The translations under genes and the position numbers were made by a program. 64,000 bases of DNA from Hyphomicrobium sp. GTDB taxonomy: Bacteria > Pseudomonadota > Alphaproteobacteria > Rhizobiales > Hyphomicrobiaceae. Location: the NCBI GenBank assembly GCA_025351425.1, contig JANXVY010000069.1, positions 1 to 64,000 of the forward strand, written 5' to 3'. This document shows, piece after piece, positions 1 through 64,000 of this stretch. How positions within the stretch are numbered: position 1 is the stretch's first letter; every line of letters starts with the position of its first letter. The notes beneath the pieces were generated by a model. The model had not been told where the DNA came from, ran no database searches, and saw only the letters and a list, made by a program, of their open reading frames with translations.

Positions 1-319
1 GTACGTCCACGCGAAGCGTGGCTCCGCCACGGCGAGCCTAGGATCGTCCAGCGCGTACTGGCACACCCGACTTGCATCCTGCCACCGCCGATTAGAACGC
101 CTTCCGGATCAGCGCCCCCCGTTGCAACAGGACACGCCAACCGTAACGCTGCTTGGAGGGAGCGGGGATAACTTTGCGGCAGCGAGTCGCTGTCGAACGG
201 TCGAATTCGGTGACCGGCGCATAGCTGAAGTCCAGGGCACCCGTGCCGTCCCTCCGTCGAGGCAACGCCCCTGGTACCGCAGGACTCCGCCTTGACCGCG
301 CGTAGATCTGACGGAGTTA
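1..319. other. Left-edge region without a convincing gene
   Basis: No reading frame here has a start codon, a ribosome-binding site and protein-like composition together. Near the edge two overlapping palindromes compete: CCACGC-GAA-GCGTGG, and CGTGG-CTCCG-CCACG just after it, within roughly 8-33. They could be part of a terminator or of an interspersed repeat cut by the window edge, but no T tract follows. A minus-strand frame is open from about 300 to a TAA near 91 but has no plausible start. Confidence 0.4.
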
Positions 320-2449
320 TCACTTGCCTTCGCGCCACCAGGCGAGCGTCATGAGAGCGAGGATCGCAGCCAGCGCCAGGAGGCCGGTGAACATCGGCGT
401 CAGCTTCACGCCCTTGGTCACGAACGCTTCACGGTCCTTGAGGCCCAGCCAGCCCGAGCCCGCAAGAACCTTCGCTCCCGCCAGCATCGACACGCGCGGA
501 ACGTCAACCGAGGCCACACTCGCCTGTTGCAGCAGGCCGCCCCCGCGGGTCCAGAACACGCCGCCACCGGTTGCTTCCACCAGCGGCTTCATCTTTTCTT
601 CGGTCGCGACCACTTCGCTCATCTCGCGCGGATCGAGCGTGCCAGCGTGCGCAACGGCCGTCAGCGTTTCCATTCCGTTGGGGGTCTGTACTTTATAGAG
701 GCCCGGTAATTTGACATCGATTGTCGTGCGCCAGATGCCGGGGGCAACGAGATCGAGGGTTGCATTGCTGGTCTCACCGGCGGGGGCGGAGACCGTGACG
801 GGGGCAACCTTGTCGCCCATGGTGCGGCGTTCGACGGTCAGCTTCATGCCGCGCGCGGACGCAAGCAGGCGCTCTTCCTCGAGTTCGGGTTCCTTCATCA
901 GCCAGTGCGACAGCCGCCGCAGCATGTCGGAATGCGGGCCGCCGCCCTCGAAGCCGCGCGCCCACAGCCACGCCTGATCGGAGGCGAGCAAGGCGACGCG
1001 GCCCTTGCCCTTGCGGTCGACGATCAGCAGCGGCGCCTTGCCCGCACCTTCCATGATGGTCTTGCCGCGCGTTGTCGTGACCTCGGCCTGGCGGAACCAG
1101 CGCCCCCACGCTGGTTCGCCGTCGGTGCCCGAACCGCTGTTGGAGCCGGCGAGCCCTGCCGTCACCGGATGCTTGTTGCCATCGGCGGTGATGCGGGCTT
1201 TGAACGGCGTCTCGAGCACGCGCCCGGTCGGAATTGCAGGCAGGGCGGGCGCGAGCGGCGTCTTGAACAGGCTTGCCGCACCCGCAAAATCGTCGCCGGC
1301 CGCGACCAGCAGCGCGCCGCCGCCGTCCACGTAGCGCGCGATATTGTCGTAATACAGCATCTGCAGAATGCCCCGATGCTGGTAGCGATCGAAAATGATC
1401 AGGTCGAATTCCTTGATCTTATCCGAGAACAGTTCACGCGTCGGAAAGGCAATCAGCGACAGCTGGTTGATGGGCGTCCCGTCCTGTTTTTCGGGAGGCC
1501 GCAGAATCGTGAAGTGCACGAGGTCGACGGCGGCGTCCGACTTCAACAGATTGCGCCAGGTGCGTTCGCCCGCATGCGGTTCGCCCGAGACCAGCAGCAC
1601 CCTGAGGTTTTCCCGCACGCCTTCCGCCTCGACGACGACCCGGTTGTTGGCGGGCGTAAGTTCGCCCGGCGCGGTTTCGAGTTCGATCTCGACGATGTTG
1701 GTGCCCGAATGGGGGAACGCCATGTCGAGCTTGACCGTGCCGCCGACCGGGGCTGACCGGACTTCGTCGGGCTTGCCTTCGCGGCGTACGATAAGATTCG
1801 CCGTGTCGCTCGCGCGGCCGGCCTTGCCGCTTTCGCGAATGGCGACCTCGATCTCGCGGGTCTGGCCGACGATGCCATACCGGGGGGCTTTCAAGACTTC
1901 GACGCGGCGGTCGAATTCATTGGGTTCGCCCGTCAGCAGGGCATGGACAGGCGCGTCGAAGCCCAAGGCTGAGACCGACTTGGGCACGTCATGCACCTGG
2001 CCGTCGGTGATCATGATCACCCCGGCGAGCCGGTCGGGCGGCGTATCGGCGAGGCCCGCGTTCAACGCGGAGAACAGATTGGTTCCCGGCTGCGAGCCTT
2101 CACCGGGCTTGCCGGCGCTGATGAATTTGACCGTCAGGTTTGGCACCTTGGCGAGCTTGGCCTCGAGGTCGGCTTTGATGGCAGCGGTCTGGGCCGGGCG
2201 CGCGGCCAGCTGCTGACTGGTGCTGTCGTCGACGACGACGATAGCGACGTTAGCAAGGCTCTCGCGCTGTTCTTCGCGCAAAGTCGGGTTCGCCAGCGCC
2301 GCCAATAGCGTCGCCAGAGCCAGGGCGCGGAAGGGCGCGCCGCGCTGGCGGCGAAACAGCATCAGTGCAACCAGCGCCAACGCGATGATCACGGCCGCCC
2401 AGAACACCGGCGGCGGCAGCAACGGCGAGAAATCGACCGACCAGTTCAT
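320..2449 (-). CDS. Membrane protein with vWA-like and glutamine-amidotransferase-like regions (MoxR cluster)
   Basis: A 709-residue membrane protein, last gene of the MoxR/DUF58/DUF4159 cluster. An N-terminal hydrophobic helix (about residues 15-32) and a second (about 41-54) precede a von Willebrand-like region. That region carries a metal-site-type DxSxS pattern, D74-D-S-T-S78. A middle segment (about 280-510) resembles the class I glutamine amidotransferase-like fold found in such proteins, and a C-terminal helix spans about 684-704. Its ATG overlaps the TGA of the upstream DUF4159 gene (ATGA), which suggests translational coupling. The family is known from cluster membership rather than biochemistry. 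A role in MoxR-assisted assembly or envelope stress is inference. Confidence 0.8.
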   Translation of the reverse strand: MNWSVDFSPLLPPPVFWAAVIIALALVALMLFRRQRGAPFRALALATLLAALANPTLREEQRESLANVAIVVVDDSTSQQLAARPAQTAAIKADLEAKLAKVPNLTVKFISAGKPGEGSQPGTNLFSALNAGLADTPPDRLAGVIMITDGQVHDVPKSVSALGFDAPVHALLTGEPNEFDRRVEVLKAPRYGIVGQTREIEVAIRESGKAGRASDTANLIVRREGKPDEVRSAPVGGTVKLDMAFPHSGTNIVEIELETAPGELTPANNRVVVEAEGVRENLRVLLVSGEPHAGERTWRNLLKSDAAVDLVHFTILRPPEKQDGTPINQLSLIAFPTRELFSDKIKEFDLIIFDRYQHRGILQMLYYDNIARYVDGGGALLVAAGDDFAGAASLFKTPLAPALPAIPTGRVLETPFKARITADGNKHPVTAGLAGSNSGSGTDGEPAWGRWFRQAEVTTTRGKTIMEGAGKAPLLIVDRKGKGRVALLASDQAWLWARGFEGGGPHSDMLRRLSHWLMKEPELEEERLLASARGMKLTVERRTMGDKVAPVTVSAPAGETSNATLDLVAPGIWRTTIDVKLPGLYKVQTPNGMETLTAVAHAGTLDPREMSEVVATEEKMKPLVEATGGGVFWTRGGGLLQQASVASVDVPRVSMLAGAKVLAGSGWLGLKDREAFVTKGVKLTPMFTGLLALAAILALMTLAWWREGK

Positions 2450-5334
2450 TGCCCCAGCCTTTCAAGCAGGGCGGGAACGTGCACCTGATCTGCTTTGTAG
2501 TTTCCAGTCAGCGCGTGCATCACGATATTCACCCCGACGCGCATCGCCATTTCGCGTTGCATTTCCCCGCCCGGCACCATGGGATAGATGCCCCGATGGC
2601 GTTCATCGAGCGCCCATGCGGAGGCGAAATCGTTCCCCGTAATCATGATGGAGGTGACACCATCGGCGCGGCGTGCTTTGCGGCCACCGGCTCCAGCAGC
2701 CTCGTCGTCGCCGTCGGAGGCTTCAACCCACAGCTGGCCGCCGTCCCAGCGGCCAGGAAATGATTTGAGCAGGTAGAACGATTTGGTCAGCACATGGGTC
2801 TCCGGCACCGGCTCCAGCCGGGGCACGTCGAGGCGGGCGAGCAACCGCTGCAAGGCCGTGCCGTTCTTGCCGGCGAGCGCAAGGCCCGTGGGCGCGCCCT
2901 GGCCATAGTCGCGGGTGTCGAACACGATCAGGCCGCCCTCTTTCATGTAGGCGTCGATCTTGGCGAGCGCGAGCTCCGGCAGAGCTTGCGCGTTGGGCAG
3001 CACGGGCCAGTACAACACGGGGTAGAACGCGATTTCGTCGGTCGCGATGTCGATGCCGATTGGATCTCCCGGCTCGACGGCGGTCTTGAGCGCCAGATAG
3101 TAGCCAAGGCCGGTCAGGCCCAAACGGCTCGTGGCGTCGGTGTCCTGGTCGCCCGTAATGACGTAGCCGAGCGTCACCTTGCCGGTGGCGCGCATGGCGG
3201 CGGCGTCGTTGGCGGGGGCTGTGACGACCTGAGACGGGGGCGAGGGTCTGCGTGGCGCGGATTGGGCGGCAGCCGGGTCGCTGCCGGATGCTGCCAGGAT
3301 GACGAACACGAGCGCGCCGGCGGTAGCAGCTGGTTTGCCGCGCGTCAGTGACAAACCGCCCATCGCGAGTGCGAGTACGGCCAACATGTCCGCAAACAAC
3401 AGCGCGAGGGCCACCGTCAGCAGCTGTGGCTTCATGGGCTGGGCTACGGCGCCGTCGTAGCCACGGCGCTCGATGCTTGTGGGCAGCGCAGGAAGGGATG
3501 CCAGCACGGTTTTCGGTCCGATCACGTTGAGGGCGCGGGGGGCGCCGGCAGACCCATAGTATCCAGGCGGATGATCGAGGCCGGCCGATACTTGTAGCAG
3601 TTCGGTGGCGGTCGTGGCTTGGGCGGTCGGCGGAGGTTGTTTCAGCGTGCCGTAACCATCGAGCGTCTGCACGGGCGCAAGCACGTTTTCTTGTGGAACG
3701 GCGTCGCTATCGGCCCCGGCGACCGTTGCCTCGCCGATCGAGCCGGCACCTTTGCCGAGCGTTGCAACGCGCCGCATCATGTCGACGAACAGGCCCGACA
3801 ACGGCAGGTTCGACCAGTCGGAATTGGCCGTGATGTGGAATAGCACGATCTGGCCTTCGCCGCGTTTAACGGCGGTGACGAGCGGGGTGCCGTCGTTGAG
3901 GCGGGCCCACACGTTCACGTTGGGTCCAAGACGGGAGGGATCGGCCAGAACCTGGCGGTTCACGTTCACGTCGGCGGGGATCGGCAGGCCCGCAAAGAGA
4001 CTGCTGTCCTCGAAGCGGCTCAACGCCTGCGGGGTCGACCACGACAGCGCGCCGCCCAACGTTCGGCCGCCGAGCCGCAACGCCACCGGCATCAAGTCAT
4101 CGCCGCCCTTTTCAAGTCTCGGACCGGCGAACCGGATCAGCACGCCGCCCTTCTTGACCCAGTTTTCTATGCGGTCATGGACGTCGCCCGCCAGCGTCCC
4201 GATGTCGGCCAGGATGAGCGCGCTCACCTGCTCTTTCAGCGACAAATCGATGTTGGCGGCGATGTTGGCGTCCTTGGGCTTCACGAGTTCGGCGAACGGC
4301 GCGAGCGCCTTCTCGATGTAGTAGAGCGGCGCGAGCAGGGCCTGTGCCTGTTCGCGGTTTTCGCCCGAGATGAGGCCTAATCGGTGCCACTGCGAGCGGG
4401 CATCGAGCAGGCTGACGCTGCCGGCCGAGCGCTCGCCCGCGATTTCGACACGGGCCACCTGATTGCGCAGCTCCAGCGGCAGTTCGAACGTCAACGTGGT
4501 CGTGGCCGCGCCTGCGTTCAGGTGGAACACTGCCTCGCCCAGCCGCTGGCCGCGCAGCGACATCGCATGCAGCACGCCGTCGCGCACGCCCGTGCTGTCG
4601 GCTCGCATGACGGTTGCTTCGAGCTTCCCCTTCGCGCCGACGCCCGCGAGGACGCCGAGGCCCGCATCGCTGGCGGCTGCGTCCACGACGGATAATGCGC
4701 CGAGTTTCTGCAGCCGGGCGGCGAAAGTTGCGGCGTCATGCGCCTGATCGATCCCATCGGTCAGCCACACGAGGCTTGCCGTGCCTTTTGCTGCCTGGAC
4801 CACCGGTTCCAGGGCTGCTGCTGCCGCCAGCCGGTCGGGGGCGAACGGCTGGGGCAAGAGCGCTGCTGCGGTGGTGCGCGCATCCTTGGGGGCTTCGAGG
4901 CGGGCGCTGACGGTCTTGGCCGAGGCCGCGGTCGGCAGCAGCACCACGGGGCGGTTCTGGGCTTCCGCTTCGGTGATCAAGCGGTCGATGAGGGCCGTGC
5001 GCTGGGCGAAGTGGGCAGCACTCGCCCAGCCGTTGTCGACCGCAATCACGACCGGTCCTGTGCCTTGCAGGCCCTTCTCACGCGTCGGGTTCAGCACCGG
5101 CTCTGCGAGCGCTGCGATGACGAGGCTCGCGGCGAGCAACCGGATCAGCATCAGCCACCAGGGGGTCTTGGCCGGCGTCCTGTCCTTGTTGTCGAGGCCA
5201 ACCAGGATGCGCGTCGCGGGGAACGGCACCTGCTGGGGCCGCGGCGGCACCGTGCGCAGCAGCCAGTAGATCACCGGCAGGGCAGCCAGCGCTGCGAGCA
5301 GCCAGGGATTGAGGAACACGAGGGCGCCCATCAT
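2446..5334 (-). CDS. DUF4159 protein with BatA-like N-terminus
   Basis: A 962-residue membrane protein. The N-terminus (residues 7-27, with a second helix near 60-80) has the BatA/aerotolerance-type sequence FLNPWLLAALAALP. A vWA-like domain follows in which the metal-site motif is not intact (VVIAVDNGWAS where DxSxS is expected). Two helices near residues 650-698 lead into a C-terminal DUF4159 domain (about 735-955, beginning VTLGYVITGDQD). The gene overlaps its neighbours on both sides by four bases (ATGA), so the cluster looks translationally coupled. In this family DUF4159 is usually fused to or encoded beside MoxR/DUF58 modules; the molecular function is not established. The degenerate metal site suggests a structural role for the vWA region here. 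Confidence 0.85.
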   Translation of the reverse strand: MMGALVFLNPWLLAALAALPVIYWLLRTVPPRPQQVPFPATRILVGLDNKDRTPAKTPWWLMLIRLLAASLVIAALAEPVLNPTREKGLQGTGPVVIAVDNGWASAAHFAQRTALIDRLITEAEAQNRPVVLLPTAASAKTVSARLEAPKDARTTAAALLPQPFAPDRLAAAAALEPVVQAAKGTASLVWLTDGIDQAHDAATFAARLQKLGALSVVDAAASDAGLGVLAGVGAKGKLEATVMRADSTGVRDGVLHAMSLRGQRLGEAVFHLNAGAATTTLTFELPLELRNQVARVEIAGERSAGSVSLLDARSQWHRLGLISGENREQAQALLAPLYYIEKALAPFAELVKPKDANIAANIDLSLKEQVSALILADIGTLAGDVHDRIENWVKKGGVLIRFAGPRLEKGGDDLMPVALRLGGRTLGGALSWSTPQALSRFEDSSLFAGLPIPADVNVNRQVLADPSRLGPNVNVWARLNDGTPLVTAVKRGEGQIVLFHITANSDWSNLPLSGLFVDMMRRVATLGKGAGSIGEATVAGADSDAVPQENVLAPVQTLDGYGTLKQPPPTAQATTATELLQVSAGLDHPPGYYGSAGAPRALNVIGPKTVLASLPALPTSIERRGYDGAVAQPMKPQLLTVALALLFADMLAVLALAMGGLSLTRGKPAATAGALVFVILAASGSDPAAAQSAPRRPSPPSQVVTAPANDAAAMRATGKVTLGYVITGDQDTDATSRLGLTGLGYYLALKTAVEPGDPIGIDIATDEIAFYPVLYWPVLPNAQALPELALAKIDAYMKEGGLIVFDTRDYGQGAPTGLALAGKNGTALQRLLARLDVPRLEPVPETHVLTKSFYLLKSFPGRWDGGQLWVEASDGDDEAAGAGGRKARRADGVTSIMITGNDFASAWALDERHRGIYPMVPGGEMQREMAMRVGVNIVMHALTGNYKADQVHVPALLERLGQ

Positions 5335-6302
5335 GCGCGCTCCCCTGCAGGAGCGGCCTGTGGCTGCCAGCGCGCGCCGTCGTCGTTGCCTTGCAGGCGG
5401 ACGATGAGGGCGAGCAGGGCTTCCGACGGCGGGCGATCCGTATGATGGAGCTGGAACGACCAGCCTAGGCGCTGGGTCACGTCGATCAGTTCGGCCCGAT
5501 GGGTCCGCAGTTTTTCAAGGTAGGCCGGCCGTAGCGTTTCGGCCCTCTCCGCGATCCACCGGTCCTGGCCTTCGAGCCCCACGAACTCCGTGCGTCCAGC
5601 ATAGGGCAGCGTTTCCTCGGCCGGATCGAGAACCTGCACGACATGGCCGGTGACGCCGCCGGAGGCGAGGCTCTCGAGCCGGTCGCGCAGTGCGGGGATC
5701 GGATCGAGGAAATCGGAAAACAGCACGGCCCCTGAAAACCGCGACAGCCGAACCTTCGGCGGCAGGCTCTCCACGACTTCGGCTCGGTGGGCCGCTTGGG
5801 CGAGGGCTTCGGCGAGTTTCGTTGCGGCCCGGCGCGAAGTGACCGGTTGCGTGAGCCCCAGCAGGGCGACGCGTTCGCCGCCGCGCACCAGCAGTTCGGC
5901 GGTCGCGAGCATCAGCACGAGGGCGCGGTTGCGTTTTGTCGTGGTGGCGAGATGGCTCTTGAAGTTCATCGACGGCGACACGTCCGGCCACAGCCATACC
6001 GTGTGGGCGGCTTCCCATTCGCGCTCGCGCACGAACAGCTGATCGGAACTCGCCGAGCGCCGCCAGTCGATCGTCTGCGCGCCGTCGTTGGGGCCATGGG
6101 GCCGGAACTGCCAGAATGTTTCACCAGGCCCCGCACGTCGGCGGCCATGGATGCCGTGCGACACGTTCGCGGCGATCCGCTCGGCTTCCAGCAGCAAATC
6201 GGGCAGCCGGTCGGCAAGCCCATGCGCATCCTGCTCCAGCCCGCTCAGAACGCGCCGCAGAGCCGCCGTGGTTTCGGTCTTTGCGGCGGGGGTGCCTGCC
6301 AT
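5331..6302 (-). CDS. DUF58 domain protein, MoxR partner
   Basis: A DUF58 family protein of 323 residues if translated from the ATG at 6302. That start lies seven bases after the moxR stop and has a GGAG within the end of moxR. An upstream in-frame extension to 6377 would run inside moxR and is unlikely. The family core is visible (GETFWQFRPHGPNDG, IDWRRSASSDQLFVRE), followed by a vWA-type DVSPSM motif (about residues 107-112) that fits the metal-binding DxSxS pattern. DUF58 proteins are soluble vWA-like partners of MoxR ATPases. The gene overlaps the DUF4159 gene by ATGA. Function beyond MoxR partnership is inferred from clustering. Confidence 0.85.
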   Translation of the reverse strand: MAGTPAAKTETTAALRRVLSGLEQDAHGLADRLPDLLLEAERIAANVSHGIHGRRRAGPGETFWQFRPHGPNDGAQTIDWRRSASSDQLFVREREWEAAHTVWLWPDVSPSMNFKSHLATTTKRNRALVLMLATAELLVRGGERVALLGLTQPVTSRRAATKLAEALAQAAHRAEVVESLPPKVRLSRFSGAVLFSDFLDPIPALRDRLESLASGGVTGHVVQVLDPAEETLPYAGRTEFVGLEGQDRWIAERAETLRPAYLEKLRTHRAELIDVTQRLGWSFQLHHTDRPPSEALLALIVRLQGNDDGARWQPQAAPAGERA

Positions 6303-6309
6303 CAGCCGC

Positions 6310-7323
6310 TCACTCCAGCATTCCAGCCAAACGCTTGATGATCTGCCCCAGGTCCTGGCCCTCGGCGCGGGCAGCAAACGTCAGCGCCATGCGGTGGCGC
6401 AGGATCGGGTCGGCGAGCGCGATCACGTCGTCGACGGAGGGGGCGAGGCGGCCGTCGATCAGCGCCTTGGCACGCACCGCGAGCATCATGGCCTGACTCG
6501 CGCGGGGGCCGGGGCCCCAGGCGACGAAACGGTCGGTTTCGACGTTCGCGCCCGTGCCGGGACGCGCGGAGCGGACGAGCTTCAAGATCGCCTCGACGAC
6601 CTTGTCGGGTACCGGGATCTGGCGCACGAGGCGTTGGGTGGCCATCAGCTCGGCCGCCGTGAAGACCGTCTCCACATCGCGCTTTTCGGTGCCGGTCGTT
6701 GCGTACAGCATACGCCGTTCGGCCGCGAGGTCGGGGTAGGTCACGTCGATCTGCAGCAGGAACCGGTCGAGCTGCGCTTCGGGAAGCGGATAAGTCCCCT
6801 CCTGCTCCAGCGGGTTCTGCGTCGCGAGCACATGGAACGGCGTGGGCGTGTCATAGCGCTGGCCGGCCACCGTCACGTGGTGCTCTTGCATGGCCTGTAG
6901 CAGCGCCGACTGCGTCTTCGGGCTCGCGCGGTTGATCTCGTCGGCCATCAGCAGCTGGGTGAAGATCGGACCCTGGATGAACCGGAACGAGCGCCGCTGG
7001 CCGGGGTTGTCCTCTAGCACTTCCGAGCCGATGATGTCGGAGGGCATGAGGTCGGGCGTGAACTGGATGCGCTTGGCGTCGAGGCCCAGCACTTTGCCCA
7101 GTGTGTCCACAAGAAGCGTCTTGGCGAGGCCAGGCACGCCGATCAGCAGAGCGTGGCCGCCCGACAACAGGGTGACCAGCGTCCGCTCGATCACCAGGTC
7201 CTGGCCGAAAATCACGCTCGATGCGGCCTTGTGGGCGCGCTGGATGCGGGCGCTGGCCGCTTCCAGGCGGGGGACAATATCGGCTTGGGTTTCGGCAAGC
7301 GTGGTCATTGTTTCAACGTCCAT
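6310..7323 (-). CDS. MoxR family AAA+ ATPase
   Basis: A 337-residue MoxR ATPase, first gene of a four-gene minus-strand cluster. The Walker A motif GVPGLAKT is at residues 62-69, and the Walker B segment MADEINRA is near 126-133 with D128 and E129. The RASPKTQSALLQAMQE stretch is typical of MoxR. A sensor/lid domain follows. MoxR proteins act as chaperone-like ATPases that help metal insertion or assembly of partners with vWA domains, consistent with the DUF58 and BatA-like genes downstream. The start could be the ATG at 7323 or the in-frame ATG at 7308, which has GGATGGA about ten bases upstream. The 136-bp gap to the divergent DUF1285 gene must hold both promoters. Confidence 0.93.
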   Translation of the reverse strand: MDVETMTTLAETQADIVPRLEAASARIQRAHKAASSVIFGQDLVIERTLVTLLSGGHALLIGVPGLAKTLLVDTLGKVLGLDAKRIQFTPDLMPSDIIGSEVLEDNPGQRRSFRFIQGPIFTQLLMADEINRASPKTQSALLQAMQEHHVTVAGQRYDTPTPFHVLATQNPLEQEGTYPLPEAQLDRFLLQIDVTYPDLAAERRMLYATTGTEKRDVETVFTAAELMATQRLVRQIPVPDKVVEAILKLVRSARPGTGANVETDRFVAWGPGPRASQAMMLAVRAKALIDGRLAPSVDDVIALADPILRHRMALTFAARAEGQDLGQIIKRLAGMLE

Positions 7324-7459
7324 CCGAAGCTTGGTTTGTTGGCCTTGACGATCTAGAGGCAGGCGGCGACGGTCAAGTGAATGTTACGTTAGACGCAGTG
7401 CGGCCTGATATTGGGCAAATGCGGCGAAAGTGACTGTTCTAAAGGCAGTTGGAGGCTTA

Positions 7460-8071
7460 ATGAACCGGGCAGCACCCCCGCCGGAAGGCGCTTCAAGCCC
7501 AGAGGCCGTCGCTGGGCGCCCGCCCGGCAGCCTGGAGGCGATCGCCCGTTCCGCCCGCACGCCTGGGCCGGCGCCGGTCGAATTATGGAATCCACCCTAC
7601 TGCGGCGACATCGGGCTCGCCATAGGCCGCGACGGGCGCTGGTCCTATCAGGGCAGCCCGATTGCGCGACCCGCGTTGGTGGCGCTGTTTGCTTCCGTGT
7701 TGCGCAAGGACGCGGATGGGCGGACGTATCTCGTCACGCCGGCCGAAAAGATCGACGTCACGGTGGCCGATGCGCCGTTCCTGGCCGTCGAAATGCGCGT
7801 GTCGGGAGCAGGCCGCAACCAGCAAATCGCACTGCGCACCAACCTCGACGAGTGGGTGGCCGTCGATGCCGGCCATCCCCTGCGCTTCGATCCCCAACCC
7901 GACGGCGGGCTGAAGCCCTATGTCGTGGTGCGGGGCCGGCTCGAAGCGCTGCTCGTCCGCGCCGTCTATCTGGAGTTGGTGGCGCTCGCCGAAGGTACCA
8001 CCGAAGGCGGCACGCTGGGTGTGTGGAGCGGCGGCACTTGGTGGCCGCTGCCGGAAGCCGTTGGGCCATGA
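7460..8071 (+). CDS. DUF1285 family protein
   Basis: A 203-residue soluble protein of the DUF1285 family, recognised from GRDGRWSYQGSPIARPALV and the following LVTPAEKIDVTV segment. The start is set by GGAGG at 7451-7455, four bases before the ATG at 7460; an upstream in-frame start at 7430 lacks such a site. The gene diverges from the moxR cluster, an arrangement recurrent in alphaproteobacteria, but no function has been assigned to the family. No signal peptide or membrane segment is visible, so it is probably cytoplasmic. Whether it belongs to the same pathway as MoxR is inference from position only. Confidence 0.85.
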   Translation: MNRAAPPPEGASSPEAVAGRPPGSLEAIARSARTPGPAPVELWNPPYCGDIGLAIGRDGRWSYQGSPIARPALVALFASVLRKDADGRTYLVTPAEKIDVTVADAPFLAVEMRVSGAGRNQQIALRTNLDEWVAVDAGHPLRFDPQPDGGLKPYVVVRGRLEALLVRAVYLELVALAEGTTEGGTLGVWSGGTWWPLPEAVGP

Positions 8072-8174
8072 TGCTAAGTCATAATAGTGCATAGCGCATT
8101 GGGTCGCACATGACGCGGCCCGCCATTTGTGCAACTATCGGCGCTTCACCTTGAGGTAACGGGTTCAGCACACG

Positions 8175-9050
8175 ATGACGAGCGCAGTCACGACCGCCAT
8201 CCCCGACCGCAGCTTCCGGCTTGATGGGTCGCGTATCGGGGTGCTGCTGATCCATGGGCTCGGCGGCACGCCCAACGAGCTTGCCCTGGTCGCCAAGGGG
8301 CTAAATCGCGGCGGCTACACGGTCGCATGCTGTCAGCTGGCCGGTCATTGTGGCACCGAAGCCGACCTGCTCACGACCAACTGGAAAGACTGGGCCAACA
8401 GCGTCGACGCGGCGTTCGACGCCTTGAAGAAAGATTGCGATCAGGTCTACGTCGGCGGGCTTTCAATGGGTGCAATCCTGTCGATCGAACTCGCGTCGCG
8501 CCGCCACGACGATCTGGCAGGCTTGCTGCTCTATGCACCGACGCTCACCTACGACGGCTGGTCGATCCCGTGGTATGCGTTCTTTCTTAAGCTCGCGATG
8601 AAAACGCCGATCGGCAAGCACTACCGGTTCGTCGAAAAAGAGCCGTTCGGCATCAAGGACAAGCGGCTGCGGGCGCGTATCGCAGCGTCGATGGCGTCGG
8701 GCAACAGCGCGGAAGCGGGCATCCTGGGCACCCCGGCCGAGTCCGTGCAGGAACTATGGCGGCTGGTCGAGGTCGTGAAGCGCCGCCTCAACTTCATCGA
8801 AACCCCGACTCTCATCCTGCACGCCCGCGACGACGATGTGTCGAGCCTAAAAAACGCCGAGATGATCGCGCGGGCGGTGCGGGGCCCGGCCGAGATTATC
8901 GTGCTGGAAGACAGCTATCATCTGGTCACCATGGACCGGCAGCGCGACGTGGTGATCGACCGTTCGCGCCAGTTCATCGAGGCGGTCGAGGAGCGGCGGC
9001 TGCGCCGGCGCAGTTCGGTGACCGAACCTGCGGCCTTCACGATCGGCTAG
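8175..9050 (+). CDS. Alpha/beta hydrolase (carboxylesterase/S33-like)
   Basis: A 291-residue alpha/beta hydrolase. The oxyanion-hole region HGLGGTPNE is near residues 28-36, and the nucleophile elbow GLSMG near residues 95-99 supplies the catalytic Ser. A C-terminal DDDVSSLKNAE and a SYHLVTMD segment supply the likely Asp and His. The fold and the HGLGGTPNEL segment resemble EstD/Est30-type carboxylesterases acting on short acyl esters; the natural substrate is unknown. TTGAGGTAACGGG lies 5' of the ATG as a ribosome-binding site. There is no signal peptide, so it is cytoplasmic. It stands alone between the DUF1285 and DUF2147 genes. Confidence 0.88.
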   Translation: MTSAVTTAIPDRSFRLDGSRIGVLLIHGLGGTPNELALVAKGLNRGGYTVACCQLAGHCGTEADLLTTNWKDWANSVDAAFDALKKDCDQVYVGGLSMGAILSIELASRRHDDLAGLLLYAPTLTYDGWSIPWYAFFLKLAMKTPIGKHYRFVEKEPFGIKDKRLRARIAASMASGNSAEAGILGTPAESVQELWRLVEVVKRRLNFIETPTLILHARDDDVSSLKNAEMIARAVRGPAEIIVLEDSYHLVTMDRQRDVVIDRSRQFIEAVEERRLRRRSSVTEPAAFTIG

Positions 9051-9201
9051 GCTGGTAGGCTTGAGTGCAGCCGTTGCCCGTGCGCCTCCGGCCCTATTTT
9101 TTGTCGAGCTTCAGCGCCGTGGACACGATCCTGCCTTGGGCCTGGCATCTGTCCGCACGGACGACGATAGATTCGAAAATTGAGCAAAGGGGATCTTGGG
9201 T

Positions 9202-9696
9202 ATGTTCACTTGGATGCGCAGCTTTGCGCCGGGGTTTGCCGTGGCCGCGACTATCATGGGCTCAAGCCTTGTTCAGGCGGCCGGGGTCGAGGGCGTGTGG
9301 CGGAGCCAGGACGGCGAAGGCCTCGTCGAGATCGCACCGTGCGGCGCCGCGGCCGAACTGCGGTGTGGGAAGCTCGTCTGGATGAAGAAGCCGCTCGACG
9401 ACGAGGGGCAGCCGCAGCGCGACGTCAAGAACTCCGATCCAGCGCTCCAACGGCGCCCCGTGTGCGGCATCGAAATCCTGATCGGCCTCAAGCCGGACGG
9501 TAATGGTGGCTACAACGCCGGCAAGATCTACGACCCGGAGGAAGGTCGCACCTACACCGGCGCGATGAAATTGGAGGGGGAAGCGTTGAAAGTGACCGGA
9601 TCCTTCGAGACGTTCATCAAACCCATCTCCGACACCGAGACTTGGACCCGCATGAGCGAACCCTTCGAGCGCTGCGCGGGCACATACAAAAAATAG
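9202..9696 (+). CDS. Secreted DUF2147 domain protein
   Basis: A DUF2147 family protein of 164 residues from the ATG at 9202 (an in-frame TTG lies six bases upstream; AAAGGGG at about 9186-9192 favours the ATG). The N-terminus is a signal peptide ending near FVQAAG-type small residues (here SSLVQAAG), so the protein is exported to the periplasm. The mature domain starts GVWRSQDGEGLVEI and contains KIYDPEEGRTYTG and ETWTRM, all typical of the family. Two conserved Cys pairs may form disulphides. DUF2147 proteins are small lipocalin-like periplasmic proteins of unknown ligand. It appears to be a single-gene unit. Confidence 0.88.
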   Translation: MFTWMRSFAPGFAVAATIMGSSLVQAAGVEGVWRSQDGEGLVEIAPCGAAAELRCGKLVWMKKPLDDEGQPQRDVKNSDPALQRRPVCGIEILIGLKPDGNGGYNAGKIYDPEEGRTYTGAMKLEGEALKVTGSFETFIKPISDTETWTRMSEPFERCAGTYKK

Positions 9697-9822
9697 CGGC
9701 AACGGTCGGCTTGAGCTTGCCTTTGCGCGCCTGAAGTGGCACGGCACTGCACGAGCAAATGGGGATGTGTGATCGACTGAGACTTCGATCAAAACCCGCC
9801 GGATAGTGCGACGGATAGTATA

Positions 9823-10635
9823 ATGACAGTCAGTAACGACCCCATCCACGAAGTTGCCGCCACCGCTCTTGCTGCCGGCGACGTCACGCCCGAAGAAACG
9901 ACCGCTGCCATCGAACGGGCGGCGGCGCTCGAAGTCGAGGCTGGCAACAAGCGCGTCACCTGCGCCATTTCCGGCAAGACGATGGCGCGGCGGAAGACGC
10001 AGCAGCTGGGCTCGCTGCGTCCCACCCTCATCGATCGGATTCGCACGGAATATCCCGACGTCGGGCTGGACTCCCCGATCAGCCTCACGGAAATCGGGCG
10101 CTTCCGATCGCGCTATGTCGAAGAAATGTTGATGCAGGAGCGCGGCGAGCTCTCCGATCTCGACCGGCGCGTTGCCGAGAGCATGGCACTGCACGAGACG
10201 ATCGCCGAAAACGTGGAAGAAGAGTACGAGGACCAGCGCACCTTCGGCGAGAAATTGTCGGACCGGCTGGCGTCGTTCGGTGGCTCTTGGGCGTTCCTGA
10301 TCTCGTTCGGCATCTTCCTGGCGATCTGGATGGCCTACAACGTCTACCAGGGCGAGAAGGCCGCTTTCGATGCCTATCCGTTCATCCTGCTCAATCTCAT
10401 TTTGTCGACGATTGCCGCCATCCAGGCGCCGATCATCATGATGAGCCAGCGGCGTACGGAAGAGAAGGACCGGTTGCGCAGCGAGAACGACTATCAGGTC
10501 AATCTCAAGGCCGAACTCGAAATCCGCCATCTGCACGAGAAGGTCGACCATCTGCTGACGAAGCAGTGGGAGCGGCTGATCGAACTGCAGCAGCTGCAAC
10601 TTGAAGTGCTGCACGAGCGCAAGAAAAAGGTCTGA
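9823..10635 (+). CDS. DUF1003 family membrane protein
   Basis: A 270-residue protein whose C-terminal half is the DUF1003 domain. It holds TFGEKLSDRLASFGGSW, then two membrane helices (about residues 158-176 and 186-206), then the conserved SQRRTEEKDRLRSENDYQVN segment and a charged coiled-coil tail (about 220-268). The N-terminal 100 residues are soluble and contain two Cys-poor helices with TCAISGKTM. DUF1003 proteins are predicted inner-membrane proteins of unknown function. The coding region ends 64 bases from the convergent Cys/Ala-rich secreted protein gene, with an imperfect hairpin between them. Confidence 0.9.
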   Translation: MTVSNDPIHEVAATALAAGDVTPEETTAAIERAAALEVEAGNKRVTCAISGKTMARRKTQQLGSLRPTLIDRIRTEYPDVGLDSPISLTEIGRFRSRYVEEMLMQERGELSDLDRRVAESMALHETIAENVEEEYEDQRTFGEKLSDRLASFGGSWAFLISFGIFLAIWMAYNVYQGEKAAFDAYPFILLNLILSTIAAIQAPIIMMSQRRTEEKDRLRSENDYQVNLKAELEIRHLHEKVDHLLTKQWERLIELQQLQLEVLHERKKKV

Positions 10636-10657
10636 CCAGCGGGCGCCGGCCAGACCT
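10630..10657. terminator. Possible bidirectional hairpin between convergent genes
   Basis: An imperfect inverted repeat, AGGTCTG-ACC pairing with GG-CCAGACCT around a GC-rich loop, spans the end of the DUF1003 gene and the start of the convergent gap. There is no T tract, so intrinsic termination is uncertain. Confidence 0.3.
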
Positions 10658-10698
10658 CATCAACTATCGTCGTCGGCAAACAGCGTCAGGCGGGAAGA

Positions 10699-11262
10699 CT
10701 AGCTCTTCAGTCGCTTGTTGCACTGGCTGTAGTATCCGCCGCCTTTCTGGATCCAGCGCAGGCCGCCGTTCCCGTTCGTGGCCTTGTTGGCGCGGTACTG
10801 GTCGAGGCAGGTTGCCATTCGGGCGCGGGCCGGCTTCTTAGTCTTGTGTACTTCGCCGATGGCCGAGGGGAACACGGCCGTCGAGCTTGCTGCCGGTGCG
10901 GTCGCAGCAGGAGCAGTCGCGGCGGGAGCGGCGACTGCAGCAGCGGCTTTGGCGCGGCGGCGTTCTGCGCGGGACTCGGGCTTGGCGGCGGGCGTCGCCG
11001 TTGCGGCAGGAGCCGGAGCGGCCGCTGGTGCAGGTGCGGCAGCGGGAGCTGCAGCTGCAGCCGGCTTGGCGTCGGCGCCGCAATCGCTTTTCATGAACTC
11101 GGCGAAGGTCTTCTTGCCGGCCGTACCGGCCGCCTTGGTCGCGCTGTACTTGTCGCTGCAATCCTTGAGGCCCAGTGCGCTGGCGGGCGCAGCGAAGACC
11201 AGTGCGCTGCCCAGTGCTACGGCACCTGCGATGGTTGCAGAGACGTGGGTTCGAAGCATCAT
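10699..11262 (-). CDS. Secreted Ala-rich protein with PsiF-like Cys motifs
   Basis: The preferred start is the double ATG at 11262/11259, preceded by GGAG about ten bases upstream, giving 187 residues. A clear signal peptide (MMLRTHVSATIAGAVALG, ending APASA) predicts periplasmic export. The mature N-terminus, KDCSDKYSATKAAG...FMKSDCG, resembles the short Cys-containing repeat of PsiF-like and related rhizobial secreted proteins. It is joined by a long Ala/Pro spacer to a C-terminal module (CLDQYRANKATNGNGG, YYSQCNKRLKS). Similar two-module proteins are common in Hyphomicrobiales and have no known role. The spacer looks like a flexible linker between two small disulphide-capable domains. Confidence 0.72.
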   Translation of the reverse strand: MMLRTHVSATIAGAVALGSALVFAAPASALGLKDCSDKYSATKAAGTAGKKTFAEFMKSDCGADAKPAAAAAPAAAPAPAAAPAPAATATPAAKPESRAERRRAKAAAAVAAPAATAPAATAPAASSTAVFPSAIGEVHKTKKPARARMATCLDQYRANKATNGNGGLRWIQKGGGYYSQCNKRLKS

Positions 11263-11623
11263 CGTTATTTCACTCCAGTTTCGCGTAGGCCATTGTTCGA
11301 GCGCTGCCGCGGCTGAACCGGCGTCGTGAAGCCGGTTGCGGCAGATCTGCCACGGCCTCGTCATACGCCAAATGCCGGGGTCTGAGCAACAGGGTCATCA
11401 TGAGACTTCCTAATGATTGCAGATGGTTGCTTGCGGCGGGCTTCGAGCGTACTCAAACATGGTGCGTCCAATGAGCAACAGGTGGCATCCCAACGGGCCG
11501 CCGGTCGCGGTGGCAAGTGTGCCAACGCCGCATCCGTGCGCCTCTTGTTTTCGCCCCCTGCCGCGATAGGGTGCGGCGCTGATTTGCTGCCTCCCGCAGG
11601 ATTTTCCCACGCCAGGACTTGCC
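11263..11623. other. Divergent intergenic region before gltX
   Basis: About 360 bases separate the minus-strand secreted-protein gene from gltX. Short open frames exist on both strands but none has a ribosome-binding site or recognisable product. The segment must carry the promoters for both genes. I see no confident sigma-70 hexamer pair. Confidence 0.35.
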
Positions 11624-12994
11624 ATGACCGTCGCCGTCCGTTTCGCGCCGAGCCCCACGGGCCGCCTTCACGTGGGCAATATTCGCCCGGCCGTGCTGAA
11701 CTATCTGTTCGCCCGCTCGCACGGGGGATCGTTCATGCTCCGGCTCGACGATACCGACCGCGAGCGTTCGACGGCGGCCTTTGCGGAAGGGATCGAGCAC
11801 GATCTGACTTGGCTCGGGTTCGTTTGGGACCGGTTTGCCCGCCAGTCCGACCGGACCGCGCGCTACGGCGAGGTTGCCGGCCAACTCAAGGCAGCCGGAC
11901 GGTTGTATGCCTGCTATGAGTCGGCCGACGATCTCGATCGCAAGCGCAAGCGCCAGCTCGCGCGCGGGTTGCCTCCGATCTACGATCGCACCGGTTTGCG
12001 CCTGACCCCAGCCGAGCACGCCCAGATGGCGGCCGAGGGCCGCACGCCGCATTGGCGGTTCAAGCTCGCCAACTCTGAAACGGCCGGATCCCTCGTTCCT
12101 GCGCCGACAATGGTGTCGTGGAACGATCTCATCCGCGGCGACCAGATGGTTGACGTGGGTTCGCTGTCCGATCCGGTGCTGATCCGAGAGAACGGTACGG
12201 CGCTGTATACGTTCACTAGCGTGGTCGACGACATCGACTTTGCGATCACGCACGTCATCCGTGGTGAAGATCACGTCACCAACTCGGGAGTGCAGGTGCA
12301 GCTGTTCGAGGCGCTGGGCGCCGAACTGCCCGCGTTCGCGCACCATTCGCTGTTGATTGGGGCCGACGGGCAGGCGCTGTCTAAACGGCTCGACAGCCTC
12401 TCGATCGAGGGGTTCCGCGAGGCCGGGCTCGAGCCGATGGCGGTGCTGTCGCATGCAGCCCTCATCGGCACGTCGGACGCAATCGAGCCGCATGGCACGC
12501 TGGAAAGCCTCGCTGCCGGATTTTCGCTGTCGAAGATTTCGACCGCGCCGGCCCGCTTCGACCTTGATGAACTGAAGGGCTTCAACGCGCGTCTGCTGCA
12601 CAAGCTGCCGTACGAAGCCGTGGCCGGCAAGCTCGAGGCAGCTGGGATCGGCGGCGGCGAAGCCTTCTGGAACGCCGCGCGGGCCAACATTTCCGTGTTT
12701 GGTGACGTCATACGCTGGTGGAGTGTCGTGGCGGGGACGATCACGCCTGTGATCGAAGACGCGGCGTTCGCCAGCACCGCAGCCGGGCTGCTGCCGGCTT
12801 CGCCTTGGACGGAAGCGACTTGGGGCGAGTGGACGAACGCTATAAAGGCTGCGACGGGCGCGAAGGGCCGCGCGTTGTTCCACCCATTGCGGCTCGCGTT
12901 GACAGGCGAGGACAGCGGCCCCGACATGAAATCCCTGCTGCCGATGATCGGCGAGGCAAGGGTGCGGGCCAGGCTTTGCGGGCAAGCGGCTTAA
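11624..12994 (+). CDS. gltX: Glutamyl-tRNA synthetase (GluRS)
   Basis: A class I aminoacyl-tRNA synthetase of 456 residues that charges tRNA-Glu in the cytoplasm. The HIGH-type signature is [14 protein letters not shown] (about residues 9-22) and the KMSKS-type signature is ALSKRLDS (about 250-257). The catalytic Rossmann domain contains [12 protein letters not shown]-terminal anticodon-binding region follows (about 330-456). Alphaproteobacteria often carry two gltX genes; this 450-residue form is one of them, and whether it is discriminating cannot be told here. It stands alone, with the next gene convergent and a palindromic repeat just downstream at 13086. Confidence 0.95.
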
Positions 12995-13085
12995 GTCCAT
13001 CGAGCCAGGTGCATGGCTGGTCCGTAATTAGGCGACATCGACGGCGCGGCGGCTCTGCCCCAGCAAATTCCTGAGGCCCCACATC

Positions 13086-13189
13086 TAGAGCATTTTCCGA
13101 CGAAGTGGATACCGGTTCGTCGCAGAAAATGCAAAAAAATCAAGAACCTAGAGCAAAATTCCGATTCCGTAGGATCGGAATTTGCTCTA
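13086..13189. repeat. 104-bp two-palindrome repeat, copy 1 (RIME1-like)
   Basis: An interspersed repeat made of two palindromes. The first has arms GCATTTTC-CGACGAA and TTCGTCG-CAGAAAATGC; the second has arms TAGAGCAAA-TTCCGAT and ATCGGAA-TTTGCTCTA. A second copy of the same length lies at 18577-18680 with three mismatches, all in the spacer or second palindrome. Copy 1 sits in the intergenic gap between convergent gltX and the DUF2865 gene. Length and double-palindrome structure match the rhizobial RIME1 class as I remember it. Confidence 0.88.
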
Positions 13190-13195
13190 GACGGA

Positions 13196-14281
13196 TCACC
13201 GTTGTGTGCTGGTGCCTTTTTCCCAAGGCAGGGTTTCGGCGCGCTTGTCGCCACCGGCGGGCACGCCCGGGAGCGGCGCTGAGCCGGCCGGCGGCACGTA
13301 CTCGGCTTCCTTGCACGAGCAGCCCTGCACATATTCCTTGCGGTAGCGGAACGCGCTCTTCAGGCGCGTATATGGCTCCTGCGCCTTGAGGCTCATGGCC
13401 TGTTCCATCGCCCCGCCGGGGTTGGGATGATAGTAGAGTTCGACGGGGGCTGCGCACTTGGACTGGCAGGCATCTGCATCCTGCTGGAAGTGGGCGGGCA
13501 GCGTCGAGAAGCTGATCGGGAAGTAGTAGCCGTCGCATAGCCGCACGCAAACGGTGCGGAACGTTGCGTATTGCGACGAACCAAAGCCGCCCGTCGCGCC
13601 GCCGCCTTCGCTATCGTTCCAAACGCTCGGGCCGCCGGCTCCAGCGCCGCGGCCGGCTTCCTGCTGGTAGTTTGCGCCGCAGTTGTTGCGGGCGAGTTCC
13701 CGCACGATGTCGTCGGAATACGAGCGCGCGCTCGAACCCATGATCTGCTGGCGCTGGGTTTCGAGATCTCCTAGCCGGCGCTTTGCGGTCTCGACCTGAC
13801 CCGCCAGATCGCGGCACTGCTTGTTGGCGCGCAGGGTCTTGGAGAACAGGAAATACTCGTAGCAGTCGGCCTTTTCCAGATTGCGCTGCCCCTGTTGATA
13901 GATTTGGTCGTTCTGGCGCATTTCGGCTTCGATCTTGGGCAGCTGGTCGCGGCTTTGCGCGCCCTTCTGGTTTTCCAGTACGAGGCGCTGTTCGAGCTGG
14001 GCGCAGATCGGATTGCGCGCCATCCATTGTCCGCCTGCGGGTGCGGTTGCCGGACTTTGCGGGATGGGGGCAGGTGCGGGAATGGGCGCAGTGGGCGCGC
14101 GGTTGATCGGTTCGCGCGGGCGCGGCGGGGCTTCCTCCCAGGGCCACTTGAAGCCTTGCGCGGCAGCGGGGGCAGCCAGCAGCGCGAGCATCAGCCCAAC
14201 GCCTGCAATGCGCGCCAACGACTGCTGTGCTGCGCGCCCATATCTACCGATGCCGACTGTCACTGTGCCTGCTTTATCCAT
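13196..14281 (-). CDS. Secreted DUF2865 domain protein
   Basis: The ATG at 14281 is preferred over a TTG at 14296, giving 361 residues. A signal-peptide-like hydrophobic helix (LARIAGVGLMLALLAAPAAAQ, about residues 24-44) predicts export. A Pro-rich stretch follows, then a predicted coiled coil (about 85-185, with QRNLEKADCYEY and AKRRLGDLETQRQQI). The C-terminal DUF2865 domain (about 215-325) contains VCVRLCDGYYFPISFST and DADACQSKCAAP. Multiple conserved Cys suggest disulphides in the periplasm. DUF2865 is widespread in Hyphomicrobiales and has no assigned function. The stop lies six bases from the palindromic repeat at 13086-13189. Confidence 0.85.
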   Translation of the reverse strand: MDKAGTVTVGIGRYGRAAQQSLARIAGVGLMLALLAAPAAAQGFKWPWEEAPPRPREPINRAPTAPIPAPAPIPQSPATAPAGGQWMARNPICAQLEQRLVLENQKGAQSRDQLPKIEAEMRQNDQIYQQGQRNLEKADCYEYFLFSKTLRANKQCRDLAGQVETAKRRLGDLETQRQQIMGSSARSYSDDIVRELARNNCGANYQQEAGRGAGAGGPSVWNDSEGGGATGGFGSSQYATFRTVCVRLCDGYYFPISFSTLPAHFQQDADACQSKCAAPVELYYHPNPGGAMEQAMSLKAQEPYTRLKSAFRYRKEYVQGCSCKEAEYVPPAGSAPLPGVPAGGDKRAETLPWEKGTSTQR

Positions 14282-14486
14282 TGATCCAGGGCGCAAGAGC
14301 CCTCAACCGACTCTCCTTATAGGCTAAGGCGGCAATGGGGAGCAAATGGGGCGCATCGTTCCTGGCGAAAAGCTGCGGCGATACCTTAACGTCCTTCAGA
14401 GGCCCCATCCACCTGGCATGCGACCGGCGCCGCCTTGACGGCTGGCGTGCGCCGCGCCCATAACGCGCCTTTGTGCAGGAATTCCG

Positions 14487-15908
14487 ATGACCTTGACGCT
14501 CTACAACACGCTAACGCGCGCCAAAGCGCCGTTCCAGCCGATCGATGCCAGCAACGTCCGCATGTATGTGTGCGGACCGACGGTCTACGACTTCGTCCAT
14601 ATCGGCAACGGGCGTCCGGTCATCGTGTTCGACACGCTGTTCCGCCTGCTGCGCCACCTCTATGGCGCCGGGCACGTTACGTATGCGCGCAACATCACGG
14701 ATGTGGACGACAAGATCAATGCCCGCGCCGCGCGCGATTATCCAGGCCTTGCGCTCAATGACGCCATCGCGCGGCTGACCGAAGAAACCACTCGCCAATA
14801 TCAAGCCGATTGCGCGGGGCTTGGCGCGTTAGAGCCCACGATCGAGCCGCGCGCGACTGCGCATCTGCCAGAAATGGCGCGCCTGTGCGAGCAGTTGGTC
14901 GCCAAGGGCCATGCCTACGTCGCCGAAGGTCATGTGCTGTTCGATGTCGCCAGCATGGCGGATTACGGCGGCCTGTCGGGGCGACCTCTGGACGAGATGG
15001 AAGCCGGCGCGCGCGTTGAAGTGGCCCCATACAAAAAGGGTCCCATGGACTTCGTACTGTGGAAGCCCTCCAAGCCCGGCGAGCCCGCGTGGCCAAGCCC
15101 GTGCGGGATTGCGACGCCGGGGCGCCCCGGCTGGCACATCGAGTGCTCGGCGATGGCGGGCAAGCATCTGGGCGATACGTTCGATATCCACGGCGGCGGC
15201 GTCGATCTCGTGTTCCCCCATCACGAAAACGAGGTCGCCCAGTCGCGTTGCGCGCACGGCACGCCGGGGATGGCCAACGTGTGGATGCACAACGGCTTCC
15301 TGCAGGTCGAAGGCGAGAAGATGTCGAAGTCGCTCGGCAACTTCATCACCATCAACGAGCTGATCGCATCCGATAAATTCGGCGGCCAGCGCTGGCCCGG
15401 CAAGGTGTGCCGTATGGCCATGCTTGGCACGCAATACCGCTCGCCGATCGACTGGACGGTGGAGCGGCTGGCGCAGTCGCGCGCGACCTTGATGGAGTTC
15501 GCCGACATCTGCCACGGCGTGACGGCGAGCGTACCCGACCCGGAATTCCTTGCCGCGCTGTGCGACGACCTCAATACCCCGAGCGCGCTCTCCATCCTGC
15601 ATGGCATCGCCAAGTCGGCCAAGCGCGGCAACAGGGAAGCCGCCGGCGCGCTGAAGGCGTCGCTACAGCTGATGGGCCTTTACGATAACGAAACGCGGGC
15701 CGAAATGGCGGCCGGGCAACCGCAGGTGACGGTCGATGCGGTCCATGTGGAGGCGCTGATCGCGGCGCGGCTCGCGGCCCGCAAGGCCAAGGACTACAAG
15801 GAAGGCGACCGGCTGCGCGACGAATTGACTGCGCTCGGCATCATGATCAAAGACGCCAAGGATGCCGCGACCGGGGAGTTCGTCACCACTTGGGAGGTCC
15901 GCTCGTGA
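14487..15908 (+). CDS. cysS: Cysteinyl-tRNA synthetase
   Basis: A 473-residue class I synthetase that charges tRNA-Cys. The zinc/HIGH region is [16 protein letters not shown] (Cys about residue 29), further zinc ligands lie in [12 protein letters not shown] and FPHHENE, and the KMSKS motif is in [12 protein letters not shown] (about 275-286). The C-terminal DALR-type region is present through [13 protein letters not shown]. The ribosome-binding site AGGAATTCCG directly precedes the ATG. The TGA at 15906-15908 overlaps a GTG (GTGA). In the uninterrupted operon that GTG would start the GNAT gene; here a short element separates the two genes and the GTG sequence is repeated downstream. Confidence 0.97.
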
Positions 15909-15912
15909 GCGA
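15892..15912. repeat. 21-bp direct repeat, left copy
   Basis: GGGAGGTCCGCTCGTGAGCG plus one A, covering the ribosome-binding site, the cysS stop codon and a GTG. It is repeated exactly at 16089-16109, on the other side of the inverted-repeat element, and so looks like a target duplication. Confidence 0.9.
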
Positions 15913-16088
15913 CGGTAAATCAGCCCATCGATTGTCATCCTCGGGCTTGTCCCGAGGACCCATTGATCATCGGGCTCCGGCGGTTGAGATACAGAATCTG
16001 GCGGTCCAGCGGTTGCCTGGAATCTTTTGCTCAGTACTCGGCGGCATGGGCGCTCGGGACAAGCCCGAGGATGCCCCATGTTTTGGTG
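15913..16088. mobile_element. MITE-like element with 28-bp terminal inverted repeats
   Basis: A 176-bp segment with no gene of its own lies between identical 21-bp direct repeats. Its subterminal inverted repeats are 15936-15963 and 16046-16073. A 21-bp core beginning CATCCTCGGG is perfectly inverted, and the full 28 bp match at 26 positions. Each arm also folds on itself (TCCTCGGG-CTTGT-CCCGAGGA at 15938-15958; CTCGGG-ACAAG-CCCGAG at 16053-16069). The CTCGGG-CTTGT-CCCGAG hairpin is a common interspersed motif in alphaproteobacterial genomes. A non-autonomous transposable or REP-pair element is the best reading; the mobilising transposase is not in the window. Confidence 0.72.
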
Positions 16089-16109
16089 GGGAGGTCCGCT
16101 CGTGAGCGA
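16089..16109. repeat. 21-bp direct repeat, right copy
   Basis: An exact second copy of the 21 bases at 15892-15912. Here it provides the GGGGAGG ribosome-binding site and the GTG start of the acetyltransferase gene, so the duplication kept that gene intact after the insertion. Confidence 0.9.
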
Positions 16110-16632
16110 TGACGCGTATTCGCTGCGTCCCCTTCTTGCCGCCGATGTGATGGCGTTGAGGGATCTGTTTGCGCAGTCGATCGAAGAGCTGACGCAGGAA
16201 GACTACAACGAGGATCAGCGAGCGGCGTGGGCCTCGACGGCGCTCGACGCGGACGCGTTCGGCAAGCGGCTCGGCGTCGGCGGTGGTGGCGGCGGCGCGG
16301 GGGGGCAAGTGACGCTCGTTGTGCAGGTTGAGGGGGAGTATCTCGGCTTTGCCACGCTCAAGGACAATTGCGTGCTCGATATGCTGTATGTTCATCCCTA
16401 TCACGCAGGCCTAGGCGTGGGCGCCGCACTCGCGGATGCGCTGGAAACACTGGCGGCGGCGCGCGGCAAGACAGAAATGACGCTCGAAGCCAGCGACACG
16501 GCGGTCCCCTTCTTCGAAGGCCGCGGGTTTGTCGCGACCAGCCGTAACCTGTTGCCCATCGAGGACGAGTGGCTGTCCAACACGACCATGAAAAAGCAGT
16601 TTAAGACCCGCGCCGCGAAGGCCGCGCAATGA
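16102..16632 (+). CDS. GNAT family N-acetyltransferase
   Basis: A 176-residue acetyltransferase started at GTG 16102, which has GGGGAGG seven bases upstream. Longer in-frame starts at 16027 and 16078 would read into the inserted element and are rejected. The GNAT core is visible: YSLRPLLAADVMALRDLF at the N-terminus, DMLYVHPYHAGLGVGAAL with the acetyl-CoA pyrophosphate loop (about residues 93-110), and PFFEGRGFVATSRN. An unusual glycine run (GVGGGGGGAGG, near residues 59-69) replaces a normal loop. The stop overlaps the cimA start (ATGA). Substrate is unknown. Position between cysS and cimA suggests an ancestral cysS-GNAT-cimA operon. Confidence 0.85.
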   Translation: MSDDAYSLRPLLAADVMALRDLFAQSIEELTQEDYNEDQRAAWASTALDADAFGKRLGVGGGGGGAGGQVTLVVQVEGEYLGFATLKDNCVLDMLYVHPYHAGLGVGAALADALETLAAARGKTEMTLEASDTAVPFFEGRGFVATSRNLLPIEDEWLSNTTMKKQFKTRAAKAAQ

Positions 16633-18257
16633 CCCAAGGCGCCATGACCAAGGAACGTCTCTACCTGTTCGACACCACGCTGCGCGACGGGGCGCAGACG
16701 ACGGGCATCGACTTCTCGCTCGCCGACAAGCGCCGCATTGCGGCCGTGCTCGACGATCTCGGTCTCGACTATATCGAGGGCGGGTTTCCCGGCGCGAACA
16801 CCACCGACACCGACTTCTTCGAGAGCCGGCCGAATTTCGCCAATGCGCGCTTCACGGCGTTCGGTATGGTCAAGCGCGCGGGGCGGTCGGTCGAAAACGA
16901 CAACGGGCTGCAGGCGGTGCTGACGTCGAAAGCGGATGCCGTGTGTCTCGTCGCCAAGGCGTGGGACTACCATGTGCGGGTCGCGCTCGGAGTAACCAAC
17001 GAAGAAAACCTCGCCGGCATCGACCAGTCGATGCGCGCAGTCGCAGCCGCCGGGCGCGAAGCGATGCTGGATTGCGAGCATTTTTTCGACGGCTACAAGG
17101 CCAACCGGGCTTATGCGTTGAGCGTCGCGAAAACGGCCTATGATGCGGGCGCGCGCTGGGTCGTGCTGTGCGACACCAACGGGGGCACGCTGCCCCACGA
17201 GGTGGAGCGGATCGTGGCGGACGTCGCGACCGTCGTGCCGGGCTCGCACCTCGGCATTCACACCCACAACGACACCGAGAACGCGGTCGCCAACACACTG
17301 ATGGCGGTCAGGGCTGGCGCGCGCCAGATCCAGGGCACGCTGAACGGCATCGGGGAGCGCTGCGGCAATGCCAACATGACGTCGGTCATCCCGACGCTGC
17401 TGCTGAAATCGGAATTCGCCGACCGTTTCGATACGGGCGTCACGCCGGAGAGGCTGTGCACGCTGTCGCATGCGAGCCGGGTCCTGGACGAGGTGCTGAA
17501 CCGCGCGCCCAACCGGCATGCGCCCTATGTCGGCGAGAGCGCGTTCGCGACCAAGGCCGGCATTCATGCCTCGGCGCTGATGAAGGAGCCCGAAACCTAC
17601 GAGCACGTGCCGCCCGAAAGCGTCGGCAATACGCGGCGGTTGCTGGTTTCGGCGCAGGCCGGAAAATCCAACGTGCTGGCGGCGTTGCAGCGGGTGAAAT
17701 TCGACGTCGACAAGGACGATCCACGGCTCGCTTTGCTGCTCGATGAGGTCAAGGTCCGGGAAGCGGCGGGGTATTCGTTCGAGGCGGCGGAAGCCTCCTT
17801 CGAACTGCTCGCCCGGCGCACGCTGGGCACCGTGCCGCAGTATTTCACCGTCGACAGCTTCCGCGTGATGGTCGAGCGGCGGCACAATGCGCTTGGCGCC
17901 CTCGTCACCGTCTCGGAAGCCATCGTCAAGGTCAACATCGCGGGCGAACCGGAAGCGCTGTGGTCGGTCGGCGAGGGCAACGGACCGGTGAACGCGCTCG
18001 ATCAGGCGCTGCGACGCGATCTCGGCCGCTATCAAAAGCATATCAAAGACGTGCAACTGGTCGACTACAAGGTCCGAATCCTCACGGGCGGCACCGAGGC
18101 GGTGACTCGCGTGCTGGTCGAAAGCCTCGATACCAGAACCGGCGAGAGTTGGGTTACGGTCGGCGTGTCGCCCAACATCATCGATGCCAGCTTCGAAGCC
18201 CTGCTCGACGCCATCAATTACAAGCTAATCAAGGACAAGGCGGCGGTTGTCGCGTGA
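16629..18257 (+). CDS. cimA: (R)-citramalate synthase
   Basis: A 542-residue enzyme of the HMGL/LeuA family that condenses pyruvate with acetyl-CoA to citramalate, a threonine-independent entry into isoleucine synthesis. The N-terminal TIM-barrel begins LYLFDTTLRDGAQTTG (catalytic Arg and metal Asp), with IHTHNDTENAVANT and GTLNGIGERCGNAN later. The C-terminal LeuA dimer/allosteric domain is about residues 410-535. Length and the DFSLADKRRIA segment fit the CimA/LeuA-like citramalate synthase subfamily rather than isopropylmalate synthase. The ATG overlaps the GNAT stop, indicating translational coupling. Feedback by isoleucine is expected for the family but cannot be judged here. Confidence 0.9.
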   Translation: MTQGAMTKERLYLFDTTLRDGAQTTGIDFSLADKRRIAAVLDDLGLDYIEGGFPGANTTDTDFFESRPNFANARFTAFGMVKRAGRSVENDNGLQAVLTSKADAVCLVAKAWDYHVRVALGVTNEENLAGIDQSMRAVAAAGREAMLDCEHFFDGYKANRAYALSVAKTAYDAGARWVVLCDTNGGTLPHEVERIVADVATVVPGSHLGIHTHNDTENAVANTLMAVRAGARQIQGTLNGIGERCGNANMTSVIPTLLLKSEFADRFDTGVTPERLCTLSHASRVLDEVLNRAPNRHAPYVGESAFATKAGIHASALMKEPETYEHVPPESVGNTRRLLVSAQAGKSNVLAALQRVKFDVDKDDPRLALLLDEVKVREAAGYSFEAAEASFELLARRTLGTVPQYFTVDSFRVMVERRHNALGALVTVSEAIVKVNIAGEPEALWSVGEGNGPVNALDQALRRDLGRYQKHIKDVQLVDYKVRILTGGTEAVTRVLVESLDTRTGESWVTVGVSPNIIDASFEALLDAINYKLIKDKAAVVA

Positions 18258-18454
18258 CATTTGTCGCACCTGGCGCCTATCTGGCCCCGGATGGTGCGGC
18301 GAGCCGGGCGCTTGGGCTTGGTTGCGGCGCGGCCTTATCGACTTTAGCGTCACAATACTGATTTTCAATACGCAGGGACCCGTCATGGGTTCCTCGGCAA
18401 CCAAAAAGGGGCGTGCCGTCGCAGCGCTTCGTCGAGTGCCAGGCTCGAAAGCTC

Positions 18455-20110
18455 ATGAACACGGATGCCGCGGCCGCTGGCGAAAGGGCGTCTTCCCATT
18501 GGGGCGCCGATATTCTCGCCTCGCTGGTCGTGTTCCTGGTGGCGCTGCAGCTGTGCATGGGCGTCGCCGTCGCATTTAGAGCATTTTCCGACGAAGTGGA
18601 TACCGGTTCGTCGCAGAAAATGCCACAAAATCAAGAACCTAGAGCAAAAATCCGATTCCGTAGGATCGGAATTTGCTCTAAGCTGCCACCGACGGCAGGC
18701 ATCATCACCGGCATCATCACCGGTATCATCGGCGGCATCGTGGTCGGGTTCCTTGCCGGCTCGCCGTTGCAGGCGAGCGGGCCAGCGGCCGGGCTATCGG
18801 TGCTGGTGCTTGAGCTCGTGCACGAACACGATCCGGCCCTGCTCGGCGTCATCGTGCTGTTTGCAGGCTTGCTTCAGGTGCTGGCCGGCGCGTTGAAGCT
18901 CGGCCAGTGGTTTCGCGCCATGTCTCCAGCGGTCATTCACGGCATGCTCGCTGGCATCGGCGTTCTGATTCTCGCCGCGCAGTTTCATGTCATGCTGGAT
19001 GGCAAGCCGCTCGGTACCGGCATCCAAAACCTGATGGCCATCCCCGCTGCCCTAATGGACGCCGTCAAGGCCGGCGATACGCGGTTGCAGGCATTCGGCA
19101 TCGGTGCGCTGACGATCGTCGCGATCTTCGCCTGGGGATCGCTCGCGCCCAAGCGCTGGCGGATGCTGCCGGGCCCGCTCATCGGCGTGATCGCCGGCAC
19201 CGCCGCTGCGGCCGCCTTCAAGTTGACAGGCATCAAATATGTCGACGTGCCTTCCAACATCTGGTCGGTGACCATCTTCCCGACGCCTGCCAACCTGCTG
19301 CAGATTTTTGAGCCCGCCATCGCCCTCGGAGCGTTTTCCATCGCCGTCATCGTAAGCGCGGAGACGTTGCTATGCGCGACCGCCGTCGACCAGTTGCACC
19401 GGGGCGAGCGGACCAAGTACGACAAGGAGCTGACCACTCAAGGCGTCGGTAATGCGTTGTGCGGGCTGCTCGGCGCGCTGCCGTTGACCGGCGTGATCGT
19501 GCGGTCGTCGGCGAACGTGGAGGCCGGCGCCAAGACGCGCTATTCCGCCATCCTGCATGGCGTCTGGCTCCTGGTGTTCGCAAGCTTCCTGCCGTTCACG
19601 CTGCGTTATGTGCCGGTTTCGGCGCTGGCCGGCGTGTTGCCGTTCACGGGCTACAAGCTGGCATATCCCAAGGTCCTCCCGGAGCTTTTGAAGTTCGGCC
19701 GCAGCGAGGTGCTGATCTTCATTGTGACCATTGCGACGATTGTCGCGACCGACTTGCTGAAGGGCGTGTTGTTGGGCCTCGTGCTGTCGCTCATGAAGCT
19801 GCTCTATGCGTTTTCCCACCTCGAGATTCGGCAGGTGGAGAATGCGACCACCAACACGACCGACCTCCATCTGACCGGCGCCGCAACGCTGATCCGGCTT
19901 CCGCTGCTTGCCGCGGAACTCGAAAAGCTGCCAAAGGGTGCACATGTCCGGGTCTTCATCGACGAGCTGGGCTACATCGCTCATGCCTGCATCGATCTGC
20001 TGACCAATTGGGATCGCCAGCATCGCTTCATGGGCGGGTCGCTCGCGATCGAATGGGAGGGCCTGACGAACCGCTACGCCAGCGGGCGCGGTCTGCCCAA
20101 GCCTGCCTGA
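18455..20110 (+). CDS. SulP family anion transporter with in-frame repeat insertion
   Basis: A short SulP/SLC26-type transporter, 551 residues from the ATG at 18455 (a GTG at 18413 is an alternative). It begins ADILASLVVFLVALQLCMG (first helix), then normally passes directly into PPTAGIITG and GIIGGIVVGFLAGSPLQASG (second helix). Here about 36 codons of foreign sequence, encoded by the 104-bp palindromic repeat at 18577-18680, separate the two helices without breaking the frame. Remaining helices follow, with a short STAS-like C-terminus (about residues 475-551). The family's ALPLCMG reads ALQLCMG, and GIITG is duplicated by a 12-bp tandem repeat. The gene may be decaying; substrate (sulfate, bicarbonate or another anion) is unknown. 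Confidence 0.8.
   Translation: MNTDAAAAGERASSHWGADILASLVVFLVALQLCMGVAVAFRAFSDEVDTGSSQKMPQNQEPRAKIRFRRIGICSKLPPTAGIITGIITGIIGGIVVGFLAGSPLQASGPAAGLSVLVLELVHEHDPALLGVIVLFAGLLQVLAGALKLGQWFRAMSPAVIHGMLAGIGVLILAAQFHVMLDGKPLGTGIQNLMAIPAALMDAVKAGDTRLQAFGIGALTIVAIFAWGSLAPKRWRMLPGPLIGVIAGTAAAAAFKLTGIKYVDVPSNIWSVTIFPTPANLLQIFEPAIALGAFSIAVIVSAETLLCATAVDQLHRGERTKYDKELTTQGVGNALCGLLGALPLTGVIVRSSANVEAGAKTRYSAILHGVWLLVFASFLPFTLRYVPVSALAGVLPFTGYKLAYPKVLPELLKFGRSEVLIFIVTIATIVATDLLKGVLLGLVLSLMKLLYAFSHLEIRQVENATTNTTDLHLTGAATLIRLPLLAAELEKLPKGAHVRVFIDELGYIAHACIDLLTNWDRQHRFMGGSLAIEWEGLTNRYASGRGLPKPA
18577..18680. repeat. 104-bp two-palindrome repeat, copy 2, inside sulP
   Basis: This copy has the same orientation and length as the repeat at 13086-13189, with three mismatches. 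It lies wholly inside the SulP reading frame between codons for transmembrane helices 1 and 2. It encodes an Arg-rich, polar peptide (starting FRAFSDEVDTGSS and ending FRRIGICSK with flanking bases) that has no counterpart in SulP proteins. All codons through the element are sense in the transporter frame. Confidence 0.9.
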
Positions 20111-20128
20111 CATCAACGGAGCACGCGT

Positions 20129-20708
20129 GTGAGCAAGGAACGACTGGCGGCCTTCAGCGACGGTGTGATCGCGATCATCATCACCATCATGGTGCTGGAA
20201 CTGAAGGTGCCGCACGGGGGCGGACTGGGCGACGCTGGCCAAACTCGGGCCGGCGTTCATCAGCTACGTGCTCAGCTTCATCTTCGTCGCCATCTAATGG
20301 AACAATCACCACCATCTGGTCTACGCGACCAAGGCGGTCAACGGCGCCATCCTGTGGGCGAACACCCACCTGCTGTTTTGGCTGTCTCTGATCCCGTTCA
20401 CGACCGGCTGGATGGGCGAAAATCACTTCGCTGAGCTGCCGGTTGCCGTCTACGGGCTGTCGCTGCTGATGCCGGCCATCGCGTACTACATCCTGCAGCG
20501 GTGCATCGTCGCGGCGAACGGCGACGACCGTACGCTCGCCCAGGCGTTGGGCCGCGATGTCAAAGGCAAGCTCTCGCCGCTGCTGCGCCTGGCGGGGATC
20601 GGTCTCGCGTTCGCCAACCCATTGTATGCCTGCGCCGTTTATACGCTCATTGCCCTCGTGTGGCTGGTTCCCGATCCGCGCATCGAGCGGGCGATCAAGG
20701 CGGAGTAG
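20129..20708 (+). pseudogene. TMEM175-family channel gene, frameshifted and nonsense-mutated
   Basis: The product starts at GTG 20129 with SKERLAAFSDGVIAII, which carries the TMEM175 RxxxFSD-type signature in helix 1. After about residue 31 the frame shifts near 20218-20230. The other frame continues DWATLAKLGPAFISYVL and meets an in-frame TAA at 20295-20297, exactly where the family has a Tyr (FVAI-stop-WNNHHHL). It then reads on through LLFWLSLIPFTTGWMGE and PVAVYG to the stop at 20706-20708. Bacterial TMEM175 proteins are potassium-permeable channels of about 190-200 residues. Two independent lesions argue for a real pseudogene rather than one sequencing error. It follows sulP by 18 bases. 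Confidence 0.85.
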
Positions 20709-20720
20709 CCCCCGCCGGTC

Positions 20721-21728
20721 TCACCTGTCCAGCGCGGCCAGGGCAGCCTGCGCGGGCGTCGAGCGGCCGCTCAAAACATCGTCGGCCAGGGCATCGAGGC
20801 CAGCCGCTCCCCCCCGCTTGATGGCGTCGCGCACGAGGTCGGCTGCGGCGCGCGCGATCAGATAACGGGCGCGCCGCCGGCGGCGGGTCACGGCGCTGAC
20901 GCGGGCGGCGCTCTCGCCCTGGCGATCGATGGCGGCCAACAGCTCAGGAACGCCCTCGCCCGTGGTTGCGGTGGTCTTGAGCACGGGCACGCTGGCTGCC
21001 GCATTCGTGGCACGGATCGACAACGCGCCCATCAGCTGATGCACCGTGCGTTCGCCGCCTTCCCGGTCGCCCTTGTTCACGACGAGAATGTCGGCGATTT
21101 CGAGCAACCCCGATTTCATCGCCTGGATGTCGTCGCCGAGGCCGGGAGCGGACACCACGACCCGCACGTCCGCCACTTCGGCCACGTCCATTTCGCTCTG
21201 CCCCGTGCCCACCGTCTCCAGCAGGATCAGGCCGAAGCCGGCAGCGTCCAGCGCATCGATCACGCGCACCGCGGCGGGCGATAGTCCGCCCAGATAGCCA
21301 GCCGACGACAGCGAGCGGACATAGACGCCTTCGTCGTCGTGGGCGGCGGTCATGCGGATGCGGTCGCCCAGGATCGCGCCGCCCGAAATGGGGCTCGAAG
21401 GATCGACGGCGATGACGGCGACGCGGCGGCCAGCCCTGCGCGCGGCGGTGATCACGGCGTTGACGAGCGTCGATTTCCCCGCGCCCGGCGGCCCCGTGAT
21501 GCCAACGACGAGGGCCTGACCCAGATAGGGCTGCATCGTCTGGAGCAAAGCGGGGGCCGACGCAGAGAGACGCTCCAGGTCGGTGACGCAGGCCGCCAGC
21601 TCCCGGCGATCGCCAGCGCGCAGTGCCACGATCCGGGCAACGATTGCGGGGGCGGGTTGATCGATGCGAGTTGGGCTTGCGGCGTTGCTCACGGGGGTAT
21701 CCATGGGTGCGGGCGCTATCGAAAGCAT
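20721..21728 (-). CDS. meaB: Methylmalonyl-CoA mutase-associated GTPase MeaB
   Basis: A G3E-type P-loop GTPase of 335 residues from the ATG at 21728; an ATG at 21704 is also possible and no strong ribosome-binding site decides. The Walker A motif GITGPPGAGKST is near residues 76-87. AVDPSSPISGGAILGDR is diagnostic for the MeaB/ArgK family, and LETVGTGQSE and VVNKGDREG (NKxD type) follow. MeaB protects and reactivates adenosylcobalamin-dependent methylmalonyl-CoA mutase during propionyl-CoA metabolism. The mutase genes are not adjacent here. The stop is 12 bases from the convergent TMEM175 pseudogene. Confidence 0.93.
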   Translation of the reverse strand: MLSIAPAPMDTPVSNAASPTRIDQPAPAIVARIVALRAGDRRELAACVTDLERLSASAPALLQTMQPYLGQALVVGITGPPGAGKSTLVNAVITAARRAGRRVAVIAVDPSSPISGGAILGDRIRMTAAHDDEGVYVRSLSSAGYLGGLSPAAVRVIDALDAAGFGLILLETVGTGQSEMDVAEVADVRVVVSAPGLGDDIQAMKSGLLEIADILVVNKGDREGGERTVHQLMGALSIRATNAAASVPVLKTTATTGEGVPELLAAIDRQGESAARVSAVTRRRRRARYLIARAAADLVRDAIKRGGAAGLDALADDVLSGRSTPAQAALAALDR

Positions 21729-21786
21729 ACTTCTGCGCGCCTGACAAAGGCTGTAGCGCAAGGCCCCACAGTCACATTCGGGCGTT

Positions 21787-22866
21787 TCAGAACCACAGGC
21801 CCGGCCAGCGGTTGCGCGGGCGCATTTCGATCGGGCCGACGCCCACCAGCGAAATCAACGGCTCATCGGTGACGCGCAGCTTGGGACCGAGCGGACGGGG
21901 TGCAGCCTGAAGACTGTCGGCGCGATCCATGCCGTCGAAATGGGCGCGAACGGGGGATGGCAGCGGAATATGCCGCTGGGGGACCGGGAGCCTCACGTCG
22001 TCAAGCAGGGTCCCCACATTGGGACTTTCGCTGCGGGCGACCGTGATTAAGCCATCGGCGTCGCCCAACAGGGCCGCGGCGATAGCGTCGGCCTCGTACT
22101 CCCGCGCCCGCGGCAGCCGCAGCTGCAACTGGCTGTTGAGCGTTGGCGCTGCCAGCAGCGCGGCGAGCGCAATCCAACTCAGAAACCGCTCCCCAGCTAC
22201 CCAGGCCAGGGCTTCCAACCCCGTCAGAACCACACCGGCATAGAACAGCGCCTGGGCCAGCCGCGTCGTCGTATCGGCGAGCGCAAAAAAACTCTGGTGG
22301 GCGGCCTGAAGGTGCCCGATCTCGTGGGCAGCGATGGCCACGATCTCTTGCAGGCTGCGCCGTCGCAGCAGGCCTTCGGTCAGCAAGATGGCCTGACGCG
22401 TGCCAGACCCGATGCTGAAGGCGCCGATGGCAAGCGTTGGGATAATCGCGAGGGCAGGGGCCTGGCCGAGCTTCGCACGCGCACTCAAGTCCTCGACCGC
22501 GGCTCTGAGCGCCAGGCCTTGCCCAGGTGCGATGGGTTCGGCCCGGTAGAGACTGAGCATCGTGTCGGCGGGAATCCTGTGACCGAGCGCCGCGAGGGCG
22601 GCCAATATTGATCCAGCCAGCAGCAGGCCCGGTCCTTGAAACAGCAGCAGGCCTAGCCCGCCAAGATAGATGGCGACGGGCCCCAACAGGTGCAATTCGG
22701 CCGCGTGGGCATCGAACCACGATCGCGCCTGATTGAGCATCTGTTGGGGCTGTTTGACGCGCCCGTTCTGGACGTCTGCCACAGTTGACCGCTCGGCGCT
22801 CGGCCCATTTTGACTAGAGGAGGGTGGCTCGGACGATGGGGGGCGTCCGTCATGAGAAAGCGTCAT
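21787..22866 (-). CDS. M48 family membrane metallopeptidase
   Basis: A 359-residue M48 peptidase. Two adjacent helices (about residues 58-96) and a further pair (about 190-240) anchor it in the inner membrane. The zinc motif is HEIGH at residues 181-185, with the third ligand probably the Glu in REYEADAIAAALLGD (about 265-279). The arrangement is like HtpX and related quality-control proteases, though the protein is longer and has a polar, Ser/Pro-rich N-terminal 45 residues. A purine-rich GGGGGGACGGGG precedes the ATG. It lies 25 bases after the LOG-family gene on the same strand, so the two may be cotranscribed. Confidence 0.9.
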   Translation of the reverse strand: MTLSHDGRPPSSEPPSSSQNGPSAERSTVADVQNGRVKQPQQMLNQARSWFDAHAAELHLLGPVAIYLGGLGLLLFQGPGLLLAGSILAALAALGHRIPADTMLSLYRAEPIAPGQGLALRAAVEDLSARAKLGQAPALAIIPTLAIGAFSIGSGTRQAILLTEGLLRRRSLQEIVAIAAHEIGHLQAAHQSFFALADTTTRLAQALFYAGVVLTGLEALAWVAGERFLSWIALAALLAAPTLNSQLQLRLPRAREYEADAIAAALLGDADGLITVARSESPNVGTLLDDVRLPVPQRHIPLPSPVRAHFDGMDRADSLQAAPRPLGPKLRVTDEPLISLVGVGPIEMRPRNRWPGLWF

Positions 22867-22890
22867 CTGCCCCGTCCCCCCTGCAGCTTT

Positions 22891-23556
22891 CTAGAACAAC
22901 GCAATCGCTGCGCCTTCCGATACCGCGCCTGCCGATTGGGCTCCAGCCTCGGCGGCCGGCACGATCTGGTCGGCACGGGTCACGACTGTAAACCGAACGT
23001 CCAGCCCCGCGCGAATGAACGTATCGGCCTTCATATGGGCGAGCAGATCGAGGAACGGCGTCCAGAAGCCATCGATGTTGGCGACGACGATCGGCTTCGT
23101 GTGGCGGCCAAGTTGCGCCCAGGTCAGCTGTTCCACGAGTTCCTCCAGCGTGCCGATGCCACCGGGCAGCGCGATGAAGGCGTCTGACTTTTCAAACATC
23201 AACCGCTTGCGTTCGTGCATGTCGGTCGTCACGATCAGTTCGTTGACCTGTTCGAGCGCGTTTTCCTTCGCCAGCAGGAATTCGGGGATGATGCCGGTGA
23301 CGCGGCCGCCGTGCGCGATCGTTGCGCGCGCGACCTCCCCCATTAACCCCAGCCCGCCGCCGCCGTAAACGAGGCCAACGCCGCGTTCGGCCAGCGTTCG
23401 GCCGAGAACCTGCGCTGTTTCGGCATACTTGGGGTTCAACCCCATGCCGGAACCGCAATAGACGCAAACCGCGCGCAATGGCGAGCGCGCGTGCGCAACG
23501 ATTGCCGTGGTCGGTGCTGACGGTGACAGGTTTGGGGCTGCGGCGTCGATTTTCAT
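22891..23556 (-). CDS. LOG family protein (TIGR00730 type)
   Basis: A 221-residue Rossmann-fold protein of the LOG/lysine-decarboxylase-like family. VCVYCGSGMGLNPKYAE marks the nucleotide-binding start. LVYGGGGLGLMGEVARA and the family signature LPGGIGTLEEL (about residues 127-137) with MHERKRLMFEKSDAFIA confirm it. Members characterised in plants and bacteria hydrolyse cytokinin riboside 5'-monophosphates or related nucleotides to the free base; the physiological substrate in this bacterium is unknown. AAGGACG lies upstream of the ATG. The 238-bp gap to the divergent LysM gene carries both promoters. Confidence 0.92.
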   Translation of the reverse strand: MKIDAAAPNLSPSAPTTAIVAHARSPLRAVCVYCGSGMGLNPKYAETAQVLGRTLAERGVGLVYGGGGLGLMGEVARATIAHGGRVTGIIPEFLLAKENALEQVNELIVTTDMHERKRLMFEKSDAFIALPGGIGTLEELVEQLTWAQLGRHTKPIVVANIDGFWTPFLDLLAHMKADTFIRAGLDVRFTVVTRADQIVPAAEAGAQSAGAVSEGAAIALF

Positions 23557-23794
23557 AGGGTCGTCCTTAAATGAGATTCGTGCGGTTGTTGATCCTGATC
23601 CGTGGTCAGAGCCATCACAGCCGGTATTGAACGTGGATCATGACACGCTGTTGCGACGATCGTGCGCCCGGCATGAAGTTGCAACATAGCCACGCTAGGA
23701 CCACGCTGCAAATTTGCCCGTCCGTGTGCGGCGCGGTATGACTTCGCCATGACGAGACGAACGCGACGGCGGCCTGATGGAGTAAGCACTTTCG

Positions 23795-25063
23795 ATGCGC
23801 ATTCTTCCCGCCGTCCTGATGGCCATGCTCTTCACCCTGGTTTTGGGGGCAGGGGCTGCGACAATGGCAGTCGCGCAGTCGCCACGCCGCACGCCAGCAG
23901 CCACGGCTAGCGAAGACCCGATCGACGCGCTGCTGCGGCCCATCACGCAATGGCTGGAGCGCGCCAATCGCGAGTATCAAGATACCGTGGTCAAGGGACT
24001 TTCGGTTCCAACCGGCCGGGCCAACGCAGTTGCACCCGCCGCGCCCTTCGTTGCCAAGGCTACAACTCCGGTCCTGATCGACCAGATTCGCGCTTGGCTT
24101 GGCCTGGAGCCGGCGCGTCCGGTTGCCTCCGAACCGATCACGCTGGCGTCGAAGCCTGTCGATCCGGAACAAAGCGCACGGGACGAGGACATGCGCCGCC
24201 AGATCGAGGCGCGCAAGCTCGAGAAGGAGCGCGCCGCCCAAGATCAGCGGCTCGCGGCCGACGCAAAACTGGCCAAGGATCTGGCCGACGTTGCAACGCA
24301 GCAGCGGCAACGCCAGGCCGAGGCCAGCCGGATTGCGGGAGAGGAGCGTCGCAAGGCTGCAGGCACTCCCCAAGTTCCGCCCGTGCAAGCGGCTGCACCC
24401 GCTGGCCAGCCCGGCGCTGCCAAGCCGGTCGCACCGGCCAATCCGCCGTCCACTCAGGTGGCGCAGGCTGCAAACCCGGAAACCTCGCCGCGGCCAGCAA
24501 CTGCAGCGTCCGCCAATCCAAAGCCGCCGGTTGACGCAAAGCCGGTCGCCGGGGATAGGAGTGACAAACCCGGCGAGCCGGCACCCCGCCAGCAGCCTCC
24601 GGTCGCAAGGGCCGAACCGGCGAAGGCGGCCGAGCCCGAACCGGCGAGACCAGCGCGCCAGGATGCTGCGCGCCAGGATGCAGCGCGCCAGGATGCCGCG
24701 CGGATGGCGGAAGCCGCCAGCCAGACTGCCGACCGTGTACTAGCCAAAAGCAGCGACCGCGGCCGCCGCGAGCGCCACGCCGCGGCCTCCCGCAAGGGCA
24801 AATCGAAATCGCACTCTTGCTCGCAGGCGGGCGCCTTGTTGCAGAAAGCCTCGATCTACATCGTCAAGAAGGGCGACACGCTGTGGGATATCGCGCGGCG
24901 CTACTATGACAAGGGCAGCAAATACGAAAAAATCGCTCGTGCCAACGAAGGCCGGATTTCCGACCCCGATCTCATCTTTCCATGCCAGAGGGTCTATCTT
25001 CCCGGGCGGCATGCGTGGCTCTGGCTTGAGTATGACGGCACCGTCCAGGAAGACGCATCCTGA
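23795..25063 (+). CDS. Exported LysM domain protein with long disordered linker
   Basis: A 422-residue protein. The N-terminus (residues 1-28, ILPAVLMAMLFTLVLGAG) is a signal or anchor helix. The central two thirds (about 115-340) are Ala/Pro/Lys/Glu-rich and disordered, with an alpha-helical charged stretch near 130-185 and three 15-bp tandem repeats encoding RQDAA (24656-24700). The C-terminal LysM domain (about 350-408) reads SIYIVKKGDTLWDIARRYY...IFPCQRVYLP and should bind peptidoglycan glycan strands. The layout suggests a periplasmic protein tethered at the membrane and reaching the cell wall. No catalytic domain is visible. Confidence 0.88.
   Translation: MRILPAVLMAMLFTLVLGAGAATMAVAQSPRRTPAATASEDPIDALLRPITQWLERANREYQDTVVKGLSVPTGRANAVAPAAPFVAKATTPVLIDQIRAWLGLEPARPVASEPITLASKPVDPEQSARDEDMRRQIEARKLEKERAAQDQRLAADAKLAKDLADVATQQRQRQAEASRIAGEERRKAAGTPQVPPVQAAAPAGQPGAAKPVAPANPPSTQVAQAANPETSPRPATAASANPKPPVDAKPVAGDRSDKPGEPAPRQQPPVARAEPAKAAEPEPARPARQDAARQDAARQDAARMAEAASQTADRVLAKSSDRGRRERHAAASRKGKSKSHSCSQAGALLQKASIYIVKKGDTLWDIARRYYDKGSKYEKIARANEGRISDPDLIFPCQRVYLPGRHAWLWLEYDGTVQEDAS
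24656..24700. repeat. Three 15-bp in-frame tandem repeats in the LysM gene
   Basis: CGCCAGGATGCNGCG occurs three times in a row, differing only at the third-codon N. It encodes RQDAA three times in the linker of the LysM protein. The pattern indicates recent slippage expansion with only synonymous change. Confidence 0.92.
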
Positions 25064-25241
25064 GGGACTGGTCAATCGTACCTGCCGGGACTACGTTGTT
25101 GGTTCATCCCACAACGCTCATCGCCTGTGGCGCGTCCCATCGACGTAATCCGGCGTGCGGCCGCGTTCCACATCCTGGCTTTTCAGCGGGTTTTCACGCC
25201 GAACCTTCGGCCAAACCGCTCTAACGAGAACATAACGGCCC

Positions 25242-27176
25242 ATGAGACCCAATCCCCACGCCTCCGCCTCCCCTCATGGTCCGGGGGCCGTGAAGCGCGA
25301 TCCGCTTGCGTTGTCGAAGCCCGCCGATCATTGGACCGTGTTCCGCGGCCTGTTGCCGCTGGTATGGCCCGAGGGACGGCCCGACCTGCGCTGGCAGGTG
25401 GTGTATGCGTTCGCCGTGCTGGTGATCGCAAAGCTCGTCACCATCGCCGTTCCGATCTTCTACAAGCAGGCGACGGACACTCTGGCGGCGGGTACCACCC
25501 AGTCGCAATCCCTCGCCCTCGGCGCGATGGCGCTTATTCTCGCCTACGGCACGGCCCGGGTGTTGATGATGGTGCTGAACCAGATCCGCGATGTGTTCTT
25601 CACCCGCGTCGGCCAGCATGCCGCGCGCAATCTCAATAATCGCACGTTCCAGCACCTCCACCGGCTGTCGCTGCGGTTCCATCTGGAACGCCGCACCGGC
25701 GGGCTGTCGCGCGTCATCGAGCGGGGCACGCGCGGCGTCGAACTCATTTTGCGCATGGGCGTTCTGAACCTCGTGCCGACTGCGCTCGAAGTCGCTCTCG
25801 TATGCGGGATGCTGCTTTACTATTTCAGCTGGATCTACGTCGTCATCGTGCTGGCCACCATTGCCGCCTACATGTGGTTCACGTTCGCCGCCAGCGAATG
25901 GCGCATCGCGATCCGCCGCGAAATGAACGACAGCGACAACGACGCCAACACCAAGGCGATCGACAGCCTGCTCAACTACGAGACCGTCAAGTACTTCGGC
26001 AACGAGGGCCTCGAAGCCGCCCGTTTCGACGTCTCGATGCGCAAGTACGAAGAGGCGAGCGTCAAGACCTACTATTCGCTCGGCGTGCTGAACTCGGGCC
26101 AAGCGCTGATTTTCACCATCGGCACCACGCTCTGCATGTTGCTGGCGGCGCGCGGCGTGCTGAACGGCCAGCACACCATCGGCGATTTTGTCATGATCAA
26201 CGCGCTGATGATCCAGCTGTCGATCCCGCTCAATTTCCTCGGCATGGTCTACCGCGAACTGAAACAGGGCCTCGTCGATCTCGAGACCATGTTTTCGCTG
26301 CTGGGCGAATACCCCGAGGTCAAGGACAAGCCTGGCGCGCCGCCGCTCGCGATTTCCAAGGGGGCCATTGCCTTCAACAACGTTGGCTTCGCCTACGACG
26401 CTGCGCGGCCGATCCTGAAGAACGTTTCGTTCGAGGTGCCGGCGGGCAAGATGGTCGCCATCGTCGGGCCATCGGGGGCCGGCAAGTCGACGATATCGCG
26501 CATCCTATTCCGGTTTTACGATATTCAATCGGGTTCGGTCACGATCGATGGCCAGGACATCCGTGAGGTCACGCAGCAATCCGTGCGCGCCGCTATCGGC
26601 GTGGTGCCGCAAGATACGGTGCTGTTCAACGACACAATCTTCTACAACATCAAGTACGGCCGGCCTGCCTCCACCGACGACGAGGTGTATGCCGCAGCCA
26701 AACTGGCCCAGATCGACGACTTCATCCGCACGCTGCCGCTGGGCTACAAGGCGATGGTCGGCGAGCGCGGCCTGAAGCTGTCGGGGGGCGAAAAGCAGCG
26801 AGTAGCGATCGCCCGGACCCTCCTCAAGGGGCCGCCGATCCTGATTCTGGACGAGGCGACCAGCGCTCTCGACAGCCACACCGAAAAGGAAATCCAGGAC
26901 GCCCTCGACCGGGTCTCAAAAGACCGCACGACACTCGTCATCGCGCACCGGCTGTCGACCATCATCCATGCCGATACAATCCTGGTGCTCGAAAAGGGCC
27001 AGATCGCCGAGCAAGGCACGCACGCCGAGCTGATCGCCAAGAACGGCCTATATGCCAGCCTGTGGGACCGCCAGCGTCAGGCCGAAAAAGCGCGCGAAGA
27101 CCTCGCCCAGGCCCTGGAAGCTGCGCAGAAGGCCGGCGCGTTGCGGGAAACGGATACCCAATTGCCCGTCGTCTGA
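25242..27176 (+). CDS. Atm1-type ABC exporter (half transporter)
   Basis: A 644-residue half ABC transporter with a six-helix exporter domain (about residues 50-350) and a nucleotide-binding domain. The latter has Walker A VGPSGAGKST (about 407-416), signature LSGGEKQR (about 512-519), Walker B ILILDEATSALD (about 532-543) and the H-loop in IAHRLSTI. The exporter core (NNRTFQHLHRLSLRFHLERR, NDANTKAIDSLLNYETVKYF, FGNE) matches the Atm1/ABCB7 group of alphaproteobacteria and mitochondria. That group moves glutathione-linked metal or sulfur species across the inner membrane. It acts as a homodimer. The start at 25242 gives the usual N-terminal extension. The genes around it give no further hint of cargo. 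Confidence 0.92.
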   Translation: MRPNPHASASPHGPGAVKRDPLALSKPADHWTVFRGLLPLVWPEGRPDLRWQVVYAFAVLVIAKLVTIAVPIFYKQATDTLAAGTTQSQSLALGAMALILAYGTARVLMMVLNQIRDVFFTRVGQHAARNLNNRTFQHLHRLSLRFHLERRTGGLSRVIERGTRGVELILRMGVLNLVPTALEVALVCGMLLYYFSWIYVVIVLATIAAYMWFTFAASEWRIAIRREMNDSDNDANTKAIDSLLNYETVKYFGNEGLEAARFDVSMRKYEEASVKTYYSLGVLNSGQALIFTIGTTLCMLLAARGVLNGQHTIGDFVMINALMIQLSIPLNFLGMVYRELKQGLVDLETMFSLLGEYPEVKDKPGAPPLAISKGAIAFNNVGFAYDAARPILKNVSFEVPAGKMVAIVGPSGAGKSTISRILFRFYDIQSGSVTIDGQDIREVTQQSVRAAIGVVPQDTVLFNDTIFYNIKYGRPASTDDEVYAAAKLAQIDDFIRTLPLGYKAMVGERGLKLSGGEKQRVAIARTLLKGPPILILDEATSALDSHTEKEIQDALDRVSKDRTTLVIAHRLSTIIHADTILVLEKGQIAEQGTHAELIAKNGLYASLWDRQRQAEKAREDLAQALEAAQKAGALRETDTQLPVV

Positions 27177-27322
27177 CAGCGGATCAGTAGGGTTTTCGGC
27201 CTGTTTACAAGGGGTTGAATTCGTGCGCTGATATGACGTTAACTATATTGGCGTGCTTTGGCCTTAGAATCCCCGTCCAGGAGCCCCATATCCAGGGCTC
27301 GATCAATGGGCGTTAATTCGAT

Positions 27323-28045
27323 ATGTGGCAGGACATCTTCGCAGACGTTAAGCGCGCCCTCACTCGGGTTTGGGCTGCGTTTCAGCCCAAACTGCGCCGG
27401 GCGTTGGTCACCGCCGTTGCCTTCGTACGCGGGCCGTTGCGCGGGCTGGCCGTGCATACGTTGCAGCTCTTTGCGGCGCTGGTCATCCTGTTCTTGGAAT
27501 GGGGTTGGGAGCCGCTTGCCAGCGCTTTTACGAAGCTGCTGCAGCAGTTCGGCTTCAAGCGGCTCACGGATTGGGTCGTGAGCCTGCCGCCATACGGTGC
27601 GCTCGCCCTGTTCGCCGCGCCCGCCGTCTGTCTCATCCCGATCAAGCTGTTCGCCGTCTATCTGTTTGCAACCGGCCATCCTGCCGTGGGGGTTGCACTG
27701 ATCGTGCTCGCAAAGCTGACCGGGACGGCGGTTGTGGCGCGCATCTATACGCTGACCCAGCCGCAGCTGATGCGGATAGGCTGGTTCAAGACCGCGCACG
27801 ACCGGTTCGAGCCGTGGAAAGAGCGGATGTACGCTGAGATCCGCGCGTCGGCTGCTTGGCGGCAGGGCCGCATCGTCCGCGTCGACGTGAAGCGCGCGCT
27901 CAACCGCGGCTGGATCGGCCTGAAACCCCAACGCGAGTGGGCGGCGGAACAGGCCCGCACATTGCGCGGCTGGTATCCGCGCGCGGGGTTGGTGGGGCGG
28001 CCGCGCGCAAAGCAAAGCTCTCGTACCGGCGGTCAGAATTCCTGA
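27323..28045 (+). CDS. Conserved hypothetical membrane protein
   Basis: A 240-residue protein of unknown function. It has an amphipathic basic N-terminus (MWQDIFADVKRALTRV), a first hydrophobic segment near residues 45-66, and two further segments near 92-112 and 115-140 (including FAAPAVCLIPIKLFAVYLFA). The C-terminal 100 residues are soluble and basic, with IYTLTQPQLMRIGWF and HDRFEPWKERMYAEI. I recognise the pattern as a recurrent hypothetical protein of Hyphomicrobiales but cannot name a domain. It lies 146 bases after the Atm1 exporter and just before yicC, on the same strand. No strong ribosome-binding site is visible, so the start is provisional. Confidence 0.75.
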   Translation: MWQDIFADVKRALTRVWAAFQPKLRRALVTAVAFVRGPLRGLAVHTLQLFAALVILFLEWGWEPLASAFTKLLQQFGFKRLTDWVVSLPPYGALALFAAPAVCLIPIKLFAVYLFATGHPAVGVALIVLAKLTGTAVVARIYTLTQPQLMRIGWFKTAHDRFEPWKERMYAEIRASAAWRQGRIVRVDVKRALNRGWIGLKPQREWAAEQARTLRGWYPRAGLVGRPRAKQSSRTGGQNS

Positions 28046-28149
28046 TCGTCGGTACGTGAACGTTGGTAAGCTTCCGCGTTGAGTTCGCTTTTTGCTCGCG
28101 CCCCGCTATAGCTTTGCGCTGGAACAGCTTGAGCGATCGAAGAGACCCC

Positions 28150-29031
28150 ATGAAAAGTATGACCGGATTTGGCCGTGCGGAGGGCGCGCTTGGTGCTTCC
28201 AGCTGGTTTTTCGAAATCCGGTCCGTCAACGGGCGCGGGCTTGACCTGCGCACCCGGCTGGTCTCCGGCTGCGATGCGCTGGAGCCTAAAGTCCGCGAGT
28301 CCGTTCAGCGGCGCGTGGCGCGTGGCAGCGTGACGGTCAACCTCCAACTCGATCGCACTGCTGCGGCTCCCGAAATCCGGCTCAACGAAGCGGCGCTCGC
28401 CCAGGTGCTGGCCGCTGCCGAACGGGTCCGCCTCAAGACCGGCGGTCCGCCCGCGTCTCCCGAGGGCCTGCTGGGCTTACGCGGCGTGCTCGAAGTCGTC
28501 GAGGTGACCGAAAGCGAGGCTGAACAGGCCGCGCGCCTTGCCGCCATGATGGCAACCTTCGAGGCGGCGCTCGACCAGTTCATAGCCAACCGAGCAGCCG
28601 AAGGCCGCAGGCTCTCTGGAATTCTTGAAGCCGAAATCGACGAGATCGAAGTGCTCGTCGGCCGCGTCGCGGGTTCGCCCGCGCGGCGGGCGGAAACCAT
28701 CGCGGCGCGGTTGCGCGAGCAGATCGGCCGGCTGACGGCTGCCTCCAATTCGCTCGATCCCGACCGGCTCCATCAGGAAGCGGTGATGATCGCCACCCGC
28801 GCCGATGTCGAGGAAGAGCTGCAGCGGCTCGGCGTGCATATTGCGGCCGCGCGCGACCTCATCGCCGAGGAGGCAGCCGTCGGGCGCAAGTTCGATTTCC
28901 TGACCCAGGAATTCAACCGCGAGGCCAACACCCTGTGCTCCAAGGCAAACGATCCCGACATTTCGCGCGCCGGGCTCGCCATGAAGGTGCTGATCGACCA
29001 AATGCGCGAGCAAGTCGCCAACATCGAATGA
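28150..29031 (+). CDS. yicC: YicC family endoribonuclease-like protein
   Basis: A 293-residue YicC protein started at ATG 28150. The N-terminus, MKSMTGFGRAEG, is diagnostic, as is FEIRSVNGRGLDLRTRL. The C-terminal DUF1732 region (about residues 205-293) has EEELQRLGVHI, GRKFDFLTQEFNREANTL and KANDPDISRAGLAMK. YicC in E. coli has been linked to RNA turnover, and family members have RNase activity. The TGA overlaps an ATG (ATGA at 29028-29031) beside guanylate kinase, the usual yicC-gmk pair. Confidence 0.94.
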   Translation: MKSMTGFGRAEGALGASSWFFEIRSVNGRGLDLRTRLVSGCDALEPKVRESVQRRVARGSVTVNLQLDRTAAAPEIRLNEAALAQVLAAAERVRLKTGGPPASPEGLLGLRGVLEVVEVTESEAEQAARLAAMMATFEAALDQFIANRAAEGRRLSGILEAEIDEIEVLVGRVAGSPARRAETIAARLREQIGRLTAASNSLDPDRLHQEAVMIATRADVEEELQRLGVHIAAARDLIAEEAAVGRKFDFLTQEFNREANTLCSKANDPDISRAGLAMKVLIDQMREQVANIE

Positions 29032-29042
29032 GCGGGCCCGGC

Positions 29043-29693
29043 ATGACACAAAAATCCGCTCACCAGATCAACCGCCGCGGGCTGCTGCTCGTGCTGTCGT
29101 CGCCGTCGGGCGCGGGCAAGACCACGCTGTCGCGTGCGCTGCTCGAAGCCGATGCCGGCATCACGATTTCGGTGTCCGTCACCACCCGCAAACCCCGGCC
29201 TGGCGAAGTCGAAGGGCGCGACTATTACTTCACCGATGCTGCCGGTTATGCCGCCATGGAAACACGCGGCGATCTGCTCGAAGGCGCCCGCGTGTTCGGC
29301 AACAGCTACGGCACGCCCCGCAAGCCGGTCGAGAGCGCCATCGCCGCGGGGCGCGACGTCCTATTCGACATCGACTGGCAGGGCGCCCAGCAGCTCGCCG
29401 AGAAGATGGCAGGCGATCTCGTGCGCGTGTTCATCCTGCCACCGTCTGGCGCGACGCTCGAAGCCCGGCTGCGCAACCGCAATCAAGACCCCGCCGATGT
29501 CGTCGCAAGGCGCATGGCCGAAGCCTCCGCCGAGCTTAGCCATTGGGCGGAGTACGATTATGTTCTGGTCAATGAAAAACTCGATGAGGGCCTCGCCGGA
29601 TTACGCGCGATCCTCACCGCCGAGCGGCTCCGCCGCGACCGCCAGTCCGGCCTCTCCGCCTTCGTGCGCGAGCTGCAAAAAGGGCTGGGGTAG
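29043..29693 (+). CDS. gmk: Guanylate kinase
   Basis: A 216-residue P-loop kinase that phosphorylates GMP to GDP. It reads LLLVLSSPSGAGKTTLSRALL with the Walker A GAGKTT. GMP-binding VSVTTRKPRPGEVEGRDYYF and the lid region FIDWQGAQQ-type segment (here FDIDWQGAQQL) follow, with VARRMAEASAELSHW downstream. Translation could start at ATG 29043 or at ATG 29028, which overlaps the yicC stop and adds five residues; I choose 29043 for typical length. Translational coupling with yicC is likely either way. Confidence 0.94.
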   Translation: MTQKSAHQINRRGLLLVLSSPSGAGKTTLSRALLEADAGITISVSVTTRKPRPGEVEGRDYYFTDAAGYAAMETRGDLLEGARVFGNSYGTPRKPVESAIAAGRDVLFDIDWQGAQQLAEKMAGDLVRVFILPPSGATLEARLRNRNQDPADVVARRMAEASAELSHWAEYDYVLVNEKLDEGLAGLRAILTAERLRRDRQSGLSAFVRELQKGLG

Positions 29694-29732
29694 CCGGTCC
29701 TTCGCGTTGGGAACGCGCGTGTCCCCCGCCCC

Positions 29733-30074
29733 CTATTCTGTGTGCGTTGAAACCGGTCCCCAAGCAGCCGGCCAGACAGCGAAGTCGCGCGCACACCAGA
29801 TCCGCTCGTCCTGCGTGAGTGAAAAAAATACAAAGCGTGGCGGGTCGGGCCAACCGTACCAAAAGCGTTCTCGCACGACACATCTTCGCCCTTCGTGATC
29901 GGCCATGCATAAAGTGACGTCGCCGAACCTGCCGATGATCGGATGGGCGTCGTTCGCACGGTCATCTTCGCTGGTTGCTCGAAGCCAGTTGATCGGCAAC
30001 AAACGGTACCGCCGGAAGCGCACGAGAAATCGCAAATCGTCCAGGAGGGTCTGTCCAAACCCATCTTGCGTCAC
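29733..30074 (-). CDS. Small hypothetical protein
   Basis: A 113-residue product of unknown function started at GTG 30074. It has the composition of a real globular protein: LLDDLRFLVRFRRYRLLPINWL, HPIIGRFGDVTLCMA, and an aromatic-rich second half (RERFWYGWPDPPRFVFF, DERIWCARDFAVWPAAWG). No signal peptide or transmembrane segment is evident. It lies 55 bases downstream of the damaged DUF1963 gene on the same strand, so the two may once have formed a unit. I cannot assign a family. Lower confidence reflects the short length and the GTG start. Confidence 0.55.
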   Translation of the reverse strand: MTQDGFGQTLLDDLRFLVRFRRYRLLPINWLRATSEDDRANDAHPIIGRFGDVTLCMADHEGRRCVVRERFWYGWPDPPRFVFFSLTQDERIWCARDFAVWPAAWGPVSTHTE

Positions 30075-30129
30075 AGGCGCACCGCGGGCGACTTTGACAC
30101 GAAGCCATCTGACATCTGAAATGTGCGCC

Positions 30130-31312
30130 TCATGTTTGCTGATAGACGACCTGCGCGTTGGTAAAATCTGCTTTCCCGAGATCGTCCTCGTGCACCATGA
30201 AGTAGACAGTACCTTCCGACGATTGCTGCGAAAGGTCTGCGATCGAAACTTGCAAGAGCAGCCGCCATTTCGAAGCCTTACGTGTCATCTCTGCCGATGC
30301 CGCAGAGTCCCAAGGATACGCAGGGCGCTCCGCCCGATCGACAGCGGCGTAGCGCGGGTCGCTCTGCTCGGGGCCGGGCGGCCCCATCATCCGAACCCTG
30401 CGAGCCTCACGCATCAGCCAGGACTGCGTGACGCGAAACCCATTGGGATCTGCCGTGAAGGGACCGATATCGTTCGCGGTCAGCAACTCGTAACAATCGC
30501 TCGTCTCGTCGTCGTGCGCAAATGCCGAGAGTTCTGGATTGGTGCCAAACTCGAGAGCCGATTTGTCCGGCAACACGAGGAGTGGCATGAGCCTTTTAGC
30601 CAGCCTTGGATAGACGAACGGCTTTTTCGACGTATCGTGATCTGCGTTCGCTGCTAAATCGCGCATGGCCTGAGCCGCCTCGCGCTGCCCTTGCGCATCG
30701 AGGTCGTTCGCCATCGCCTCGTAGTGCTGCGCCTGTGCCGGATCCGGTGTGTGCCACCAGCTTTCCATGTCGTCGAATTTGGCAGGGACTTCCAGTGTAA
30801 CGAGGTTCTCTAAAGGGCTTGCGTCGTGAACGACCAGGCTGGCGCGGTCATCGCCATCCGAACGGTCCATCAGCACGGCCATATCGAGAAAAAACAGGAG
30901 CCGGCCACTTGACGGCCGTTGGTCAACTTCGCCGAGCACCCCCGCAACCTCGGCGAGGTCGACCTGGGCGATGAACTCGAAAGGCACGTCTTCGGCCAGT
31001 TGCCGGGCGATCCACAAGCCGGCCCATTTGCGTTCGCGCGCGGCTTGCGCGCTCGGGCATCGCCGCTCGCAGGGGCCAGCTTGCGCTCGAAGCCATATCG
31101 GGCGTGCCGCCGGTTCGGGTGCTGCCCAAGCCGCCTTGGCCTTCAGCAGGGGCGAGCCAAAGCTGCTTTTGAAGGCATGTTAGGAGCAGCTCGACGTGTT
31201 GTGCGGCCAGCGGCTCGTAGGATGCTGTCGTGCCATAGGCCTGCAGAACGTCCCGGACATCCGCCTCCGACAAAAAGAGCGGTTCGCGCCGGTCGCCTGT
31301 GTCCTGTGTCAC
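30130..31312 (-). pseudogene. DUF1963 (YwqG-like) gene with frameshift
   Basis: The N-terminal part runs from ATG 31312 (MTQDTGDRREPLFLSEADV) to the GGTPDM motif typical of DUF1963. The frame then breaks between about 31100 and 31040. The other frame resumes at RKWAGLWIARQLAEDVPFEFIAQVDL and continues intact through GRLLFFLDM, HYEAMANDLDAQGQ, PLLVLPDKSAL, MGPPGPEQ and a C-terminal KWRLLLQVSIADLSQ and TVYFMVHEDDLGKADF. DUF1963 proteins are cytoplasmic and of unknown function. A one-base indel in a GC-rich stretch explains the break. The rest is so well preserved that recent inactivation or a sequencing error are both possible. Confidence 0.75.
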
Positions 31313-31566
31313 TGTCGTTTCCTCGTGTGAGCGCTTGATCCAAATTTCGAGAAGCCCAAGTCGTCACGCGATTTTGCGAGCATTCGGCCGCGTCGTCGTC
31401 GTCCTCGCCGTCGTCCTCGCCCTCGATCATTGTGAAACGTTCGAGCATCCAGCGCCTCGCATCTTATGTATGCCCCGTCTCAAAGGCGAGGATGACCTGT
31501 TCAGATGATTTCGGGCCCTTGATTTCTCGAGAGACGAGCCTCCAGAATCGGGAACGTCTTCGGAAC
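31313..31566. other. Gap between two damaged genes
   Basis: No gene is supported here. A minus-strand Asp/Glu-rich stretch (EGEDDGEDDDDAAE, from a GAC/GAG run near 31395-31425) is low-complexity DNA, not a recognisable protein. The gap probably formed by deletion of the 3' part of the neighbouring hydrolase gene. Confidence 0.4.
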
Positions 31567-31941
31567 CTACGGATTATGATTAGCGTCAAAGTTCCGCGCC
31601 GGTTCACACTTGCCGGCGTGGCGCGACAGGTAGCGGGCGATTTCGCCCCCGCCCATCGAGAAGCCAATCAGAGCAACGTCCGTCGATTTGGTCTGCTCGA
31701 TCATGGCGGCCAGATCGTCGGCGAACGTGTCGTAATCATAGCCCGTTCCGGGCTGATCCGAGCGTCCGAAACCGCGGCGGTCATAGGCGATCACTTTGTG
31801 GCCGGCTTCCGCGAGGGCATAAGTCACGGGGTCCCAGCTGTCGGCGTTGAGCGGCCAGCCGTGGATCAGGATGACAGGGCGCCCGCTGCCCCACGTCTTG
31901 TAATAGAGGCTCGTTCCGTCGCGGCATTCGATTCTAGGCAT
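31567..31941 (-). pseudogene. Truncated alpha/beta hydrolase (chloroperoxidase-like)
   Basis: The 124-residue product matches the N-terminal two fifths of a non-haem chloroperoxidase/arylesterase-type hydrolase. It has LYYKTWGSGRPVILIHGWPLNADSW, VIAYDRRGFGRSDQP, YDTFADDLAAMIE and the nucleophile elbow IGFSMGGGEIARYLSRH. It then diverges and stops within 16 residues. The catalytic Asp and His and the cap domain are missing (family length is about 275), so the product cannot be a functional hydrolase. No continuation is visible in the other frames of the downstream 250 bases, so this is a deletion remnant rather than a simple frameshift. Confidence 0.8.
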
Positions 31942-32042
31942 GGGGTTTGGCCTCCCTCTGGTGTCGAGGCATTTAACGCTCGATTTCAGCCATTGTTCCC
32001 CAACCCTTGCCTATTGTCGTCGCCCGCTAGTCGCGCGAGCGC

Positions 32043-32918
32043 TTATCCTGAGGCCGGGCCGTGTTCCATCAGCTCAGCCAGCCTGGCAAAATCGGCGACC
32101 GTCAATTGCTCGGCACGCTCCTGGGGATCAATACCGGCTTCGCGCAACAGCAGCTCGGGCATCGGAGTCAGCGATTTGAGGCTCTGGCGCAGCATCTTGC
32201 GGCGCTGACCGAATGCAGCCGCCGTCACGCGCGCCAGCATCTTAGCCGAGCCTGCCGCAAGCGGCTGGTCGCGCGGGATGAACTGCACGACGGCGGAGGA
32301 AACCTTCGGCGGCGGCGAGAAGGCGTCGGGAGGCAGGTTCAGCACGATCTTCGGCGTCGTGCGCCACTGGGCCAGCACCGACAGGCGGCCATAGGCCTTG
32401 CTGCCGGGCGCAGCGACGATCCGCTCGGCGACTTCCTTCTGGAACATCAGCACCATGCGCTCGTACCACGGCGGCCAGGGCTCGGTTTCAAGCCAGCCCG
32501 CCAGCAGCAGCGATGCGACGCCATAGGGCAGGTTCGCCGCGATGATGGCGGGGCCGTTGCGGCCCGCGGTCAGCGCCTCCCAATCGGCCTCTAGCGCGTC
32601 GCCTTCGTGGACGGCGAGCTGGCCAGGGTAGCGCGCGGAAATCTCGGCAAGTGCGGGCAGGCAGCGCTGGTCCCGCTCGACGGCGACCACTTTCGCCGCG
32701 CCCTCCAAGAGCAGCGCCCGCGTCAGGCCGCCGGGACCCGGGCCGACTTCGATGACCGTCTTGCCCTCGAGCGATCCGCACGCGCGCGCAATCTTGCGCG
32801 TCAAGTTGAGGTCGAGGATGAAGTTCTGGCCCAGGCTCTTCTTGGCGTTGAGTTCGTGCGCAGCGATCACCTCGCGCAGCGGGGGCAGGCCGTCGGGGCT
32901 TGATCCGTCGCGGGTCAT
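32043..32918 (-). CDS. rsmA: 16S rRNA dimethyladenosine transferase
   Basis: A 291-residue methyltransferase (KsgA) that dimethylates two adjacent adenosines near the 3' end of 16S rRNA during small-subunit maturation. The N-terminus has [22 protein letters not shown]-binding motif I is [16 protein letters not shown] (about residues 55-70), and the catalytic motif is [10 protein letters not shown] (about 128-137). The C-terminal domain has [15 protein letters not shown]. It is the last gene of the lptF-lptG-lptD-surA-pdxA-rsmA string. A 163-bp gap with stacked palindromes separates it from pdxA, which could mark an RNA-processing point. Confidence 0.96.
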
Positions 32919-33014
32919 GTTGTTGCGTAAGCGGAGGCCAGCCCCCGCCCCCCTGCTGGCAGCACAGCCCCCTGACCTTCGGTATTTCTCTGACCAAGTC
33001 GCGGGGGAGTTCGA

Positions 33015-33079
33015 GGGGGCGTGCCCCCGCGAATGTGTTGCAGGGCGATAGCCCTGCTCGCGAAGCGATCGCGTTCGCG
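33015..33079. repeat. Three stacked palindromes between pdxA and rsmA
   Basis: Three inverted repeats lie in a row: GGGGGC-GT-GCCCCC (33015-33028), GCAGGGC-GATA-GCCCTGC (33040-33057, perfect) and CGCGAA-GCGATCGC-G-TTCGCG (33059-33079). None has a T tract. The cluster looks like an intra-operon REP-type element that could stabilise or process the pdxA-rsmA transcript. Confidence 0.7.
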
Positions 33080-33081
33080 CC

Positions 33082-34128
33082 TCATGTCCGCGCCCGGTTC
33101 TGTGCCATCCGGTCTGCCATCAGCAGCGCTTGGATCAAGCTTTCGGGCGACGCCTTGCCGGTGCCCGCGATATCGAAAGCCGTGCCGTGGTCGGGCGAGG
33201 TGCGCACGAACGGCAGCCCCAGCGTTACATTCACGCCCGTATCGAACGCCAGGGTCTTGATCGGGATCAGCGCCTGATCGTGATACATGGCGACCACCGC
33301 GTCATAACGAGCGCGCGCGTGCGCATGAAACAGCGTGTCGGCCGAATGGGGGCCGCTGATGTCCAGGCCCTCGTCGCGCAGAGTTCTGATGACCGGCGCG
33401 ATGAGTTCGATCTCCTGGCGGCCGAGCGCGCCATCCTCGCCCGCGTGCGGATTGAGCCCTGCTACCGCAATGCGCGGGCGCGCAATCGCGAAATCGCGGA
33501 GCAACCCCGCATGGGTGATTTCAATCGTGCGGCGCAGCAGGTCCGGCGTGAGGGCTGCAGGCACGGCTTCGAGCGGAATGTGGATCGTAACCGGCACCAC
33601 TTTCAGCGCATCCGACGCGAGCATCATCACCGGCATCATGAGCGCGCCCGTCGTCTCGCTGGCGAGATAAGCGAGGTATTCGGTATGGCCGGGATGGCGG
33701 AAACCGGCGTCGTACAAGATGGCTTTCGCAATCGGGTTCGTTACCAGCGCGCGGGCTTGGCCCCGCTGAACGGCGGCGGTCGCAGAATCGATGGCGGCAA
33801 GAGTTGCCAGCGCTTGCGTGCGCGACGGGCGCCCTGGCACCACGGAGCCAGCCGCGCGAACGCCGATTACCGGCAGCGCCTCGTCGTAGGTAGCAGCGCC
33901 TGCGGGCAGCTGTTCGTGGCCAACCAGCGGCGTCGACAGGCCCAGCAGCGCAGCACGTTCGCGCAGCACGGCGATATCGGCATAGACTGCAAACGGCGGC
34001 AGGCCGCGGTCATGGCGCGCGTGCCAGGCCTGCAGCGTGATGTCAGGGCCGATGCCGGCGGGGTCGCCCATCGTGAGGGCGAGCGGGGCTGATGCCGGTG
34101 AAGGGTGGGCAAGGTGCGTTAAGGCCAT
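33082..34128 (-). CDS. pdxA: 4-hydroxythreonine-4-phosphate dehydrogenase
   Basis: A 348-residue NAD-dependent, metal-binding dehydrogenase of the DXP-dependent pyridoxal phosphate pathway. It oxidises 4-phosphohydroxy-threonine. It has [21 protein letters not shown] at the N-terminus, [14 protein letters not shown] (a metal-ligand His region), [16 protein letters not shown], and the C-terminal [15 protein letters not shown] with [19 protein letters not shown]. All signature segments are intact. It sits 40 bases after surA and before rsmA, the usual surA-pdxA-rsmA (ksgA) order. Confidence 0.96.
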
Positions 34129-34168
34129 CGGACTGCCGGCCTTTTTTGCTAGCGCGGTGAAGCAGGCG

Positions 34169-35515
34169 TCAACGATACTCGATCAGCGCATCCTGCCGCA
34201 AGTTCTGCAGGTGGCGCTTGGCCAGCATCTCGAATTCCTTCTGGCGCAGCTCTTCCTGGGCGGCCGTGCGCTTGCTCTCGTCGGCCTTCACCACTTGGCG
34301 GCCGCAGACCGCATACAACTCAACACCGCCGGGGCCGACGACCGGCGGGATCATGTCGCCGTCCTTGGCTGAAAGCAGCAAGCTTTTGGTTGGCTCGGTC
34401 AGGGCGGACGGCTTGATCTGTCCCAGGTCGTCGTACTTGGCGTTCTTCACGCTGCCGGCGAGCGGCGCCATAGTCTTGCAGCCGGTGAATTTCGACCGCA
34501 ACGCTTCAGCTTCCGACATGCGCCCGGCGACCAGCTTCTGGTTGATCGCTTCCGGAATCGTCAGCGTTACGCGCTGGACCTGTAACTCGACCTTGTCTTC
34601 GCCCGCCGGGCCTTGCGCCACCACCCGGTCGACGTCGCGCTCGGTAATTGCGATCTGGTGGCCGAATTTGCGGCGGATCACGTCGTTCCACGACAGCATG
34701 GCGCGGAAGCGCGAGCGCATCACCTCGATGTCCGCGCCCATGCCCGAAAGGTGCTGGGCGAACTGCGCTTCGGTCATCTTATTCTTTTCGGCGAGGCTGC
34801 GGACAATCCGCGCGACGTCGTCATCAGAGGCGACGACGTTGTTTTTCTTGGCTTCCTGAAGTTTCAGCTTCTCTTCGATCAATTCGTCGAGCGCGCCCTT
34901 CTTCAATGTCGGCAGCACGCTTGCCCGGGCATTTTCGACGGCCTGTTTCTGCAGCCCTATCGCGAACTGTTTCTTGCGTTCCTCGAAGATCGCAATCACC
35001 TGTTCGCGGGTCTTGCCCTGGTTGGCCTTGATCGTTTCACCCAGGATCGCCTTCAGGCGTTCGTTGGTGCTCGGGTCCTGCAGCATCCGCTTGAAGTTGG
35101 CTTGCGCCTTCTCCCCGATGTTAGAGCCGAGCCCCATCATGCGCTGGCGCTGTTCAATTTCGTAGCCGGTGATGGGCTCGTCGTTCACCAGCACGGCGAT
35201 GGCAAGGCCCTTGGTTTCGCTGGCGCGCGAGGCGGCGCTGTCGTCCGTGCGAGCGGCGGTCCGCACCGGCTTGGGCTTGGAGTTTGCGGCAGGAGACGCG
35301 GCTTTGACGGCCGGCTTTGCGCCCGCGGCGGGCGCGGCCTCTGGGGCTGGTGCGGCCTCGCCAGGGGCCACGCCTTGGGGCTTGGCGGCGATCGAGCCGA
35401 ACGAGGGGAACGCGGGCTTGGGTGCTTCCTGCGCCATCGTGCACGGGCTCACGAGAGTTAGTGGCAGGAGCGCCAGTAGGAAAGCCAACGGACTATGGCG
35501 CGCGTGGGAGGGCAT
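34169..35515 (-). CDS. surA: SurA-like periplasmic chaperone/peptidyl-prolyl isomerase
   Basis: A 448-residue product from the ATG at 35515; the longer open frame to 35722 would be translated from the repeat-bearing leader and is rejected. The signal peptide is RHSPLAFLLALLPLTLVSP, ending CTMAQ. A Pro/Ala-rich linker (about residues 40-85) leads to the SurA N-terminal chaperone domain (IAVLVNDEPITGYEIEQRQ to VVASDDDVARIVRSLAE, MTEAQFAQHLSGMG). One rotamase-like domain with weak parvulin features follows (about 295-400). It should escort outer-membrane proteins, including LptD encoded just upstream. Position downstream of lptD supports that role. Confidence 0.88.
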   Translation of the reverse strand: MPSHARHSPLAFLLALLPLTLVSPCTMAQEAPKPAFPSFGSIAAKPQGVAPGEAAPAPEAAPAAGAKPAVKAASPAANSKPKPVRTAARTDDSAASRASETKGLAIAVLVNDEPITGYEIEQRQRMMGLGSNIGEKAQANFKRMLQDPSTNERLKAILGETIKANQGKTREQVIAIFEERKKQFAIGLQKQAVENARASVLPTLKKGALDELIEEKLKLQEAKKNNVVASDDDVARIVRSLAEKNKMTEAQFAQHLSGMGADIEVMRSRFRAMLSWNDVIRRKFGHQIAITERDVDRVVAQGPAGEDKVELQVQRVTLTIPEAINQKLVAGRMSEAEALRSKFTGCKTMAPLAGSVKNAKYDDLGQIKPSALTEPTKSLLLSAKDGDMIPPVVGPGGVELYAVCGRQVVKADESKRTAAQEELRQKEFEMLAKRHLQNLRQDALIEYR

Positions 35516-35833
35516 GGGCAGTCGGTGCTCTCTGGCTGGCCGCACTAAAGCTGGACGCTCTAGGGCTGGACGCTCTGGGTCTGGACGTTGCGGTCGTGCA
35601 CGGAGGTGCTCGGTCGGCCCGAATCCCCTCTTCACACGTCGCGACAGCCGAACAGCGCAGAGCGTGAAAGGCAATCCCGCTGACACGTCGCCGCCGTGCA
35701 ACAGGGCGGTTATCCACATCAACCGTGGCGCGCGCGTGGCGGCGGCTAGGCAACACGCACCGGATTGCCGCCCGACGGCACGCGAAACGTAGCAGATCAG
35801 CCCTGGGCGTGGTCAACCCCGGACGTTGTCAGC
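35516..35833 (-). promoter_or_regulatory. surA leader with candidate promoter
   Basis: The 318 bases between lptD and surA hold no supported gene. A TTGACC hexamer (minus strand, 35811-35816) and CTACGT (35787-35792) are separated by 18 bases; the first fits sigma-70 well, the second poorly. It could give surA-pdxA-rsmA a promoter of their own. The array at 35530-35589 lies next to the surA start. Confidence 0.35.
35530..35589. repeat. Four 15-bp tandem repeats in the surA leader
   Basis: On the plus strand, four consecutive 15-bp units start CTCTGG, CTAAAG, CTAGGG and CTGGGT; three of them end CTGGACGCT or CTGGACGTT. The array ends 15 bases upstream of the surA ATG, so it would lie in the 5' untranslated RNA and overlap or flank the ribosome-binding site. 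Confidence 0.85.
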
Positions 35834-38236
35834 TTATGGGTTCGTCGGCTGGTTGGAGCCGAAGGTGTGGTCGAGCACGCTCGTCTTGTAGTTGGTACCG
35901 CCGAGGTTCTTCAGTTCGAAGCGGAACATGATCGAGCGGTCGTTCGTGAGGCCCAGGGCCGCGTTGGTCAGGAAGGTTTCCTGATACGTCGTCGACAAGG
36001 CGAAGCAGTCGTCGAGATATTTCAAAGTCACACTGTCGGTGAGGATGTTCTTGGCTTCGATGTCGTAGCGCATTGAGCCTAGCACGCTCCAACGGTCGGT
36101 CAGCTTGAGGCCAAGCGTGCCGGTGATGTCGGACTGGGACGTGTCCAAGCCCAACAAAGCGTCGGCTGCGGCGTAGGTGTAGACAGCCGATGCGGTCAAC
36201 GGACCGTAGTTCACGGCCGCAAACAGATCTTCACGCCGCAGGCCCAGATCGTGTTCGTCGAAGCGGGTCTGCGATAGGAAGCGGAACATGCTGTTAGGGG
36301 CGAAGTAGGCACCAAGGATGTAGTCTGAACGGTCCGTCTGCAGACCGCTGGCGGGCGAGAACAGGTAACGGGTCTGGGTGACGCCGTTTAGCGTCTCGGT
36401 GATCTGGCCGGGGTTGGCATAGGCGTTTTCGCCGTCGAGCTGGAAGTGCTGGCCAGCCAGTAAGCGGGCGTAGCCACCCTTATCCGCTTGGAAGGTGTAC
36501 TGCACGCCGACGTTGGCGCGCGTGCCCGTCTCAATGCGGTCTGTACCGGAGAATTTTTGGATCGCAAACAGGTTGGTGTCGTCGAACACCACCGAGCGGC
36601 TGTCTTCATCGGGCAGCGCGCGCTGGCTGACGCGGGCCTGCGAATACAGCACCTGACCGATCGGCTCGACCGTGTGCGATGCGCCGCCCCCGCTGGCGAT
36701 CCAGGGATAGCTGACGGTCATGCCGCCGGTGGCCACGCCGCGTGTGATGGTAGTGTCCTGGATCAGAGAATTGGCCACCGGATCGAGCGCATTGTTCAGA
36801 TAGTAGACATCGCCACGCACGTTACCGAACGGCGTGTACGAAATGCCGAGTGTATCGGTCAACTGCCGGCGCCAGGTCAGCTCGCTCTTGGCATGATTGA
36901 AGTTCTCGCCGAACGTGCGGCTGGAGCTGCCGTTGGTCAGCGTGCCATCACGGCTCAAGCTGAACACGTTGCTCGACCACGCGAGTTCCCCACCGAGCAC
37001 CGGGTTGGCGAACACGTAGTCGTAATCGATGCTGGGGTGCACCGTCGCGTTGGAGTTGCCGTTGTCGGTCAGCAGCAAGCCGCCGTACTGCGAGAATTTC
37101 AGGCCGAAATAGTTGCGCTCGGACTGGCCTTCGAGGCCCACCGTGTTGATGCGGTCGGTCAACAGCACGTTGTCCAGTCCGTAAAAGCGGCGGAACGTGT
37201 CGTCGCTGTCGATGGTAACGTCCCAGCCGAATTTCCACCAGCTGGACAGCGAAAACAGGCCCTTGGTCTGGATGCTGCCGCGCCAGCCGTCCAGATTCTG
37301 GCGATTGGTGATGCTGGTGGGCAGGGTCGTGTAGTCCTGCTCGATTCCCGACAGCTTGATATTGTATTCGCCGTTGGCGAGCCGGTGGCGCCATTCGCCC
37401 TGCCACAAGATACCCTGCTTGGAGAGATACTCGGGGTTGAACAGGAAATCATACTGGGGCGAGAGCGCGAAGTAATAGGGCGTCTCCGCACGGAAGCCGA
37501 GCGTCGAGGAGGTTCCAATCACGGGCATCAGAAAGCCAGAGCGGCGCTTCACCGTCGGATCGGGGTGCTCGAAGAAGGGCATGTAGATCACTGGCACGCC
37601 CAGGAATTCGAACTGCGCATCCTGATAGGTGAGCGTCGCCGCGGTCTGGTCGTGAATGATGCGCGCAGCCGAAATACACCACAGCGGCGGCATGCCCGGG
37701 TTCGACTTACACGGCGTGTACTTGGCGTCCGAGAATTCCGTGACGTTGCCGTCTTTGCGGACCGCGCGGCGGGCAGCGATGCGGGTGTCGTCTGTCCCCA
37801 CGAGGCTCAGGCTCTCGACGAAGCCTTCCTTGAAGTCGTCGGTGAGTTCGATTCGGTCGGCGTGGGTGATCTGGCCGTTGGGATCGCGGATGGTCACGTT
37901 GCCCGCGGCCGTCAGCGTATTCGCCGCCTGGTCGTAGGTGACCTCGTCGCCCGTCACCGAATAGTTGTTGTAGTAAAGCTCGACGTTGCCGCGCGCGATC
38001 ACGCGGTTACCCGTGGTGTCGTAGGTCAACTCGTCGCCGTTCAGCAGCAGCGGCTGCTTGCGGTCGAGCTTCGAGGGCGCGGTAAACTTGGGGGCGGGTG
38101 TCTTGGGGAACATGGACGGCTGACGCGCTTGCGCGAGCGCGGGATCAGCGCCCAGCAGGGACACTGCAACGGCGACCGCGCTCAGGATAACGGCGCCAAG
38201 AATGCTGAAATTTCGCACAGATCTGCTGCCCGACAT
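35834..38236 (-). CDS. lptD: LPS-assembly outer-membrane protein LptD
   Basis: An 800-residue product from ATG 38236; a GTG at 38356 directly after lptG is an alternative that would bury the signal sequence. The signal peptide is NFSILGAVILSAVAVAVSLLG, ending ALAQ. The OstA/LptA-like jellyroll domain includes LLLNGDELTYDTTGNRVIARGNVEL-type repeats (about residues 60-190), and the beta-barrel LptD domain makes up the rest with alternating aromatic strands to the C-terminus. With LptE it inserts LPS into the outer leaflet. It lies directly after lptG, so the LPS-export proteins LptF, LptG and LptD are encoded together. Confidence 0.93.
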   Translation of the reverse strand: MSGSRSVRNFSILGAVILSAVAVAVSLLGADPALAQARQPSMFPKTPAPKFTAPSKLDRKQPLLLNGDELTYDTTGNRVIARGNVELYYNNYSVTGDEVTYDQAANTLTAAGNVTIRDPNGQITHADRIELTDDFKEGFVESLSLVGTDDTRIAARRAVRKDGNVTEFSDAKYTPCKSNPGMPPLWCISAARIIHDQTAATLTYQDAQFEFLGVPVIYMPFFEHPDPTVKRRSGFLMPVIGTSSTLGFRAETPYYFALSPQYDFLFNPEYLSKQGILWQGEWRHRLANGEYNIKLSGIEQDYTTLPTSITNRQNLDGWRGSIQTKGLFSLSSWWKFGWDVTIDSDDTFRRFYGLDNVLLTDRINTVGLEGQSERNYFGLKFSQYGGLLLTDNGNSNATVHPSIDYDYVFANPVLGGELAWSSNVFSLSRDGTLTNGSSSRTFGENFNHAKSELTWRRQLTDTLGISYTPFGNVRGDVYYLNNALDPVANSLIQDTTITRGVATGGMTVSYPWIASGGGASHTVEPIGQVLYSQARVSQRALPDEDSRSVVFDDTNLFAIQKFSGTDRIETGTRANVGVQYTFQADKGGYARLLAGQHFQLDGENAYANPGQITETLNGVTQTRYLFSPASGLQTDRSDYILGAYFAPNSMFRFLSQTRFDEHDLGLRREDLFAAVNYGPLTASAVYTYAAADALLGLDTSQSDITGTLGLKLTDRWSVLGSMRYDIEAKNILTDSVTLKYLDDCFALSTTYQETFLTNAALGLTNDRSIMFRFELKNLGGTNYKTSVLDHTFGSNQPTNP

Positions 38237-38356
38237 TCCTCTGCCGGGCCTGCCGCTAGACACGACTGGGCTGTCGGAGACGATCGCACAAAGGCGTTCG
38301 CCACCGGCGCGTTCATACCCGCAACCCTCCTGCGGTATCCGCGCGTCACGCACCAC

Positions 38357-39451
38357 TCAGCCGTCCTCCTGGTGCAAGAGCACCGTCGTCGTGAGTAACA
38401 TCAAAAGCACGATGGGTATCCACACAGCAGTCCAGGGAGGCACAAAACCCGCAACCCCGATCTGCCGAGAGACTTCCGTTAACAGGAAGAACCCAAAGCC
38501 CCCAACCATTCCGGTTATGACCATAGTCTGGATCCCGCCGGACCGGAATGACCGCAATGACACAGTGGCCGCCAAAAAGACCATGGCCACGCACATCAGG
38601 GGGCGCGCCAGCAAAATCTCATATTGAACGCGCAATCTGAACGATGAAAGCTTCGCTTTTTCAGCAACTTCAATCAATCCAGGCAGATCCCAGAACGAGA
38701 CCGAAATGATGGTTCCAAGTGCATCGGCAACCCGCTCGGGCGTCAGATAAGTCGAGAGAAGGTAGGTGTCGAATTTTTCCGGCTCCCGGCCGACGCGGGC
38801 AACCCAGGCCTCTTCGATGCGCCAGAAGCCGTCCTTTAGTTCGGCGCGGGCGGCGTCGATCCGTTCGGTAAAGAGGCCGGCGGAATCGTAAACGAATACG
38901 GTTACTCCGGCCAACGACAACCCGCGGTTGGTGGCCGCGACCGCGCTAATCACGGACTGGCCATCGGCGCCGTCCTGGCGCAGCCATGAGCCACCGCTTT
39001 CGTTCCGCAAGAGGTTCGATTCGCGGCCAAACGCTTCGGCAAACAGCCGCTCCCCTTCCGCGCGGGATGCCGCCGCCAGCGGATTGTAGGCAGCGACCGC
39101 GAACACCCCAAGGACAGCGGCGACCCACACGCCCGGCCAGATGAACTGCCAGGCCGACATCCCTCCCCCGCGCATCACGGTCAGTTCGCTCTTTCGCGCA
39201 AGCATCAGCAGAGCGCCGATGGAGCCGACGAGGACGGCAAACGAGAGCAGGAATTCGGTGTAGGCCGGCAGCCGCAAAATCGTGATCCATGCCAACTTCC
39301 AGGCCGGAACCGAGCCATACTTGCCCTGCTGGCGCAGCATTTCCACGAAATCGATCATGAAAATCAGCAGGGTGCATAAAACGAACGTGCCCAAAATCGC
39401 GGTGAGGAACCGCCTGCGAATATACCGGTTGAGAATGTGGGGGGTCGCCAT
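38357..39451 (-). CDS. lptG: LPS export permease LptG
   Basis: A 364-residue permease of the YjgP/YjgQ family. It starts LNRYIRRRFLTAILGTFVLC (coupling helix and first membrane helix) and continues FSFAVLVGSIGALLMLARKSELTVMRGGGMS, the segment contacting the LptB ATPase. A periplasmic beta-jellyroll domain follows (about residues 135-270). C-terminal helices include LARPLMCVAMVFLAATVSLR and GGIQTMVITGMVGGFGFFLLTEV. With LptF and LptB2 it extracts LPS from the inner membrane. Its ATG overlaps the lptF TGA by one base (TGATG), which indicates coupled, stoichiometric translation. Confidence 0.95.
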   Translation of the reverse strand: MATPHILNRYIRRRFLTAILGTFVLCTLLIFMIDFVEMLRQQGKYGSVPAWKLAWITILRLPAYTEFLLSFAVLVGSIGALLMLARKSELTVMRGGGMSAWQFIWPGVWVAAVLGVFAVAAYNPLAAASRAEGERLFAEAFGRESNLLRNESGGSWLRQDGADGQSVISAVAATNRGLSLAGVTVFVYDSAGLFTERIDAARAELKDGFWRIEEAWVARVGREPEKFDTYLLSTYLTPERVADALGTIISVSFWDLPGLIEVAEKAKLSSFRLRVQYEILLARPLMCVAMVFLAATVSLRSFRSGGIQTMVITGMVGGFGFFLLTEVSRQIGVAGFVPPWTAVWIPIVLLMLLTTTVLLHQEDG

Positions 39452-40596
39452 CAGGCAGCTCTCCGCTGGCGCAGCGGGAGTAGCACCCCTGCAAACACGC
39501 GCGAGAGGTTGGGTTGCGTCCCGCTCGCCATGATGGCTAGGCTGACGATGCTGGCCAGTATAGGAATGCCATAAAGCAGCGGAACCGCGCCGGGGTTGAC
39601 CACCACGAGGTTCGTCAACGCGAGGCCCGTCGCGCGGCAGCCAAGCCCGGACATGAACCCGAAGATCAGCCGTTGGTTGCGGTTCTGCCGCGTCGACTGC
39701 GCCTGACCGGCGGTTGCGAGCGCGATCAGCACAAAGGCGATAGGGTACAGGGGGTTGGCGAACCGCTCATGCAACTCGGCGAGAAACTTTCCGGGCTCCT
39801 CCTTGAAGGACGGGCTGTTGCCGGGGTTGACCAGTTCATCATAATAGCGCTCGCGCGGGCGCAGGTCGTTGTCGGCCGCAGTCTTCGATTCAAAGCGTTC
39901 GAGGTCGACGGCGTACTTGTCGAACACGATGATCTGGGCGGGCTCCTTGGCGTCGGGGCGGCGCAGGATGTGGCCGTGGGTCATGATCAGATAGGCGGTC
40001 TTGCCGTCCTTCACGATCAGCCCGTTTTCGGCCAGATAGGACTGTGACTGCTTAGGGTCGCGGGTGTCGTGCATGATGAGCCCTTGCAGCTCACCGTTCA
40101 GCGCGCGTTCGCGGATGTGGAACGTCAGGCCTTGCTCGGGGCTGTTGAAGCGTCCTGGCTGGATCACCTGGGTCAACAGGTCGGTCCGCATCTGCACGAC
40201 GTACTCGCGCAGCATCCGCAAGCTCCACGGCATGCCGACGTGGTTGACGAGGGCAACCCCCATCGAGACGATCACGGCAAGGGCAATCAGCGGCCGGGCG
40301 ACGGTCCAGACGGTCGCGCCCGCCGCTGTCAGCACGATCAGTTCGCTGTCGGTGTTCAGCCGGTTGAGGGTATGAAGGGCTGCGATCAGCAAGGCGAACG
40401 GGGCGATGATCGCGATGAGATTCGGCAACGCCAGCGTCGTCATGGCGATCAGCGTCCAGGCATCCTGGCCCTGGCTGGTGACGACGTTCAGCTGACGCAG
40501 CGCGATCGCGATCCAGACCACGCCCGCCAGCGACAGCAGGATGAGCAGCACCGCGCCGGCCGCCTGTCGGAATACATATCGGGAGAAGATCGTCAT
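39451..40596 (-). CDS. lptF: LPS export permease LptF
   Basis: A 381-residue YjgP/YjgQ permease started at ATG 40596; the longer open frame upstream to 40974 runs into pepA and is rejected. It has MTIFSRYVFRQAAGAVLLIL at the N-terminus, FALLIAALHTLNRLNTDSELIVL at the LptB-contact region, a periplasmic jellyroll (about 130-270) and C-terminal helices including LYPIAFVLIALAT and FGFMSGLGCRATGLALTNL. It forms the LptB2FG inner-membrane extractor with LptG. It is the first gene of the minus-strand envelope operon and diverges from pepA, an arrangement conserved across many proteobacteria. Confidence 0.95.
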   Translation of the reverse strand: MTIFSRYVFRQAAGAVLLILLSLAGVVWIAIALRQLNVVTSQGQDAWTLIAMTTLALPNLIAIIAPFALLIAALHTLNRLNTDSELIVLTAAGATVWTVARPLIALAVIVSMGVALVNHVGMPWSLRMLREYVVQMRTDLLTQVIQPGRFNSPEQGLTFHIRERALNGELQGLIMHDTRDPKQSQSYLAENGLIVKDGKTAYLIMTHGHILRRPDAKEPAQIIVFDKYAVDLERFESKTAADNDLRPRERYYDELVNPGNSPSFKEEPGKFLAELHERFANPLYPIAFVLIALATAGQAQSTRQNRNQRLIFGFMSGLGCRATGLALTNLVVVNPGAVPLLYGIPILASIVSLAIMASGTQPNLSRVFAGVLLPLRQRRAA

Positions 40597-40920
40597 CGCC
40601 GAACGTACTGTCCTCTCTGGTGTGCCAATGCAAGCAGGGCTGGCCGCACAGTCCTGGGTTTTACCCTGTTTATGAGTTTGGTGGCCAAAGTTCGGCGGTT
40701 CGAGACGATTGCCGCGAGCGCCCGACTTTGTTAACCAAACGCCGTGGGTCTTGGCACATCGGCTGCGCTCAACTAGTGTCTCGTGCCTGATCACGATTGT
40801 GACGGTCGCACTGCGCGCTCGCACGCTCATGCCGTTGCTTTGCCGTCTGCTCCCCCCTTCTCCACCAACCGGCGCGCCCCTGTCTGCTCGCGCGCCCTTA
40901 TGAAAGCTTATTGACCCGCC
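40597..40920. promoter_or_regulatory. Divergent lptF/pepA promoter region
   Basis: There is no gene in this 324-bp region. It must carry promoters for the lptF operon (leftwards) and pepA (rightwards). I see no hexamer pair good enough to place either. The conserved divergence of these genes supports the assignment by position only. Confidence 0.4.
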
Positions 40921-42468
40921 ATGTCCAAGCGCTCGCACGACCGGCTCGAGATCGTCTTTGAAGATTTTTCCCACGAACTAATGCCGGCGACGGCAGTTCT
41001 CGCCGGCGACGGCGTGACGTTCGGCAAAGTGGCAGCCGATCTCGACAAGCGTGCAGGAGGGGCCATCCACAAGGCGGCCAAGATTGCAGCCTTCAAGGGC
41101 AAGGCGAAGGCCACGCTGGAAATTCTCGCCCCGCACGGGCTCGACGCCGAGCGCCTCGTCGTGGTGGGCACCGGCAAGGATGCGCCGGAAGCCGACTGGG
41201 TGCTGATCGGGGGGGCAGCGCTGGCGGCGCTTAGCGCGCGCAAGGGTAAGGCTGTCAGTCTCATCGCCGATGTGTCGGCGACGGACGCTATGAAGCCTGC
41301 CGAGATCGTGGCGGCGCTCGCGTTCGGCGCGCAGCTGCGGCATTATTCGTTCAAAAAATACCTGACCAAGCCGCCCGTCAACGGCGACGACAAGGATGCG
41401 CCGCCCGCGGACAAGGACAGTCTTGAGCGGTTGGTCATCCATTGCGCCGATCCGGCCAAGGCGCGGGCCGCATACGAGCATTATCATGCGGTCGCCAACG
41501 GCGTGCACGTGGCGCGCAACCTCGTCAATGAGCCGGCCAATGCGCTGGGTCCAGTCGAGTTCGCCCACGAGGTCGAAAAGCTCAAGGACGTCGGTGTCGA
41601 GGTGGAGATCCTCGATGCGCATGATCTCGAAAAGCTGAAAATGGGCGCGCTGCTGTGCATCGCCCAGGGCAGCGCCCGGCCGGCGCGCGTCTGCGTCATG
41701 CAGTGGAACGGGGCCAAGTCGAAAAAGGTCAAGCCGATCGCATTCGTGGGCAAGGGCGTCGTATTCGACACCGGCGGCATTTCGATCAAGCCGGCAGCCG
41801 GAATGGAAGACATGAAGGGCGACATGGGCGGCGCCGCCGCCGTCGTCGGCCTCATGCACGCGCTCGCCGAGCGCGAGGCTAACGTCAACGTGGTCGGCCT
41901 CATTGGCTGCGTCGAAAACATGGTCTCGGGCACCGCCGTCCGTCCGGGCGATATCGTCACCTCCATGTCGGGACAGACGATCGAAGTTCTCAACACCGAC
42001 GCGGAAGGCCGCCTCGTGCTGGCTGATGTGCTGTGGTACGCGCAAGAGCGGTTCAAGCCGCGCCTCGTGATCGATCTTGCGACGTTGACGGGCGCGATCA
42101 TGGTGGCGCTCGGCAAGGAATACGCTGGGCTGTTCTCCAACGACGACCAGCTCGTCGAGCAGCTGACCGCTGCCTCGAAGTCGACCGGCGAAAAGGTCTG
42201 GCGCATGCCGCTCGACAAGAGCTTCCACAAGCTGATTGAAAGCAAGAACGCCGACGTCAAGAACATCGGCGGCCGCTGGGGTGGGTCGTGCACCGCGGCG
42301 GCGTTCATCGAGCGCTTCATCAAGGATACGCCGTGGGCGCATCTCGATGTCGCCGGTACCGCGATGGACGGAACGCGCACCGAGATCAGCCCGAGCTGGG
42401 CGTCGGGCTGGGGTGTGCGGCTACTCGACCGGTTCGTTGCAGACAACTACGAAAAGAATGAGAAATAA
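40921..42468 (+). CDS. pepA: Leucyl aminopeptidase (cytosol, M17)
   Basis: A 515-residue M17 aminopeptidase that removes N-terminal Leu and other residues from peptides using two metal ions. The metal-binding and catalytic motifs are intact: [18 protein letters not shown] (Lys and Asp ligands), [13 protein letters not shown], and the signature [12 protein letters not shown] (about residues 359-370). The C-terminal [10 protein letters not shown] and [12 protein letters not shown] are also typical. In E. coli PepA is additionally a DNA-binding protein; that activity cannot be judged here. It may be cotranscribed with the small YbjQ-type gene 24 bases downstream. Confidence 0.95.
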
Positions 42469-42492
42469 CCGACGGTTGACTGAGGGGGAATT

Positions 42493-42816
42493 ATGCTGGT
42501 CGTCACGACGAACGACGTGCCGGGCTACAGGATCGTGCGGCACATGGGCGTGGTGCGGGGGTTGACCGTGCGCTCGCGTAGCGTGGTCGGCAATCTGGGT
42601 GCTGCGGTCCAAATCCTGTTTGGCGGCAACATCACCGTGTACCAGCGGCTCGCCGAGCAGGCGCGGCAGGAGGCATTTGACCTGCTGATCGCCGAAGCCA
42701 GCCGGGTCGGGGCCAACGCTGTGATCGGCATGCGTTATGATGCCAATGAAATCGCGGCGGCTGTGACCGAGGTTCTTGCCTACGGCACCGCGGTTGTCAT
42801 CGAGGAAATCCGATGA
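42493..42816 (+). CDS. YbjQ/UPF0145 family protein
   Basis: A 107-residue YbjQ-type protein (UPF0145, putative heavy-metal-binding domain). It has VTTNDVPGYRIVRHMGVVRGL at the N-terminus. TVRSRSVVGNLGAAVQILFGGNI and EASRVGANAVIGMRYDA are diagnostic, and the family forms pentamers in solved structures. Ligand and role are unknown. The GAGGGGG six bases upstream fixes the start. It follows pepA closely. No transmembrane or export signal is seen. Confidence 0.92.
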   Translation: MLVVTTNDVPGYRIVRHMGVVRGLTVRSRSVVGNLGAAVQILFGGNITVYQRLAEQARQEAFDLLIAEASRVGANAVIGMRYDANEIAAAVTEVLAYGTAVVIEEIR

Positions 42817-43042
42817 CGGACATCGCTAGATGCCGGCTTGGCCGGAAATCGGCGAAAACACGCCATCTTGTGCACTGCATTGCCGCATTGCGACAATTTA
42901 TTGTTTTAGGGGCGTGACAAGCGCATGATTCTAAGATAACGACCACAGCTCTCGTTGGATGATTCGGGGAACGTAGGTCTGAACGGTTGCAGGGCAACTT
43001 CTCGGAACAGCGGACCAGTCTGTCGTTCGGTGGGGCCAACAA
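42817..43042 (+). promoter_or_regulatory. Upstream region of tRNA-Trp
   Basis: A 226-bp gap. A weak sigma-70-like pair, TTGTTT near 42901 and CATGAT about 17 bases later (near 42924), could drive the tRNA-Trp/secE/nusG transcript. No other signal is evident. Confidence 0.3.
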
Positions 43043-43118
43043 AGGGGTTTAGCTCAGCTGGTAGAGCGTCGGTCTCCAAAACCGAAGGTCGTGGGTTCGA
43101 TCCCCCCAGCCCCTGCCA
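43043..43118 (+). tRNA. trnW: tRNA-Trp (anticodon CCA)
   Basis: A complete 76-nt cloverleaf with encoded CCA. The acceptor stem AGGGGTT pairs with AGCCCCT. The D arm is AGCTCAGCTGGTAGAGC, the anticodon loop is CTCCAAA with anticodon CCA at 43076-43078, and the T arm is GTGGGTTCGATCCCCC. It lies just upstream of secE-nusG, the usual position of this tRNA in alphaproteobacteria. Confidence 0.97.
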
Positions 43119-43164
43119 GTTTTTGCGATGAGGGCGCGCTGTGCAGCGATGTACGGCTTTGCGC

Positions 43165-43234
43165 CCCAGTCGTTTTAGGTGCGTCGTTGCCAGTGCGGCG
43201 TTCTAAGTGCGTCGTTATAGGTATGTCGCGTTGA
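43165..43234. repeat. Five imperfect 14-bp tandem repeats upstream of secE
   Basis: Units with exact 14-bp spacing start at 43165, 43179, 43193, 43207 and 43221. They share a GTGC-GTCGTT-type core (GTGCGTCGTT at 43179 and 43207; GTGCGGCGTT at 43193; the outer units are more diverged). The array lies between tRNA-Trp and secE, ending 42 bases before the secE start. Confidence 0.75.
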
Positions 43235-43276
43235 GCATGGTCTTCGGGCTGTGGTGGATTTGAAGAGGACTAACGT

Positions 43277-43474
43277 ATGGCGCGATACAACCCGATCGAG
43301 TTCATCAACGAAGTGCGCCATGAAGTCAGCAAAGTCACCTGGCCGACGGTGCGCGAAGTTTGGATCACGACGGTGCTGGTTGGGATCATGGTGACAATGG
43401 CGGCCCTGTTTTTCCTCTTCGCCGATCAGATTTTGGGCTTTCTGGTGAAGACGCTGCTGGGGCTTGGAAAATAG
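43277..43474 (+). CDS. secE: Preprotein translocase subunit SecE
   Basis: A 65-residue single-span SecE, the clamp subunit that stabilises SecY in the SecYEG channel. The amphipathic helix IEFINEVRHEVSKVTWPTVREVW is followed by one transmembrane helix (about residues 37-58). This is the short SecE usual outside enterobacteria. GAGGA ahead of the ATG is the ribosome-binding site. It is followed by nusG after 95 bases, the conserved order. Confidence 0.95.
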   Translation: MARYNPIEFINEVRHEVSKVTWPTVREVWITTVLVGIMVTMAALFFLFADQILGFLVKTLLGLGK

Positions 43475-43569
43475 CCCGCCGTTCAGGAGCCGCTTTCTAC
43501 GCACGACCCATTGGACGCGCTGCGGGCGCGACAGGATAAGCGCCCAGGCGCGACACGAAAGACACTTTT

Positions 43570-44112
43570 ATGGCAAAACGCTGGTACATCGTTCACGCCT
43601 ATACGAACTTCGAGCGCAAGGTCGCCGAGTCCATTCGCGAGCGCGCGAAGGCTGCCGGTTTGGAGCATCTGTTCGACGAAATCCTGGTGCCCACCGAAGA
43701 AGTTGTTGAAATCAAGCGGGGCCGTAAGGTTCAGGCTGAGCGCAAGTTCCTTCCCGGCTACGTGCTTGTCAAAATGGAAATGACCGATCCGGCGTTCGTG
43801 CTGATCAAGAACACGCCGAAGGTGACCGGGTTCTTGGGCGCCGACAACAAGCCGATGGCCGTGCCCGAAGCGGAAGCTTTGCGGATCATGAACCAGGTCA
43901 AGGATGGCGTAGAGCGGCCGAAGCCGACGATCACGTTCGAGGTCGGCGAGCAGGTCAAGGTCGCCGATGGTCCGTTCGCCTCGTTCTCGGGGCACGTCGA
44001 AGAAGTCGACGAGGAGCGCGCCCGCCTCAAGGTCGCGGTTTCGATTTTCGGCCGGCCAACTCCGGTCGAGCTGGAGTTTGCTCAGGTCGAAAAGGTGGCA
44101 GGCGCAAGCTGA
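43570..44112 (+). CDS. nusG: Transcription antitermination/elongation factor NusG
   Basis: A 180-residue NusG. The NGN domain (residues 1-110) starts RWYIVHAYTNFERKVAES and holds FLPGYVLVKMEMTD. The KOW domain (about 125-175) has VGEQVKVADGPFASFSGHVEEVDEE. It binds the RNA polymerase clamp and links it to Rho or ribosomal S10, itself encoded in this window at 60412. The start at 43570 follows the KOW-type family start; an upstream in-frame codon at 43511 has no support. Confidence 0.96.
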   Translation: MAKRWYIVHAYTNFERKVAESIRERAKAAGLEHLFDEILVPTEEVVEIKRGRKVQAERKFLPGYVLVKMEMTDPAFVLIKNTPKVTGFLGADNKPMAVPEAEALRIMNQVKDGVERPKPTITFEVGEQVKVADGPFASFSGHVEEVDEERARLKVAVSIFGRPTPVELEFAQVEKVAGAS

Positions 44113-44270
44113 TGGAATTGCCGGCGCCGAAAGGCTCCGGTTTTGCGGCCTCGGCAACGGGGCTGGACGTGCGGGAGGGAGGCTCAGCTTTGATGCCTGC
44201 CGCGAACCGCTAACCCTGGGAAGGCATGAGCAAAACGCTCCTGCTTTTCCTTTAATCCCACGGGGAGACA

Positions 44271-44699
44271 ATGGCGAAGAAAATTGAAGGTTATATCAAC
44301 CTCCAGGTGAAGGCAGGGCAGGCTAACCCCTCGCCGCCGATCGGGCCTGCGCTGGGTCAGCGCGGCTTGAACATCATGGAATTCTGCAAGACGTTCAACG
44401 CCAAGACCAAGGACATGGAGCCGGGCACGCCGATTCCCGTCAAGATCACCGCGTTCTCGGATCGCTCGTTCACCTTCATCATGAAGACGCCGCCGGCGTC
44501 GTTCTTCCTGAAGCGGATGGCGAAGGTCGACGGCGGATCGCAGACGCCGGGCCGTACGGTCGCGGGCACCGTGACCATGGCGCAGGTGCGCGAGATCGCC
44601 AAGACCAAGATGGCCGACCTCAATACCGATAACCCCGACCAGGCAGCCAAGACCATCGCGGGTTCGGCCCGCTCGATGGGCATCAAGGTGGTGGATTGA
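44271..44699 (+). CDS. rplK: Ribosomal protein L11
   Basis: A 142-residue large-subunit protein of the GTPase-associated centre. It binds 23S rRNA with L10 and is needed for the stringent response. It has [31 protein letters not shown] and a C-terminal RNA-binding domain with [17 protein letters not shown] and [19 protein letters not shown] precedes the ATG. It is followed by rplA after two bases, consistent with one transcript. Confidence 0.97.
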
Positions 44700-44701
44700 T
44701 C

Positions 44702-45451
44702 ATGACCAAGATGACCGAAGAACAAGTCAAGGAAATCCGGCTCGCCGGCGGCAAGCGCATGGCGTCGCTCGCAGCGGGTCTCGACCGTAACAAGTCGTAC
44801 CCGATCGACGAAGCCGTCAAGCTCGTCAAGGCGCGTGCCAAGTCGAAGTTCGACGAAACCGTCGAGATCGCCATGAATTTGGGCGTCGATCCCAAGCATG
44901 CCGACCAGATGGTGCGTGGCGTGTGCAACCTGCCCAACGGCTCGGGCCGTACGGCGCGCGTCGCCGTGTTCGCCCGTGGTGCCAAGGCTGAAGAAGCCAA
45001 GGCTGCCGGCGCCGACATCGTGGGTGCGGAAGATCTCGTCGAGATCGTCCAGAAGGGCACCGTCGCGTTTGATCGCTGCATCGCGACACCGGACATGATG
45101 GGTCTCGTTGGCCGCCTCGGCAAGGTGCTGGGCCCCCGCGGCCTGATGCCGAACCCGCGCGTCGGTACGGTGACGATGGATGTCGCCGGCGCCGTCAAGG
45201 GCGCCAAGGGCGGCGCCGTCGAGTTCCGCGTCGAGAAGGCTGGTATCGTGCACGCCGGCGTCGGCAAGGCGAGCTTCACCGAGAAGGCGCTGGTCGAAAA
45301 CATCCGCGCGTTCGTTGATGCCGTCATGAAGCAAAAACCGACTGGCGCGAAGGGCAACTACGTCAAGAAGGTATCGATCAGCTCGACCATGGGTCGCGGC
45401 GTCAAGGTCGAAGCCTCCACCGTCGTCGTCGCTCAGCCCACGCAAGGCTGA
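44702..45451 (+). CDS. rplA: Ribosomal protein L1
   Basis: A 249-residue L1-stalk protein that helps E-site tRNA leave the ribosome. In enteric bacteria it also represses its own rplKA operon by binding the leader. It has [62 protein letters not shown] and [18 protein letters not shown] six bases upstream is in frame, but the ATG at 44702 is preferred. Autoregulation in this organism is inference. Confidence 0.96.
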
Positions 45452-45819
45452 ACACTTGAATTCCAGACCGCGGCGGCCACGTAACAGGGTCACGCGTTCT
45501 GGTTACGGCTGCCTGAGCGTGCCGCAAGGCATGTCCAGGCAGATCTGTCCGAGATTGCTGGTGTGGGAACAGCCTTTGGTTGTTCCCGCCTAATCCCAAC
45601 CGGGGCCCGCAGGAGACAGGAGACGACAACCGGATTTGAGGCGATGAGCCTCCAGTGCGGTTTGAACCTTCTGGGTCGGCACCGTGCCGTTTCTTGATTG
45701 AAGCGCGCGGCAGGACAGGACAAGCGTCGTTTCCAACCACGGGCAACCGTGGCGCGAGGCGGCAAGGTGCAACCCACCAGACCCGGATTTTCCGGCCTGG
45801 TACAGTAGGAGACGCAAGC
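45452..45819 (+). promoter_or_regulatory. Leader of rplJ-rplL with hairpins
   Basis: The 368-bp gap before rplJ has no supported gene. It contains a ten-pair hairpin, GGGAACAGCC-TTT-GGTTGTTCCC (45565-45587), and GAGGC-GATGA-GCCTC (45637-45651). In many bacteria this leader binds the L10-L7/L12 complex and represses translation. Position and folding potential suggest such an L10 leader here, without proof of the conserved kink-turn. Confidence 0.5.
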
Positions 45820-46338
45820 GTGGATAGAGCTGCGAAAGCAGAGCTCGTGACGACGATGCACCAGGTGTTCAAAGACACCGGGCTGGTCGTTGTCGCCCAC
45901 AATAAAGGCATGGTGGCTGCTCAATCCGCTGAGCTTCGCAAGAAGGTCAAAGAGGCCGGCGGAAAAGTGAAGGTAGTCAAGAACAACCTCGCCAAGCTTG
46001 CATTGAAGGACACCGAATTCGCCGGGATCATCGATCTCTTCAAGGGGCCAACCGTGTTGGCCTACTCGAAGGATCCGATTGCGGCGGCCCGGGCTGCCAA
46101 CGCGTACGCCAAGACGAATGACAAGTTCGTCATCGTGGGCGGCGCGATGGGCACCACGGTCCTCGATGCCAAGGGCGTGAAAGCGCTCGCCGATCTGCCC
46201 TCACTCGACGAACTGCGAGCCAAGCTCGCTGGTCTTCTCAACGCGCCCGCGACGAAACTCGTGCGCACGATCAAGGAGCCCGGTGCAAGTCTTGCCCGCG
46301 TCGTCAATGCGAAGGCGACGGCAGGAGCCGAAGGTTGA
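45820..46338 (+). CDS. rplJ: Ribosomal protein L10
   Basis: A 172-residue stalk-base protein that anchors L7/L12 dimers. The start is GTG 45820, with AGGAG eight bases upstream, giving VDRAAKAELVTTMHQVF and the usual length; an ATG-less extension to 45655 would read through the leader. VVAHNKGMVAAQSAELRKKV, KVVKNNLAKLAL and LFKGPTVLAYSKDPIAAA are family-typical. The C-terminal helix (about residues 140-172) carries the L7/L12-binding region. Confidence 0.95.
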   Translation: MDRAAKAELVTTMHQVFKDTGLVVVAHNKGMVAAQSAELRKKVKEAGGKVKVVKNNLAKLALKDTEFAGIIDLFKGPTVLAYSKDPIAAARAANAYAKTNDKFVIVGGAMGTTVLDAKGVKALADLPSLDELRAKLAGLLNAPATKLVRTIKEPGASLARVVNAKATAGAEG

Positions 46339-46457
46339 TCATCCATGCCGTGGGCGGCGCAAAGGGTTCGCCCTGGGCGCCACGCGGTTCAAATCAGGGG
46401 ATCCTCAAAGGGCCTCTCACGAATGCAAACAGGTTCAAACCGTAAGGAAAGTCTACA

Positions 46458-46829
46458 ATGTCCGATCTGCAAAAGTACGTTGACGATCTCTCGAAGCTGA
46501 CCGTTCTGCAGGCTGCAGAACTCGTCAAGATGCTTGAAGCCCACTGGGGCGTTTCGGCTGCGGCCGCTGTTGCCGCCGCTGGTCCCGCTGCCGCTGCAGC
46601 TCCTGCTGCCGAAGCTCAGACCGAGTTCACGGTGTTCCTGAAGTCGGGCGGCGACAAGAAGATCAACGTCATCAAGGAAGTCCGCGCTCTCACGGGTCTT
46701 GGCCTCAAGGAAGCCAAGGATCTCGTCGAAGCCGGCGGCAAGGCCGTCAAGGAGAACGTGTCCAAGGACGAAGCTGCCAAGATCAAGAAGCAGCTCGAAG
46801 ACCAGGGTGCGGTCGTCGAGGTCAAGTAA
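46458..46829 (+). CDS. rplL: Ribosomal protein L7/L12
   Basis: A 123-residue stalk protein that recruits translation GTPases. It has an N-terminal dimerisation helix ([22 protein letters not shown]), an Ala-rich hinge (about residues 35-52) and the conserved C-terminal domain [22 protein letters not shown] with [19 protein letters not shown]. It is translated after rplJ. The 198-bp gap to rpoB holds hairpins that could reduce readthrough into rpoBC. Confidence 0.97.
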
Positions 46830-46836
46830 TGCGGTT

Positions 46837-46947
46837 CCTCCTGGCAGCCTGATCGCCGCCAGGAGGGTCCAACGACGGTTTTCCGGAGAGCCCGGCGCGG
46901 GAAAAAATCCCTGCGTCAGGCTCTCCGGCAAGCCGTTTTAAAAACGG
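46837..46947 (+). terminator. Stacked hairpins between rplL and rpoB (possible attenuator)
   Basis: Three inverted repeats follow rplL. The first is CCTCCTGGC/GCCAGGAGG (46837-46866). The second is CCGGAGAGCC/GGCTCTCCGG (46883-46928), ten perfect pairs around a loop with GAAAAAATCCC. The third is CCGTTTT-A-AAAACGG (46933-46947). Termination is likely to be partial, because rpoB lacks another obvious promoter. A processing site is an alternative. Confidence 0.5.
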
Positions 46948-47027
46948 TCGTCATCGAGACGCGGGTTTGGCGGCCCGCGACTAACCAGCACCGGCGGGAT
47001 CGTCACCCGCCGCTTAAAGGAGCGGAC

Positions 47028-51179
<4,152 letters not shown>

Positions 51180-51185
51180 AGTCCT

Positions 51186-51213
51186 TCCTCTCCCCGCTCG
51201 CGCGGGGGGAGGA
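51186..51213. terminator. Strong hairpin between rpoB and rpoC
   Basis: A 12-pair stem, TCCTCTCCCCGC paired with GCGGGGGGAGGA, with loop TCGC and one GU pair lies in the 92-bp gap. No T tract follows, so complete termination is unlikely. It may act as an RNA-stability or processing element. The CTCTCCCCGC hairpin is also a common interspersed motif in alphaproteobacteria. Confidence 0.6.
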
Positions 51214-51271
51214 CTTTGCCTTTCAGGACCGTTTGGTCCACGCACTCCCTGCCCCCAAGAGGAGCGAGCCG

Positions 51272-55483
<4,212 letters not shown>

Positions 55484-55517
55484 TTCACGCTGCGCGACAC
55501 GTGGTTTGGAAACGCTG

Positions 55518-55553
55518 GAGGCCGCTGTGATTCCCACAGCGGCCTCATTTTTG
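55518..55553 (+). terminator. Rho-independent terminator after rpoC
   Basis: GAGGCCGCTGTG pairs with CACAGCGGCCTC over 12 positions (55518-55529 and 55535-55546, loop ATTCC-type) and is followed by ATTTTTG. It closes the nusG-rpoC transcription block and separates it from the rpsL (str) operon. Confidence 0.9.
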
Positions 55554-55952
55554 TCAGTGCTCTGGCCCTTTTTTTCGCCCGCGCGGCTCGTGTCCGGCAC
55601 TATTGCTCTCAGCAGGAGCCCGCATCGCCAATTCGCCGCGGCTGGAATCGACCAATATGTAAAAAATATTGCGCTAGGCCGTTTGATGTCGTTGACCCTG
55701 TGGATAGGCTATGCCATACAGCCCTCCACTCTCACGGTAGGTCGTAGGGCGCTGGAGCGGTTTTTAATCGCGCGCTTCTAAACACTATCGTCCCAAAGCA
55801 GAGGACAATTCGGGCCATGATCAACGAGCCGCGCAAGCGGACCGTTAGATCCTCTGGTGTTTTCCTGTTGGCTTGCTCGTCTGAGCAGTCGACGGGGTCG
55901 TATTGGTGCTTGCGCTATCTTGGCGCGTGTGCCCGCAGCATGGACGAGGCTT
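55554..55952 (+). promoter_or_regulatory. Intergenic region upstream of rpsL
   Basis: About 400 bases with no supported gene lie between the rpoC terminator and rpsL. TTGACC at 55692-55697, with a weak CATACA 17 bases later, is the best sigma-70 candidate. The remaining leader (about 230 bases) is long for an rpsL mRNA and could hold S7- or S12-dependent regulation; I see no specific structure. Confidence 0.4.
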
Positions 55953-56324
55953 ATGCCGACGATACAACAGCTGATCCGCAAACCGCGCCAACCCAAGGTG
56001 TACCGCGAGAAGTCGCGCCACATGGAATCGTGCCCGCAAAAGCGGGGCGTGTGTACGCGCGTTTATACAACGACGCCGAAGAAGCCGAACTCGGCGCTTC
56101 GCAAGGTTGCCAAGATCCGGCTGACCAACGGGTACGAAGTGATCGGCTACATTCCGGGCGAAGGCCACAACCTGCAGGAGCACTCCGTGGTGCTGATCCG
56201 CGGTGGCCGCGTAAAGGATTTGCCGGGCGTTCGCTATCACATCATCCGAGGCGTGCTCGATACGCAGGGCGTCGCCGCCCGCCGTCAGCGCCGTTCGAAA
56301 TACGGCGCCAAGCGTCCGAAATAA
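55953..56324 (+). CDS. rpsL: Ribosomal protein S12
   Basis: A 123-residue decoding-centre protein. It has [51 protein letters not shown] with the Lys corresponding to E. coli K43, and [20 protein letters not shown] with the second Lys (K88). Both are wild type, so no streptomycin-resistance change is seen. The start at 55953 gives the normal length; longer in-frame extension to 55857 is rejected. First gene of the rpsL-rpsG-fusA-tuf operon. Confidence 0.97.
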
Positions 56325-56394
56325 TCCCATCCAGCGCGCCCACCATCCGTCGGTGATCGCGCTGATCCAGTTGAGATACGAAGCCAGAGGCTAA

Positions 56395-56871
<477 letters not shown>

Positions 56872-56929
56872 GGCTTGGTTCTGCGCACCCCGACCGCTGT
56901 TTTTTGACTAGAATTTCCGGAGCAAGACG

Positions 56930-59020
56930 ATGGCTCGCGAATATGATCTGCGGAACTACCGCAACTTCGGCATCATGGCCCACATCGATGCGGGCAAGAC
57001 CACGACCACCGAGCGCATCCTGTACTACACGGGCGTGTCGTATAAGATCGGCGAAGTGCATGACGGCGCTGCCACCATGGACTTCATGGAGCAGGAAGCC
57101 GAGCGCGGGATCACGATCACGTCGGCAGCCACGACCTGCTTCTGGAAGGGCCGCGACGGCACCCCGAACCGCCTGAACATCATCGACACCCCAGGCCACG
57201 TGGACTTCACTATTGAAGTCGAGCGCAGCCTACGCGTGCTCGACGGCGCCGTTTGTGTGCTCGACAGCAACCAGGGCGTCGAACCGCAGACCGAGACCGT
57301 CTGGCGCCAGGGCGACAAGTATAATGTGCCGCGCATCATCTTCGCTAACAAGATGGATAAGACCGGCGCTGACTTTTACATGTGCTACGAGGACATCAAG
57401 GATAAGCTTGCTGCAAAGGCGATCCCGATCCAGCTCCCGATCGGTTCAGAGAACAATTTCCAGGGCCACGTCGATTTGATCGCCATGGAAGCGGTCACGT
57501 GGGACAGCGACGGCAAGGACGCCAAGATGGTCAAGGGGCCGATCCCCGAAGACATGGCGGATAAGGTTGCTGAATTCCGCGCCATCATGATCGAAGCCGC
57601 CGTCGACATGGACGACGACGTCATGGCCGAATACCTCGACGGCAAAGAGCCGGACGCTCCGACGCTGCGCCGGTTGATCCGCAAGGCGACCGTCACGCGC
57701 GCGTTCTATCCGATGTTGTGTGGTTCGGCGTTCAAGAACAAAGGCGTGCAGACGCTGCTCGACGCCGTGGTGGATTATCTGCCCTGCCCCCTCGATCGTG
57801 AAGCCTACAAGGGCATCGACGTGAAGACCGGTGCTGCCGTCGAGCGCAAGCCGGCGGACGACGAGCCGCTGTCGATGCTGGCCTTCAAGATCATGGGTTT
57901 CGAACACGTTGGTTCGCTCACGTTCTGCCGCATCTATTCGGGCAAGCTCGAACAGGGTATGGCGCTGGCGAACACGTCCCGTGACAAGAAAGAGCGCTGC
58001 GGCCGCATGTATCTGATGCATGCCGACGAACGCAAGGAAATCAAAGAAGCGTTTGCAGGCGATATCGTTGCGCTTCAAGGCCTCAAGGATACGCGCACCG
58101 GGGAAACTCTGTCGGATCCCACCAAGGCCGTCATCCTTGAGAAGATGGAATTCCCCAACCCCGTCATCTCGATGAAGGTTGAGCCCAAGACCAAGGCCGA
58201 TCAGGAAAAGATGGCGACCGCGCTTTATACGTTGGCGCTGGAAGACCCCTCGTTCCGGGTTTCGGTTGATCAGGAAAGTGGCGAAACCATCCTCATGGGA
58301 ATGGGCGAGCTTCATCTGGACATCAAGGTCGACATTTTGCGCCGCACTTATGGCGTCGATGCCAACGTCGGCGCGCCGCAGGTTGCCTATCGCGAAGCCT
58401 TGGCCCGCGCGACGGACGTCGATTACACCCACAAGAAGCAGACGGGCGGCACAGGTCAGTTTGCCCGCGTCAAACTGAAGCTTGAGCTGAACGAAGTCGG
58501 CAAGGGCAATGAGTTCGTCGCCGCTGTCATCGGTGGTACGGTTCCTAAGGAATACATTCCGGGCGTCGAAAAGGGTGTTCAGCAGATCTGGGACCAGGGC
58601 GTTTTGATCGGCTTCCCCATGGTCGACATGAAGGTCACGCTGCACGACGGCGCGTTCCACGAAGTCGACTCGTCGGCAATCGCCTTCGAAATCGCCACGC
58701 GTGCAGCCATGAAGGAAGCTTGCGAAAAGGGCGGCGTCAAGCTGCTTGAGCCCATCATGGATGTCGAAGTGGTGTCGCCAGGTGATTTCGTCGGTGGCGT
58801 CATCGGCGACATCAACAGCCGCCGCGGCCAGATCCGTAGCCAGGAAATGCGCGGCAACGCGACCGTTATCCGGGCCAATGTTCCGCTCGCCAACATGTTC
58901 GGCTACGTCAGCCAGCTGCGCTCGATGAGCCAGGGGCGAGCGAGCTACACCATGCAGTTTGCCCATTACGCGGACGTGCCGCGCAACGTGGCCGACGAAG
59001 TGAAAGCAAAATACGCATGA
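56930..59020 (+). CDS. fusA: Elongation factor G
   Basis: A 696-residue translocation GTPase. G1 is [19 protein letters not shown] (residues 13-31), the switch II region is [11 protein letters not shown]4 is FANKMDK, and G5 follows. Domains II-V are intact ([28 protein letters not shown], and C-terminal [19 protein letters not shown]). Length and motifs fit the main EF-G rather than paralogues. Operon partner of tuf. Fusidic-acid-site residues were not compared individually. Confidence 0.98.
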
Positions 59021-59162
59021 ACTGCTGATGCCGGACGCTGAAGACCGCAGATGACGCGGCGGAGGCAACCGGGGTCGGGTTTAACTGTTCGACTAATGAG
59101 CCGATGCCGGGCGAGAGTCTGGGGACGGCAATGAAACACTCGAAGCGCTGAGGAGAGCCACT

Positions 59163-60353
59163 ATGGGCAAGGCAAAATTCGAACGTAACAAGCCGCATTG
59201 CAACATCGGAACCATTGGTCACGTTGACCATGGCAAGACGTCGCTAACGGCTGCCATCACCAAGGTTCTCGCTGAAACAGGCGGTGCCACGTACACTGCG
59301 TATGACCAAATTGACAAGGCCCCAGAAGAGCGTGCCCGTGGCATCACGATCTCGACCGCTCACGTCGAATACGAAACCGCGGCCCGCCACTACGCGCACG
59401 TCGACTGCCCTGGCCACGCCGACTACGTGAAGAACATGATCACGGGCGCCGCCCAGATGGACGGCGCTATCCTCGTCGTCTCGGCTGCCGACGGCCCGAT
59501 GCCGCAGACCCGTGAGCACATCCTCCTTGCTCGCCAGGTTGGCGTGCCGGCCCTCGTTGTGTTCATGAACAAGGTCGATCTCGTCGACGACCAGGACCTC
59601 ATCGACCTCGTCGAAATGGAAGTCCGCGAGCTGCTGTCGTCCTACCAGTTCCCCGGCGACACGATTCCGATCACCAAAGGCTCGGCCAAGGCCGCTCTCG
59701 ACGGTGTCAATCCCAAGATCGGCCACGACGCCATTCTTGAACTGATGAAGACGGTTGATGAGTCCATCCCGCAGCCGGAGCGTCCGATCGACAAGCCGTT
59801 CCTGATGCCGATCGAAGACGTGTTCTCGATCTCGGGCCGCGGCACCGTTGTCACCGGCCGTGTCGAACGCGGCATTGTGAAGGTCGGCGAAGAAGTCGAA
59901 ATCGTCGGCATCCGCGATACGACCAAGTCGATCGTTACCGGCGTAGAAATGTTCCGCAAGTTGCTTGATGAAGGCCGTGCCGGCGACAACATCGGCGCCC
60001 TGTTGCGCGGTGTGGAACGTGAAGGCGTCGAGCGCGGGCAGATCCTGTGCAAGCCGGGTTCCGTGAAGCCGCACAAGAAGTTCAAGGCCGAAGCCTACAT
60101 CCTCACCAAGGAAGAAGGTGGCCGTCACACCCCGTTCTTCAACAACTACCGTCCGCAGTTCTACTTCCGCACAACCGACGTGACGGGCGTTGTCACGCTC
60201 GCCGAAGGCACGGAAATGGTGATGCCGGGCGATAACGTCACGGTCGACGTCGAACTGATCACGCCTATCGCCATGGAAGAAAAGCTGCGCTTCGCCATTC
60301 GCGAAGGCGGCCGTACCGTGGGCGCCGGCGTGGTCGCCAAGATCGTCGAGTAA
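59163..60353 (+). CDS. tuf: Elongation factor Tu
   Basis: A 396-residue GTPase delivering aminoacyl-tRNA to the ribosome. It has [54 protein letters not shown] and [12 protein letters not shown]. The barrel domains follow, with [20 protein letters not shown] and [15 protein letters not shown] second tuf copy elsewhere is common in this order but lies outside the window. A hairpin terminator or attenuator lies directly after it and before rpsJ. Confidence 0.98.
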
Positions 60354-60364
60354 CACTGGTCGTG

Positions 60365-60396
60365 GGCGCACGGTTCAGCCGTGCGCCTATTTATTT
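60365..60396 (+). terminator. Terminator/attenuator between tuf and rpsJ
   Basis: GGCGCACGG-TTCAG-CCGTGCGCC (60365-60387) is a perfect nine-pair stem followed by TATTTATTT (60388-60396). It sits 15 bases before rpsJ, so termination must be partial or relieved if the S10 genes are to be expressed from the tuf transcript. Confidence 0.78.
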
Positions 60397-60411
60397 CAAG
60401 GGACTGAGATC

Positions 60412-60720
60412 ATGAACGGCCAAAATATTCGCATCCGCCTGAAGGCCTTCGATCATCGAATACTCGATGCCTCGACGCGGGAAATCGTGAATACGGCAAA
60501 GCGTACGGGCGCTGAAGTGCGCGGGCCGATCCCGCTGCCGACGCGCATCGAACGCTTCTGCGTCAACCGTTCGCCACACATCGACAAGAAGAGCCGTGAG
60601 CATTTTGAAATGCGCACGCACAAGCGGTTGCTCGATATCGTCGATCCCACCCCGCAAACCGTTGATGCCTTGATGAAACTCGATCTCGCCGCCGGCGTAG
60701 ACGTCGAAATCAAGCTTTAA
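60412..60720 (+). CDS. rpsJ: Ribosomal protein S10 (NusE)
   Basis: A 102-residue small-subunit protein and, with NusB, part of the antitermination complex. It has [41 protein letters not shown] and [21 protein letters not shown]. The start at 60412 lies just after the tuf-distal hairpin. First gene of the S10 operon. NusG, its physical partner, is encoded at 43570 in the same window. Confidence 0.97.
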
Positions 60721-60784
60721 TTTTCCATAGGCGGGTCCTCTGGCGTCTTGGCCACGACCCATAAGATAAGGAAGGAATGCTCGC

Positions 60785-61492
60785 ATGCGTTCCGGAGTGA
60801 TTGCACTGAAGCTCGGCATGACGCGCATCTTCACCGAAGCGGGTGAGCATGTGCCGGTGACGGTCTTGAAGCTGGACAAGGTCCAGGTGCTCGCACAGCG
60901 CACCGTCGAGAAGCATGGCTACACCGCCGTGCAGCTGGGCGGCGGCACGCGCAAGGTTTCGCGCGTTTCCAAAGCCGAGCGGCAGAATTTCGTCATCGCG
61001 CAGGCCGAGCCCAAGCGTGAAGTCGTCGAATTCCGAGTTTCGCCCGACAACATGATCGAAGTCGGCGCCGAGATCACGGCTGATCATTTCGCGACCGGCC
61101 AGCTGGTCGACGTCAGCGGCGTTACGCAGGGCAAAGGTTTCCAAGGCGCCATGAAGCGCTGGAACTTCGGCGGTTTGCGCGCCACGCACGGCGTGTCGCT
61201 CAGCCACCGCAGCCTCGGTTCGACGGGTCAGCGCCAGGATCCAGGCAAGGTGTTCAAGGGCAAGAAGATGGCCGGCCACATGGGGGCCGAGCGCGTCACC
61301 ACGCAAAACCTCGTCGTCGTCAAGACCGATGTAGAGCGCGGCCTGATCATGATCCGCGGCGCCGTTCCCGGCTCCAAGGGCAACTGGGTCATGGTGCGCG
61401 ACGCCGTGAAAAAGCCAATGCACAAAGATGCACCCAAGCCAGCCGGCTTCAAGCCGCGTGCGGCTGCGGCGAGCGCGAAGGAGCAGGCGTAA
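60785..61492 (+). CDS. rplC: Ribosomal protein L3
   Basis: A 235-residue 23S-rRNA-binding protein near the peptidyl transferase centre. It has [77 protein letters not shown] and [10 protein letters not shown]. It is about 25 residues longer than the E. coli form because of a Lys/Ala/Pro-rich C-terminal tail, common in alphaproteobacteria. Its stop codon directly abuts the rplD ATG (TAAATG). Confidence 0.97.
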
Positions 61493-62140
61493 ATGCAGAC
61501 ACAAGTCACAAACCTAGACGCAGGTAGCGCCGGTACGGTCGACCTAAGCGACGCGATCTTTGGTCTCGAGCCGCGCAAGGATATCCTCCAACGTATGGTG
61601 CGCTATCAGTTGCTGAAGCGGATGGCTGGCACGCATCATGCCCAGGACCGCTCGGAAGTGCGCGTCACCGGCAAGAAAATGTACAAGCAGAAGGGCACCG
61701 GCCAGGCCCGTCACGGTGACAAGTCGGTTCCACAGTGGCGTGGTGGCGGCAAGGCGCATGGTCCCAAGCCGCGTTCGCACGCTATCGACTTAACCAAGAA
61801 GTTCCGCGCGCTCGCCCTGCGTCACGCGCTGTCGGCCAAGGCGCAGGCGGGTGAACTAGTAATCATCGACGCAGCGGTTTCAAGCGAAGCAAAGACCGCT
61901 CACCTCAAGGGTCAGTTTGCCAAGCTCGCTTGGACCAACGCGCTGATCATCGACGGGGCTGAGCTGCACGATGGGTTCGCCCGCGCTGCACGCAACATTC
62001 CCAACATCGATGTCCTCCCTGTGCAGGGCATCAACGTCTACGATATCCTGCGCCGCAAAAAGCTGGTGCTGACCAAGGCTGCGATTGTCGCGCTGGAAGC
62101 GCGCTTTTCCAATCATGCGCTGGAGGCGCGGTTCAAATGA
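61493..62140 (+). CDS. rplD: Ribosomal protein L4
   Basis: A 215-residue protein with a long extended loop that lines the peptide exit tunnel; it represses its own operon in enteric bacteria. It has [24 protein letters not shown], and the tunnel loop [20 protein letters not shown] with [16 protein letters not shown]. Its ATG follows the rplC stop without spacing and its last codons overlap rplW (ATGA), so L3, L4 and L23 are translationally linked. Confidence 0.96.
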
Positions 62141-62427
62141 AACTCTCCGCGTATGACGTGATCCTGTCGCCGGTCATCACCGAAAAGGCGACGATGCTGT
62201 CGGAAGCCAACCAGGTCGTGTTCAACGTCGCTCCCAAGGCGACGAAGCCCGAGATCAAGTCGGCAATCGAGCAGCTGTTCAAGGTCAAGGTCAAGGCCGT
62301 CAACACGGTCGTCCGCAAGGGCAAGATCAAGATCTTCCGCGGCCGCAAGGCTTTGCTCGCGGACCACAAGCGGGCAATCGTTACGCTCGCCGAGGGGCAT
62401 TCGATCGACGTGACGACGGGACTGTAA
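62137..62427 (+). CDS. rplW: Ribosomal protein L23
   Basis: A 96-residue protein at the tunnel exit, a docking site for trigger factor and SRP. It has [41 protein letters not shown] and [14 protein letters not shown]. It overlaps rplD by four bases (ATGA). The C-terminus ends HSIDVTTGL. Normal length for the family, with a 58-base gap before rplB. Confidence 0.97.
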
Positions 62428-62485
62428 ACGGCCGGACTGTAAACCGATTGCGTGGCCCGCGGGCTGCTAGCTGATTGAGACGAAC

Positions 62486-63301
62486 ATGGCACTTAAAACA
62501 TATCGCCCGACGAGCCCCGGCGTCCGCCATCTGGTGGTAGTCGACCGCAGCATGCTTTTCAAAGGCGCGCCTATCAAGGTGCTCGTCGAAGGCAAGCGCA
62601 AGACCGGTGGCCGCAACGCCTACGGCCGCATCACGACGCGCCATATCGGCGGCGGACACAAGCAGTCCTACCGAATGGTGGATTTCGCGCGGAAGAAATA
62701 CGACATGCCGGCGGTTGTCGAGCGGCTGGAGTATGATCCCAACCGCACGGCGTTTATCGCGCTGATCAAGTATACCGACGGACATCTGTCCTACATCCTG
62801 GCGCCACAGCGCCTTGCGGTCGGCGACACGGTGGTTTCGGGCCAGAAGGTCGACGTGAAGCCCGGCAATGCGATGCCGCTCGGGTCGATGCCGGTCGGAA
62901 CGATCGTCCATAACGTCGAGCTGAAGCCCGGCCGTGGCGGTCAAATGGCGCGGTCGGCCGGCGCGTTCGTACAACTCGTCGGCCGAGACAGCGGCTGGGC
63001 CGTCGTCAAGCTGATGTCAGGCGAAACCCGCAAGGTCCAAGCCACTTGCATGGCGACGATCGGTGCGGTGTCGAACCCGGATCATTCGAACCAGGTCATC
63101 GGCAAGGCTGGCCGCAATCGTTGGAAGGGCAATCGTCCGACGGTTCGCTCGATCGCGATGAACCCGGTCGATCATCCCAACGGGGGCCGTACCAAGGGTG
63201 GTAAGCACTGGGCGACTCCCTGGGGCAAGCCGACCAAGGGCTACAAGACGCGCAAGAACAAGACGACAGACAAATACATTATTCGCAGCCGCTCGAAGTA
63301 A
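62486..63301 (+). CDS. rplB: Ribosomal protein L2
   Basis: A 271-residue subunit-joining protein of 23S rRNA domain IV. It has [63 protein letters not shown] and [15 protein letters not shown]. The loop usually written NPVDHPHGGGEGR reads [14 protein letters not shown] here, losing the conserved His (E. coli H229) and shortening the loop. The C-terminal [21 protein letters not shown] is otherwise normal. The variation may be lineage-specific; it is discussed separately. Confidence 0.96.
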
Positions 63302-63349
63302 TCGGTTAACTCGAAGCACTTCAAGAGCTTAGGCGCAAGGAGACGACAC

Positions 63350-63628
63350 GTGGCACGCTCGGTTTGGAAAGGTCCGTTCATCGACGGATATATGCTGAAG
63401 AAGGCGGACAAAGTCCGTTCTTCCGGCCGTAACGAAGTGATCAAGGTCTGGAGCCGCCGCTCCACGATCCTGCCTCAGTTCGTCGGGCTGACCTTCGGCG
63501 TGCACAACGGTCACAAGCACATTCCGGTCAACGTCAGCGAAGACATGATCGGTCACAAGTTTGGGGAATTCGCTCCGACCCGGACGTTCCCGGGCCACGG
63601 CGGCGACAAGAAATCGGTGAAGCGCTAA
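63350..63628 (+). CDS. rpsS: Ribosomal protein S19
   Basis: A 92-residue small-subunit head protein that contacts tRNA through the A-site finger bridge. It starts at a GTG (63350) with AAGGAGA upstream, reading [49 protein letters not shown] and [23 protein letters not shown] are typical. The stop overlaps the rplV start by one base (TAATG). Confidence 0.97.
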
Positions 63629-64000
63629 TGGGCAAGCCATCTCATCCCCGCGTTCTTGGCGACCATGAAGCCAAGGCCATCGCGAAAAACATCCGCATCT
63701 CGCCCCAGAAGCTCAATCTGGTCGCCGAGATGATCCGCGGCAAGAAGGTCAACGCAGCGATCGCCGATCTTGAGTTTTCGCGCAAGCGCGTGGCCGAGCA
63801 TGTGCGCAAGTGCGTGATCTCGGCGGTCGCGAACGCTGAAAACAATCACGGCCTCGATGTCGACGATCTGATCGTCGCCGAAGCGTTCGTCGGTAAGAAC
63901 ATGGTGCTGAAGCGTTTTCATGCCCGTGGCCGCGGCCGGTCGTCGTCGATCATGCGTCCGTTTGCACAACTGACCGTTATTGTGCGCCAGGTGGAAGAAA
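63628..64000 (+). CDS. rplV: Ribosomal protein L22 (partial, cut by window edge)
   Basis: The first 124 codons of L22 are present, starting at ATG 63628, which overlaps the rpsS stop. It has [51 protein letters not shown] and [21 protein letters not shown], part of the tunnel-lining beta-hairpin region. Only the extreme C-terminus is missing. It continues the S10 operon beyond the window. Confidence 0.95.

Follow-up and report, generated by a model that had tools for sequence, protein, structure and literature searches.

A 104-bp palindromic repeat, probably an IS630-type MITE, lies in frame within a SulP transporter gene of a Hyphomicrobium genome

The window, that is, the whole 64,000-nt stretch of Hyphomicrobium sp. 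contig JANXVY010000069.1 that was analysed, contains a gene for a SulP-family anion transporter whose reading frame runs through a double-palindromic, MITE-like element. A second copy of this element lies about five kilobases upstream, and a broken gene follows the transporter immediately downstream. The features of the locus are as follows:

13086 to 13189, forward strand: another copy of the element, in the intergenic space where the ends of two genes converge
18455 to 20110, forward strand: coding sequence of the SulP-family anion transporter (Sulfate_transp, E 8e-54; weak STAS match)
18577 to 18680, forward strand: double-palindrome MITE-like element of 104 bp, in frame within SulP, with two differences from the family consensus
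18581 to 18623, forward strand: left palindrome in the fold of the SulP-borne element
18640 to 18680, forward strand: right palindrome of the same element, with GATTC (GANTC) at 18654 to 18658 beside the loop
18698 to 18721, forward strand: 12-bp tandem duplication (GGCATCATCACC twice), which adds GIIT to helix 2 and is absent from homologues
20129 to 20702, forward strand: TMEM175-like gene, disrupted by a frameshift plus an in-frame TAA (20295 to 20297)

At the insert, the transporter frame reads ...GVAVA-FRAFSDEVDTGSSQKMPQNQEPRAKIRFRRIGICSK-LPPTAG... without a stop codon, the element in this frame corresponding to FRAFSDEVDTGSSQKMPQNQEPRAKIRFRRIGICSK between GVAVA and LPPTAG; AFSDEVDTGSSQK is an example of a peptide that the predicted product would contribute from the insert. 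A preliminary description of this DNA had placed about 36 stop-free codons between helices 1 and 2. We indeed find 36 altered codons, two of which stand in for the usual S-G, leaving a net gain of 34 codons (102 bp). Its further claim that SulP proteins normally pass from the first helix directly into the second is borne out by all 37 homologues in our alignment (from Hyphomicrobium, Geobacteraceae, Novosphingobium, Sphingomonas, and Verrucomicrobia), which lack the insert or any extra residues here and proceed from A-(S)G straight to the P-rich beginning of helix 2. With 37/37 homologues lacking the extension and nothing found in its favour, we give practically no credence to the idea that it is a normal trait of a SulP subfamily. 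The inserted loop had also been called polar and Arg-rich; the five R are there, but with three K, two D, and two E the insert is only moderately basic. In an AlphaFold model of the protein (27 sequences, pTM 0.69), residues 46 to 76 have a pLDDT of <50 and the remainder is folded.

That the same double palindrome occurs at 13086 to 13189 and at 18577 to 18680, with three mismatches, had been reported correctly in both coordinates and count; the differences (3/104) fall at element positions 48, 50, and 74. A BLAST query of the 3.54-Mb genome with the 104-bp sequence gave 50 matches, the best at E 9e-49, a recurrence far above chance expectation. In total, at least 58 element sites are dispersed through this Hyphomicrobiaceae genome, assigned from its relatives to Hyphomicrobium or its vicinity, along with additional short pieces; the flanks were analysed at 58 sites, and the consensus and reading frames in 38 full-length copies. 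No transposase gene is present in the 104-bp element, and an Rfam search of the window left it without a match, a tRNA being the sole hit. The SulP copy differs from the consensus of the 38 full-length copies at only two positions and is therefore young or well preserved; the insertion looks recent. Many contigs break off close to an element, a few hundred bases away at most, which would fit the repeat having been joined into SulP by a short-read assembler. We nevertheless consider such an artefact highly improbable, because the 104-bp copy would fit inside a typical short read and lies mid-contig, it carries private substitutions and differs from the consensus at two positions, its T...A junction is unique, and a misjoin would not tend to preserve the frame plus the motif on both sides.

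The flanks and ends of the element point to its mobiliser. At the 58 sites, the ends are near-identical and the flanks family-wide read C/TA...TA/G, i.e., TA within CTAG. The SulP copy is flanked by T...A (TTAA), unlike nearly all other sites, where CTAG is found; SulP homologues read TCN GGC, without a TA, at the insertion point, so that the comparison does not show a clean TA duplication there. Fragments of IS630-family (DDE_3) transposases are present in this genome, and the right end of the element, GATCGGAATTTGCTCTA, matches an IS630 (DDE_3) end on contigs C79, C80, and C83 at 16/17 bases; the 3′ end of one IS630 fragment reads GATCGGAATCTGCTCTA followed by G. A complete IS630 with both ends was not recovered from this genome, in which contigs break inside IS630. 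One is available from another genus of the family (L187), where it starts with TAGAGCATTTTCCGAC after a C, ends in TGCTCTA before a G, and is CTAG-flanked; its left end is identical to that of our element, TAGAGCATTTTCCGAC. This complete IS630 of the sister genus (L187:1070-2149) also has a run of eight A residues between its two transposase reading frames, at which a programmed frameshift is possible.

IS630 prefers the TA in CTAG as its target (PMC2170065, citing Tenzen and Ohtsubo 1991), and ISY100 duplicates TA (PMC2170065). Given the common ends and the TA/CTAG flanks, an IS630-type MITE is the best reading of the repeat. We consider it very likely that the element is a nonautonomous MITE moved by an IS630 transposase and that the SulP insertion represents an open-frame, frame-neutral copy; the family, the ends in common with IS630, the empty sites, the open frame, and the length and frame properties of the whole family are seen directly in the sequences, while IS630 transposition, translation, and tolerance by the protein are what we infer. 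In mechanistic terms, an IS630-family (Tc1/mariner-type) transposase would mobilise the miniature element in trans, inserting it at TA, mostly inside CTAG, with duplication of the TA. One copy would have entered SulP at the junction of helices 1 and 2, where read-through would give a protein that is 34 residues longer, with a probably disordered loop.

The dimensions of the element are well suited to such an outcome. Its length is exactly 104 bp in 38/38 full-length copies analysed, and a few copies among the 58 flanked sites deviate (103 and 106 bp). Subtracting the duplicated TA leaves 102 bp, a multiple of three, so that the frame is kept; under the proposed mechanism, any genic insertion of a 104-bp copy would be frame-neutral. 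Among the 38 full-length copies, frame +1 is open in 28, frame +2 in 35, and frame -1 in 37. About half of the combinations of orientation and frame would thus be stop-free and, combined with the net gain of 3n, about half of all intragenic insertions are expected to stay in frame. A special mechanism is therefore unnecessary for in-frame survival, yet such survival is rare. Longer variants of 131 to 252 bp (L130, L133, L138, L139, and L145) contain an extra piece of 27 bp followed by repeats of 24 bp, both multiples of three; their left palindrome holds one to six tandem copies of the 24-bp unit (about ACGGCGAAGCCTCGCTCCATGAAG), and in L130, L133, L138, and L139 the length gained is a multiple of three.

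By our own codon-usage gene calls, elements sit inside genes at just 1/58 sites, compared with 15/32 for background CTAG, counted in the one window (Fisher p 2e-7). This difference argues that intragenic copies are purged and that SulP is a rare survivor; it is also the only one of the 58 sites at which we found a Pfam domain to be interrupted. Most strongly coding frames that meet an element do so at their very end. By the same gene calls, 14/15 strongly coding frames entering an element terminate exactly at its first TAG (binomial p 2e-6 versus an expected one third), and the elements at these 14 loci of the genome (L002, L008, L010, L014, L023, L027, L119, L124, L128, L130, L132, L134, L139, and L144) begin precisely at the TAG stop of the upstream frame. 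ArgJ, LeuB, GAPDH, and CcmH, with an element at their stop, align with their Pfam profiles right up to the end and are clearly full length. The same TAG-stop junction is seen in 6 of the 10 such frames in relatives and in an annotated dioxygenase gene of Chelatococcus (L263:1501). The natural reading of these junctions is that the element would insert into the CTAG made by a TAG stop codon, with the stop being regenerated. Other ORFs of 119 to 690 aa that span elements in this genome had no Pfam match, or a match on one side only, and resemble gene ends or frames left open by chance in GC-rich DNA. The frames that run across elements in relatives (L343, L345, L331, and L321) were likewise rejected, being chance-like or starting after the element.

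What became of the transporter itself is a matter of weighing its sequence, by which it may be functional, impaired, or in early decay. SulP could have been disabled, or already been redundant, and now be at an early pseudogene stage, its frame staying open only because the element is frame-neutral and young. Its TMEM175 neighbour, 19 bp downstream, is interrupted by a nonsense codon as well as a frameshift. Next to the insert, residues that are otherwise invariant have changed (P32Q and the SG scar), breaking a near-invariant motif; helix 2 bears the four-residue duplication; further changes affect invariant sites (G126D, V396P, and D509A); and the depletion of intragenic copies described above speaks for strong selection against such insertions. 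Set against this, the gene has 551 codons without a stop or frameshift, the coding signal is sustained outside the insert, and both of its indels are multiples of three. A simple in-frame nonsense scan of the window, which flagged SulP's own stop only, speaks neither for nor against wider decay. Accelerated evolution as proof of a pseudogene was rejected, the SulP branch (relative distance 1.15) being no longer than the control branches of CysS (1.20) and CimA (1.05) from the same genome, and invariant sites changed at a rate of 0.052, compared with 0.056 in CysS. Taken together, we see close to an even chance that SulP is decaying. The TMEM175-like sequence is otherwise well conserved despite its frameshift and TAA; no TMEM175 gene accompanied SulP in the homologous loci that were searched.

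A second in-frame case came from frame analysis of the copies in relatives, which exposed a left half-element within a pyridoxal kinase-like gene (Phos_pyr_kin; PDB pyridoxal kinases, E 1e-24). The insert of 21 residues, RAFSSEVDTGSREENATDKQP or close to it, is carried by four genomes of one genus (G043, L291; G057, L292; G061, L293; G055, L294) and absent from the 26 other aligned homologues, and it shares its reading frame with the SulP insert. Outside the insert, dN/dS between carriers is 0.12 to 0.20; within it, replacement changes about equal silent ones (pooled pN/pS about 1.1, from few sites). The gene outside the insert is thus under purifying selection. On this signal the enzyme probably still functions, and the half-length relative has been tolerated across several species of the sister genus. 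AlphaFold predicts a confident fold (pTM 0.88), in which the insert forms a loop, modelled at low confidence, that connects a helix to a strand. G055 clusters with the insert-free G048 in the gene tree, while its insert shows a closer relationship to the other carriers than its flanking sequence does, a conflict which implies that local recombination (transfer), a second insertion, or losses were involved.

By analogy, the SulP insert might be translated and the transporter working, in line with the reading of pyridoxal kinase above and with what is reported for Rickettsia guanylate kinase. The two inserts have a common reading frame and a similar peptide, RAFSxEVDTGS; the flanks in pyridoxal kinase are under purifying selection; and Rickettsia gmk offers a precedent (PMC2229807). 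The insertion point in SulP, however, is a highly conserved motif, not a variable loop, and neighbouring residues are altered. We regard a working transporter with a translated insert as a serious possibility that falls somewhat short of even.

Several known repeat families resemble the element in part. The analogy with the palindromic elements of Rickettsia (RPE; Ogata et al. 2000, from the reviews PMC2229807 and PMC10969869) that was drawn in the preliminary description has gained strength from the independent pyridoxal kinase case in sister species. RPE are palindromes of ∼100 to 150 bp that lie in frame in unrelated conserved genes, with a peptide frame that is constant from host to host, and are tolerated by the protein; likened by behaviour, our element is in frame in SulP and pyridoxal kinase, with empty orthologues in existence. 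Unlike RPE, intragenic copies are not common, there being a single one among the 58 sites, the host is an ordinary Hyphomicrobiaceae bacterium with a 3.5-Mb genome, and the element has the ends and the target site of IS630. The likeness to RIME1-type repeats known as intergenic, also proposed earlier, is supported by the architecture, which is like that of rhizobial and caulobacterial repeats regarded as intergenic: going by their descriptions, CIR (Caulobacter/Brucella) and RIME1 (rhizobia) share with the element two inverted-repeat arms plus a linker, a size of ∼100 bp, a GANTC beside one loop, a mainly intergenic location, and a Hyphomicrobiales distribution. CIR has reportedly never been found intragenic and has stops in all six frames (PMC2229807), in contrast to the three open frames and the two in-frame cases, SulP and pyridoxal kinase, described here. 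RUP of Streptococcus pneumoniae, a MITE of ∼107 bp thought to be mobilised by the transposase of IS630 (IS630-Spn1), is similarly intergenic with stops in all six frames (PMC2229807), again unlike an element that has three open frames and is in frame in SulP. The 107-bp Correia/NEMIS repeats and ERIC differ in organisms, ends, and lengths. By its sequence features, the element is best read as a putative IS630-type MITE with a CIR/RIME-like architecture that is RPE-like in rare cases.

Discussion of in-frame palindromic insertions in conserved proteins has mostly centred on Rickettsia and Wolbachia, where they are readily explained by the weak selection acting on reduced genomes. In the present case, the same outcome is seen in an alphaproteobacterium with an ordinary 3.5-Mb genome, and a repeat of the "intergenic" class can, judging by the pyridoxal kinase gene, apparently be absorbed into working proteins. 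Because the likely mobiliser (IS630), the target rule (TA in CTAG), and the frame arithmetic (a net gain of 3n with half of the frames open) can all be stated, survival of such peptides is directly testable; for pyridoxal kinase, orthologues with and without the insert are available for an enzyme comparison. We would only tentatively go further and propose that a frame-neutral, IS630-driven MITE of the CIR/RIME type acts in Hyphomicrobiaceae as an RPE-like modifier of proteins, with SulP and pyridoxal kinase staying functional and copies elsewhere hidden in the TAG stops of host genes.

Outside this genome, a family-wide search found a diverged form of the repeat in 24/103 genomes, and the element was present in 49/297 genomes of an order-wide sample. 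Plasmid records with the element come from Methylobacterium, Bradyrhizobium, Xanthobacter, Methylorubrum, and Chelatococcus. Finally, a variant of the right palindrome in L123, L124:1500, and L144 reads GAGTGCGC...AAGCGCTC; both arms of its stem are altered, which suggests that pairing is maintained.
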